Source: Cliona cf. orientalis
Lineage: Eukaryota > Porifera > Demospongiae > Clionaida > Clionaidae
Reading direction: 5' to 3'
DNA: 64,000 nucleotides
NCBI GenBank assembly: GCA_963930775.1
Contig: OZ005702.1
Coordinates: forward strand, 6,324,001-6,388,000
In this document: piece by piece, positions 1 to 64,000 of the stretch
How the letters are laid out: each line of letters opens with the position of its first letter
Position numbering within the stretch: the first letter of the stretch is position 1
Translations under genes and position numbers: made by a program
The notes under the pieces: generated by a model
Database searches by the model: none
The model's input: only the letters and a program-made list of their open reading frames with translations
What the model was told of the DNA's origin: nothing

Positions 1-3000
1 AAGGGCTTCAAGACCTTGCTTTCCATCAGATACGATTATCAATACTGTCTCTCTGTATTGAATAGATCTTGATGATCAAGAAAATCAGCTATTACAATTT
101 TTTTACCTATGCTTGTGTTCAATTGCCTTCATGAGACTATTGTAAGATCTATTGCCTTGCAAGTTCACATTTGCTTTTTTCTTCAACAGGATTCTCACGC
201 AGCGACTATGGCCATTCTCAGCAGCTAGTAGCAGTGCTTGATCCTAAAGTTAAATGGTTACTCAATATAACAATTATTATTATCCTTACTAAGATATGCA
301 GTATATCCAAGCTACATTAAAACAAATGTTACGCTAGAACCAATAGCTCTAACCTTTGAACATTCAAGAAATTGGTTGTCAAGATCCAACAAGTACTGTA
401 CAGTCTCATCTTTACCATGTTCAGCAGCACATAAAAGCGGGTTCTGACCATTTACTGAAAAACTGAAGAAAGAAAGTTTGGTAAACTTAGCTATTGATAA
501 ATTAATATTGTACTAATACCTGCCATAATGTTGTAGACATTTCATTTTAACCAAGAGCTTGACTGAATCGACAGATCCACACGAACAAGCATAGATCAAT
601 AATTCAGGACCAAGAAGCATCCAAAAACTCTCCCATGCATTTTTTTCCATGTTTTGCTCAGCACTAGGATTGGATTCTCTCTCAATTATTCGTTCATCGA
701 GTGTTTTTAGGATGCTACATTTGAATGTAAATGTTTGACACACATGCAATGAATTTGATCATGAGACACTGCACTGCCACAGATATTAACTGCTAATACT
801 ACTTACATGCACTCACCATAAGCAATTATTTTCAATTGCTATGTGAAGTGGAGTTTTATTCTCGCTGTTCCTTGATACAAGAGCAGAAAAAACTTCTACT
901 CTGACATTTTGTTCGTTTGATATTTGACGAAGCATTTGATTCAGCTGGCACATACCCTTAGGATAAGTAACATTGTCACTGATCGTCATCAAAGGAAATA
1001 TCACCTATAAGATATTAAAGGTTTACATTGTAGCCATGGATGTGTCAGAGATATCTGTAGCTATAGCTTGAATCATAAACATGCCCATAAGAGAAAAGGC
1101 CTGATACTAATAGTACAAATACAAAATTCTCTATAGAATAATAGAATTATGATACTCAACGTTGCGTTGAGTCTAAATGAACTGTGTGGTGCGTATTTAT
1201 AATTATGCTTTGGCTATTATGAACATGAATGCTATTACTATTATAACATGATTATAGCTATTCCACTAACGTACACAGACATTTACTCAAATTTTAGCAG
1301 TTTTGAGGGATCCAAGTTTAGTGTTGCTAACCATAAAAATTCAATAAATTCTGTACATGCACATAATATTAAAATGGTGAGATCATGTATGTTCACGAAA
1401 GTTAAACCCAACAAATGCTTGTTGATGACTTAAGATTGAATCCCTCAAAAATTTCCTGCTAACTAGCTGGCTAGGTATATATAGCTATAAAATTTTAGAG
1501 TACCTTGAAAAGAGCAGAGTTTCCAATGGATGCAGCTTTATGACCAAGTGTGTTCTGATCATCATCAAGTTCAATTTCGAGGATCAACTCTTGCTCATAA
1601 TTACGAAGAGCCTTAAAATGGTATGTGTATAAGTAATCAATAATACAAGTGTTAATTTCCAATTGAGTCATCTCCCTCATTGGGGGCTCATTTTGCTTGC
1701 CCCATCAATAAATTTCCATCATAATAATTATTATACATAAATACCGTACTTTTTCTAAAATTTCGGCCCTTCTAATTATTTGGTACCCTTTACTGAATGA
1801 TTGAAAAATTAATAGTCTCCAATTTTCGGTGAAGCTATATCATGCAGATTCATGAAAAATATGCACTATGATCGATTCTCAAGGTAGCTTTTGTAGGTAT
1901 CTTGATGAATTTGTCATGAAAAGTAGCTAGCACAGAATACCAATTACCAATAGTTAATAACTTAGCGTGGTTGATTGCGATTGCTTTTCTGCTTTAAGCT
2001 GGACTTATGAAGGTAAGTTTTGCTCCATTTGTGATAAGATGACCCTAGCTCACAGTGTCTCTACTTTCTCAATACAGGGGAAAAGATGTGATGGTGCCGT
2101 TCCTGAGTCACTCCTGCCAAGTTGAAAAATCGGTAAAGATCGAACAAGCTCACCTTTGAACATGAAGTTGCTTCTAATAGCTAACTTAGAGCTCATGATT
2201 ATGCTCCTGCTAGTATTTTTATATAATTTTCTTACTCTTGAATTGCATATCCTGTGATCATAGAGCTCCAAGTGATGATAATTGACCATAATTATTGTAT
2301 TGAAAGTATACAGGCTGCCGATAATATGTACCCACTGTCGATAACTGGTATTCACAATTATTGGCATTACAGAATCATTTTATCAGCAGCCCTATGAGAC
2401 ACCCTACCCCCTACCTCTTGATCCAAGTTCGAAGTTCAGGCGATGTTCTGATGCAACAGAACACGCGGGAGAAAACAGTATGTCGATAATTGGTACTTTA
2501 TGATATCACTATCAGAAAGTAACTTTAACACCTCTGGCAGTGAGGATGCTGTCACTGTGGCTCTCGGCTAGATACACTAGCCATCAGGCCTAACTCATCA
2601 ATAATTCATTACTGTATATAGCAATATTGTATACATGGGGATCGAACCCACACACTCACATCTCCGGTGTGATACCCTACCAAGTACCAAATGAGCTACC
2701 AAGCCCCTGGGAGCAAGCTGGTGGGAAAGAAGGGTATACAAGTGCTGGTTCTTGGTGCCCATTGCATCAGAAACTAACTTTCTCTTGATCCCCACTTAGT
2801 TTTTTTTTCCCAGAAAGATAATCTTGGGACTTGTATACAAGTGCTACAGTAATGATGTCACTATGCTTGGATTTTGGCCGAAAATGGATCGAGGAAAGTG
2901 CCTCCCACTGCTGCCCCTGATTCCGCTACCTATGATGGAAATATAGTTTGCTATTCAGCTATTGGAATGTGGTAAACATTAAATGCAGGCGATAAGTGTG

Positions 3001-6000
3001 ACTAAAAAAACACAGTGTTTATTTGACTCTCATAAGCTTTGATTCTAGTGAATATGATGAAGCCGGTTATTAACTATCTCTTGTGTTTTCTAGATGCCTA
3101 GATCTCCAGATCTGTCGATTTTTGTACTGACGACGACAGAGTTACAAGCTGATAAGTAATTAGAGCTCTCTAGAGCACTTACCTCACATGCTGCATCTGC
3201 ATCCTGCAGTGCATCTATCGATCTGTACACTGTAGCAGTGTGCGTGCTTGTTGACGCCCTTTACCTACATAATTATACTAGATTGTGCATATGAGTAGAA
3301 GCATATGGGGTGCGATTGATAGCTATGGCCAACGAAACGCAATGATCGTGATATTTGTGGACCGGGACTTATCAAAAGATTTGAAGCATAAGTTTTCCGA
3401 TGATTTCAATAAGCTTATGAGTCGCTCAGATACCTTGGTCTCCAAATCTGGCGATTTTCGTGTGCTGAGTAAAAGATTGTACCCCTTGCGAATGTTCATG
3501 GGGGTATTATTGCATTCCAAAGCTTGACTGACATACATGCATACATATATTATTATATTACTGAATAAGACCATGTTAAAGAATTAGACACCTCATACTA
3601 ATGCACTCAGCAAAAATGCATTATTAAGAGCAGTTATGCCATATACAGTACCAAGAACGACCAACAAAGGTCACCTTGAAGCCTCTCAGGAAAAAAAAAT
3701 ATGAGCTGACATGGATTGAAGATTAATTTTAATGTTGATGTCACAGTCATGGGTTGAAGATTTAATGTTGATGTCACAGTGCACCTTTTGACGCTAGTAC
3801 TCCAATAATCCAGCTTAAAAGTGGCATAACTATCATTGGGTTTTCGCTTCTTGCATTCCAGTATATGTGCTTTACCAATCTTGTAAGCCATTGCAGGCAC
3901 AGCTAAAGACGCAAAACTCTCGATCATATCAGCACGGTTTGCCTAAGTACATAAAGGTCATACAGGATGCTTTTAATGATGAAGCCTGGCTGCCAGAGAA
4001 TGAACTAGAGCATACAGCATACAGCAAACACAAGAAAGTTTATTGGGTATCTATCCTAGCCTCTAGAGTCGATCTTCTAAATCAGCAGTATAGCACTGAA
4101 CTCATCAATGATAAACAATATGTTTTAGTACCTGTTCAGTTTCATTATCATTTATACTAGCAGCATCTTCAGGGGCGGATCTAGGAATTTCAGTATAGTG
4201 GGGTTGTAAATATAAATGCGTGCAAAGCGTGCGAATTTTTGCGACCACGCCCACTTTTAATCACCTAATCGCGCCCCAAAGAGTGACTGTGACCCACTAG
4301 CACTAAGTTACTACAACACTTGTAAGTATAGAGCTTTACCACACACCACAGCTGACTCTTGTGGTTTATAGTAGATTATTCATAGCTGAAGCCATGTTCA
4401 GAGTGTACCACTAACCACCGTGCACCACTTGTTGGTTTGAGGCCAATTATGTACTACACAGCTTGTCTGCTGCAGTGGCATCTACTAGGCCTTGTATATA
4501 AGTGGGAGGGACTGCTCAAAATCGTTTGGGGGGGGGGGGGGGAGGGTTGCAACCCCCTGAATCCCCCCCCCCTAGATCAACCCCTGATCTTATGAGAAAG
4601 GTGTGCTTAACAACCCGAGTCTACAGTATATATGCAGCAGATTTCGTGGTGACAGACGGATAGACAAACTGGCACTAGGCCTGCGCTAATTATTCAGGAA
4701 TAAGTTTTTGAATAATAGGCAGCTTTTTGCAGAAGTTGAATGATGGGCTCTTCAAGTGTTCAACGAAGTACTGCGCATGCGCAGACTGTGCTGTCAACAC
4801 GTGCTCCTTTAGACTTTGAACTTCTGCTAGTCTCTATGGCCAGTCCTCGCGATCACTGCTATACGTTCTCAAAGGTCCACAAGCATCTGACCTAACAAGA
4901 AATGATGCCCGTTGGCCAAAAGAGGTCCAGAGGTCAAGGTTCTAGTGAGCCAAAGTCCGTCAATGCAAAAGATTGAGTGAATGAATTTCCTGACGAGTGC
5001 TTGACTGTTGGTAGAGGTGGAAAACTATTTTGTAGTGCCTGTAGGGAAGAGCTAAGTCCGAGAAAGAACATTATCACCAATCATATCGCCTGCAAGAAGC
5101 ACTGGACAAGCAAGGAGAAGGTCAGGACAAGTAAAGCTAGACCAAACTATCATTGACAGTCTGAGGATTTATGATGCTGAGCACCACCCTGCATGTGTCG
5201 GTTAAACTCTGCCAATGAGTCGGTATGTGTATAGGCTCAAGGTTTTGAAGATTTTTTTACGTGCTGCCATCCCTCTCACAAAACTAGATGCTTTCCGTGA
5301 TCTACTCGAGGGGTTGGAAAATGCCGTACGGTCCCGAATATTTTTGAATAATAGGGAGCAAATTTGTGAATAAAATATTTGAATAATAGGCAGATTTAAG
5401 TGAATAATTAGCTCAGGCCTAACTGGCACACACAGACAAAACGACTGTTGTACCCCCTCCAGTACATAACATGTGCACTGAGGGTTGATTACCTCAAATA
5501 TGTTCGGTAGTCTCTCATCAATTGCTTGTTGAAATACTTTACCCCATTCCAAGCTAAAATTGTCATCTCGTCTGGATTGACTGATACTCCTCTCAAAAAT
5601 GAACTCTACGATTCCGAGATATCCTCCACGAGCCGCAAAGAATAAAGCCTTTGTGATATCATCAGTGTCATATTTTTTCATTCTGCATTAAAAAGCACAA
5701 AATTTAAATTCAATGCATAGCCACATCCATAAACTACTCACAGGCTGAATATAACTTTCACAGAACCAAGGTCTCCCCGTTCAGCTGATATTTGGAGGGC
5801 TGTCTTTCCTGTTGCATCACTTATGGTCAAATATTTGTATCCATGCTTCTCAAGGAATTTTTTTGACATTATCTCATGATTGCATGTAAGCAATGCATGG
5901 GCAGGATGTCTTCCAACATCATCAAACATATCCATAGCAACATCATTGAAAATCTCTACCTTCATCACTTCATCAATGAATTCAGGAACTTCACTGTAAG

Positions 6001-9000
6001 ATAGATGCTCATGAAGCAACCATGAAATGTAGTCATTGGTACCTAAACTATAGTATTCACTGAAGAGTTGCACCACACCTGATACTTCGTTTGGATTCCT
6101 ACCAATGTAGATAGCATTCGTACCCCCTTTGACCAACACCTTTGCTATGTCCATTCGTTGAATATCGATAGCCAATTCAATCATGGAGCACGATTCCATT
6201 ATTATTTTGATAGTGTGAGAACGTTCTTTTCTATACATATAGTATACAATATCAATGTTCAATACTTCTGATTTTTTATCTGCTTTCTTGGTGAGATCTT
6301 GGGTGATAAATAAGTCAGCCTTTTCGGGACAACTGTTATGCAGACAGTAGACAAGTGCCTGTGTGAGTGGATTTCCTGTCAAACCGTTTCCCATCCAAGG
6401 ATCTGCAAAATGAAAAAAAAAATACATGATTGTGACATGATACATAGGCTCCAAATGTTTGAATAATGGATCACCATGCATGTAGACTAGACTGCTTATG
6501 CTGTACTTAGGCAAGTTATTGACTATCTGATACACGCCCTAATGTTTATTGCTTATATTTGTGGTAGTAATAACAGTATGGCATACATCGCTATAATTAT
6601 TTTTGAATTTAATTCTTTGAGTGAAAGCCACATACAATGTGTATATGGAATCACTGACAAGTGCAAACAGCTAGCCAAATAACATTTAAACGTCTGAGTA
6701 GGCAGCATTATGTAACGTTTGTAGTTACTACCTAACTACTTTATAGTTTCAGGATAGTGTTCCACTCCATGTAAAATTATCACACACCATTACAAGATCA
6801 TTAGCTATACATTTATGCTGAGCTCACAGGATTAAATACTAGTATTAGCTACTACGTCATAAGATTCGATTCCTACCTGGTTTTGAACCTGACGCACTAT
6901 TGTCAACCTAATCCGCATGCATGTGTAGGTGGGTTGCAAAAGAGTGTTTTCTTATTTGTACATGTATATTATACTATATTATTAGCTATTTGCCTTAGCA
7001 AGGGGTGGTCACATATATATCTGCTGTACTGACACACGCGACGGGATCAAAGTGAGATCAAGCGGTCAAGCTGTAAAATTGGAGACAATCAAGTGATCAA
7101 GATGTCCATTTGCACTGCTCAAATCAAGATCAAGATGGATCCTGTCTTTGACTCCACCCACGCCCCACCCACCCCCAGTTGGCAATCAACGGTCAAGACT
7201 GTTGTAGCTAGCAGTGTGATCAAGCGATCAAGGTCCAAAAATGGCCCTGATCAAATTTCGATCCCGGTCGCGGGTGTCAGTATAGTAGGTACAGCTATAG
7301 CGTAATGTGCCAATTACCGACAGATACCTACTATCGGAAATACGGGTATCGATTATCGACATAGGGCCTTAGTATAGGCAGTGGGCGTGGCGCGTTTAAT
7401 AATAACTTCGCGTGGTCGATTGCGACTCGCTTCTCTGCTTCAGGCTGGACTTTTGAAGGTATGTTTTGCTCCATTTGTGATAAGATGACCCTCACAGTGT
7501 CTTACTTTCTCAATACAGGGGCAAAGACGCGATGGTGCCGTTCCCGAGGCGCTTCTGCCAAGTTGGAAAAAACGATAAAGATCGAACAAGCTCACCTATG
7601 AACATGAAGTTGCCTCAGTACTTAGAGCTTATGATTATGCACCTGCTAGTATTTTTTGTATAATTTTCTTACTCTTGGATTGCATACACTGTGATGACAA
7701 AGCTCCAAGTGACGATAATTGATTGTACTGAAAGTATACGGTGTGCCGATAATACGTACCGACTGTTGATAACTGGCATTCGCAATAATTTATTAGCTAA
7801 AATTGCCATTGCAGAGGTATTTTTATTGGCAGCCCCATGAGACTTTAAGTACTTGTAGCCCTGGCGACGCCCTACCTTTTGGTCCAAGTTCGAAGTTCAG
7901 GCGATGTTCCTAAGCAACAAGGCCTCTGTTCCCACGAAGTTAGTCATGCAGCTCGCTAGGTGGCACTGAAGAAATTAATGATAACCATGAACTACCCTGA
8001 GGGCACTAAAAACAAGTAGCTATAGAATAAAATTGAAGGGTGAAGTAGGGATGGCAGTGCCAAAAAATACACGAACAAATGCAAGATTTGTAGGGATAGC
8101 TAACATATCACACCCACTATATTATTATATCCCTATACGCTTGCTTTTTGAGTAGCTAGCCGTGCACACACATAATATTATTATATATTGGGCACATGCG
8201 GGAATGGAAAATTAATACCGTATACCCATGGATCAATCATTATCAAAATAATAATATTATAGCAATACTTTACATACTGAATCAGAAGTGTATGATATTA
8301 ATTATCGATTGAGAAAAGTAAGCATAGGGATGTATAGTGGGTGTGATACATTATCCCTACAAAATCTTGTTTGTGTATTTTTTGGCCCTGCCATCCCTAC
8401 TTTATCCTTCAATTTTTATTCATTGTTTTTTATAATTATACTGGGATGATATTAATTTTTGTTTCATACATTAAATTTTAGTTCACAATGAAGTAATTTT
8501 GTATGCAATATGTTCGAAGGTGGATATAATAATATAACCACATGTTTTGTCAATAATTATATTAATTCCACTTACGTGCTCCGTTCTCGATCAACATCTT
8601 TGCCATACCGTGTTGATTAAAAACAGTGGCACGTGCAAGAAGAGTCATGTAATACAAGGTTGACCCTCCTTTGACTTTAGATACCATAGACTGAATGCAG
8701 CAAACATCCAAGTATCGATCAGGACCAGGGCATGCTCCAGCACAATTTTTCATGTGCAGAATACTTTCCTGTAGCCTTTCTATGCTTCCTCGTTCAATTG
8801 TCTGAATAGATAAATGTTACAGTAACAGGTAGCTATGATATAGAATATAAATCAGTCAGATCTGCCCAATGTAATTGAATTTGATAACCATGCAGCATAA
8901 TCTGATATTAGCTATAGCATATTAATCCAGTTTAATTTAAAGGAGCTTCCATTAACTTAAAGGCATGCAGACAAGACCCAGATGCAAGGATGAATCATTG

Positions 9001-9433
9001 GGGTATTTACTTTGCGTAATGTTATTGTTTATAGCAATGAATGCACGTTTTACACCAATTAAGCAGATAACTACAAGGATGAATTTTGGTATTATAACTT
9101 CACTTGGTAGTAATGAAAAGTATAATCATAAGTTACTCTCAAAAGTGTATAGCCATTTGGGGAGGGTTGTATAATTATACTACAGCTATACAAGCTTTGA
9201 AACATTAATTTAAAAGATAATGAGCACTATTATGAGTGCGAAATTAAAAGTAATTTTGACCGTACTACAAAGAGACATACCTCCCAAGCATACATGAATG
9301 CCTGCTGGAATTCACATGAGCATTCTCTGAGATCAGTGAAGTTGTCATCCCAGTTCAACATCGCGTCAGGAAAGTCAGATCTCATAGCTTGAAAACCACT
9401 AAGAAGATCGTGTTTTTGTGGTAATGATGCCAT
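1..9433 (-). CDS. Ankyrin-repeat protein, multi-exon, 3' end beyond the window
   Basis: Ten exons read right to left: 9281-9433, 8576-8801, 5742-6402, 5493-5682, 1504-1671, 817-1004, 520-714, 354-462, 107-243 and 1-52 (continuing off the edge). Every exon has GT/AG borders and every join keeps the frame, giving about 693 codons. Ankyrin signatures are visible, e.g. TPLHIAIENN, NPLLCAAEHGKDETVQYLL, DQALLLAAENGHSRCVRILL and TALQISAERGDLGSVKVI; other repeats are degenerate. There is no signal peptide or membrane segment, so a cytoplasmic scaffold or adaptor role is inferred. The start is placed at MASLPQ (9433), with A at -3 and G at +4. An ankyrin-like upstream exon may exist at 9527-9640, but it does not join in phase. 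The acceptor at 1671 is the least certain. The 4-kb intron between 5493 and 1671 is filled with repeats. Confidence 0.75.
1963..2475. repeat. Dispersed ~510-bp repeat, copy 1
   Basis: The segment from the gcgtggttgattgcga stretch through the tctcaatacagggg and gatcgaacaagctcacct stretches recurs in the same orientation at about 7407-7915, with scattered substitutions and small indels. No coding capacity is convincing. It lies inside the long ankyrin-gene intron; the second copy lies in another intron of the same gene. Confidence 0.75.
2636..2795 (-). repeat. tRNA-derived SINE-like sequence
   Basis: On the minus strand the sequence has an A-box-like TAGCTCATTTGGTAC and, about 40 bases on, a B-box-like GGTTCGATCC, with a GGGG...CCCC pairing around it as in a tRNA. 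The anticodon region does not fold into a standard tRNA by eye, and about 80 bases of unrelated sequence precede it. A tRNA-related SINE fragment or tRNA pseudogene is more likely than a functional tRNA. Confidence 0.5.
3168..3505. repeat. Degenerate copy of the CCCCGCGCGC-ended repeat family
   Basis: The left part (agagctctctagagcactta, then tgctgca) and right part (a ccccttgcgaatg-like end) correspond to the better-preserved copy at 33478-33849. The internal stretch about a short purine/pyrimidine motif with ccagatctggcgattttcgtg is also shared. ORFs here are chance products of the repeat. Confidence 0.5.
3867..4160 (+). other. Open stretch of unknown origin
   Basis: A 97-codon open frame (HGLPKYIKVIQDAFNDEAW and beyond) lies directly before a MITE. 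The composition looks protein-like (Glu, Lys and aromatic rich), and an acceptor-like ttgcag sits near its start. I do not recognise it. It could be a fragment of a transposon ORF stranded in the ankyrin-gene intron. Confidence 0.2.
4170..4586. mobile_element. MITE with CAGGGGCG ends and 5-bp TSD ATCTT
   Basis: A ~417-bp non-coding element. Its left end reads CAGGGGCGGATCTAGG and its right end is the approximate reverse complement, CCTAGATCAACCCCTG. ATCTT lies immediately outside both ends. Poly-G and poly-C runs flank the right subterminal part. End motif and TSD length match the elements at 12594 and 18248. Confidence 0.8.
4676..5421 (+). mobile_element. Decayed hAT-like transposon with BED-type zinc finger remnant and 8-bp TSD
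   Basis: The ends TAGGCCTGCGCTAATTATTC and its inverse (GAATAATTAGCTCAGGCCTA) bound a 746-bp element flanked on both sides by ACTGGCAC, an 8-bp TSD as expected for hAT elements. Inside, on the plus strand near 4985-5157, an open stretch reads LFCSACREEL followed by NIITNHIACKKHW, a C2-H/H arrangement like the BED finger at the N-terminus of hAT transposases, ending at a stop. The catalytic domain is missing, so this is an internally deleted, inactive copy. Confidence 0.8.
7407..7915. repeat. Dispersed ~510-bp repeat, copy 2
   Basis: Direct copy of the segment at 1963-2475. It sits in the intron between ankyrin-gene exons 8576-8801 and 5742-6402. Short runs of GATCAAG-like sequence lie just upstream (7040-7270). 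Confidence 0.75.
8028..8422. mobile_element. Fold-back element with ~110-bp inverted arms
   Basis: The left arm (about 8028-8145, containing gtagggatggcagtgcc and atcacacccactata) is repeated inverted at about 8310-8422 (tatagtgggtgtgat, ggccctgccatccctac). The loop is AT-rich. No ORF. It lies in an ankyrin-gene intron. Confidence 0.75.
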
Positions 9434-9526
9434 TGTCTTTCCTGTAGCTAACATAATGATATTATTGTGATAATATTATGGCATATGATTGTGTGCATAT
9501 TAAGGAATAGTACTAGTCATGAACAC

Positions 9527-9640
9527 TTGACCATCTCCCCAGTAGCTGCACAGTGTAATGGTGCATGTGGTAAAAGGTCGTCAATAGAATGCGTACACAT
9601 GGATCGATCAGGCTGGCCCCAGAAATCATGGAGATGGCGT
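9527..9640 (-). other. Possible upstream ankyrin exon or exon relic
   Basis: On the minus strand this stretch reads APLHCAATGEMVKC, a good ankyrin helix start, between a plausible acceptor (TCTTAG) and donor (GTGTTC). Joining it to the next downstream exon would break the frame, since the donor leaves two bases where one is needed. It may be a relic, an alternative exon, or linked through an unseen mini-exon. Confidence 0.35.
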
Positions 9641-9699
9641 CTAAGATCGACTCTCAACCTTGATAGCGACAAGTTTTGATGCTTCAATCACAGAGACAA

Positions 9700-10535
9700 A
9701 CTCGACAGCACAGTATTCCTTCCGAACTTTAGGTTGGTCGCACTGCTGCAGTCTCGTGACGCGCGGGCCAGCCCCTTATGACAATGATGCGTGCTATATA
9801 TAGCGCAATGCTATCCACGACATTACATAAGTCAAGAAAACACGTGAAGTTCAACCAACAGTACCGTGTTTATGCTAATAGAACGCATGATCCAATTACC
9901 GCAAGAAAATTCAATTCCAGGAATTATTTGTATTCTATTAGAACGGAAGCGACTGTCTGTAATTATTTTCTATGAATCTAATTAGCGCAATAATGCTAAG
10001 GTGAGGCTATTGCGCATGCTCAAACCGCGTGCTGCACGGTTAAACCACACCTGCTTAGTAATGAACCGTTCTGGAATCCTCTATATTATATCTCGCTCTG
10101 TCTCTCGGACTCGTTGCTAGCTATAGTTAACCAAATCGCAAGTGTCGTTCGTCGTTCATGAGGGTACTAAACTACACTCGGGACTGACCTTAGTTGGAAC
10201 TGCACTAAGTCCAGCAGCCAGGGCCTCAGGCTGCGATCAGCACGATTCAGTGGCATCGCTAACCATGCGTCGCGGCTTTTTTTTGTTAGAAGGCCTTTCT
10301 CGGGCTACCCTCATGATGATCGGGGCCAGGGGCACAGGTACGATACCATCGATAGCCACTATTCGTCGTCGCTCAAAGCTATGCTAATTGTTCTATCATC
10401 TAATTAACGCAAGAAAATTCACTTCCTGGAATTGTTTTGACTCTAATTGTGCGCAAACCAGATTTGAAATTATTTTTTTTGCTTGCGTTCTATTAGCATA
10501 AACACAGTACTTCTCAGAGAAAGTAGCGTTCAGCT
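9700..10535. repeat. Intergenic region with a large imperfect inverted repeat
   Basis: The stretch 9850-9945 (accgtgtttatgctaataga and gcaagaaaattcaattcc) reappears inverted or rearranged at about 10405-10530 (tctattagcataaacac). The interior has no recognisable coding sequence. Probably a non-autonomous element; ends not resolved. Confidence 0.45.
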
Positions 10536-10892
10536 TGTAATGTATTCGCTGGATACACGCGTAAGATACTCTACATATTAAATTTTTACTGATTTTCAAG
10601 TCCCAGAAAGGCTCCAGCGAGGCCCTGGATTTTTTCATAATTACCTCATAGGTTACATCATAATTTCATCATAGATTACACCACAATTACCTCATAACCA
10701 CAGAAAAGTAAATTGCTACTGGGGAGATAATATCATGGGAATGAGTAATGTATGGGATTTATTGTACCAAAGCACAAGGGCACAAAGCGGCCCGCAGACT
10801 GAGTGCAATAAATGCCATGCATCCTGTGTGCATATTATATCTTGTGGGCATAAAGCTACCATAGAAAACTAGAGCTCTGTAGATCTAGAGCA

Positions 10893-11457
10893 CATACCCC
10901 GCGCGCTGTAGCAATACTCTGTGGCATAGCTGTTTTATGACTTGACGACCCTTTCCAACACTGAGCTTGAGCATGCGCAGTTGCATCAACATAGACTACT
11001 ATAAGTATGTTTGATGTCACAATCATGGAATAATGGCTGATATGCATGACAGTATTAAAGCTCACAGAAAATCTTATCTCCCTAGCTATAAGCTTACGTG
11101 TCGATCGTTAGTATATACAGTGCACATGCCAGCTGCAGCAGCACGAACTTTGAACCTATTAGTATTATTTCGTAGACCACACCCCTCGATGCAGGTCACT
11201 GATGCTCGAACTCGCCTCTGCAATGGCGACGTCTTCGCTCCGTCGAATCCAGTGCCTCTAAACATACGGATTTGTCAGTATTTTTTTTTTTTTTACTGAA
11301 ATCTGACCATAAATACTGACAAAAGTTCAAAAATACTGAAAACTGGGAGAATTTAGTACATGATAGCACGCACAGATGCCTAGAACGCGAGATCTGGCGA
11401 TTTCGTGCCGACGACGACCGACAGACAAATTACCCCTTGCGCATGCGCGCGGGGTAA
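10893..11457. repeat. CCCCGCGCGC-ended repeat, long copy
   Basis: Begins with taccccgcgcgctg and ends with gcgcatgcgcgcggggta, like the copy at 33478-33849, but is about 190 bp longer. The surplus interior (around 11020-11300) includes a 12-base T run and no gene I can support. Confidence 0.6.
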
Positions 11458-11607
11458 TAAGCTCTCATAGTTATATTATAGCTACTTTCTACCAATAGCT
11501 TTCAGTACGTCTAGCAGTAGGCTCCACAATAGTATATCATGCAGATAAATTTCATAGTAGCTAGACAACTATCTGCCCTAGTTTTGTGGAACAATCGCCC
11601 TAGTAGG

Positions 11608-12006
11608 CATAGGCGTCAGTTGGATATCATAAGTGGGGGGTCACAGAGTTCCATCTGACAGATGGACATAAAAATACCTTTGGGAAATTGTAAATACCCA
11701 GACTAAAATCACTTAATTAATATAAATAATTACCCATACTTTTGGGAAATTGTAAATATTTACGTACCCAGAATCTGATATCTATTCTGGTACATTCAGA
11801 ACATTGATTAAAAAGCATTTATACACTCAGATCTTGTGATATTTAATATGCTTTCGGTTCTGAACATGGCTATTTGTACACATGAATCTCGTAATAATTA
11901 TTATTACCATGATACATATCATTTTTGTAATAAAGAGCAATAATTATTACTGAAGCAAAATGAGGGGGCCTGTGCCCCCTCAGGCCCCCCCAAAATGACG
12001 CCTATG
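11608..12006 (+). mobile_element. 399-bp hAT-type MITE, 8-bp TSD CTAGTAGG
   Basis: Terminal inverted repeats CATAGGCGTCA / TGACGCCTATG, flanked by perfect 8-bp CTAGTAGG duplications. The interior is AT-rich with a G/C-rich subterminal block (gggggcctgtgccccctcag). A near-identical copy lies inverted at 16404-16791. No coding capacity. Confidence 0.9.
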
Positions 12007-12593
12007 CTAGTAGGTGGAGCTAACGCTAGTTCCCAAGAAGGCTTTGAATTCTAGCGACTAAATTTGGTCAGAATTCTTTCATGCTTCAAAAGTGACAAAA
12101 GGTCTTTAATATAGTGGTTTTGCTACACATGATTGCATGCAGCTGCAATACAGAAATCTTATGACCTACCTCGAATACCGAGAGAGTACGCCGTGAGCCA
12201 GGTCGCCAAGTCTGAGTCCGATGATAAACTAGGAGAGAATTATTATAGGCACTGGATCGTGCTGTAAACTTAAAAGTCTGCGACTCGCCAACGTATCACA
12301 GCCTGGGTAAGTTCAAGCCTGCATGCAAGTTGACTGCAAAACTGACGACAAAGCGGTTACTTTATGTATACATTTGTGGGAGTGGTCAACACTTCCGCTC
12401 TATCACAATCGCTTGAACCAGAGATTACACGAAATCGCCACGCCCCCTTCCACCCCGCCATGAATATCACTAGTGTCATGCAGGGCCTGTTTGGGGCGAG
12501 CCTGAGCTGAGCCTCTGAAAGTCTCTGTCAGTAGCTGAGACTCGAAAACTTTAACAAAGACATAGCACAATAGATCATGCAGACCACCGATAC

Positions 12594-12953
12594 CAGGGGC
12601 GTAGCCAGGATTTTAGAAAAGAAGGGGCAAGATGGCGCGCGAAGCGCGCGGAAATTTTTAGACCGGAAACCACACCCACTAATTAAATCACGCACTCCGT
12701 TTTGTGCCCTTTGAACTCATCAAACGTTCGAGATTCCAGACTAGACACTGCTCGATCGAGGCATAGCTCGAAAATTTGTTTATAGATAGCTTTTTAGTCA
12801 GCTTTTCTGTGATGATTTTTGACTCTGAAGACTGCTGTAACAACTTGGTGCTGGTATTTATACGGTAAGAAGTGATAAATATTACATGACTCTGGGAAAA
12901 AAGGGGGGGCAAATGCCCCCTGTGCCCCCCCCCCCCCCCCGGCTACGCCCCTG
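12594..12953. mobile_element. 360-bp MITE, CAGGGGCGTAGCC ends, 5-bp TSD GATAC
   Basis: Terminal inverted repeats CAGGGGCGTAGCC and GGCTACGCCCCTG are perfect. GATAC lies directly outside each end. A poly-C tract precedes the right end. Short ORFs inside are chance frames. Confidence 0.85.
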
Positions 12954-13072
12954 GATACATATCCATGCAAGCAGACAATGACAGACAGTCTCATAGTGCT
13001 ATGTAGGCCTATACATCTGCACGATAGCTAGTTCCCTCGACATAGTGTCTGCTAACAATCAAGAGAAAGTTA

Positions 13073-13292
13073 CCGTATTTCTTCTAAAAATTCGGCCCTT
13101 CTAATTATTCGGCACCCTTTACCGAATGATTGAGTATAGTCTCTAATTTTTCGGCAAAGGTCGTCATGCGTATATGCTATAAACGGGAATGGAATGCGCA
13201 CGCAGACAGAATGATGAATATTAACCTCTAAAAATTCGGCGAATCTAAAGCAATATTATTATTTTCATGCCGAATTTTTAGAAGAAATACGG
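13073..13292. mobile_element. 220-bp mariner-type MITE with perfect 24-bp inverted ends
   Basis: The outer 24 bases at each end (beginning CCGTATTTCTTCTAAAAATT) are exact inverted complements, and TA lies outside both ends, the TSD expected for Tc1/mariner-like elements. A one-ended, degenerate relative begins at about 1744. Confidence 0.85.
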
Positions 13293-14039
13293 TAATTTAA
13301 ATTTAGCCTGCCTCTATTGTCAGAGTCAGTTAGCAGCACGTCTATCTTTATCGCATTCTTAGCTGGTCCTTGCGCTGTTGAGCTGACGACGAGCTCTGTC
13401 TCGCTCTCTCCTCCTTTGGAGTCCGGCGCGGTACAGCTTGATACCAACGGTACGCGGTAGCTCCTAGCTAGCTTACTACATGCAGGCACGAGTGTAAATT
13501 TGCAATTCACTAAATTAGAAAGGCGTATATACGGCGCGTATGCTGACGCAAATGTTTTCATGCGGCCTTTTGAAATATACCGCGCAGCGCTGTACAATGT
13601 CTATGGCGGTTCGCGCGTGACGGACGTACCATACATAATAATAATAATATTATATGGATTGCGAGCGTTCACCTCGTCTATGTGGGGCTCGCTCAGGCTC
13701 GCCCCAATTATGAATTCTCAGTGTGGGATAAAATAGAAATCTAAAGTCTGAGATCTAGATGGGAACAGTGAAATTCTGGGCTCAAGCAAGTATCTGTCTC
13801 AGGATCTCATGTTTTTAGAATCATAAGACCTAATACATTGTAATAGCTACAACAGCTGAATTCTTTTTTTGATTATTCGATCAGTATTAATTTGTTGTTA
13901 TGCCAGTTGTTTTCAGTCACCTACTCTACCATATTATTTAAATATGGGTATAATATATAGTTATTCATTACAAATAATCATTTTTTGGGGGGTATTGAAT
14001 AACATGCAGCTGCAGATGGGAGCTAGAAACTAACATTCC

Positions 14040-15790
14040 AATGGACAAGTTTGTGTTGACCATCTGGTGGATAGCCCACACACACCCATAACAATTATGA
14101 GCATGACATGCTTATCACTAGTTTTCTCATACCATAGTATATATATTGTGGGAAGGAGGTATGCCACATGTGTAGTACAGCAGCTACTAGACAGTATATA
14201 GTATAATATGGGGACTATATTACTTTAATTAGTAGGAAAATTCAACCAGGAAATCGAAGCTGTCAGGGCTTCCTTATAGCCAGCTTGACTGCTGAGGTGG
14301 TGCTGGCTAATTATCCCATGCATGCACTCAACAAGACTGAATTGTGCATGTTTGTAGTACATTGCGGGAAGGAGGTATAGCTAGTAGTGTACATTTGCAA
14401 GGGAATCCCAATGTATGCAAGGTGTGCTATTTTAGTGGACATTCAAATAATGCGTGTCAAATAACACACTTGTTTTAACATACACGTATAGCGTGCTAAA
14501 TTTTAGAGGACATTCAAATAATATGCTACCACATATCAAAATAACACACTTATTTTTACAGTGATGTACGTATGTATACACTTTAGTGGTTATCACTGAT
14601 AATTCAATGAGGAAAAACAACTCTGAGGGCTTCATAATAATATTATTACTAATAATTGTTATTTGTACTTAATAAATGGACTACATTGCCATTCCAACTT
14701 GACTGCTGAGGGGTGCTAGGTGGTCTTAATTCCCTTTAAAACAAAGGAGGCGGACTATAATAATAGTTAGATGTTGGTTCTGCATATTATTCTACGAACT
14801 GCTAATATCTACTACCACAAGATCTGTATACATGTAACCAGGAGTAGATAAGGGTTAGGAGTGGTGAACTACTGTAGTAAACTTAAGTAGTGTTTTGGAG
14901 ACTTGATGTCACTAAACTAAGTGTAGCTACAGTAGCTAGTACTTGGGGCAATTATTGCTGTCACTGTCATAACAAGTACATGGTGCTAGAGCAAATCAAC
15001 AAAATGTTGACAAGATATCATCAGATCCTTTCCTTCACTTGCCATGTCTCATTAAAATCGATAAATCTAACTATTAGGATTACATGTTCTGTTTTAGCCG
15101 AAGGCTATTCATGCATTCCCCTGTATATATATGTACAGAAATTAAGTGCTAATTGAGTCTCCAGTGTCTGAAGCAGTTAGCTACATGCTAATGTGGTCTG
15201 CCCACAAAGTTATGATTACACAATTCAGTCATGATCATCATTGCTGAGTGAATGCATGGGGTAATTAGCCAGCACCCCCCTCAGTAGTCTAGTTGGCTGT
15301 AAGGAGGTATGTTTCCTCTTTTAAGAAGCCCAATTGGTTTTCCTGGTTGAATTTTCTGTGATAACCACTAATTAAAAGTATAGTCCCCTTACTATACTTC
15401 ATATACCATAAATCTGGAAACTTTTGTTGTAAAAATATTTTTGTAGTCAATGGTACGTACGTGGCTATGAAAATTTAATCTTACGAAAATTAGCACGCAC
15501 TATTAACGCTAATGCAGTAAGGGGTTATTCCTACGAAATTTTTTTACACGAAAATTTATCATACGAAAGTTTCTTTACACGAAAATTTCCAGATCTACTG
15601 TATTATACTACTGTCTAGTAGCTACCAATTGGAATCTGTATTACATAATATTATGTTGTATACCATTTCCCACAATATACTATGGTATGAGAAAATTAAT
15701 GATAAGCATGTCATGCTCATAATTCTTATCAGTGCATGTGGGCTATCCACCAGAATAATTACTGATGGTCACCACAATCAGACACAACTT
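14040..15790. mobile_element. Non-autonomous element with long inverted arms (~1.75 kb)
   Basis: The left arm at about 14040-14300 (gtggatagcccacac, gagcatgacatgcttatca, taccatagtatatat, aattcaaccaggaaa) is matched in inverted order by the right arm at about 15340-15790 (cctggttgaattttctg, ccacaatatactatggtat, gataagcatgtcatgctca, gtgggctatccacc). The arms enclose about 1 kb without a recognisable gene. Exact termini and TSD were not resolved. Confidence 0.65.
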
Positions 15791-16403
15791 GTGAAATCAA
15801 GTTTCTGAAAGGGGTAGTATGCAGTTCAACACTCCCATCCCTTCATCCACTCCTGATGTAACTGCATGATCAGTATAAGCAACATGATGTTAATAAATTG
15901 GTAAGGACAAGACGTATATTATATTATATATAGATCAATAAATCTTAGAACACTGTCGGATTTTCAAAATAGCCAGTAACAAACAAGCCCCACCTATTCT
16001 GTTTGCTGTTATACTATTATAGCACCTCGAGCAGTCTTCTGCCAGCCAGTAGCTGTCATATGCTTGCCAAATGACCATCAATGATAGGAAACTTTTACCA
16101 CCTCCATACTTTGACACTGGATTACTAATAATTTATTTAGAAATACAAACATAATCATGTATGCATGATTTCCCAATAATTAATTGCCTAGAGGAAGAGG
16201 GACTGTTTTAGTGGTTTGTTGGATGTTTCAAGTATTATTATAGTGTCATGTGGTTTATTGGGAACCAGGAAGACCCTCAAGCCCATTCTTGCATGGGTGT
16301 GTGCTTGTAGGTATATACTTGTAATTAACCTCATCAGAGTATTCCCTAGATACCTTCAATTTGGCACCATACATGGCCAATCTATAATCCCTTATGGAGG
16401 AGG

Positions 16404-16791
16404 CATAGGCGTCATTTTGGGGGGGCCTGAGGGGGCACAGGCCCCCTCACTTTGCTTCAGTAATAATTATTGCTCTTTACTATAAAAATGATATGTATCG
16501 TGGTAATAATAATTATTACGAGATTCATGTGTACAAATAGCCATGTTCAGAACCGAAAGCATATTAAATATCACAAGATCTGAGTGTATAAATGCTTTTT
16601 AATCAATGTTCTGAATGTACCAGAATAGATATCAGATTCTGGGTACGTAAATATTTACAATTTCCCAAAAGTATGGGTAATTATTTATTTTAGTCTGGGT
16701 ATTCACAATTTCCCAAAGGTATTTTTTTTATGTCCATCTGTCAGATGGAACTCTGTGACCCCCCACTTGTGTTATCCAACTGACGCCTATG
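16404..16791 (-). mobile_element. 388-bp hAT-type MITE, inverted copy, 8-bp TSD GGAGGAGG
   Basis: Inverted near-identical copy of the element at 11608-12006, with the same CATAGGCGTCA termini and perfect flanking GGAGGAGG duplications. High similarity between the two copies suggests recent insertion. Confidence 0.9.
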
Positions 16792-18247
16792 GGAGGAGGG
16801 ATAGCCTTCCCTTTGCATACCACTCTGAGACTGCTCTCTTAATTTATTTGCCACTCATGCAAAAAATTATTATTTTTAGTTACTGAGTTTCATGGGGAGA
16901 GGTATTAACTTTTACATCACATCTCTGCAGTCTGTTATTTGCACAATAATTATAATGCTGCATACAATTGAAGTTGAGACAAGGATACAATGTTTCCATG
17001 GCAACCTGATCACCATGCCATATGTGCTAATAATGTCATGGGTTGCTATGACTATTATGGTATAGCACCCAGTCACATCTCATACACAATCTTGGGACTT
17101 CTGAATCAGTGATTTAATTGTTAACTTTAGTGGGGCTCCATCCTCAGGCAATAATTAAATCACTGATCTCATTATACTACATGTACCTGACCTGTATCCT
17201 TGAACCTGAATTCATGAAAGCACCCTAGGAACTCCTTGTTCCCACAAACCAGTCTCTATACTATTAGTCGATCCCATAGCATTTCCTCCTGGTAACTATA
17301 ACCTTTGGTATTGTGACTACATTGATGGAGACCTAGCTTGTTTGGTAGGTAGAATTTCATTTTTAGGGTAATCTTAGTTATTGCCTGTATATGGGCTTCT
17401 TTTATTGCTTTCTGATTTAGTTGAGATGGTGACTATAACCTTTGGTATTGTGACTACATTGATGGAGACCTTGTTTTGTTGGTAGAATTTCATTTTTAGG
17501 GTAGTCTTAGTTATTGCCTGTATATAGTACTGTCTAATATTACTGGTATTACCATAATCATGGAACACCCCCTAGTTTTAATTGCTTAGGAGGAAAAGGG
17601 ACTTTTAGTGGTTTGTTAGGAAATAGGAATTTAAAAAGGCTTAAACTGATACTGCATGGCTTTATGTGGGCATGAACTTGTGGGGTAGTACCCATGGAGT
17701 GTTACCTCATGCATGCTATCTTACTACATGATTCTTTTTCCCTATAATATAGTCACTTTTGGCACCAATCACTCCATCTGGTGCCTTTTGATCTTTCAGC
17801 TAGTCCTAGCTGGTAATAATATTATCAGTATGATTGGTTGAAGTCTGTCCTTATAATATTATTACTGCAAGGATTAATATGTTACAGTAATATTATAATT
17901 AATAGTTGAAGAGTATGTCAGTTTTCTTAATGGAAAAGATTAACAATAGTTATAATGTAATGGTGCATGCATGGTATATTGTGGGAAGGAGGTATATATA
18001 GCTACTTCTTTAGGCATGAAAGCGAAGACTACTGGGCATGAGGATTAGATTTAGTCCTGAGGCATGAGATTCATGCTATATTATGGGATTGGACAGGTAG
18101 GTATGCATCCTCAATGACTTCAGACCACACCACATATAGCAGCCAAAATGCACACAACTCCTTCACAGTTACTGTACACCCTCACTCAACAGCTCACCTC
18201 ATTTTCATGTGTGGGTGGAGCAAAAAACCTCCTGGTACAACCCCATG

Positions 18248-18720
18248 CAGTGGCGTAGGAAGATGTTTTTGAGCAGGGGGGCTGAAGTAAGCAGGTGAAG
18301 ACTCGCTTTACGCGCGCGTAGCGCGCGAAAGCTAGGGGGGTCTGGGGGCATGCTCCCCCAGGAAAATTTTGGAGTTTTAGACCTGAGAGCTTTTCTAGTG
18401 CATTTTCGAGGACATTCTGGACTCTTAGCTTGTCACATGTGAACACAAATCAGTAGTGACTACTGATCTGTGTTCACATGTGACAATTATTGATATCTAC
18501 ACACCGTGGGGCTAAGATACACCACAATCATGAATAACTCAACCCTGATTGTGGCAACAGATGAAAAAGAAAAGTGCAAACCTCAGAGGGTGAGCCCCAC
18601 CCCCTGGCTTGTACAGCAGTCTAAAAATCAGAGGGGCTCTGCCCCCCCCCCCCCCCCCAATCTTATGACTGGGGGGGGCAATTGCCCCTCCCCCCAGCCC
18701 CCCTGGTTCTTACGCCAGTG
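18248..18720. mobile_element. 473-bp MITE, CAGTGGCGTAGG-type ends, 5-bp TSD CCATG
   Basis: The left end CAGTGGCGTAGGAA and the right end TTCTTACGCCAGTG are inverted repeats with two mismatches, and CCATG flanks both ends. G/C-rich subterminal blocks and a central perfect palindrome (18430-18486) are inside. Confidence 0.8.
18430..18486. repeat. Near-perfect palindrome (stem ~27 bp)
   Basis: The stretch starting TTGTCACATGTGAACACA is followed, after a central AGTAGTGACTACT, by its inverse TGTGTTCACATGTGACAA. Only about one position in the arms mismatches. It lies in the middle of the MITE at 18248-18720. Confidence 0.9.
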
Positions 18721-19073
18721 CCATGTTCACATTGGTGTAGTCTGCCTCGTAAAGTTGACTTTCTGTCGCACCCGCTGATTCTGCATCCAGGTCAAAGGTC
18801 ATACCAGGCCAGAGACATGTACATCCACCTAGCTATCAGGTGCTTCTTCGTATAACCTTCCATGTGATTATGTAATCTTTAATAATATTATACTCATATA
18901 ACAATCAAATATAATGTAAAACTCTAGCTACATAATATTATTATACATATGCATACATAGCCATTGTAGTAGCTTATAGTCTGATGCATGATTTTAAATT
19001 ATTGCATTTCAGTGTTAAATACTAATAAGATATAATATAGTTATGCATAGCATACAAAAATCGTTTATCCTTA

Positions 19074-20891
19074 TTAAATGTGTTTGTACATACTACCAAA
19101 TTGCTTCTCGTTGTAACTTTGTTCCTTAACACTCACTGTACATTCCTGAAACTCTGGGTCTTCACGGCTAGCGAGAAATGCTAAATCTTGGTCATAATCT
19201 TCCATAATATTATCATTGTTTCTAAGTTGTTGGTATGAGTGTAGCAACCTTTTGCAACACGGCAGCTTTGCTAATTTCCTGTTCATCCTGTAAATGGCTA
19301 TTCCAATCAGTCCGAGCAATGGAATTGCTGAAAATATGCCGCCAATGGCAGAGAAAAACACAACAAAACGTTTCTCGAATTCTCCACTTAGCTGACTCAA
19401 TATGTGGGATAATATTGCCACATTGGCCAAGATAAGAGTATCAATAATGGTCATATATTTCCTTTTGTATGGCTGAGTCAGAGCTATGAGAGTGCTAATG
19501 GCAGTGTAGATGAACACAAGTAGGCTGAAGCTTATGCTAGCTGGTATTTGATTAATCGTCACCAAAGAAACCAACAATCTGAGAAAGAAGTATATGGATA
19601 CAAGGCTTCTCATGTCCCTTCCACCTTCAGTCTTGTCTCTGTAGCAACTGTAGAATTTTTGCACAAAGATGTTTATGGCAGTGATTGTGCGGCTTCTTAG
19701 AGGACTCTTAAATAGTAGATTCCTAAATGATCTTATGGGATAGAAGACTAAGATCAGGGGTACTGGAAGTACTGCAAGTAGAAAGATGAGTATTGCTGAA
19801 ACTGCAAATGGAAGATGTTCCTTACTGAAAAATATCATACCAGGATCTGAATACACGTGAAATGTTTCTTGTAATGACATGTTTATGAGATTAAGTGATA
19901 TTCCATAGGACAATGTTCTTAGACTTGCAAACACAAATTTTGCATAAGAGAGTAAAAAGAAAGTGGCAAAACCATTGATCATTGTATTTGTAGCATCTTG
20001 ATCAACATTAAGGTATCTACAATTACAGAGAATCTGCTTTAATCTATTCCACAGCCAAACTACTGGTTTGAAGTTTCGTGAATACAAGTGAATTATCATC
20101 CATGACATGACAATCAAGAACAAAGGATAGATGGCTGAAATGAAGTAGAGAAAATTAATATGAACTGGCTTAATCCGAGAAGAAACACAAAATGGAGGAA
20201 TAACGTTGCGGAAGAAATCCAAGTTCCAAATACCATAGAAAGATACCAGAATGTTAAGAAACTTATAAATCATAGTTGAATTAAACACAATTTTATTACT
20301 AACTATAGTGGAGAATGTAGAAACGGCAATCTGACTGTAAAAGACAAAGGCCACCATGGGGGCTGAAGTAAGATTTATGTGGAATAACATGACAATGAAA
20401 TAAAATATAGTAATTGGAACAAATTCTATGAATAAATAGAGAGGTATTCCATACCACACACCAGTGCAATTGGTGCAAATTAATGTGATAGAAAACACTG
20501 GAAGACCAAAGCCATCATCACACTGACCACACATTGGACCTTGTCTGTTCATTGGTCCACACATGTAGTCATTGAGATCTGAAATGTTATTTGGAAGTCT
20601 GATGTAGTTATCTGTGGTCACATTAAGGCTATCAACTTCAACATTTGTGCAAACACCGACATGAAATCCATTTCCTTCTTCATACGTCATGCAATAGCCA
20701 AGCTTTAACAGAGCACTTTTCTCAGTGCATTTTACAATATGGTCAGTCCTTGGACTGCTATAGCACTCACATGAGTTTGTTGCTGTGTTGTAGAAGAACC
20801 AAGGAGGACACTTGATCTGATCATCTTGAGTGCCTTGTCTTGCATAGCATGTACAGCACGCTAAACTAAACAACAAAATACTTAATATCAT
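19074..20891 (-). CDS. Intronless secreted/polytopic membrane protein (membrane module of PMP-repeat receptor type)
   Basis: A single open frame of 605 residues. Residues 1-17 are a clear signal peptide (MILSILLFSLACCTCYA). A Cys-rich ectodomain of about 125 residues follows, with CMTYEEGNG and MCGPMNRQGPMCGQCDDGFG. About nine hydrophobic segments come next (roughly residues 146-175, 180-200, 210-235, 247-270, 303-328, 364-390, 432-475, 480-500, 512-540), then a polar C-terminal tail of about 65 residues. My recollection is that similar modules follow PMP-like repeats in large sponge membrane proteins; here the module stands alone. Orientation and ligand are unknown. A homologous fragment lies at 56966-57075. 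No start nearer the signal peptide is available, so the start is secure. Confidence 0.85.
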   Translation of the reverse strand: MILSILLFSLACCTCYARQGTQDDQIKCPPWFFYNTATNSCECYSSPRTDHIVKCTEKSALLKLGYCMTYEEGNGFHVGVCTNVEVDSLNVTTDNYIRLPNNISDLNDYMCGPMNRQGPMCGQCDDGFGLPVFSITLICTNCTGVWYGIPLYLFIEFVPITIFYFIVMLFHINLTSAPMVAFVFYSQIAVSTFSTIVSNKIVFNSTMIYKFLNILVSFYGIWNLDFFRNVIPPFCVSSRIKPVHINFLYFISAIYPLFLIVMSWMIIHLYSRNFKPVVWLWNRLKQILCNCRYLNVDQDATNTMINGFATFFLLSYAKFVFASLRTLSYGISLNLINMSLQETFHVYSDPGMIFFSKEHLPFAVSAILIFLLAVLPVPLILVFYPIRSFRNLLFKSPLRSRTITAINIFVQKFYSCYRDKTEGGRDMRSLVSIYFFLRLLVSLVTINQIPASISFSLLVFIYTAISTLIALTQPYKRKYMTIIDTLILANVAILSHILSQLSGEFEKRFVVFFSAIGGIFSAIPLLGLIGIAIYRMNRKLAKLPCCKRLLHSYQQLRNNDNIMEDYDQDLAFLASREDPEFQECTVSVKEQSYNEKQFGSMYKHI

Positions 20892-21859
20892 TTTGTAGCT
20901 ATCTGCTTTCAGCTGAAACTGTTCGTCTGTTGTAGCTGAATAGATTCATGCACTATAAATTGATACTTGTAGATTGGATGTTTTCATTTCATTAATATAT
21001 AGTCACTCTTTTGGTATGCATTTGCAACGAAGAATGTCATTTACTACCGATTCACTACAAGAAAGAGGAACTATCTATGCATAATAATTATGTATAATTT
21101 TTTGTTTGTACATGTAGTATATTACAGTAGCTTGTTGCATGTACATGTATGGAGTAATGTACTGTAGCTACATGTAGCTAATCTGCTCTGTTTGTACCTA
21201 TACACACATACCTTGTAGCTACTCACTACCAGCTACATAATTTTGTTGAAAGCAAACTAATTGGGCATAAAAATTGAAGTCTGCAAATGGTCCCTTTTCT
21301 CATACCAGGTCACATAATATAATAATGTACATACTTGATAGTATGTATTTCATGACGTTCTACATGTTCTTGAGACGTAGGGTACACTGTACTGATAATA
21401 ATACATATTATTATTATTGTGTGATCCTTATACAAATGCATGACTATTACGACTGTTGCTATGGTAACTGCACACAATACTACGGTCAAGCATCTTGTGT
21501 GAGGATCACATGACATTTTATTGCTTGCAGTACATACTATAATAATATTCGAAAATCCAGCTCTGAGTCTCATAGCGAAGCGGAACATAGCTATTAAAAC
21601 TACGCATGCTCAGTTAAGGTAAAATTCCCCTCAAGTTCAAAGAGATTGCTTTGTGTAGCAGATAATGAAAGTTTTTTTATTCCTCTTGGGAATCACTGAA
21701 TGCATACAAAAACAATCATCGTAAAACTTCCAAATATGGTCATGTTGCTGAATCGGCATAATATAAACAGTTATGGTGTGATGTATTCACCTATATTGCT
21801 TCAATGATATGAAAGTATAATACTTATTACAGTGCATCCACTGCTAGCTATAGCTAAAG
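20892..21859. other. Divergent intergenic region
   Basis: Separates the minus-strand membrane-protein gene from the plus-strand NLR-like gene, so it should hold both promoters. No TATA box is convincing. It is AT-rich with short gtagctacatg-type repeats (21110-21240). Short ORFs on both strands overlap each other and look like chance frames. Confidence 0.5.
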
Positions 21860-24800
21860 ATGGCATGTAATCCATCACCTGAAGTCAAATCAATCTTGAT
21901 TCGAACTCCTGATCTTATGACAGCGTTGTCAAATGAACCACTGGGCGTGGCAGGGATACTTCTGAGCAAAGGATTGATTTCTGGAGAGATTATGTCGAAG
22001 ATGTTAATTGTCTCATATACTCCAGCTGAGAAAGCAACCATTCTGATTGAAGCAGTGAGAAACAGAATTGACATATTTCCAGCACAATTTTCAGAATTTC
22101 TTGAGATTCTGTCAACACAGATTTGTGCTAAAGAGGTTGCGGAGAGACTACGGTCTACTTTCCAAAGTGAGTTTAATTATTACTATGATAGACAGGGCTA
22201 GTTTTGTGCTCTTTATGAAACCCATCTGGCACAAGAATTAAAATGGGGCGATTTTTCCCTCCTGAAATGGTTCCCCTGGCCCACATCATAGCCTCGTCCC
22301 CAGGCTATCAAGCGTGCAACATTGAAACGTAGAAGTGGCCTGGAGATGAGGCTACCCATATCATACAATGATTAACCACAGAGAATGTAAACCTAAGTGA
22401 ACATCTATTCGTAGCTCTAATCCCACTCCCCCAACCCCAAGGGGTCTGCTCCAGTCCCCATAATCTACAATCTTGAGTCTCTTCATGAGCACACTGGGCC
22501 AGTGTATACAGAGTGGGAGCGACATGTAGCTAAATTAAATGTTGTAGCTATGTATGCTGATCAGATTTATTAAATAGAAAGCACAGAAAAGTAGTAGCTA
22601 CCCAATAGCTTTACTTTTGCGTATCACAGTAGCTGTGATATAGCTTGAATAGAAATTACATGGCATGGTTAAAACCACAATGAATAGATGTCTTAGAAAC
22701 ATGTAGGAGGTTTGGAATGGACCTTCTTGGCCACTGTAACATGATAGCTAAATCTCTACCATATAATAATATACCATAGGCGTAGGAACCATGGGGGCTG
22801 ATCGCGAGGGGGCTGGTGCCCCCCTTTTTTAGGAGTATGCCTTAAGCTTATTACTTTATGCCTTATGCTTGTTTGATATTTTCTTTCTGAGTCCCTTTGC
22901 AAAACCATGTTCCTAAGCTTATGTATACGATGTTATTGTTTCACTGAAAATGAAAGGACATAGACTAATACACAACACTTACGTCATGTATATTATACAG
23001 CACTGTAGTACTCATCAGTGCCACAAGAGATTATATTAATAGTGTACTATACAAGCACAGCAGTGATTATCTATAGATAAAATCAATATTATTTGTCAAT
23101 ATTATGTTATATCCCACGCTTTCAATGTTACACGCAGAAAGGGGGAAGGCCAGGGGATGAGGCTAAATACATTATAGTTGCTGGATCACATCCACACATA
23201 TTGATTTTATCAACACTCTTGATTTATCTATAGATACTGCTGTGCTTGTATAGTGCATATATACAAGAAGTTATCTCACAGATGTATATGGTTGTTGAAT
23301 GAATAACTGTTTACCTCTTGTGGCATGAGTATTACAGTGAGCTGTATACACATGCATGATGTAAGCATTGTATATTTTAGGCCTGGGGATGAGGCTATAT
23401 ATATGCATGCTACAGCTCTGTGTGAATTAAATCATCGTGTCATGAAATTGTGCGATCTACAGTATACAGTGTGCAAAATACAATGCAGCAAGCCAATCCC
23501 ATCAGGTGGCTGATTGTCACTCTCAATCAGTGTTTTCACCTGTCCCAACGATTGAGAATCTTTTGGCACTGCCAACGAAGGCTTAGGATAGCAGTAGGTT
23601 GTGACAAAACCAGTTAGCTAGCTACAAACTTTAATATTCTTAGTGTTGACCTTTTTTAAGAGTTTTCCCTGTATATAAAGCTATGTATGCACTAACAGTG
23701 ATTGTTGCACATTATGTCATAGTACTAAAAAGTGTCAGAATTCTTTTTATGCTGACTATATAATTATGATAATAATTGCAGGTATAAGGTCGCCTATAAT
23801 ACCACATGACCAGAAACACTCCATGGTTACTGACACTAGTGATGAAATTGATATTTTCGAGAGCCAATTTAGCAACATTCAGGAGAAAATTCTTACTGAA
23901 CTGGTTAGCGACAAAAGTATCGACACCTCAAGATTACTTAATGCTCTAACATCATTACCACTTAAGTATAGGAATGAATATGAAAAGACTATTCAATCAA
24001 AGTTACCAACTCTTTCTCATCATCAAAGTATAACCGAACTATTTTGTGTTCTAGTCAATCCCATGGTATCATTCTTAGATTATGGATTACTTGACCATAT
24101 TATAGCAAAATTTGGTAGTGCTAGCTTGAAACAAATGATGCAGGCCTATGGTAGTGACATGAGAGACTTCATGCGGCGGACAACCTTGAAACAATTAATA
24201 GAATTAAATTATTTTCCTGGTCAGGCTGAAGTCCCACAGAAGTTTTCCATTTTCCAAGCCAAAATTGACAGGGATGCCAGTGAATGCACTTTGGAGCACA
24301 TCAATGTTATTAGACGAAGGTATTGCTGTGAAGTTAAACTGTCTGAGATTATCTTTCACCTGGTGGCTGTTATGGAATCAAACTCCTTCATTGTTCGGTG
24401 GCTTGTACCATCAGCACTAGTTTCTGACATCATGAAATCTTTTAGAAATATAGGGCCTAGCTTCTATCGGACAAATAAAATCACCTCTGTTACTCTAGAT
24501 TCAATGTGGATATTCCTAAGTCAGATTGAGTCTGACAAAATGTGGTCACGAGTGCGTATGAATGATGTGAAATTTAAAGATCAGTTCCACACAATGTACA
24601 AGCAAATAGTGTATGAACTCAAAATGCAAGAGGAATCAAAGCAGAAATTGTCACTCTATTTGATGGAGCAGCACCCAAAGCTTCAAAAGCAAGTAAGCGA
24701 TTGTTTAAGTCGGACGTTTTTGAAACAAAAATTTCCTGAATCCCTTGTAGATTTTAGAATCCTTGCGACTATTATCGAAAGGTTTGGTAGTATCTGTCTA

Positions 24801-27800
24801 AATAATGTTATGAGGTCCTATTGCAGACGATTATCAGTCTTTCTAAACCAAGCAACTGCACACAAGCTTATAAAGTTCTCAGCGGTTCAATCTAAACTTT
24901 CTGAATACTTAGTACTTAAGTGTAGGATCAGCGAAGAGCCTTCACGCTACAGACTACAAAAATTATTAAGTATTCAAACCAAATTCTGCACGACTGCTAA
25001 CATCAATGAAGTATGTTTTGTAATGGATGAAGTCAACACAGATATGAGAGGTTCATTCACCATAAAATGGTATGTTCTATCATCTCAAGTATCTGATATG
25101 ATGAAATTTGCCAAATTTATCGACCAAGGCTTCTACCAGGACTTAAAAATCACCTCTCTTACTCTAGATGGAATGTGGCTGTTCTTAGATGAGGCTGAGA
25201 TTGATGCAATGTGGTCTCAGGCAAGTATAAACAACACTAAACTCGTAAATATTCTTGACACGATGTACAAGCAAATAGTACATGAGATAGAAGTTTGTGA
25301 GATATCACAGCATGAATTATCGTCATATTTGAGTAGTCATTATCCTGAGGTTGAAAATCATATGATTGTTCGTTTAAGTGAAGCATTTCTAAACCGTGAA
25401 TTTCCTTTATCGTTAGTGGATTTTAGAATCCTTCATATTGTCATACAAAAGTTTGGCAGTGAATGCCTGAACGGTGTGATGAACTGCTACTGCGAATTTG
25501 TATCAAAATATTATATAACTGCACAACAACTAATAGGCATATCACCAGTCCATCCTAAACTGTCCAAGGATTTCACGATAGCTAAATGTAAAATAATGGA
25601 GAAGCCTTCAGAGTATGGACTACAGACACTGCTCAGTTTTCAAACCAGATTCTGTGTCATTCTTAACCTCAGTAAAGTACATTTTGTTATGAGTGAGATA
25701 GACATGGAATTAAATCGTTCATTCACTGTTACCTGGCTTGTACCATCACCACTTGTTTCTTACATTGCAAAATGTGCCAAAGATATCAAACAAAGCATCT
25801 ATCAAGAGTATAAAATCTCCTCATTTACCCTGGATACAATGTGGCTATTTATAAATGAGCTAGAAATCAATACTATGTGGATATGTGTCAATATCAGTGA
25901 TACTAAATTTGCAGATCTGTTTCATGCCATGTATAAACAAATAGTTCATGAACTTCAATTGGAGAAGATTTCACAGAAAGAATTATCATTGTATTTGGTT
26001 AACCTGGAGCCACCAGTTCAAGAATGTATAAGTGATTGCTTAAGTAAAGCATTTCTAAACCAAAGTTTCCCATTATCCTTGGTAGACTTCGGAATCCTTT
26101 CCAGTATTATAGAGAAATTTGGTAGTGAATGCTTGAAGAGAGTAATGAATTCCTATTACAGCAATATCATGATAGTCTGTGCAAAGCATTTAACTGCACT
26201 ACAGTTTATGAACTTGGCTCCAGCGCAGTTCAAACCATCAAAAGAGTTTGTAATAGCTAAGTGCACAGTCTTGGAAGAGCCTTCAAACTACAGAATGGAT
26301 AGATTGCTCAATTTTCAAAATAAATTTTGCACAATTTTGAACGTTAACAAGATCAGTTTTATTATGGGTGAAATAAGCAAGAAAACACGTAGCTCCTTTT
26401 CTGTTAATTGGTGTGTACCATCCGGCCTTGTGCTTGAGCTGCTAATATCTGCAAATCAAATCATACAAACTGAGCTCTTCAAGGAAGAAAGCGTAGCTTC
26501 TATACACATTGGTAATTGGTGGCTGTATAACTGTCAAATAACACCATTTGGTAATAGACTGAAGCAACACTACCAGCAGTCTCAGGGCTTACCATCTCCA
26601 GTTGAATGGATTCCTTCACCAACAAGAAAAATATTTAGACTGGCTATGATTGAGAGAGAGAAAGTCCAGCAAGGCTATATTGAAGATACATTTATACGAA
26701 TGACTATCAGCGGGAGGGTAGATGATATTCTTTTTACTAAATCTCCAGTTGAACTAGAAAACATCTTCAGAAATGCACTAAATGGAAGAGAGGTCATATT
26801 GATTGAAGGAGCCCCAGGTTCTGGCAAAAGTACTTTATCTGTTCACATCTGTCGGAGATGGAGCAAAGGAGAATTATTTCAACAGTTTACCATTGTGATC
26901 CTTGTCCAGTTACGAGACCCAGCAGTGCAAAGAGCACAGACCATAGCTGACCTGCTTCCTGTTGAAAATGATGCAATTGCTCAAGAATTAGCCACTGAAC
27001 TAATAGCCACGAATGGACGAGGTGTCCTATGGGTCCTTGATGGGTGGGATGAGCTCCCAATAAAATTCCAGCAAGAATCTATATTCCGTAGACTTTTACC
27101 GCCAAAACCCAATGAGGAAAGGCTAAAAAATATTAAGGAAGATCCATTCTATGCTAACTATGTTGCTGAGGGTTGTACCATGGATGAGCTTTGGAAAATA
27201 TATCTCAAAAATAATCCTCTAAGCGATAGATTACTCACTGAATGTTCAGTAATTGTGACCTCTCGTCCAGTTTCATCAGGTGACCTACACACAGTGGTCT
27301 CTTCACGAATTGAGGTGTTGGGATTCACTTCAGAGGAGCAGAGACAGTACTTCACTGAGTGTCTCAAGGGAGACACCAAAGCTTTAGAAGCCCTACTTGA
27401 GAAGATCCAAGAGAATCCTGTGGTACAAAGCATCTGCTACCTTCCACTCAATGCTGCTTTCATAGTGCACACTTTCAAATACAGGGATCAATCAATACCC
27501 AACACTGAGTATGAGATCTACTTATCAGTCATTCTCAGCTGCATTCAACGCCATTATGACAGGGAGGGCAGAGGTCATGTCCTGCCTAGAAAACTAGCAT
27601 CTTTAGATGATCTTTCCAGGAGTAAAGCAGTGAAAGAGCCTTTTCAGTGTCTTTGTGAGCTTGCCTATTGTGGTGTGATGGAGAATAAAGTGACCTTCTC
27701 TTCCAGTGATTTGCCTCAAGGATCCAACACACTCAGTCTTCTTCAAGCAATAGAGAGTTTTCTTGAAAGTGGAAAATCAGTGTTCTATAACTTCCTCCAC

Positions 27801-28895
27801 CTATCAATTCAGGAAATTTTAACCAGCTATTATATCACTTTCTTATCAGATAGTGAGCAGGTCTCTCAATTCCAAAAATTATTCGACCAACCTCGTTTCA
27901 CTGCTGTGTTACAGTTTTTTGCTGCCATCACTAAACTGGAAAACCCAGGGATACGCCAAGTTATTGCTAGAATAGTAAAATCAAAATCCACGCCTCTCTT
28001 GCTGTCTCTACTTCGCTGCTTACACGAGGCTCAGGATCCTTCACTCTGCATTTATGTAGCTGAGAGTTTAAATTATAAGCTCTACCTTGGGTATTCATCA
28101 CTAAGTCCACTGGATTGTCTCTGTATTAGTTATTTTTTATTATCTGTTGGTGATGTTAAGGATATCAGCGTTGATCTTACCCGATGCTATATTGATCATC
28201 TTTGTGTAAAGTGTCTAACGAAGTACCTATGCAACAATGCAGACTATGTCAGTAGACTAACAATGAACCTTGAGCATAATCAAGTTAATAAAGAAAGTGC
28301 TTCTCAAATTGCTAAGCTAGTTTATGTCACTGAAAATCTTTACATATCATACAATCAAATTGAAGACACTGGACTTGCTTTCATATCTGAAGCTGTAAGA
28401 GAAACTATTGCATTGAAAACATTAATCTTGTATAAATGTGGCATCACCTCAAGTGGGGCTGAAGATCTTTCAAGAGCAGTAGCCCAAAATAGATCCCTTG
28501 AGAAGTTGGACATTGGCGATAATAGTATAGGCGATGAAGGAATAAACTATATGGCTGAAGCCCTCAAACAAAACGCGCATCTGAAAGAACTTTGGATTGT
28601 TAATTGCGGAATAACAGATAAAGGAGCAGCTTCTCTGGCCAGTGCTCTCACTATCAACAACTCTCTTAAAATGTTGCACATGGGTGGCTCGTTCAAAAGT
28701 GCAGTAACAGAAGATGGACTCTCAACTATCACCCAGTCACTGGTTTTTAATCCAGAATTTGTGAAATTAGTAGTCAGCCCTCAATTTGACTATACTGCTG
28801 GTTGTTTAAGATGGAAAATTAATGAAATGAGAGAAAAAAACAAGCTCCCACCCATTGAAATTGAAGGTAAATTCTTATTATTGCATACTCTCTAG
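21860..28895 (+). CDS. NLR-like protein: death-fold-like exon, four ~222-aa repeats, NACHT, LRRs
   Basis: Two exons, 21860-22166 and 23782-28895, join in phase 1 (donor GTGAGT, acceptor TTGCAG) to give 1806 residues. Exon 1 (residues 1-102) is all-helical and CARD/death-fold-like in pattern (KGLISGEIM, RNRIDIFPAQFSEFLEIL). About residues 200-1010 hold four tandem units, each with an [FL]xDxxIL/LLxxII..FGS motif (about residues 200, 424, 646, 869), and, in the first three, TLDxMWxFL. NACHT follows: P-loop GAPGSGKST at about 1112, Walker B VLWVLDGWDELP at about 1189, and the NLR-like FLHLSIQEIL. The C-terminus has ribonuclease-inhibitor-type LRRs (about 1600-1760). By family, NLRs are intracellular sensors that oligomerise through NACHT. 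The ligand and the role of the repeats are unknown. A donor-like GGTAAATT near the stop leaves open a further exon. Confidence 0.85.
22167..23781. other. First intron of the NLR-like gene, with repeat pieces
   Basis: A 1.6-kb intron. It contains several gcctggggatgaggcta-type repeats, also present inverted as tagcctcgtccccaggc (22290-22350, 23150-23165, 23379-23395). A solo MITE end (cataggcgtaggaac with a G-rich block, about 22778) and an inverted pair around ctatagata (about 23070 and 23228) are also present. No gene seen. Confidence 0.6.
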
Positions 28896-31388
28896 TTGCA
28901 CTCATGTCTGTATTGATTCTGTATTAATTTAATTTAAAGCACCACAGTATAATTGCTCATGTTTTATGTATGTGCTCTGTGTTCAAATTATTAACCTTTG
29001 CAGCATGCGCAATGGTTACGGTAGTCATTCTGGGTGTCTGTCTATCTGTTCTAACTAGCTTAGCTATACGTTGAAAACAAGGTGCCATTAGGTTTCTTAG
29101 GGCATTTTCAGCATAATATGCATTATGTGAATTTCATTGAAAATGCTTTGCTCAAAAGAGTTCTGACGATAATATTAGGCTATTTGCTGACCCGTGACCA
29201 CTACCTTCTTACTTCTTCACTTCTTGACAAGCTCTCGATGGATAAAAGAGGCAGTGATCGCTTCATTTCAAGACCCTGAGACTAGTGTTAAGTCTAGCGA
29301 TAGTTTTTATGACTCATTGACAACTAGCTAACTCATCAAAGCTGGTCACAGTATAGGCTATAATATATCAAGTACTCCTTTTGGCTTTACTTTTTCTTGC
29401 GTACACTAGATCTGCTGGCATGTGGTACTATTGTGCAATGGCATACAATCAGTATTAGCACATTCTTGTGGTTACTCTATATAGATCTAGCCTATATAGC
29501 TACAATTAACCCTGCTAGTTGCATGCAGGCTTAATCAGCTTGCAAAAATTAGTTGCAAATGTAGATTAAACTATTAAAATAACGTGCTGATCGATCATGG
29601 CTTTTTTTGCACATAGTTCTAGTTGGCTATAGGCAGTTAATCAATTATTGCTGCTTTTATGTATAATAGTCGTTGACAACAAGTAACTAGCTAGCTGAAA
29701 CTTGGTCTATAGACACTATACCTGATTTAAGAAATGAACGTTCTCTTATTTACAAAATTTAATTTTTTTTGCAGCTTCTACATTTGTTTCAAATACTGTT
29801 CCATCCCAATTTTGATGTGATTCTCTCTCTCTCTCTCTGGCATGGATGATATAATATTAACTGCATTTTTCTAGAATCTGAACACTACAATTATTATTAT
29901 TGTTGATGATTCAAGTTAATTCCATTAGGTTCTGGATCTATAGTTTCATTGTTTATTCATTGACAATCAAATCTTCATTACCATCAGACTTCTTGCATGC
30001 TTATTGTAACACAATTCTTGATTTACTATTATACATATAGTTTTTCTAAACAGATTGTCTATAATTAATAATAAGATCAAGGAAACAGCACAATGGTACT
30101 ATTATTCTGGTTAAAAATCCATTATGGCAATACCTAAAGGTTCAAGTATTTGAACCCTATTATCTTTGATCTTGACCTTTCACCTCTATTAAGCATTTAT
30201 GAATTTTCAATATTATCATTGTTACAGTAGTAAACATGCCATGATTAGACTATGGCAATAAACCTGTGCCCCAGTATTGTAACCAGCAATTGTTGTCGAA
30301 GTATATTGTTCCATAATAATATTATGTATATACAGTGCAAGGTGCACAGACTCCATTGCTTTGATCTGCTATCTTAACTAAAAGCCCAGTATTCTTTCAG
30401 TAGATAAGGAGGTTATAAGGTTAATGGCTCTAATTCTAGTGGAAACTCCCTGTTACTGACATTATTATTATAATTATGATTCAAACACAGTAAACAAATG
30501 CAACCATGGATTTTAAAAGCTGGGAGATTGAGAGAGGGCCTGGGGATGAGGCTAGTTCCATCCCAATTTTGATATCATTCTCTCTCTGATGATAATTATA
30601 ATATTACTATTTGCATTTTTCCTAGAATCTCAACACTACTATAATATTATTGATAATTCAAGTTAATTCCATTAGGTTCTGGATCTAATTTCATTGTTTA
30701 TTCATTGACAATCACATCAGATTCTTCATTACCATCAGACTTCTTGCATGCCTATAGTAGCTAATTACATTATTTGAACTACCTATCACTGTTCAGGCAT
30801 GTAATGACTATATAGCTAGCTGCATACAGATCAGATCTATGCAATTATTGATTCTTTTATACTACAAAATCTTTATCTTTATCATATGCATGTCATGCAT
30901 GCAATAGGCTAATTACTTTTTTCTAAATCGATTGTAATATTAATTTTAATGAGATCAAGGAAACAGCATAATGGTACTATCATTCTGGTTAAAAATCCAT
31001 TATGACAACTCCTAAAGGTTCAAGTATTTGAACCCTATTATCTTTGATCTAGACCTTTCACCTCTATTAAGCATACATGAACTTTCAATGTTATCATTGT
31101 AGTAAACACCTTAATTATCATTACGGCTATGACAAGGAATCTGTGCCCCAATACTACGGTGTAACCAGCAATTGTTATCCAAGTATGTTTACTCCATGGT
31201 ATAGATAGTAGTATGCATAGTGCAAGGTGCATAGATTCCATTGCTTTAATCTGCTATCTTAACTAAAAACCCAGTAGCTACTCTTTCCATAGATAAGGAG
31301 GTTATAAGGTTAATGGCTCTAATTGTAGTGGAAACTCCCTGTTACTGACTTATATGACTCAAAAACAGTAAACAACCATGGAGTTTAG
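28896..31388. repeat. Intergenic region with direct duplication of a ~0.8-kb upstream segment
   Basis: The block at about 29818-30545 recurs in direct orientation at about 30556-31375. Shared landmarks in order are: attaggttctggatct with tttcattgtttattcattga (29925/30670); gatcaaggaaacagca and ggttcaagtatttgaaccc (30075/30953); gataaggaggttataagg (30403/31291); and tggaaactccctgttactg (30438/31328). The second copy ends in the TATA box of the next gene. The first ends without a gene. 28935-29530 is related to 57140-57990. No gene seen. Confidence 0.75.
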
Positions 31389-31395
31389 TATATAA
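31389..31395 (+). promoter_or_regulatory. TATA box of the Cys-rich secreted-protein gene
   Basis: TATATAA lies 85-91 bases before the ATG at 31480. Transcription about 30 bases downstream would leave a 5' leader of about 60 bases without an upstream ATG except one in GCATGC-like context near 31410. The duplicated block upstream lacks this TATA sequence at the matching place. Confidence 0.6.
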
Positions 31396-31479
31396 GGAAG
31401 GCAATTTCATGCATAAGCTAGTCTAGTAGCAACTTCACCAAGGGATTCAAAAAGATATCAAGTTAATAACGGAAGTAAA

Positions 31480-32394
31480 ATGCTCACTTTTGCTTTGGTT
31501 GCTGTGCTGCTCATCATGGAGATTGCAGCAGTTCCACATCCTGACACTGCTGGACATGCAAATGAGCACAAACTTCAGATAATTTCGCTATCCAAGGAGC
31601 GTCTTGAAGCAAACTTCTACACAACAACCGGTGGAATCCGAATTCTCAGCCAGATACACAGTAATGGAGACTTAGCACGTGTATCAATCACATCAATGAA
31701 CGGGGAAACAATATTTGCTGTGGATTACCCAACAGATCGATCGCAAGGGCTTCTGACAATCAATGATGATGAATTCTTCATTGCTAACAAGACTTTGAGC
31801 AATGGAGAAAACCAGGTGAAAGCATATTATGTTCCTGATGATTTCTCCCTTCAAGTGAAGACAGAAATGAAACACACAATATCAAAATCCCTTATGGATC
31901 AGCTTGACGGCGAGAATGTTAATGCCACAGCACGAACTGCAATAGAGCATCTCTTAATACGTACTGAAGTACAAGTCATACCTATCGCTGCTATTGCACT
32001 TGGAAATGCAGGTGTGTACGGCAGAGATAATCCAGCAGCAATGGCATTCTATACTACTGCGTTGCGTTTTGCAAAGGTAATATCACAAGATACCTTTGAT
32101 GATACGATTCCTCCACCAACTGAGGCTGCAAAACCGAACAGATACCGGAGGTGGGTAAGTTACTGCAGCAACTCGGGATCCTATTGCTGGTCCAATAATT
32201 GTCCATCTGGAAGTAATTGTGTCGGTATGTGTGGTCCTGGATGTACTTGTTGGTGGTTTGTCTGTGACGACTGTTGCCAGAATATTGGGTGCTACCTACA
32301 CGATGTGTATGGCTGTCCTGATGGAACAGATACATGGCAGTGCTGGTTAACTGCACCCATAGGTCTGGTGTGTACCCCCGGTCCTCTAAAGTAA
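31480..32394 (+). CDS. Secreted precursor with C-terminal phospholipase-A2-like Cys-rich domain
   Basis: A single exon of 304 residues. Residues 1 to about 17 are a signal peptide (MLTFALVAVLLIMEIAA). A ~210-residue middle region has no Cys and carries N-glycosylation sites (NKT, NAT). A dibasic motif KPNRYRR (about residues 223-229) then precedes a tail with 14 Cys. The tail reads GMCGPGCTC, then CDDCCQNIGCYLHD: a glycine/cysteine loop followed by CC and a His-Asp pair, resembling the calcium loop and CCxxHD active-site helix of secreted PLA2. Spacing between the cysteines and the His-Asp differs from classical PLA2, so catalytic activity is inference. Cleavage after the dibasic site would release the tail. 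A TATA box lies upstream and a poly(A) signal lies downstream. Confidence 0.8.
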   Translation: MLTFALVAVLLIMEIAAVPHPDTAGHANEHKLQIISLSKERLEANFYTTTGGIRILSQIHSNGDLARVSITSMNGETIFAVDYPTDRSQGLLTINDDEFFIANKTLSNGENQVKAYYVPDDFSLQVKTEMKHTISKSLMDQLDGENVNATARTAIEHLLIRTEVQVIPIAAIALGNAGVYGRDNPAAMAFYTTALRFAKVISQDTFDDTIPPPTEAAKPNRYRRWVSYCSNSGSYCWSNNCPSGSNCVGMCGPGCTCWWFVCDDCCQNIGCYLHDVYGCPDGTDTWQCWLTAPIGLVCTPGPLK

Positions 32395-32512
32395 TGTACA
32401 TGATGGGCTGCCAAAATGAAATACAATTATGCTGACCTAATAATCATGAATCGTGACTATACAAACAATCTTAGATTAAATATGCATATTTTGTCTTGGA
32501 ATGTACTTTAGT

Positions 32513-32518
32513 AATAAA
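32513..32518 (+). terminator. Polyadenylation signal AATAAA
   Basis: AATAAA lies about 120 bases after the stop codon of the Cys-rich secreted-protein gene. Together with the TATA box, it defines a compact intronless transcription unit of about 1.1 kb. Confidence 0.55.
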
Positions 32519-32569
32519 TTCTTGTGACAGCTGCAATATCATACTTTTAATTTAACCATTGCTCTGTAT

Positions 32570-34330
32570 TGCATGATAATTATTATAATAATAATATTAT
32601 GAGTGCACGCATACCGATGTCCACAGCACTTGTATCATTACAGTAATGCATGGAGATATAGCCAAAATAGACTGCAAAACACTAATGGTTTTTTCTTACT
32701 TAGCCCGGATGATGTCGGTCATAATATGCTAAGGTTATAAGCTGAATATGCAATTTAAAGTTGCATGGTATACATCGTGCATCATCTTAGTATACTGCAC
32801 ATCTGTGATGCAGGCACCGTACGTACCTATAGCCACAATTAAATCTCTCCACAGTAGGTAGGATACCAGTATATTAATTAAATTTATTAAGTACCATTTA
32901 TACCCTTGTGCACCCTCAGTTAGATTCAGCTCTATATCAATATGTAACATCTTTCATTGGTATCTCTAATATCGTTATGATCAGCAGATATCTATAGGGG
33001 GAGTTTAGAAACCAATTTTTGTATGCTACAATCACTATTTGGATAGAATTTTCCTCTATTTTTACATATACACATGTAGTAGTATTTATTATAGGTGAAG
33101 TAATCTTAGAATAATGTTAAACTTTAATTTCAGATCATGAACATGGATATTTTAATTATTATGAGTGCATGCATACCAATGTCTACAGCACTTGTATCAT
33201 TGCAATAGCATGCAGATAATAATAATATTATACATGTAGCCAAAATAGACTGCAAAACACTAATACTTTTTTCCTACTTAGCCCGGATGTTGGTAAAATT
33301 ATTAAAGTTGTAAGCTGAATATGCATGAGGATGGTGTCATGCAATGCCATCATAATATTAATACTGCATGCATATCCGGTATAAATCTATAATATGCATG
33401 AGGCAGGCACTGTACTTGCTTGCAGCCACAAATCTCTCCACAGTATATAGCTATAATAACTAGAGCTCTATAGAGCACATACCCCGCGCGCTGCAGCGTC
33501 GATGTCAGAGCAGAGCATATCTGCGAGGTGATCAGAGCCTCAGAGGTCAATGATGCGAGCAGCTTGTTGACGACCTTTACCTACATATTGTGTCAGGTTG
33601 TGCGCATGAGCAGAGAGTACAGAGTGGGCAGTGTCCATAGGCGTGGCCAAACAAAACACAGTATTTGCAACGCTCGTGGGCCTTGCCAAACAATTCGAAG
33701 CTCACTGAAGCCAGTTTTTCGGCGATATTGACGAATACGAGTCGTTCAGATGCCTAGATTTCCAGATCTGGCGATTTTTGTGCTAACGACAGACAGACAG
33801 ACGACAGACAAAACAGATTACATTACCCCTTGCGCATGCGCGCGGGGTAAAAATTAACGTGCCATAATACCAGACTGCATGTAGATAATATTATATATAC
33901 ACCACTACACTAGCTGATCATGCCGTTGAAGGCAGCCATTTATCATTATATTTGGGCCTGGGGATTTCAAACCTGCATAATATTATGCATGCATGCAAAA
34001 AGATTAATTAAAAGCAACTGCATGTGATTATAGTACATGATAACATGATCCTTGTGCACCCTTGAGCCGAGATAGACTCCAACCATAACAATTTATGGAA
34101 TCAGATTCCATAGAGCTTCGAATTCTATATCAATGTTGTGCCACACTGAGTCTCTAATATCGTTATGATCAGCAGATATTTAAAACCTTGATTAACAGTG
34201 CTATAGGGGGAGTTTAAGGGGTTTTAGAAACAAATTGCTGCGCACATACTGTTTGGATAGAAATTCTATGGTTTTACTCTGCTTAATATATACAATCCTA
34301 GAAATGAACATTTGAATTCTAGATCATGAA
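32570..34330. repeat. Direct duplication downstream of the Cys-rich gene, second copy split by a repeat element
   Basis: Copy 1 (about 32595-33060) and copy 2 (about 33158-34270) share, in order: tatgagtgcacgcatacc/tatgagtgcatgcatacc; acagcacttgtatcatt; agccaaaatagactgcaaaa; tacttagcccggatg; aatctctccacagta; ctctaatatcgttatgatca; and gggggagttta. Copy 2 contains the element at 33478-33849 between the last shared blocks. No gene seen. Confidence 0.75.
33478..33849. mobile_element. CCCCGCGCGC-ended repeat element, best-preserved copy
   Basis: Left end taccccgcgcgctgcagc and right end gcgcatgcgcgcggggta; the outermost ~12 bases are inverted complements. The interior carries a cagacagacagacgacaga run. 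Copies occur at 10893-11457, 54250-54847 (inverted) and, degenerate, at 3168-3505. Non-coding. Confidence 0.7.
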
Positions 34331-35002
34331 CATGGCCTAATATTTTTCCCACTGCTGTAAATGTCTGGAGACATCTGATAGCTATTGTAGCTATCATCTT
34401 TGTGTCATGCACAACTTAGTGTAAACACTAATTCAGTATGTTCTGTTATACATAGCTAAGCTTTGTTTGCGATTATATTCAGTATACTATAGTATACATG
34501 ATTATGCATTTATGGCTTTGTCCAACTTTAGACAGTACCCAATTTAAATAGAATAGCATGGCTATAGATAGTAAAATCAAGCTGATTAACTTCTTACTGG
34601 CTTCCCCTGCTACAAATGTGGATTTCTGTAGTCAACAAAAAAATCGTGTTGGCTTCTGATAATCCCCTAAATATTCCCCCACTTCTATAATTATATAACA
34701 AGTGCATGATCTTGTGAATATCTAACATATTTCTACAGTAGCAAGTGTTGGTACACAAACTGTGATTGGAAACAAAATTAAATTATGATAGCAGTTGTTT
34801 TTATGGCTGGTGTCTGTCTCCGATGGCACCCAAGGATGCTTTCTCAGTGGCCTTGAGTTTCACATTTCTGAAGCCTATAGGGCTTCCGAATGAAGTCTAA
34901 GAGACCCCATGCAGGCTTGTTTGCTATAAAAGTATAATCATTGGACTAAATGTAAGACAGTTAAATTCTAGTTGTGATTGAAAAAAAACTCGACTATTTT
35001 GG

Positions 35003-38000
35003 ATGGCCTTTACTCTGGGGGCTGTGGCACTGGGGTTACTGGTACTCTTTTGCAGTAGCTGCACTCACTATGCTGATGCTGATCATGGTGAAATTAATTT
35101 TTTTTGCATACAATTAGCTAAGTGCTTAATAATAACTATCATTCCTGTGATTAACTATAGTTATAATAGTGATCATCACTAAGTTTTGTTTGACAAGCGT
35201 ATACACTATAATGCAGCTGATATTCCTCTTGAAGGATAATTATTCTAAACCATAATTGCAGCAGAGCAAGCTAGCATGACTGTCAAGATTTATACAAATT
35301 CATTCCCTTTATGTATAATATATCTTCGCAGGTGGTCCACCGTTATCTATCTCACCTCGAATGGGAACGATGCTGGGAGGAACTCCAGTGGTAATATCTG
35401 GACCTACATTCAATGAAATGTCTACTATTTTATGCTCGTTCGATGGAAAAGAATCTTTGGGTGCATACATTAATGATGATGTGGCTGTGTGCGTCACCCC
35501 GGCCTTTGAGCGTGTGGGATGGATATCTCTGAATGTAACAGTCAAACTGGAAAGTGGAATCATAGTCTATACTGATCAAGATTATTTTTACTCCGGTAGG
35601 TACTAGCTAAGTATAATTAAAATACTGGGAAACCTAATTCCCAATGACTCAGAAGGTCATTTTGGGGTGAAATGATTTGTCACAACCTTTAGAGAGTGAT
35701 TGTTTACTTCTAGCTGTTGTGCTTAAACCTGCATGCAGATTTTATAAAAAAATGTCTGCATATTACCTTGAGGATTGGCTATCAAAGGCTCAAGTAAACC
35801 AATTATTGTCTGTATTTCTGTAGCTCAACCTGAATCAATCTCTGATGTGCGAATTGAATCTGCCTATGACCTTTTACTGTTTAACGAAACGACATTCCAG
35901 ATCTCATGGGATCCTCAGTCTCTGCTGCCCGTTATTGATCCTAATCTCTACTTGGTTGATATTAAATTATACATACTGAGCAACGAATCACAGGAGTATG
36001 AGCTTCATGGAGATCTAGCCACAAATCATTCTAACCTTGGTGAAGCAACCCTCTCACTTCCACAATAACTAACAAATAGCACTAACGTATTTTCCTTTCT
36101 AGTAGAAGTTTCCATTGCTTTCCTATTTGATATTCTACCAGATGAAATTCGTCTGACCATTGATGAACTTAAGGAGGGAATACGAAAGTGGAGTAACCGA
36201 GCTATTGCTTTTGTAGAAAGAATAATAGACCCAATCGGTGGCTTCTTATGTGAATTGTGGTGTCTGGGACAACCACAGGGTATAGGAGATAAGATATTAA
36301 GGAGTGTTCGTCCGTGCCCTCTTACTGCCCAGCGAGCTCGACTTCCCAACAGTGGATTTAGGGAAGATGCTGATCCTTTGAGACGGACATTAAATAAATT
36401 CTTTCATGCTGGTGCTGATACCTGTTTCAGACAAGTCGTATTTGATGAGTAAGTGATCATGAATGATATTATTGCCAATATGCACCTATCATGCATACTA
36501 TTGCTCGAGCTATAATATTATATATCAAGATATTAGATAGCAATATAATATGAAGACAGCTATTTATTTAATAATACTCTCCATAATATTATTATCATAC
36601 TAATGCGGCATGCATGGATCATTTGTTTCCATATTCATGCAGGGATCAAGAATGCAGATATGCTGGAAATCAATGCTGCTATGACAAAAATGGATACCTG
36701 ATAACTGATCCAAGATGTGGAGCGGGAACGGTTGATAGGATCTCACCGGAAAAAAGCATATTTGGACACTTCTTTGCTGATGTTCTTCCATCATTATTGT
36801 GCGGTCGTGGTCAAAAGGGTCGTGATATCTACCTTAGAAAGAGGCCAGTTGATGATCGTGGATTGAATTTCAGATTTCGCTTACGAAGATTTCTTGGTAT
36901 GATCATAAATTAAATAAATAGCTACGTAGGCCTTAAGATCAATCACTATAATTGATTAATCATGTATATGCATGTCTGTGCCTCCCCTTGGATTTATCAT
37001 ATTAAGTCATTGATTTCACTGTTGTGTATTCTTACAGGAAGTTTATTTGGAGACCCACATATACTCACATTGGATGGACTTGAGTACACGTTCAATGGTC
37101 TCGGTGAGTTTACAATGATCAAAGCAGATAACTTCACTCTTCAAGGAAGAATGGTGCAAGCTGTAGATGATGATGGAGAATTAGTTCAGGGCACAGTTTT
37201 CTCAGCTATAGTGGCTGAAGATTCCACTTCTGAATCAATAATAAGAGTTCAGTTCCAGATGGACGCTAATGGGAATTTAGAAGTTTTGGTTGATAAAAAA
37301 ATGGTCAATTTCATTGATGATCTTGAGGTACCTGAAGCTAGATTCGGTGAAACCATTTTAATCAAGCGAGGAACCAATGATTTTGTGGTGACCTTTGCAA
37401 GCGGAGTCTATATGGAAATCCAAATGGAAAATGGAATTATTTCTCAGCATATTATTGTCCTACCTGAGAGCTTCATGGGTATGACATGTGGCCTGTTGGG
37501 AAACTACAATGGAGAAAATAATGATGATTTAATGCCAAGAAATGAAAGTACCATAATTCCTGTTGGTTCCTCACTTGAAGAGATTCACAATAACTTTGGA
37601 ATCACATGTAAGCTCAGAGCAAGAATAATAATTAATACATTCTGAATTATTGTAAACTTGCTTACAGGGATCGTTGATCGACCAGAAGACAGTCTTTTTG
37701 CCTACAGAGATTTTGAAGACTGGAGTACATACTACAGACCAGATTTTCAACCACGATTTGAGGTTACGTTCAACAATTCTGAACTGGAGCAGAGTGCCAA
37801 CAATATCTGTGGTGATGATCAGTTTTGTCTCTTTGATATTGCCACTACTGGTCGCACTGAGGTTGGTCTTGCCACTCGTGATAGCATATTGCGTATTGAG
37901 GAGATTTTTGAACTCTCACTTGCAGGTACGTAAATATATTATTGCTTCTGTAGTATTCATATTATTTAAAAACACTGTAGCTCTGAAAGTTATGTATATT

Positions 38001-41000
38001 ATGATTTGTATGGCTGTAAATTAATTGTTAATAAGCCCTATATAGTAGACAGCAGTACTTGCATGACCACCATGCATGATAGTGGAATCCCTCTCATATG
38101 GATAGGATGCCCTTGGGGTCACACAAATTAGCATATATTATAGCGCAGTATACGTTCACTGTACAGTTGCAGTACGCAGCGGATACATAATTATGCTCAT
38201 GCTGATAGTTTAGTACACAACTCTGTGTGTCTAGAACACATAGGGCTTAATAAAGAGATTAATCCATTAAAATTATGTTCATAACTTATTGCAGTAATTT
38301 GTGACCCACCATGTGCTAGGGGTGTCTGTGTTAATAACAACACCTGTGTCTGTCCATCTGGATACACTGGAGAGTTGTGTGATACAGCTATCATCACTGA
38401 GTGTGATACCAATCCCTGTGAAAATGGAGGCAACTGCTCCATGGTAGCGACAGAGCCAGTCTGTGAATGTCCAGAGGACTTTGAAGGTTCAAGATGTGAA
38501 AGTAAGCATGTAGACAAGTATCATATTAAAGGAAGTAGCTAGGTAGCAATTTGGGAATTCCTTGTCTTAAAAATATTAATTTATTTTTTTAGATCCTTCT
38601 CCCCAAGACGGCTGTCTTCCTCCCTGTGTCAATATAGAGTGCAGCAATAATGATACTTGTGCCTGTTCTCCTGGTTACACTGGAGAATATTGTGATATGC
38701 CCATTGTTTCCGAATGTGATATAAATACTTGCGAGAATGGGGGTAACTGCTCTATGGTGGCAACATCTCAAGTCTGTAATTGTCCTGAGGGCTTCAAAGG
38801 GCAGAAATGTGAAATTTCAAGTATGCAATTTCCTTTCTTATTATGGAACATGAGTGTTACTTTTCCATCATTATGCTAGTACTAAGGATAAGAGCAGAAA
38901 AGGCTGTGTATAGTGTTATAGAAGGAGAATACTTGGATGTGTGTATTGTCGTTACTCGTGGAACTGTCATCTTCAGCTTTAGTGTCAGTGTTTATCTCAC
39001 CACACCATGTAAGGCTCCAGTGTATTGCATATTAATTTTAACAAATTATTCAGGTACCATGTCATATTATTATTAATAATTATTATACAGTTTTCTCGAT
39101 CCATGGATCGATTCAAGTTACAGTGGGCGTGAGAATAGCCTGCATCCAATTGCATATTCCTGACATGGGATTATTCCTTGAATATTTCACATTCAAGGCA
39201 TATCTGCTTGAGTTCTCTCTTGAATCGTCAAACCTTACAGATACTGTCAGTCTACAGAGCAACCAGTCACGGCTACACATCATCGACAATGATAGTAAAT
39301 GCATTAGTATCTATTAAGTTCGTTTATTTGCAGTGATTATGATTTCTGCAATATCTAATATATACAGTTATTCATTTGGGACTATCTGAGCATACATACG
39401 AAGTAGATGAAAATAATGGTTCAGTACAAGTCTGCTTTGAATTGATGGATGGTGCCCTTACAGGACGACCAATTGTGTTGAAGGCCTATTCCTCTGATGG
39501 ATCAGCAATTGGTAAAGCCTTTTTACATTTTTTGTATAGTCCTACTTAGCAAGTGGTGTTCATTCAGCTGGTAGTGATTACACTGCTGTGGAGAAGATCC
39601 TATCCCTACCTGTTGGGAGCGAGAGTGGGGATGAAGTCTGCATTAATGTACCCATTATTGACGATACGATTGTTGAAGATGCTGAAGAGTTTGTCATCCA
39701 TCTGCTGGTTCATGACTTGAATGTTGATGTTCCAATGGCCTACGCTTATGCTAATGTTCAAATAATGGATAATGATGGTATGATCTATGTTTTAGTGGAG
39801 GAACCAAGCCACGAATAACATAAAGTACAAAATTAACTCCCTCATGGAACTAAGCCTATGACAGCCCCAGTTAATAGCTAAATAGCTATCCGAAACTTTG
39901 ATTCTCACATAATTAATACAATAAAGTAGCTACTTTGCATCCTTAAGAAATTATTATTCTGTTTGTAGATTTTGTCATCCAATTCAGTGAAGACTCTCCG
40001 ATGGTTAATGCCAATCAAGTATTTGTCAGTTTTACCACATCTGCTCCAGGAGCAACTGCCATAATATGCTCTCTCACCACACAGCCCACTGTTGATTGTG
40101 AGTTGTGTTTGTAACACAATGATAATATTATTAATACTCGGCTATAGCAGCTACTTAGAGTTAGTCTAAGCGTTATAGTAATATTATTGGGTACATGATT
40201 GCATTAATTTCAGGTACGAGTGGTAATGCTATGTTTGGTCCTTTACCTCGTAATCGAAGGAGAAGGTATACCCTCACTATTGAAGCAACAGCAGGAGATG
40301 AGACCATCGTCAGTGAAAGGAGGTTCAGATCAGGTGTGCAACTATATATTGTAAAATTTAATTTTATCATACTAATTATAACTCTCTATAATAGAAACTA
40401 CTGGTAGGTGTGCTGCTCATCTGATTGGCCAAGGAGTTGTTGTAGAGGATGGATTTGTTACAATACTCTTTCAACCGACCGGTCCTTCGGAAGAAAATAG
40501 ACTCTCAGACTTTGAGTGCAGGATGGACTCCAATGTAATGGAAGATTTCTTCTTATGTACGTGAGTAGTAGCTAGCTATCTTGATCTGAGGTCCTTCCAG
40601 CTTTTTACTGTTGCATAATATGTTAACTTTAAAAACTGGGAGGATTCTGGGGAAGAAGATGATGCATGAACAATAGCTACAGTAAAATCATAATTATTAT
40701 GTTCCGTATACAGAAACTAATGCATATTCATTCCAATTCCACACTTAGTCTAAGCAATATTATTCAGAATAAGTGCTAGCTACTTCATAGCATAGCTTAT
40801 CTCAGTTTGTCTGTGTGCAAATTAAATTGAAAATTGGAGAGTAGGAACAAAGCTATAATAATACAGTACTATCAAATGGGCTACCATTAGCTATATACCC
40901 TGCATTGGTAAAATACAGCAATTAACCTGCAATATAAATGTATTAAATTTAAACACATGGCTTAACACACGTGTGCTTTGCCATGTATTTAAATTATTGT

Positions 41001-41155
41001 AGGCCTACAGTATTTATACTTTTAATTTATTAGGCGGTGGTTCTCCAGTGCATCTACCAGTGTCTCCAGGTGATCATGTTGTTGATATAAGGCCTCGTGA
41101 TCCAAACCAGATATGCAGTCGAGTGCATACTCTGAGTGTGCCCTTTACTGCTTGA
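35003..41155 (+). CDS. Secreted mosaic protein: AMOP, vWD (GDPH), four EGF, Calx-beta (MUC4/SUSD2-like)
   Basis: Seventeen exons start at 35003, 35332, 35824, 36103, 36643, 37038, 37668, 38295, 38593, 38880, 39091, 39368, 39568, 39969, 40214, 40395 and 41034, stop at 41155, and all join in phase, almost all in phase 1. They give 1215 residues. Order: signal peptide (MAFTLGAVALGLLVLFCSSC); an IPT-like region (about 30-116); AMOP (about 250-335, with QECRYAGNQCCYD); vWD starting GSLFGDPHILTLDG (about 389-578); a SUSD2/MUC4-like spacer; four EGF modules (about 665-810); Calx-beta-like modules (about 812-1040); and a tail with further Cys. No transmembrane segment is seen, so it is probably secreted or matrix-bound. 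In mucins GDPH is a self-cleavage site; cleavage here is inferred. Unlike MUC4, no NIDO domain is visible. Its 3' flank has been copied to three sites downstream. Confidence 0.88.
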
Positions 41156-41483
41156 AAAATAACCTCTAATTTTGACTATAAGGCAAGTGCCAATGAATTT
41201 AAGATTAGATACATTATTATGCCATAATTCTTAGCCTTCATGCAGCCATACATAATCATCTTCTGAATTAGAATGCTTTTATTTAGAGAACATGTAGCTA
41301 ATTCAAATCAATAATTGCAGCCAAGAATGTTAGTAGCTATTTACAAAATGTTCTAGATTTTTTGCAAAACATGTAGCTATTTGAACATGCCATTAGTATT
41401 AGCAGGAATTAATAATAATGTAGGAGACAACAGCAGATTATAAGTCCCCAAACATCATATAATACAACGTCATATTGACTTAC

Positions 41484-43368
41484 TTAAGGTTTAGAGAAGG
41501 TATAAGTCGGGTTTGAACAGTCATATATAGAGCGTGCAGAATGAATAGATGGGATCTGGAGCAGATGGAATTGTAGGATTGGTGATAACAACGTTACTCG
41601 TGCAAGCACTAATCACTCTTCCTAGCTTTGCAGTGTTTTTCTTACATAAGCTGGCTCCGTTAATGTATAGAGTACTACCAGCAATGGCAATAGCACCTCC
41701 TCTCCCGGTTGCACTATTGTAGCTGAAGATGCTGTTTGTAACTTTGACCTGACTGTTTGCCCTTTCTACAAACATCACACCGCCATCACCACCAGCTTGG
41801 TTGCTTGTGAAAATGGAGCTGGTGATTGTATAACTGGTCGGATAAAAATATGTGTATAGAGCACTCCACCATTGCTTCCTGCTATATTATTACTGAATAC
41901 ACATTTCGTAATAATTGTAATATCACTTTTGTCTACCTGTATCACTCCAGCATCTCCTGCTGCCACATTATGGCTGAATGTGTTTTCCAAAACTGAGACA
42001 GAGGCATTTTTAACACAGATAACACCTCCTCCATTGCTCCCAGCAGTTTGTCCTACTGCTTTGTTGTAAGAGAAAGTGTTTCCAATAATCTTTGCAATGC
42101 TGCGATAGGGCTCGTCAACACTCAGCACTCCACAGTAGGCAGATGTATTATTGCCGAAGGTACTATTCAATACTGAAATATTAGCAACTAATGTACCATA
42201 GCGTCCACCAGTATAGATTGCCCCACCCCCTCCAGAGCTGGCTGTATTGTTCGTAAATGTGGTGTTGCTAACTAAGACACTGTTAGTCTCATCTGTGGCA
42301 ATAGCTCCTCCACAGCCACCAACTATATTGTTACTAAAATAACTGCCACACACATTAGCTTTTCCATCATGGACAAAGACAGCTCCACCGGAACCATTGG
42401 TTGATCCTGCACTATGTTGACAATGCGAGTGTAAACTGCTCCTCCGAGACCACCACTGGATACTACTGTGTTGTTAATAAAGGAATTGTTAGTTATGATG
42501 GTTGGCTCTGATGATCTTCCATAAATTGCTCCACCATTAGCACCAGCTACATTCCCATTGAAATGACAATTGATTATTATTGTGCTCCTTGCACCACTGA
42601 TATAGATAGCTCCACCATTAAAACTATATTGGCTATTTCATTATTACTGAAGTTACTATTCAGGATATTTAAATGTACCCTACCTGTGTGATATATTGCC
42701 CCTCCTCCGTCATAGGATGCTGAACGACCAATTACAAAATTATTCTTGAAAACGCTTTGATCAACGGTTAGGTAGTTACCATAGTTATAAATGACCGCAA
42801 TACTTCCCAAGTTGTTATCAGAAAATACGCATTCTTTAACTGTAACCAATGAAGTTGTCACTGTGGTTGTGATATCCAAAACTCCTCCATTATTACAGCA
42901 CGTATTATTCACAAATGAACTTCTCATGAATGCTACATTCACTAGAATGTCAGTTTCACCAGCGACTATTCCAAATTTACAACCATTAAAAGTGATATCA
43001 CTAATATTAACTGTTGATACTCCAGTAAAGGTGAACCAAAAGTAGTTACCTGGTGGAAGTTGTTGCAATTGCCCACACACTACACTCACTGAGGCTGGTT
43101 TTGTAGCTCTCATTGTAAAAGAATCGACTTTTAATGTTGCTAGTGGGGCATGATCCATACTGTGGTTACCAGGGTAGAGCTGCAATGTTATGTTAGCACT
43201 GTGACTGGGATTAGCAACATACTGTTCCAGGGTGAAGCAGGGCTGTCTAATTATTGCACCAGGGCAGGGACTGTCTGCTGTTGGAATGATATAAACCGTG
43301 TGACACCTTGCGTACTGGACTGCTCTGTTCAAGAGTAGAACTAGTATTAGCATTGAAATGCACTTCAT
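41484..43368 (-). pseudogene. PMP-repeat secreted gene, copy A, frameshifted
   Basis: Starts with a signal peptide (MKCISMLILVLLLNRAVQYA) and a conserved domain (PCPGAIIRQPCFTLEQYV), then GGAIY / FxNN repeats of the Chlamydia polymorphic-membrane-protein type, which form beta-helices. Compared with copies B-D the frame breaks at least four times: an indel in an FNGG repeat near 42635; a ~31-bp deletion near 42410; a ~2-bp insertion near 41857; and a 4-bp ATAT expansion near 41527 that makes an early stop. The remaining open pieces are 42577-43368, 41775-42353 and 41521-41778. Frameshifts could in part be assembly errors, but four independent ones favour decay. Confidence 0.8.
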
Positions 43369-44300
43369 CTTCAGTCTGCTGTTAAGATTTAATTAATTAA
43401 TCTATAATGGTTACTGTAGCTACAGCTATAATAGCTACCCTTTATAAGCTTTGAGGGAAGTTCTGATTATAATTATCTCATGATTGCTCATGTGATTAAT
43501 CTACAACTATGTTTTAAATTAATTGCTCACATGATCATGAATATTCTACAACTGTGTTTACTAGCTCTTCAAACCTCTCTTTCTACTATAATATTATGTT
43601 ATAATCTATCACAGGGAATTTAAGTTAAGCACTACTCAGTGTGCCTCTGGTTTATTTTCAAACTCATGCGATGCTGAATTCCTAGACTGACTCTATTAAA
43701 AGTGTTACAGTATAGCTAATTTAATTTGAACATGATCACTACTTCTGTATAAGGTCATAGGCATTGTCTTGGCTACTTGCTGTGTAGCAAGTGTACCTAC
43801 TCATAAATTGATTAGCATGTTTTTTAAGCTACAGATAGCTATAGCTAGCTAGCTACACGTGCTGTGATAGGAAATGATAAAATTATTATTATAGCAGTTG
43901 ACAATGTTTTTATGGCTGGTGTCTGTCTCCGATGGCATCTATACAAGGATGCTTTCTGCATGGTCTTGAGTTACATACTATTAAAGCTTAAGGCTTATGA
44001 GTGAATTCTCGAGCTCCATTCATGCTTAATTCTTTGATATAAAAGCAATCCACCTTACTAGAAATAGTGATAATATTATGGCCTCGCAATCCAAACCAGA
44101 TGTACAGTCGAGTGCATATGCTGAGTGTGCCTTTTCAATTGATTGTTTGTTTAATTATTACAAGACAGCTTCCAATGAATTTACAAGTAGACACCTCATG
44201 CAATTATGAGCCTCAAACCATTGCATAATAATCTTCTGAACTTATAGTCATGCAGCTTGACAATAATTATATTTAATAATTCCTGTAACGGAGCCACGGA
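43369..44300. repeat. Remnant of a duplicated mosaic gene: upstream piece joined to last-exon piece
   Basis: About 43880-44060 matches the region just 5' of the mosaic gene (about 34770-34960; both contain tttttatggctggtgtctgt and ctccgatggca). It is followed at about 44080-44150 by a copy of the gene's final coding exon (ggcctcgcaatccaaaccag, agtcgagtgcata) and its 3' flank. The ~6 kb of gene between these parts is missing. The last-exon copy is no longer open in the original frame. Confidence 0.75.
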
Positions 44301-47144
44301 ATCCTAGCCCTGGCCAGCCAATCCAGTCCTGAGAACACTAAACTGTCTAATTAGAACTGAATAGATGTTGTGTGAACATGCTATTGTACATAGACAGCTA
44401 GGGCTGTTATACTACTTGCACTACTATTTAAGCTGCTTCCATTTTGTGCAATAAAGGCAGAATATAACATTCTTCCAAGTCACACAACTCGTGACAATTC
44501 CACAATCAATTATAGCAGTCAATAAAAAAAGATATGTATACCAATATAATTGGATGCATGTGTCATTAGTATACATAACAAAAAGCAGGAAACAACTATA
44601 ATGTAGGATACGACGGTAGAAGTTTTAAGTCCCCAAATACATTATTATTAATACATTTTGAACTTAAGGTTTCGAGAATGTATACGTCAGGTTTGAACAT
44701 TCATAGAGCGTGCAGTATGAATAAATTGGGTCTGGAGCAGACGAAATTGTAGGATTGGTAATTACAACGTTACTCATGCAAGCGCTAATCACTCTTCCTA
44801 GCTTTGCAGTGTTCTTCTCACATAAGCTGGCTCCGTTAATGTGTAGAGTACTACCAGCAATGGCAATAGCACCTCCTCTCCCAGTTGCACTGTTGTAGCT
44901 GAAGCTGCTTTTTGTAACTTTGACCTTGCTGCTTGCTCTTCCTACAAACATCACACCACCATCACCACCAGCTTGGTTGTTTGTGAAAGAAGAGCTGGAG
45001 ATTGTATAAGTGGTAGGATAAAAGTATGTGTAGAGCACTCCACCATTGCTTCCTGCTGTATTATTATTGAATGTACATTTTGAAATTGTAATATCACTTT
45101 CATCATCTACCAGTAGCACTCCAGCATCTCCTGCTGCCACATTGTGACTAAATTGGTTTTCCACAACAGTTACTGAGACGGAGGCATTTCTAACACAGAT
45201 AACACCTCCTCCATTGTTTCCAGCAGCTTGTCCTACTGCTCTGTTGTAAGTGAACATGTTTTCAGCAATTTTTACATTGCTGCGATAGGGCTCGTCAACA
45301 TTCAGCACTCCACAGTAGGCAGATGTGGTGTTATTGAACGTATTATTTAACAATGAAATGTTAGCAAGTAATTTACCATTATAGCTTTCACTTCTACCAG
45401 TGTAGATTGCCCCACCACTTCCAGAACTTGCTGTATTATTAATTTTGTGAATGTAGTATTGCTAACTAAGATGTTCATAGTCTCATTTATGGTAATAGCT
45501 CCACCACTATCACCAGCTCTATTGTTACTGAAGTAACTGCCACTCACATTAGCTTTTCCATCACAGATATAAATAGCTCCACCATAACCATTGGTTGATC
45601 CTGCACTGTTATCAATAAAAATGCTGTTAGTTATGTTGACACCACAACCAAAAATTGCTCCACCAAGACCACTACTGGATATTACTGTGTTGTTAATGAA
45701 GGAACTGTTAGTTATGTTCATGATGAATGGCTCTCGTAATACAAAAATTGCTCCGCCATTACCACTAGCTACATTTCCATTGAATCGGCAACTGGATATA
45801 GTAATTATTGAACCACTGATATAGATAGCTCCACCGTTGAAATTATTAGTACATGTAATTTCATTGTTACTGAAGTTGCTATTGATAATATTTAAATTTC
45901 CATATTCTGTGATGTATTGCTGTTCCACCAATATAAGGTGCCAATTTATCATAGGATGCAAAATTATTCTTGAAGATATGCTTTGGTCAACTGTTAGGTT
46001 GTTACCCAAGTTAACAATGATTGCAGTACTTTCCAAGATGTAATTAGAAAATATGCACTCTTTAACCGTAACCAATGAAGTTCTCGATTCTCCGGTTTGG
46101 ATTCTCAAAACTCCATGCCATTTATCCTTATAGCAGGTATATAGTATTCACAAGTGAACTTCTCACAAATGCTACATTCATTACACTGGTAGCATATATT
46201 TGAAAATTACAATTATTAAAAGTGATATCACTAATATGAACTGTTTGTATATAGCTACTTCAGTAAAAGTGAACCAAGCGTATTTATCAGGTGGGAGTTG
46301 TCCACACATGACAGTCACTGAGGCTGGTTTTGTAGCTCTCATTGTAAAAGAATTGACAATAAAGTTTTCTGTATAGATAGTGGGACATGATCCATACGGT
46401 GGTTACCAGGCTAGAGCTGTAATATTATGTTAGTACTGTAATTGGAATCAGCAACATACTGTTCCAGAGTGAAGCAGGGCTGTCTAATTATTGCACCAGG
46501 GCAGGGAGTGTCTGGTGTTGGAATGATATAAATCGTGTGACACTTTGCATACAGGACTGCTCTGTTCAAGAGTATATAGAACTACAGTCGAGCCTTCGAA
46601 CAAAGGACACTTTGGGAACGGGCCTCTTGTCCTTTGCTCGGAGGTTGTCCCTATCTCGGAGGTTCATGATTTTTCAACCCATCTTGATTATATTATCCTT
46701 AATAAGTTAGTAAATACACTGAAATGCATAGTAAGTACAGTAGAGATGATAATCAAGCTAGTGGTTGGTAGCTATGTTCTGTTTCAGTATCAACTTAGCA
46801 CAGGCTGATTTTTTGTTTCTGAAGTAGCTACTGGCTAGCTACTCCAAAATCGTTAGGATTCAAGGCTAATATTATTATCGCGCATGCAGCATAATATCGC
46901 GACCGCCTAGATTGCGACGAAGGTGGGCGTGGCATCGCTAACTTAAGGGCGTGGTTTCCGGATCGCGGTCCTTTGCATTGAAAAGTCACGTTGGGAGCTT
47001 GGATCTTGTCCGCTGTCCGGAATCGAGAAGCGTCCGCTTCTCAGAGGTTGCTAATGTACTATAAAGCAATAATAATAATAATAATAATAATAATTATACA
47101 CTAAGTAGCTAGTTATACACTAAGTAGTTACACACTAAGTAGCT

Positions 47145-49640
47145 AGAAAAAAAATAAAATAAAAATAAATTCATGGGGGGTTTGGGAGCACTTGGGGAGA
47201 TAATTTTTACATGGGCACGCAGAATGGGTCGAAACTAGAGATTTGACCCTGGGGAATGAAAGTTTACCCATATGTTTGTACAGGGAAGCCATGTGTTTGC
47301 AATATTTTGAGTCCCGGTGTGCGTTATTTAGAAAATCGCTAGTCCAGTACATGCATAGGCTACTATGGAGCTGGTTGTACATGTTGTATCCAGAGACTTG
47401 CTGAATGGATGAGGAATCAGTCACAACTGTAACTCTCCCGTTTTTGCTGAGGTAGGTGGGGTAATACAGCTATAGTTTTACATTGTGGATGTGTGGGAAA
47501 GTAGCTACATCTAGTTGAGAAACATAACTAAAATTGTTTTGTGCTTTTCCCCTAGCCTTGTGTGTGTGCTGTGGTGATCTTGAGTACTAGTACAAAGTAA
47601 CGTGTTGCAGTGGCCACAGGTACTGAACCTCTTCCCCTAGCCTTGTGTGTGTGCTGTGGTGATCTTGAGTACTAGTAGGAAGTAACGTATTGCAGCGGCC
47701 ACTGGTACTGAACCTCTCAACACTGATCATATACTCTGAGTTTTCTAGGCTCTATTAGGAGCACAGACGGCCTTGTTTCCGATTGTATGGGCATCCAGCT
47801 CAACTATGTGGTGGTTTCTGGACACAGTCAATATTATTATACTGTAGCGCGTGAATATTATATACATGCATGTTTCTAATTATGTGGAACTTTTTGTGCT
47901 TAGTGTGCATGGTAGCTCCTTAGATGATATCCAGCAAGCTCTAACTGCGCCTGCGGCGCAGTTAGAGTGGGTGGAAATCATCTAAGGTACTTGGTATTGT
48001 TACTATGGTATACCAATGCTAAATCATGCAGGCACTGTACACTGATTAAATTATTGTGGGCTAGGGTAGCTGTTTTGAACATGACTTGACTATGGATGCT
48101 CTACTCTACTGAAGAATGGTTTTAGTGACATTAGATGTTGTTACCATAGTAATATATACCAAATATACATAAAGTATTGCAGTGTATGTATCTGCATGGT
48201 AAACAAATAAAGTAAGCCTAAGTGCATATTAATTCGTGTGAACCTACATTTGTATACAATGCAGGTACGTATACTTATGTGCCGCAGTTTTTTTTTTTCT
48301 GCTTAGTGTGCACGGTAGCTTGAAAAAAACAAAAAAAACTTTAATAATCTAATTCACAGGGGATTTGGGAACACTTGCAGACATAATTTTTACACGGTCA
48401 CGCAGAATGGGTCAAAGTAACAGGTTTGACCGGATGGAATTTTGATTCACACCTTAGAATTAAAGTTACGGCCCTTTGAAGTATCCCCATATGTTTGTAT
48501 AGGAAGCCATGCATTTGCAATGTTTTCCGCCCACGCGCGCACATGAATGTAACGACCATTACCCACTTTGGTAAAAATTGATGTATAGGCTGCCTGCTTG
48601 CATTGTATGGCTCTACTAAGCATCCAGCTCAACTACGTAAAAAAACTTTAATAATCTAATTCACAGGGGATTTGGGAACACTTGCGGACATAATTTTTGC
48701 ACGGGCACGCAGAATGGGTCAAAGTAACAGATTTGACCGGATGGAATTTTGATTCACACCTTAGAATTAAAGTTACGGCCCTTTGAAGTATCCCCATATG
48801 TTTGTATAGGAAGCCATGCATTTGCAATGTTTTCCGCCCATGCGCGCACATGAATGTAACGACCATTACCCACTTTGGTAAAAATTGATGTATAGGCTGC
48901 CTGCTTGCATTGTATGGCTCTACTAAGCATCCAGCTCAACTACGTAAAAAACTTTAATAATCTAATTCACAGGGGATTTGGGAACACTTGCGGACATAAT
49001 TTTTGCATGGGCACGCAGAATGGGTCAAAGTAACAGGTTTGACCGGATGGAATTTTGATTCGCACCTTAGAATTAAAAGTATGGCCCTTTGAAGTGTTTG
49101 TATAGGAAGCCATGCATTTGCATTGTTTTCCGCCCACGCGCTACGTGAGGGGCGGGGCCACGCGCGCACATGAATGTGATGACCATTACCCACTTTGATC
49201 AAAATCGATGTATAGGCTGCCTGCTTGCATTGTATGGCTATACTAAGCATCCAGCTAAACTATGTGGTGGTTTTGGACAACTTTTTTCTGCTTAGTGTTC
49301 TGGTCTCCTTGAAAAAAAAAGCATATTTAAATAATTAAATAATCTAATTCATGGGGGGTTTGGGAGCACTTGGGGGGATAATTTTTACATGGGCACGCAG
49401 AATGGGTCGAAACTAGAGATTTGACGCAGGGGAATTTTGATTCACGCCTTAGAAATAAAGTTATGGCCCTTTGAAGTTTTCCCATATGTTTGTATAGGAA
49501 GCGATGCATTTGCAATGTTTTCTACGTGAGGGGCGGGGCTACGCGCGCACATCAACGTGACGACCATTACCCACTTTACTCAAAATTAGGCTGTCTGCTT
49601 GCATTGTATGGCTCTACTATGCATCCAGCTCGATTATATG
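47145..49640. repeat. ~307-bp repeat units, at least five copies in one orientation
   Basis: Units at about 47145-47420, 48335-48640, 48645-48945, 48953-49255 and 49330-49640 share, in order, an ataatttttacac/gcacgcagaatgggtc block, gaattttgattc, ccatatgtttgta, ggaagccatgcatttgcaat, cgaccattacccacttt and ttgcattgtatggct. The three between 48335 and 49255 are head-to-tail. The short ORFs recurring here are frames of the repeat. Confidence 0.85.
47920..47996. repeat. Hairpin-forming palindrome
   Basis: CTCTAACTGCGCC, a 3-base loop, then GGCGCAGTTAGAG form a perfect 13-bp stem; outer arms CCTTAGATGAT and ATCATCTAAGG extend it. Located inside the insertion in PMP copy B. Confidence 0.85.
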
Positions 49641-49819
49641 GTGGTTTTTGGACAATTTTTTTTCTGCTTAGTGTCTGGTCTCCTTGTAATAATAATAATA
49701 ATGATAATATAACTATGCTAAATTCAATCGGTAACATGGCACTTGTCCGCTGTAGAGAGGTTGTCCGCTTCTCGGAGGGTCCGTTATCATTGTAGTATTA
49801 GAATTGAAATGCACTTCTT

Positions 49820-51240
49820 CTTCAGTCTACTGTAAGATTTGACTACGGCAATTGTATACGTAGCTACACATAAGCTGTATAATTATTATCATGACTTAGC
49901 CTTGTATCCTAGGTAACAGCCATGATGCCAGCCCTCAGGCATTATAACTCCCTACCCCTGACAATAGTCCAATAACTTAATACAGTTGCGTTGGCATGCC
50001 AAGTTTGTGTTGTAGCTACTAGCTTTTCACTAACTATAGCCAGTAGCTCCCACACATAATACAATCACTAGGAGAGTCCCAGCTTTATAGACTAACTATT
50101 ATACAGATTGTCATTATGATAGAGTCTAGCTAGCTACCTACTACTCCAACTCTCAGTCAAGTTTCAAATATGAAAAAGTAAATAGTTTGCTGATTACACT
50201 GACCAATCACGGTCAAGATATTAAATAGATAAACTATGTTTGCCCAGGATACACCATTCATATACCACCTTCGCTCTCGAGCTACGCCCTCGAGCTCAGG
50301 GTGGTATATGAACGGTATATCCTGGGCAACCATAGTTTATCTATTACTAATAATGTAGTTACCCTTTAGCTTTGAGTACTGTTCTTGTTAATCTCATGAT
50401 TGCTCATGTGATTCATGAATATTCTACAAAGCTATATTTTGCTCATAATGATTCTAATTAATTTTCATGACGACTATAAAATTTTGTGTTTGCTGGTACA
50501 ATATAATAATCTATGCGATTTATCAGCTCTACTTTTGAAATTATTATAGCCCTTGTCAAACTCGTGCAAATTCCTGGACTGATTCAACATTTTGACAATA
50601 GCTAGCTATAGATTAACATGCATACATGATCAGTACTTTTAAGCTCATGGATCATAGTATTGTCTTGGCCCATTATTTGCTGAAAAGAAAGTGTGCATGT
50701 TTATTGCTTAAGTAGTATGACATTGTCTAACACCAATTGAGGCTAGCCTTACTGGAGCCATAGAATTAATGATCCAATGAGAGCAGTACATGGGAAAGTA
50801 ATTTTCCAGTACTAAGTCGTTGATAAAATATTTTGCCTTCAATATGAACCTGGTCTCCAGATCAGACCGATGCAGTCTGGAAGAGCAAGTTAGTTGGCAG
50901 TAGCTAAAAATTTTCTAAAGACTCCAGATTATACTCTGAGCAGTATTAACTAGCCATCCAGAACATTGAACATACAACGAAAAATATTTTGCAGAGCGAC
51001 AATTTTCCTATATAGCTAGTCCGTGTCATTACATGAGGGCATGGATACGCGTCTTGGAAGCGCCCGGTTGCTAGGAACGCGCGGCACGGGCGGAGAGAAA
51101 GTCCGCACCACAAGGCTCAGGATTGGTCAGAACTGTAGGGCCGTGTGCACAAAGAAGAGTGCCTCGAGCCATAGCTACAGCTAGAGACGCATTTTGTCGA
51201 TCGAACGATGGGCGCGAAAGCACTGCGCGTTTCGAGAGGC
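49820..51240. other. Intergenic region without a recognised gene
   Basis: 5' flank of PMP copies B and C is recognisable here (about 49820-49890 and 50340-50480 match 56757-56935). A 120-bp palindrome sits at 50225-50345. GC-rich sequence at 51040-51240 has short ORFs without family resemblance. Confidence 0.5.
50225..50345. mobile_element. ~120-bp fold-back palindrome
   Basis: ATAGATAAACTATG, TTGCCCAGGATA and CATATACCACC on the left are mirrored by GGTGGTATATG, TATCCTGGGCAA and CATAGTTTATCTAT on the right, around a TCGAGC-rich centre. Copy C's otherwise similar 5' flank (56757-56935) lacks it, which suggests an insertion. Confidence 0.8.
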
Positions 51241-51244
51241 CAGC

Positions 51245-53710
51245 TTTTTTTTTTTTCAAGGAGACTACACACTAAGCAGAAAAAAGTCCAGAAACCACTA
51301 CATAGTCGAGCTGGATGCATAGTAGAGCCATACAATGCAAGCAGGCAGCCTATACATCAATTTTGACCAAAGTGGGTAATGGTCGTCACGTTGATGTGCG
51401 CGCGTACGCGCGTGGGCCCACCCCTCACGTAGCGTATGGGCGGAAAACATTGCAAACGCATGGCTTCCCTATACAAACATATGGGAATACTTTAAAGTGC
51501 CATAACTTTAATTCTAAGGTGTGAATCAAAATTCCGTGCCATCAAATTTCGTATTTTGGCGTGCCCGTATAAAAATTACGTCCCCAAGTGCTCCCAGTTC
51601 CTCCACGAATTATTCCTTTTTTTTCTACATAGTGTGTAACAAGGGGACCACACACTAAGCAGAAAAAAATTGTCCAGAAACCACCACATAATCGAGCTGG
51701 ATGCATAGTAGAACCATACGATGCAACCAGGCAGCCTAATTATAAACTTCAATTTTGTCAAACGTTGGTAAAGGTCGTCACGTTTATGTACGCGTGGGCG
51801 GAAAACATTGCAAACGCATGGCTTCCCTATACAAACATATGGGAATACTTTAAAGTGCCATAACTTTAATTCTAAGGTGTGAATCAAAATTCCGCGCCAT
51901 CAAATTTCGTATTTTGACCCATTCTGCGTGCCCGTATAAAATTACGTCCCCAAGTACTCCCAGTTCCTCCACGAATTATTTCCCTTTCTTTTTTACTTAG
52001 TGTGTAATTAGTAGTGTGTAAAAATATGCCTTTTTTCTACTTAGTGTGTAACAAGCTAGCGTGCACACTAGCGGAAAGAAATTGTCCAGAAAACCACATA
52101 ATGCACCTAGGATGCACAGTAGAGCCATACAAAGCAAGCAAACAAGCTCGTTGCCAGAAATGCGCGGCCATCCCATAGTTGGAATAGCGAAAATGTTTCA
52201 TAATTCGTTTAATTGGATGTGTACATTCTCTATGGGGATAAACCAAAACAACAAGCTACCCAACTTCCGATCATCTAGACTCTTTGATACAATATTAAAA
52301 AGGAAGCTCCTGATGATTTACGACTATCCATACTGCATGCACAGAATTTACTATTTTAGCAAACGTACTTGATCAACTTGTCCATAGACAGCAATACATT
52401 TTTGCTGAAGTGCCTGTAAACTTGCACGATTTTGCATCACTAGTAGTCTAAAATTCCAACTTCCGATCATCTAAACTACTTATTTAGCTATGAAACCTCA
52501 TAGATCTAACCTAAATCTCACTTCATCGCCATTTTAAAATTTTACTTTGCAAGGGCAAAGTTCAGCAATATTGAAGAATTTTTGCTGACTCGGCAGTTAG
52601 TGACGTCATGACCTTTAACCTGGTCTACAATCGTGGATCACAGGACTGCTGCGAGTATCAAGATCAAGTCTCTGTTGATCGAAAATAGTTGAGATTAGGC
52701 TACTTTAGTGTAGTTATCATCCATCAGTAGCTAGATTTAGCCGTCAAGTGTGAAATATCATTGTTGAACTGTGCTGTGGACTAAATTATAATTTATATTA
52801 TCACAAACGGCAATTGAAGGTACTATTTTAAATTAAATTACATTGTAGGAGCCTATAAAGACCTGATTTAGTATAATGATAACTAAGTTGATTTTTGTCA
52901 ATCATGAAATTTATAATGATATTCATGACTTTTTGTACGCTTGTAATTAATTACAAGGGCTTGTATAATGCAAACATATGGATGTCCGATGCTCCATAGG
53001 GCACTTCTGGCAACGAAAACGTGGAAATTTTCTAAATAACGCACACCACGGGTATTCCCCGTTTTTTTCACGTAGCACGTGGGCGGAAAACATTGCAAAC
53101 GCATGGCTTCCCTATACAAACATATGGGGAAATACTTAAAGTGTGATACCTTTAATAAAAATTCCGCTTCGAAGAAATTTCCAGGTGTGATCCATTCTGT
53201 GTACTCATATGAATAGCTAGCTAGTTTGTTGTGAATGGCTTCCCAGCATCTCAAACATTACTTAATTACATTAAATTCTTTTTTTCAAGCTAGCGTGCAC
53301 ACTAAACAGAAAAAAACTGTCCAGAAAATCACATAATACACCTAGGATGCACAGTAGAGCCATACAAAGCAAGTAAACAACCTAGGATGCACAGAAGAGC
53401 CATACAAAGCAAGCAAGCAACCTATACTCCAATTTTGAAAGATTTTCTACACCACGGGTATTCCCCGTTTTTCACGTAGCGCGTGGGAGGAAAACATTGC
53501 AAACGCATGGCTTCCCTATACAAACATATGGGAAAAATTTAAAGGGCCGTAACTCTTTAATTCTAAGGCATGAATCAAAATTCCTCAAGGTCAAATCTCT
53601 AGTTTCGACCCATTCTGCGTGCCCATGTAAAAAGTATCTCCCCAGGTGCTCCAGTTCCCCCACGAATTATTATATTTTGTTTTTTTCTACTTAGTGTGTA
53701 ATTTCAAGGA
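51245..53710. repeat. Same ~307-400-bp repeat family, opposite orientation
   Basis: Units at about 51265-51635, 51640-52010, 52060-52170 (partial), 53055-53260 and 53300-53705 match the array in the copy-B insertion but run the other way. Several are bounded by cacactaagcagaaaaa on the left and tttttctacttagtgtgta on the right, so each unit looks like a short element with ~16-bp inverted ends. Unrelated AT-rich sequence at 52170-53050 contains no gene I can support. Confidence 0.8.
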
Positions 53711-53865
53711 GACCACACACTAAGCAGAACATCAGGTACAGCTGATATAGCATGAGCTGTGTGTGACGATATAATCTGATAGGCTGTCGTTTGCACTCAA
53801 GGTTTGCTGACCATGCATCTGTCACTGAGTGTGCCCTTTATTGTTTGATTACTATACTTCAACTA

Positions 53866-54083
53866 CCGTATAGCCGGAAATATTGGCGGGCATTAAATTT
53901 GGCGGTTGAGCCCAAAATCGCTATTGAAAGAATATTGGCGGATTTAAATTTGGCGGTTCGGTACGGGATCGCCATACGTATATATGCGAGTAGGAAATTT
54001 TGCCGGATTTTAATTTGGCGGTTGTAATAATAGACCGCCAAACCGCCAAATTTAATTCCCCGCCAAATTTTCCGGCTATACGG
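53866..54083. mobile_element. 218-bp mariner-type MITE with CCGTATAGCCGGAAA ends
   Basis: CCGTATAGCCGGAAA and its inverse TTTCCGGCTATACGG bound the element; TA lies outside both. TTTGGCGG words repeat inside both arms. It is inserted in the copied 3' flank of the mosaic gene that accompanies PMP copy C (about 53812-54240). Confidence 0.85.
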
Positions 54084-54249
54084 TATTATAAGACAGCTTC
54101 CAATTAATTAATTAGACACCTCATTATGCCATAATTATGAGCCTCAAATCGTAGCATAATAATCTTCTGAATCTTATTGTTTTTGTAGGCATTCAGCTTG
54201 ACAATTAATTTAATGATAATCCAACAATGAATAGCAGCCAATAAATAAT

Positions 54250-54847
54250 TACCCCGCGCACATGCGCAAGGGGTAAAGTAATCGGTTGTGTCGTTGTCGT
54301 CGTTGTTGTCGTTGTCGTCGTGAGCACAAAAATCGCTATATTTCGAGATGTAGGCATCTAAGCGACTCGTAAGCACAACGAATCAATCGAATTCGGCGAA
54401 AAAATAGCTTCAGTGTGTTTCAAATCAATGGACACGGTCCACGGGCGTCACAAATCGTGCCTTTTTTGTGGCTAACGTAACCACGCCTATCGACAGTGCC
54501 TACTCAATGCATAATGCATGCCCATTGTGTTTTCTGCTCATGCGCACAACTAAGTAGCCAAGAATATGACTGGTAAAGATCGTCGAAATTAATACTGCTC
54601 TATAGTCCATCCACATCCGCTGACGGCCTATGGCTATACTATTACAACAAAATATTGGAAGTATCAGTTCATATCTCCTAGTAGTCTAGATCTGGTGCAG
54701 AGAGAGTGCTTTTTATCACCGAGACCTCTGGTGGCTACATACATGTACAATTAAACAGCACTTCCACTAATTTTCTAAAGTTCACAAACTTATAGCCATG
54801 CATACAAAAGCAATTCTATAGATTGCACAATGTGCGCGCGGGGTATG
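54250..54847. repeat. CCCCGCGCGC-ended repeat, inverted long copy
   Basis: Starts taccccgcgcacatgcgcaa and ends gtgcgcgcggggta, followed by ctctacagagctctagtt, the inverse of the flank seen before the copy at 33478. A gtcgttgtcgtcgttg run is the complement of the acaga/acgac run in the other copies. No gene. Confidence 0.65.
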
Positions 54848-55029
54848 TGCTCTACAGAGCTCTAGTTAGCTATGCATATACCAACATAACATACATAGTA
54901 GTTGTCTAGATCATTCTTAAACAAGTAATTGGATGTATCATTAGTATACCTAACAATAATATGTTGTTGGAGACTTAAAAGTTCTACCCTCATAATATTT
55001 CCTGCTATTAAATTTTAATACATTTGAAC

Positions 55030-56749
55030 TTAAGGTTTGAAGAAGGTATAAGTTGAGTTTGAACAGTCATAGAGTGTGCAGATTGAATAGATGGGGTCTG
55101 GAGCAGATGGAATTTTAGGATTGGTAATAATTACCTTGCTCTTACAAGCGCTAATCACTCTTCCTAGCTTTGCAGTGTTCTTCTTACATAAGCTGGCTTT
55201 GTTAATGTGTAGAGTACTACCAGCAATGGCAATAGCACCTCCTCTCCCAGTTGCACTGTTGTAGCTGAAGATGCTTTTAATAACTTTGACCTTACTGCTT
55301 GCCCTTCCTACGAACATCACACCACCATCACCACCAGCTTGGTTGTTTGTGAAAGAAGAGCTGGAGATTGTGTAATTGGTTGGATAAAAGTACGTGTATA
55401 GCACTCCACCATTGATTCCTGCTGTATTATTATCGAATGTACATTTCGAAATTGTAATATCACTTTCATAATCTACCAGTAGCACTCCAGCATCTCCTGC
55501 TGCCATATTGTGGCTAAATTGGCTTTCCAAAACTGAGACGGAGGCATTTCTAACACAGATAACACCTCCTCTATTGTTTCCAGCAACTTGTCCTACCGCT
55601 CTGTTGTAAGTGAACGTGTTTCCAACAATCTTTACAGCACTACAATAGCCTAAGGGGTCGTCAACATCTAGCACTCCACAGTAGGCAGATGTGCTATTAC
55701 TGAACGTATTGTTCAATAATGAAATATTAACAAGTAATACACCGACATACCTTTCAGTACCACCAGTGTAGATTGCCCCACCCCCTCCAGAGCTAGCTGT
55801 GTTATTTGTAAATGTGGTGTTGCTAACTAAGACATTGGTAGTGTCATTTATGGTAATAGCTCCACCACTACCACCAGCTCTATTGTTACTGAAGTAACTG
55901 CCACTCACATTAGCGTTTCCCTCATTGATAAAAACAGCTCCACCGTAACCATTGGTTGATCCTGCACTGTTGTTAATAAAAATGCTGTTAGTTATGATTA
56001 TGTTGACAATACTAGCAAAAATTGCTCCTCCAAGACCACTGCTGGATATAACTTTGTTGTTTATGAAGGAACTGTTAGTTATGCTGATCTGATTCTGAAT
56101 CGGAGTTTGCGATGTTAAAATTGCTCCACCAAAATCACTAGCTACATTTCCATTGAAATGACAATTGGATATTGATATTGTTGAGGGGAAGTACACTGAG
56201 TTCGATAGTAGTGTGATATGGATAGCCCTTTCATTGTTATTGAAGTTACTATTGAGTATATTTAAATTTCCTGTATCATAGTGACGTACTGTGTCATTAG
56301 TACCTGATATCAAGATGCTTTGGTCAATTGTTAGATTGCCACGTGTATTGAAAATGCTACAACCATTAAATGTGATATCACTGATAAGAATTGTTGATAC
56401 TCCATAAAAATTGAACCAACTTGAAGATAATTCAGAAGGTGGGAGTTGTCCACCGTGACATGACAGTCACTGAGGCTGATTTTGTAGCTCTCATTGTAAA
56501 AGAATTTATATCTGCTATTGACAGTGGGGCATGATCCATACTGTGGTTACCAGGGCAGAGCTGCAATGTTATGTTAGCACTGTGACTGGGATCAGCAACA
56601 TACTCTTCCAGAGTGAAGCAGGGCTGTCCAATTATTGCACCAGGGCAGGGACTGTCTGGTGTTGGAATGATATAAATCGTGTCACTCCTTGCATACTGTA
56701 CTGCTCTGTTTAAGAGTAGAACTAGTATTAGCATTGAAATGCACTTCAT
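55030..56749 (-). CDS. PMP-repeat secreted protein, copy C, nearly intact
   Basis: The start at 56749 gives a signal peptide (MKCISMLILVLLLNRAVQYA) and the domain PCPGAIIGQPCFTLEEYV. From about 56450 to the stop at 55030 the frame is open for over 450 codons of GGAIY/FxNN repeats (e.g. GGAIFASIVN, GGGAIYTGGTERY, GGVMFVGRASSKVKV). One break separates the parts: at about 56453 there are four extra bases relative to copy B (GTCATGT, then CACG). Either an unseen intron, a sequencing error or a real frameshift explains this. Compared with A, about 75 residues are deleted in the second domain. No membrane anchor follows the repeats, so a secreted beta-helical protein is predicted; its role is unknown. 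Confidence 0.7.
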
Positions 56750-58400
56750 CTTCAGTCTACTGTAAGATTTGCCTACGGCAATTGTAGCTACACATAAGCT
56801 GTATAATAATTTAGTTACCCTTTAGCTTTGAATACTGTTCTTGTTAATCTTGTGATTGCTCATGTGATTCATGAATATTCTACAAAGCTATGTTTTGCTC
56901 ATAATGATTCTAATTAATTTTTATGATAATAACTATGTTTTATGTTTGGTGGTACAATAATACTAATGACCAACACCAAAGATATCGTGAAATGCTCCTC
57001 GAATAAAAGAGCTGCTTTACTCAAGTATAGCCATTGCATGACTTACAGCGAGGAAGATTTGGGGGGATTTATTTGTTGGTGCCAATTCTTCGAAATCCAA
57101 GGCCATAATTCAGATCTATATAATTATGTTGATTCTGTGCTAAAGCACCACAGTGTGCTAAAGTACAGTTGCTCCTACATAACACATGCTGTTTGTTTAA
57201 ATTATTATAATAATTATTTTGGTGCATGCGCGAGGCTTACGGTATAGTCTAGATGTATGTCTGTCTGCTACCAAGCTAACTGCTATATAGCTACCTGCCA
57301 TTAGGCTTCTTATGGCATTTTCAACATAATATGCATTGTGTATACCGACGGATTTTGTTTTGTTCTATATAATTTTGGTGATATTTGCTGACCACCACTG
57401 CCATTTTCGCTTCTTGACAAGCTCTCGATGGGTAAAAGAGACAGTAATAACCTTCATTTCAAGAGACTACTAGTGTGTAAGTCTAGTGATAGTTCTTATA
57501 AATCGACTGATTCGTCATAGAAGGGTTTTTGGTCTTATCATTTTCCTGCGAGCACTAGATCTGCTGATCTGGCATGCTCGGGCATGCACGTGGTACTATT
57601 GCATAAATTTTTGTGATTCCTGCCACTTTGCTACCCAGTCATTTATGCCATGAAGGCTGAAGTTTAGCTACTGCATGATACTATATGCAGACATTAACCA
57701 AGGGTCAGCTATGCCATGCAGACTATGGGGACACATTGCCCTAGAAAGAACACATGCATGGCTCTAGTGTCAAATGTCCTAAGGAGACACCCTACTCTAG
57801 TTATTAAGTACGTCCCTGGGGATATATATACTAGTACCCTATAGGGTACTGTAACAGTGTCCGGGGGAACAACTTTAGGGGGGTCATGTGACACTATGAT
57901 AGCGTGCATTAACGCATTCTTGTGATTACTCTAGGTCTAAGGTATAAGAATATTATTGTGTACAACCCTACTAGCTAATAGTTGCAGTTGCATGCTGGCT
58001 TAGCTTGCAAAATTAGTTGGCTATCAAAGCTAAGGAAACATGCCAAGGGTTCTGCATAGCAGTGATAGTTAGCTAGGAAATTAATCAAATTTTTTCCTAG
58101 AATCTCAATACTACTGTAAGAATAATTCCATAATTTTAGTCATGCAGCTTGATATACATTTGATAATGATGTATAAGTAACTCAATAATTGCAACCAATT
58201 ATTAATGATATATAGTAGCTATAATATTATTATTATGTGTATAATTACAAAATTTAATGTTCTAGATTTTCACAAACCATGTAGCTATTTGAACACACAA
58301 TAAGTATTAGCAGGAATGAATAATAATAATAATAATAATATTATAGGAGACAACAGCAGATTTTAAGTCCCTAAATATCATAATAAAGTGTCATATTGAC
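56750..58400. repeat. Flanks of PMP copies C and D with segmental duplication
   Basis: 56757-56935 is the PMP 5' flank. 57140-57990 matches 28935-29530: shared landmarks are taaagcaccacagt, the aggttac/aggcttac-ggta region, gcattttca(g/a)cataatatgcatt, and cttcttgacaagctctcgatgg. About 58130-58400 is the PMP 3' flank, also seen at 41270-41460. No complete gene seen. Confidence 0.65.
56966..57075 (+). pseudogene. Fragment related to the 605-aa membrane protein
   Basis: Reads DIVKCSSNKRAALLKYSHCMTYSEE and on the other strand nothing. It matches HIVKCTEKSALLKLGYCMTYEE of the protein at 19074-20891, with the same Cys spacing (split here to stay short). No signal peptide, no downstream membrane segments and no splice sites connect it to more of the gene. 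It lies in opposite orientation to the PMP copies, 200 bases upstream of copy C. Confidence 0.7.
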
Positions 58401-58404
58401 GTAT

Positions 58405-58762
58405 CTAAAGTTTAGAGAAGATATAAGTCGAGTTTGAACAGTCATAGAGTGTGCAGAATGAATTGGTAGGATCTGGAGTGGACGAAATTGTAGGATTGGT
58501 AATTACAACATTACTCCTGCAAGCGCTAATCACTCTTCCTAGTTTTGCAGTGTTCTTACATAAGCTGGCTCCGTTAATGTGTAGAGTACTACCAGTAATG
58601 GCAATAGCTCCTCCTCTCCCAGTTGCACTGTTGTAGCTGAAGATACTGTTTGTAACTTTGACCTTGCTGCTTGCCCTTCCAACAAATATCACACCGCCAT
58701 CACCACCAGCTTGGTTATTTGTGAAAGAAGAGCTGGAGATTGTATAATTGGTGGGATCAAAG
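58405..58762 (-). pseudogene. PMP-repeat gene, copy D, 3' end only
   Basis: From the stop at 58405 back to about 58757 it is clearly the same gene as copies A-C (NYTISSSSFTNNQAGGDGG, GGAIAITGSTLHINGASL). One codon is missing in the CKKNTAKL motif (CKNTAKL). At about 58757-58762 homology ends abruptly and the element starting CAGAGG begins. The 5' part, if kept, lies beyond the right edge. Confidence 0.85.
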
Positions 58763-58907
58763 CAGAGGAGGTACGAAATCGTTAATATTCCACGTGACTT
58801 CCGCTTCATAACTGGGCATGCTATGCATTCCACGCGGGCATTTTGACCTTTGACCCCACAGCTACAAGACGGTGGAACAACAGATCTGAGGCTAAACTCG
58901 ATTTACT

Positions 58908-59848
58908 ATGGCTGTTGCAGGTGAACCTGAAAGCGAGCGAATATACAGATTGACCATCCTTCGTCTGGGAAAGGCGTTTACTCACACCTTAAGAGAGTGG
59001 CCTGTATTTTCTGTGGACTTGCGACTGATGGAGTTCAAAGTTTCTTCTGGCACCTATCACGGCTTCATACGGGACGATCCAAGTCTCCTGGTCATGTCGA
59101 GGCCATTTGAATTGCAAATTTCAGATAGCATGGACTGTTGCTTCGTAAAACCCGAGGTATGTACATTTTGTGTGTGTGTTGGGGGGGGGGGGGGGGGGGA
59201 GGATGGAATCAGACCACGTAGTGTTGTAATAGTATGCTGTATGATATATATCTATATTATTGATGTACACAGCTGGAAGAATTCAACTACATAATCAAGA
59301 AAGATGCGATGTCTGTACTGCCAGATGGTGCTCTAGTTGTGTGGAAATGGGATTTTGAAAACGATAGTGACAATGAATATACAGATGAAGGCGAAAATGA
59401 AGAGGATGTAGAAGACGAAAAAATCCAACAAGAAGAAAACTGCAGCGATGCTGAAGATCACCGCAGTCATACAGTGACATTCAAATGTATGGGAACTAGA
59501 AAGGAGGAAGAATATCAAGACACACTACGTCATATCAGCGGGCTTAAGCCAGTCCAACAAGTGGAAGTAAAACTTCTACCAGAGCCAAGCAATCCCTTCG
59601 ATTCAAAGGCTATAGCTTTTGTGGCTGTTGTGAACAACAAGGACCATAGGATTGGTTACGCTGTACGCGAAGTACTAGATGATCTACATCTAGCAATTCG
59701 TGAAAAAAAGATTCTTAAAGTGGAGTTTGCTTGGGTGAAAATGATGGCCGCTTGGCCAAGGTCTGGACTAGGCTTCTACTGTGGAATAAACATCACTAAG
59801 AGAGGAGAGTGGTCTCCAACAATTGTGAAATACCAGAGTACAAGATAA
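58908..59848 (+). CDS. HIRAN-domain protein
   Basis: Two exons, 58908-59156 and 59273-59848, join in phase 0 (donor GAG/GTATGT, acceptor ACACAG) to give 274 residues. Residues 1-110 are unrecognised. About 112-142 are strongly acidic (DEGENEEDVEDEK). About 149-250 form a HIRAN domain: FKCMGTRKEEEYQ, VQQVEVKLLPEPSNPFDSKA (the conserved NPxDxxA core) and HRIGYAVREV. HIRAN domains, as in HLTF/Rad5, bind DNA 3' ends, so a DNA-end-binding role is plausible but inferred. The start has A at -3 and G at +4. The gene ends 68 bases from the convergent gene; an AATAAA near 59876 can serve as its poly(A) signal. It lies just inside the left end of the putative transposon. Confidence 0.85.
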
Positions 59849-59875
59849 ACACTGAACAGGAACAATCAACAACAT

Positions 59876-59881
59876 AATAAA
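59876..59881 (+). terminator. Polyadenylation signal between convergent genes
   Basis: AATAAA lies about 28 bases after the HIRAN gene stop, in the 68-base gap before the end of the convergent gene. Transcripts of the two genes therefore probably overlap at their 3' ends. Confidence 0.5.
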
Positions 59882-59916
59882 TATACAGACAAGTTGAATA
59901 ATTGTGATTTTTGCTG

Positions 59917-62900
59917 TTAAACATACGAGTGTTCAATTTCATGAATCTGTTTCAGTGAACTTGGAGGGGGTGGTACATCAACTGGGATATTGTGAAATTG
60001 CATCCTGACTGAACGTGCACCAGGAACTGCTAGTGACGTACGTCCATGCACCAATTTACCTGGCTGTTCAATGCGACGTGAACGTTGCTGTCGGGGGTTA
60101 TGTTGAGAATGAGTGGCTGAGGGTTCATTAAAACTTGGCCTTGGTCCCTCAAGAAATCGATCATGGGAAGAGGTATAATAATAATAGGGTAGGTTAGGGT
60201 CCATTCGTTTCATATATTCAATACACAGTTTTCTCCATTCAAAGCGAACATGCTTCAGGGTAAAATCCTTACCGAGGTTGTCGCGAAATACGCTGAAAAA
60301 ACATTCCACATCGTCTGTGGTACTGGCTCTTGGGTTATCAGGAGTTCCACCCATTTCAGCTATCTTTCGACGGTGAAACTCACGACCCTCTATGTTAGTA
60401 GAGACTGCAATTACTGTCTCACGTGTGAATCCTCGTATTCCGCCAATGGGGCTATACAAAGTACATAATATTATCATAAAAACAAAGCACACAATATATA
60501 AGAGAATGGTTGTTACCTGTTAACTTCTAGAAGGCTGAAATCATAGTTAACCCGGTGCCAAGGCATTAGTTCATCCAAAATATAATTTAGAAATTTGTAG
60601 TTGTATCGACAGCGTTGTAATTCAGACAAACCCCTCTCATCACATGCTCTTCTCCAACCAAGAACTGCCTCAATGTATTCAGCTTCAATTACATACTGTT
60701 TTTCTTTCATAAATGCCAATAACTGCGATCCAAACAGTCGCTCTACATCTGTCACTGACTGCTTTCTCTGTCCAGTTAGTGCTGGATATGTAAGACCTGA
60801 TGTCGGATCCTCAAGAGCCTCAACATACCTCTCTAGCTGTAAATCATTTGGACCACCTAGTCGTGTACTGGTACCTATTCTCTATAGAATTAGAAATAAA
60901 CATGAAAAGTAATGCACACATACAAGGTCTGAACTGAACTTGATGTAGTGGCATGATGTGATGGTGAGCATGAATTGGAGTTGGTTAGCAATGGATTCCA
61001 TACTTAATCCAATGTAAGGTCATGCAGTCCAAGCTTGGCTATAATTATATGTACATGGTGTATTTATAAGGGTTTATTGAGCCCCATAAGTGGATAATGA
61101 TATCTACACTGGATCATAATTACAATGTGCATATAATAATATTATAGTACACACATAATAGAGTATACATGCACACACACCTTGAAAACATGACCTTCAT
61201 CCTCTCTTTCCAGAAAAGGTTCTTGAGTGATGTGGTGAACTTCAGGCACATACATGTAAGTACGAAACGGCACACCTTTTTCATCCCATTCACGCACCCG
61301 ATACTGGTACTCCATTTGGGCAAGAATAGATCGTAACATATCTGTACGGTCTTCTTTTTTCCCTATGACATAATTAAAGGTAACTATAATCATCAGTATG
61401 GTCATGGCAAACCTACCAGGCTTCCAAGGATGGGGGTTGTATCCAGTTGGGACAGTTCGTTGACGTAACCTGGTTATCACGTCCATGTCTGTTGCACCTT
61501 CACATCTCCACGACAAAATTTCAGAGAGTAGTGATGCAGGTACAATTGGGCTCGGTGATGCAGCCACAATACTTCCATCAAGTTTTCCTAAAGCAAAAAT
61601 AATGGTTTTCTACTTAGTGAATTGTAATTACTCACTTTTTGGTGTTAGCATTGCAAGTAACGCAGCCTCTCCTTTGTTACTATATTTAGCACGAGCATCC
61701 GCCCTTATCTTCAAAATAGACACTGGTCGCTTATATCCACGAGCTCTGAAGCTATTAAACTCTCCATTCGTAACAAGCCCTGAAGTATACATGTATGTAC
61801 ATCACACTTTTTAATAATCATTATCACGATAATAAAAATGATTTACCAGCAATTTTCATTTGTCGCTGATGCATTTCATGAACAATCTGGTCTGTGAGTC
61901 TACGAAGGGTAGCATCTGTCATGCCACGATACGAAACACATTGGATAGGTATTGCATAAGGCTTTTTGTCTCTTTTGTCGGAACTGATCATGAACACAAA
62001 TATGTGCGAGGCAGCTGTTCGTGTGTGTTTAGACAGAGCAGTAATGAATGCTGAGAGGGCACTTCTCACATCAGATACTTTCCTAGGAACATTTGCAGTT
62101 GCCAAGTCAAATGACGTGTCCCATATTTTGTCGAGTAAACTTGAAACTTCAACAGACATTTTTCGTGCTTCCTCATTTAACCGACTGAGATCATCGACAT
62201 TCCACCCTAATCGGTATTGCATCTTATTACTAACTTTTTTAGATCCAAGTGATTCCTCATATTCAGAAGTAGCCTTGGTCAGAGCTGTGTAAGAATAGTA
62301 CATGTCAATATCATTGAGGTTCTTGGTGGAGTAAATAATATAATATCAAGCAGAAACTTGATACGCCTACATAAGAATAATTATCCATTATTTTGTCATT
62401 GCAATAGCAGATGTTGAGCTACGTCTTTTAATGTCATACGGCTACAGTACATTTACAGTATAGAATTATTACCATTTGAAATGGTTTCCAAGTCATTGCA
62501 TATTAGGGTCAGTACTGCTCGCAGGTCATCAATCAGTTCTGGTCGATGGTTTCTGGGAGGCATACCAATCTTTCCCACAAACTCCAGCCGCTGTAAGTAA
62601 GCATCGTAGCTCTTCTGCAATTCTCCATCTGCAACATCAATGTCTCCTGTCCATATTTTCTTGGTAGATTCCCCCAATCCTTCCACTACATCACAACCGT
62701 CCCCTTTAATCCACCAAACAGCATTAGGGTGAACATTATTTGCTTCGTCCAGTGACGAAAACTGGGCGAAACAGTAAGTAATGTTATGATAACAAATCAA
62801 AACCATTCATACTTGAATCTTTGATCCTGTTGTAAATTCCCTATTTGCTATACCCATCTGCAAAGCTCTGCTTGATAGACCGGGAACATTCACTCTAGCC

Positions 62901-64000
62901 TATATAAGCAAATCAGATAATATTATTACAAAGATAAAAATTAATTATATTTAAAAAATACCTTCACTGGATCTCTTGTAGATGATCCATGTCTACAACC
63001 TTGTTCTGTGGAATCAGAGCTCCACATAGGTCCATTGTATAGCTTGGTCCATTTAGTACCAAACAAGCAGTACATACTTTCTAGCCATAATCGATAATCA
63101 CTGGGACAAACCACTGTCTGCTAATAACATTACAGTAATGAAAGAACACAATTAACTATGAGAATGATTACCTTGGAAGACTGATAAAAATTGATGACAT
63201 ACTCGAGTAAACCCATTGGCATTCGATTGGTAGGTATAAGCGAACTCGAGCCATCATCCCTTTGAAGTCCCAGACCTTTAGCCAATCCAAACAAGATGTT
63301 GCTACGACCACTTTTTTTTAGCTGCGACATTGCCTTTAATGATAGCTCCAGGAAACTAGGCGGAACATGTAATCCAGAGTGATGCATTGAAACATGATGT
63401 TGGTACAGACTTGTGATCAATTCCATCTGATCAAGAGGTGACAGCTGATGAAACCAGTCAATGCAGCTAGTTCTACTTATAGGAACATCGCGCATCAACG
63501 TTGCAGACAAGTCATCGACATGTGCACCATCAGGATCTAACGTAACACTATCAGTGGAATCGGGTACCTGTGGAGTGTTCTCCTTGTCCACCAAAAGATC
63601 TTTCTCGGCATCTTTGGGAGTGGGGTAGAGTTGATGTAGATAGCGGACTACTCTAGTACGGCAAGCAGAACCTAAAAAAACATAATACATACATATTACT
63701 ATTCTGGGCTGGGAACATACTTGATAGTTAGTACAAGCACTGCCACTAAAATAAAATCTAACTGTAGCATACATGTGATACACCATCACTCCGTTCCGCA
63801 CCTGTCCTGACTTGTGGATAGCCAGCCCTATCACGCACAAATGTTGCAGAAGACGCCCAAAATTTGCTGTCCTTGGTACTCTCCCACTTCTCTGGATTGT
63901 GGAAGAGCATGAACTCAACGAGAGCCTTGGTTTCTTCAGTTGTCCACGCACTCACTGGAACATATCGACTAGTACATGGTGTAGCATCACTCAAAGGCGC
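59917..64000 (-). CDS. Large Myb/SANT-like protein with hAT-like C-terminal motif, candidate transposase, 5' end outside window
   Basis: Eleven exons, right to left: 63802-64000 (partial), 63172-63671, 62962-63117, 62813-62899, 62473-62761, 61847-62284, 61636-61779, 61417-61587, 61181-61362, 60517-60881 and 59917-60451. All joins are in frame, for about 1,020 codons. The N-terminus is Myb/SANT-like (SAWTTEETKALVEFML, then KDSKFWASSATFV, then CRTRVVRYL across the first intron). The middle is unrecognised. Near the C-terminus TTDDVECFFSVFRDNLG recalls the (V)ExxFS motif holding the catalytic Glu of hAT-like RNase-H-fold transposases. It is followed by WRKLCIEYMKRMDPNLPYYY and a basic, Pro-rich tail. 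DNA binding is likely; transposase activity is inferred. I recall similar repetitive proteins in cnidarians and fish but cannot verify this. An ATG at about 63994 may be the start. Confidence 0.8.

Follow-up and report, generated by a model that had tools for sequence, protein, structure and literature searches.

A convergent two-gene DNA transposon that pairs a HIRAN protein with a distantly P-like putative transposase

The window analysed here is a stretch of 64,000 nucleotides (G000:C14:6324001-6388000) from a genome of 216.8 Mb in 149 contigs. Towards its right edge, a PMP-like gene copy is cut at 58762/58763 by a transposon whose full span is 58763-64372 in window numbering (5,610 bp; C14:6382763-6388372), with the right end lying 372 bp beyond the window edge. 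The element comprises two open convergent genes, one encoding a HIRAN protein of 274 aa and the other, with 11 exons, a transposase-like protein of 1,073 aa; both the 2-exon and the 11-exon structures are predicted models. The large gene runs on the minus strand from 64153 down to its stop at 59917, with ten GT-AG introns, and only its first 153 coding bases (64001-64153) fall outside the window. The stop codons of the two genes are 68 bp apart. The features are as follows:

41347-42415, 44598-45683 and 55031-56049: uninterrupted paralogues showing the empty site (alignment of joined flanks)
58338-58762, unstranded: portion of the cut PMP-like gene copy to the left of the insertion (alignment to 44598-45683 and others)
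58754-58762, unstranded: target-site duplication of 9 bp, GGATCAAAG, left copy; the right copy is at 64373-64381, beyond the window
58763-64000, unstranded: in-window part of the transposon
58763-58778, unstranded: left terminal inverted repeat CAGAGGAGGTACGAAA; its inverse is at 64357-64372 (16/16 bp)
58791-58796, unstranded: subterminal CACGTG of the HIRAN-side end, at position 29
58908-59156, plus strand: HIRAN gene exon 1
59273-59848, plus strand: second exon of the HIRAN gene, which encodes the HIRAN domain; its stop codon is at 59846-59848
59917-60451, minus strand: transposase-like exon 11, with the stop; TTDDVECFFS, E945
60517-60881, minus strand: transposase-like exon 10
61181-61362, minus strand: transposase-like exon 9; EDEGH, the DxxH, D768 to H771
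61417-61587, minus strand: transposase-like exon 8
61636-61779, minus strand: transposase-like exon 7; TNGEF, second catalytic position, here N613
61847-62284, minus strand: transposase-like exon 6; a coiled-coil-like helical region followed by the segment that matches the P-type RNase H family
62473-62761, minus strand: transposase-like exon 5; WWIKGDGCD with D387, the candidate for the first catalytic residue
62813-62899, minus strand: transposase-like exon 4
62962-63120, minus strand: transposase-like exon 3
63172-63671, minus strand: transposase-like exon 2
63802-64000, minus strand: in-window part of transposase-like exon 1 (full exon 63802-64153); Myb/SANT-like SAWTTEE stretch, with weak Pfam support

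An earlier, sequence-only reading of the window had placed a HIRAN gene and a convergent large gene behind a junction that cuts the PMP-like copy, and had predicted that an inverse terminus, a duplication and the remainder of the PMP-like gene would follow to the right. All of these are present, the latter three 5.6 kb rightward. The right terminus, TTTCGTACCTCCTCTG (C14:6388354-6388372), is the inverse of the left and is followed by GGATCAAAG and then by the remaining PMP-like gene. The inverted ends are exact over 16 bp and extend to 19 bp with two mismatches. The duplication is exact on both sides of the element; its presence at both ends had been correctly anticipated, with a length of 8 bp in place of the 9 bp found. 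Flanks joined with a single GGATCAAAG align to the three paralogous stretches in the window at 81-83% identity with no gap at the junction. The PMP-like gene copy is disrupted by the insertion, and its paralogues are intact at that point.

Nine copies of the element, from five families, were read full-length: the window copy, a second member of its family at C1:31977233-31986635, and seven copies from four further families. The C1 copy is 93.8-96.9% identical to the window copy across matched blocks; at 9,403 bp, as against 5,610 bp, it carries additional sequence, and its large gene contains three stops. Across the nine copies, 17 of the 18 ends start with CAGAGG and one with CACAGG, and 9-bp duplications flank every copy (seven exact, one matching at 8/9 and one at 7/9 positions), with no consensus seen among the nine duplicated target sequences. 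In two families, copies at different places are 99.3-99.6% identical, which suggests recent movement.

The two genes also travel together at the scale of the genome. The window HIRAN exon gave 28 matches, corresponding to 25 loci, and three parts of the large gene gave 24, 40 and 25 matches, corresponding to 35 loci. A large gene lies within 8 kb at 21 of the 25 HIRAN loci and is convergent with HIRAN in all 21, while 4 of the HIRAN loci and 14 of the large-gene loci have no such partner. Multicopy pairs of this kind had been named beforehand as a check on the proposal of a two-gene mobile element, which is now strongly supported by the termini, the target duplications, the empty site and the convergent pairs. 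Shorter relatives are present as well. The terminal 14-mer CAGAGGAGGTNCGA has 215 matches in the genome, compared with 9 for a reversed control pattern. Among 100 listed of these 215 termini, we found 30 inward-facing pairs no more than 8 kb apart and none in the wrong orientation; 27 of the 30 span 373-641 bp and three span ~6 kb, with many matching termini sitting in pairs of ~414 bp. One short element of 413 bp is flanked by an exact 9-bp duplication, AGTTCACCC; in another, of 420 bp, the end 9-mers mismatch in register and match at 8/9 positions 3 bp further out.

Substitution patterns indicate coding constraint on both HIRAN and the large gene. Between the window and C1 copies, the large gene shows 38 synonymous changes at 717 sites and 32 nonsynonymous changes at 2,442 sites, leaving out 17 gapped codons and 3 stops, and HIRAN shows 13 at 172 and 12 at 650, respectively. 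The corresponding counts for two copies of another family, from models that include some unaligned stretches, are 23 at 743 and 14 at 2,686 for the large gene (4 gapped codons set aside) and 7 at 188 and 2 at 693 for HIRAN. Per site, nonsynonymous changes are rarer than synonymous ones for both genes in these two of the four near-identical pairs; the other two pairs differ too little to tell (3 and 3 changes; 1 and 4). The window copy is apparently intact.

The large protein carries, in order, the motifs WWIKGDGCD (D387), TNGEF (N613), EDEGH (D768 to H771) and TTDDVECFFS (E945). We take D387, matched by eye, to be the counterpart of the first catalytic aspartate of P transposases. The D, the DxxH and the E are invariant across five large-protein models. 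At the second catalytic position, six of seven lineages (9/11 copies) have Asn and the remaining one has Asp, with Gly-Glu next in every case. The N-terminal part is Myb/SANT-like as labelled by eye, a label that the sequence-only reading shared and that holds up weakly: Myb matches in the five-member alignment reach E values of 0.021 and 0.29, in one member each, and the window protein has no Pfam Myb match.

A sequence link to P-type transposases is supported but weak. All five large proteins match PF21787, the N-terminal part of the P-type RNase H domain, with a best E value of 4e-4; the full window protein matches it at E 0.0035 and 18.1 bits, below the cut-off of 24.6, and has no other Pfam match. 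Profile-to-profile comparison (hhalign) against five P-like proteins encoded in this genome gave a score of 37.5, at low probability, compared with a maximum of 29.5 and a mean of 18.5 for 60 column shuffles, and the 80 aligned columns run up to the second catalytic site. When the large-protein profile was searched against PDB sequences, seven matches came back at E 0.41 or worse, none of them a transposase. For structure prediction with AlphaFold we used a single uninterrupted open frame from the C2 copy (268 aa, including ~23 aa that are probably intronic), together with exon rows taken from other copies. The partial model (mean pLDDT 65) has a first strand, then long helices, then two strands and a helix; a fold search against the PDB gave coiled-coil-type matches, with no RNase H or transposase name among the 50 listed of 341 matches, a result that counts neither for nor against an RNase H fold. 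Searches for relatives in IMG/VR and in a prokaryote genome set yielded 58 and 129 pattern matches, respectively, none confirmed.

Taken by its sequence, the large protein looks like a distant relative of the P-element type, not of the hAT type. With the P superfamily (Drosophila P element, Galileo, 1360 and THAP9) it shares the weak PF21787 match in five of five proteins, a DxxH after the second catalytic position, inverted ends, and a long stretch from the DxxH to the last E, 768 to 945 here and 339 to 531 in Drosophila (PMC8230255). The combination of DxxH with a DDE triad occurs in P, THAP9 and Galileo (PMC8230255, PMC4168063). The window element differs from the superfamily in its 9-bp duplication, compared with 7-8 bp (PMC4168063), in having Asn at the second position in six of seven lineages, in its second gene, and in its large protein, in which THAP was not found. 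THAP was absent from the Pfam matches at E up to 10 of five models, some of which, in other families, may lack the true first exon, and from those of the full window protein. Spacing departs from that of Drosophila P, D387 and N613 lying 226 residues apart and N613 and D768 155, compared with 73 and 36 (PMC8230255). Because of the 9-bp duplication and the lack of THAP, and with profile and triad equivocal, we do not file the element as a P element; it is a DNA transposon that carries two genes, and its transposase is distantly P-like.

As for the second gene, its product is recognizable by sequence as a HIRAN-domain protein: five of five proteins match the Pfam family, with a best E value of 2.5e-7, and the window protein alone reaches E 8.3e-4 and 19.6 bits, below the cut-off of 24.7. 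HLTF HIRAN domains occupy the top three Foldseek ranks at a probability of 0.99 with a modest fold match; the predicted HIRAN fold is supported but weak. The HIRAN domain of human HLTF grips DNA ends, and the sequence-only reading had cast the element's HIRAN as an end-binding partner; the HIRAN domain in that proposal is borne out by these family and fold matches. In addition to these matches, the NP[FY]D motif is common to HLTF and the element's protein. The latter differs in being an independent protein of 274 aa, in having an N-terminal half of its own as well as an acidic linker, in having no helicase part, and at GHLKK, where the GH that contacts DNA in HLTF reads GY.

We consider it likely that the element is a cut-and-paste DNA transposon, apparently intact, whose lineage is a distant relation of P, with the large protein as transposase and HIRAN as an inherited second component. 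With its N-terminal Myb/SANT-like part the large protein would bind the CAGAGGAGGT ends, and it would cut and rejoin DNA by means of an RNase H-type site made up of D387 (WWIKGD), N/D-G-E at 613, DxxH at 768-771 and E945 (DDVECFF), with insertion at a 9-bp stagger. The HIRAN product most likely acts by binding ends or gaps in DNA at the excision, integration or repair stage, a role in transposition that we infer.

HIRAN could instead be dispensable for the transposition of what is still a DNA transposon, either as a passenger or in a regulatory role such as the tempering of silencing or repair. We hold this to be possible, if at well under even confidence. It would fit the faster evolution of HIRAN (proteins of the four other families are 35-36% identical to that of the window, as against 45-50% for the large proteins in hand-cleaned models), the 14 of 35 large-gene loci with no HIRAN match nearby, the at least 97 HIRAN matches in the genome, mostly elsewhere, and the GY reading at the HLTF contact residues. 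However, linkage and convergence at 21 of 25 loci hold across divergent families, and the low nonsynonymous counts in HIRAN itself point to selection on the protein.

It is unlikely that the transposon is hAT-like or MuDR-like rather than P-like, with its motifs being those common to the DxxH cluster. The DxxH is indeed found in hAT, Kolobok, P, MuDR and Dada (PMC10045372, PMC3706591), and target duplications in this cluster, in which hAT and P are both placed, range from 4 to 10 bp (PMC3706591). Yet at E up to 10 the five large proteins have no Pfam match to a hAT or MULE family, in a scan limited by HMMER filters that could miss distant hAT members, while the P-type family matches all five; moreover, hAT duplications are ~8 bp (PMC3706591), compared with 9 bp here. 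We rejected a hAT identity on these two grounds, Pfam and duplication length. The candidate new transposase of the earlier reading is supported as a distant P-type relative, for which hAT was not the best comparison. That the two genes are ordinary host genes that happen to neighbour a repeat has no point in its favour and a negligible probability, given the empty site and the matching termini and target duplications that flank both genes in nine of nine copies.

The second protein of Harbinger is Myb-like, and that of the window element is a HIRAN protein. PIF/Harbinger resembles the window element in combining a transposase with a separate second protein (PMC5543537) and differs in its 3-bp duplication, as against 9 bp (PMC2213677). 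The HIRAN partner is the unusual part of the element, and a transposase-HIRAN pairing would be unusual in itself. Among the papers listed for HIRAN, judged by titles and abstract openings, nothing alike appeared, the matches listed for literature on P-type, Myb or 9-bp transposon families included no matching element, and PMC10027918 has no HIRAN in it. We speculate, doubtfully, that these elements form a distinct P-related superfamily defined by CAGAGGAGG ends, 9-bp duplications, a Myb/SANT-headed D-N-E transposase and HIRAN as an obligatory end-holding second factor; the D-N-E site, in which Asn, or the Glu two residues on, would replace the second Asp, belongs to that same doubtful proposal. 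At a position that is conserved, such an active site would differ from the usual DDE. A DNA-repair domain travelling with a transposase offers a natural case in which a role of HIRAN at transposon ends is directly testable; also of interest are the intact-looking window copy and the many short elements with matching ends in the genome.

Lastly, a CACGTG motif recurs close to the ends. At the transposase-side end of the window copy it starts at position 21 (64347-64352), a position conserved from the large-gene end in eight of the nine copies, the decayed ninth reading CGCGTG; from the HIRAN end, CAC[AG]TG occurs at 29, 30 or 40 in all nine, and each element holds two to four copies of CACGTG. 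Of the two short elements, one lacks CACGTG and the other carries it at position 43, counted from one of its ends. Since the short elements do not share its positions, the motif may equally belong to the two promoters, and CACGTG may be either a binding site for transposition or part of those promoters.

Three loci with HIRAN matches in the Cliona cf. orientalis genome (L005, L007 and L008) contain a repeat of ~680 bp that holds a HIRAN of another type than that of the two-gene element. Since this repeat occurs at three places with 90-95% identity, other mobile elements, too, may act as carriers with which HIRAN moves. At two further loci, L001 and L002, the HIRAN match is set within a 1.7-kb repeat of 92% identity, and L001 also has, as judged by eye, a chromodomain-like stretch in an open frame. 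At locus L004, an open frame judged by eye to be Myb/SANT-like lies ~0.7 kb from the HIRAN match.

The P-type RNase H family (PF21787), the N-terminal RNase H part of P-like transposases, has 118 matches in the same genome, among them 551-aa open frames at several places with nearly equal scores.

The element itself has a CACGTG near each end, at fixed distances, and the genome holds numerous short elements of ~414 bp bounded by CAGAGGAGGTTCGA ends:

window 58791-58796, CACGTG near the left end
64347-64352, outside the window, CACGTG near the right end
C1:3859279-3859691 of the genome, example of a short element with CAGAGGAGGTTCGA ends
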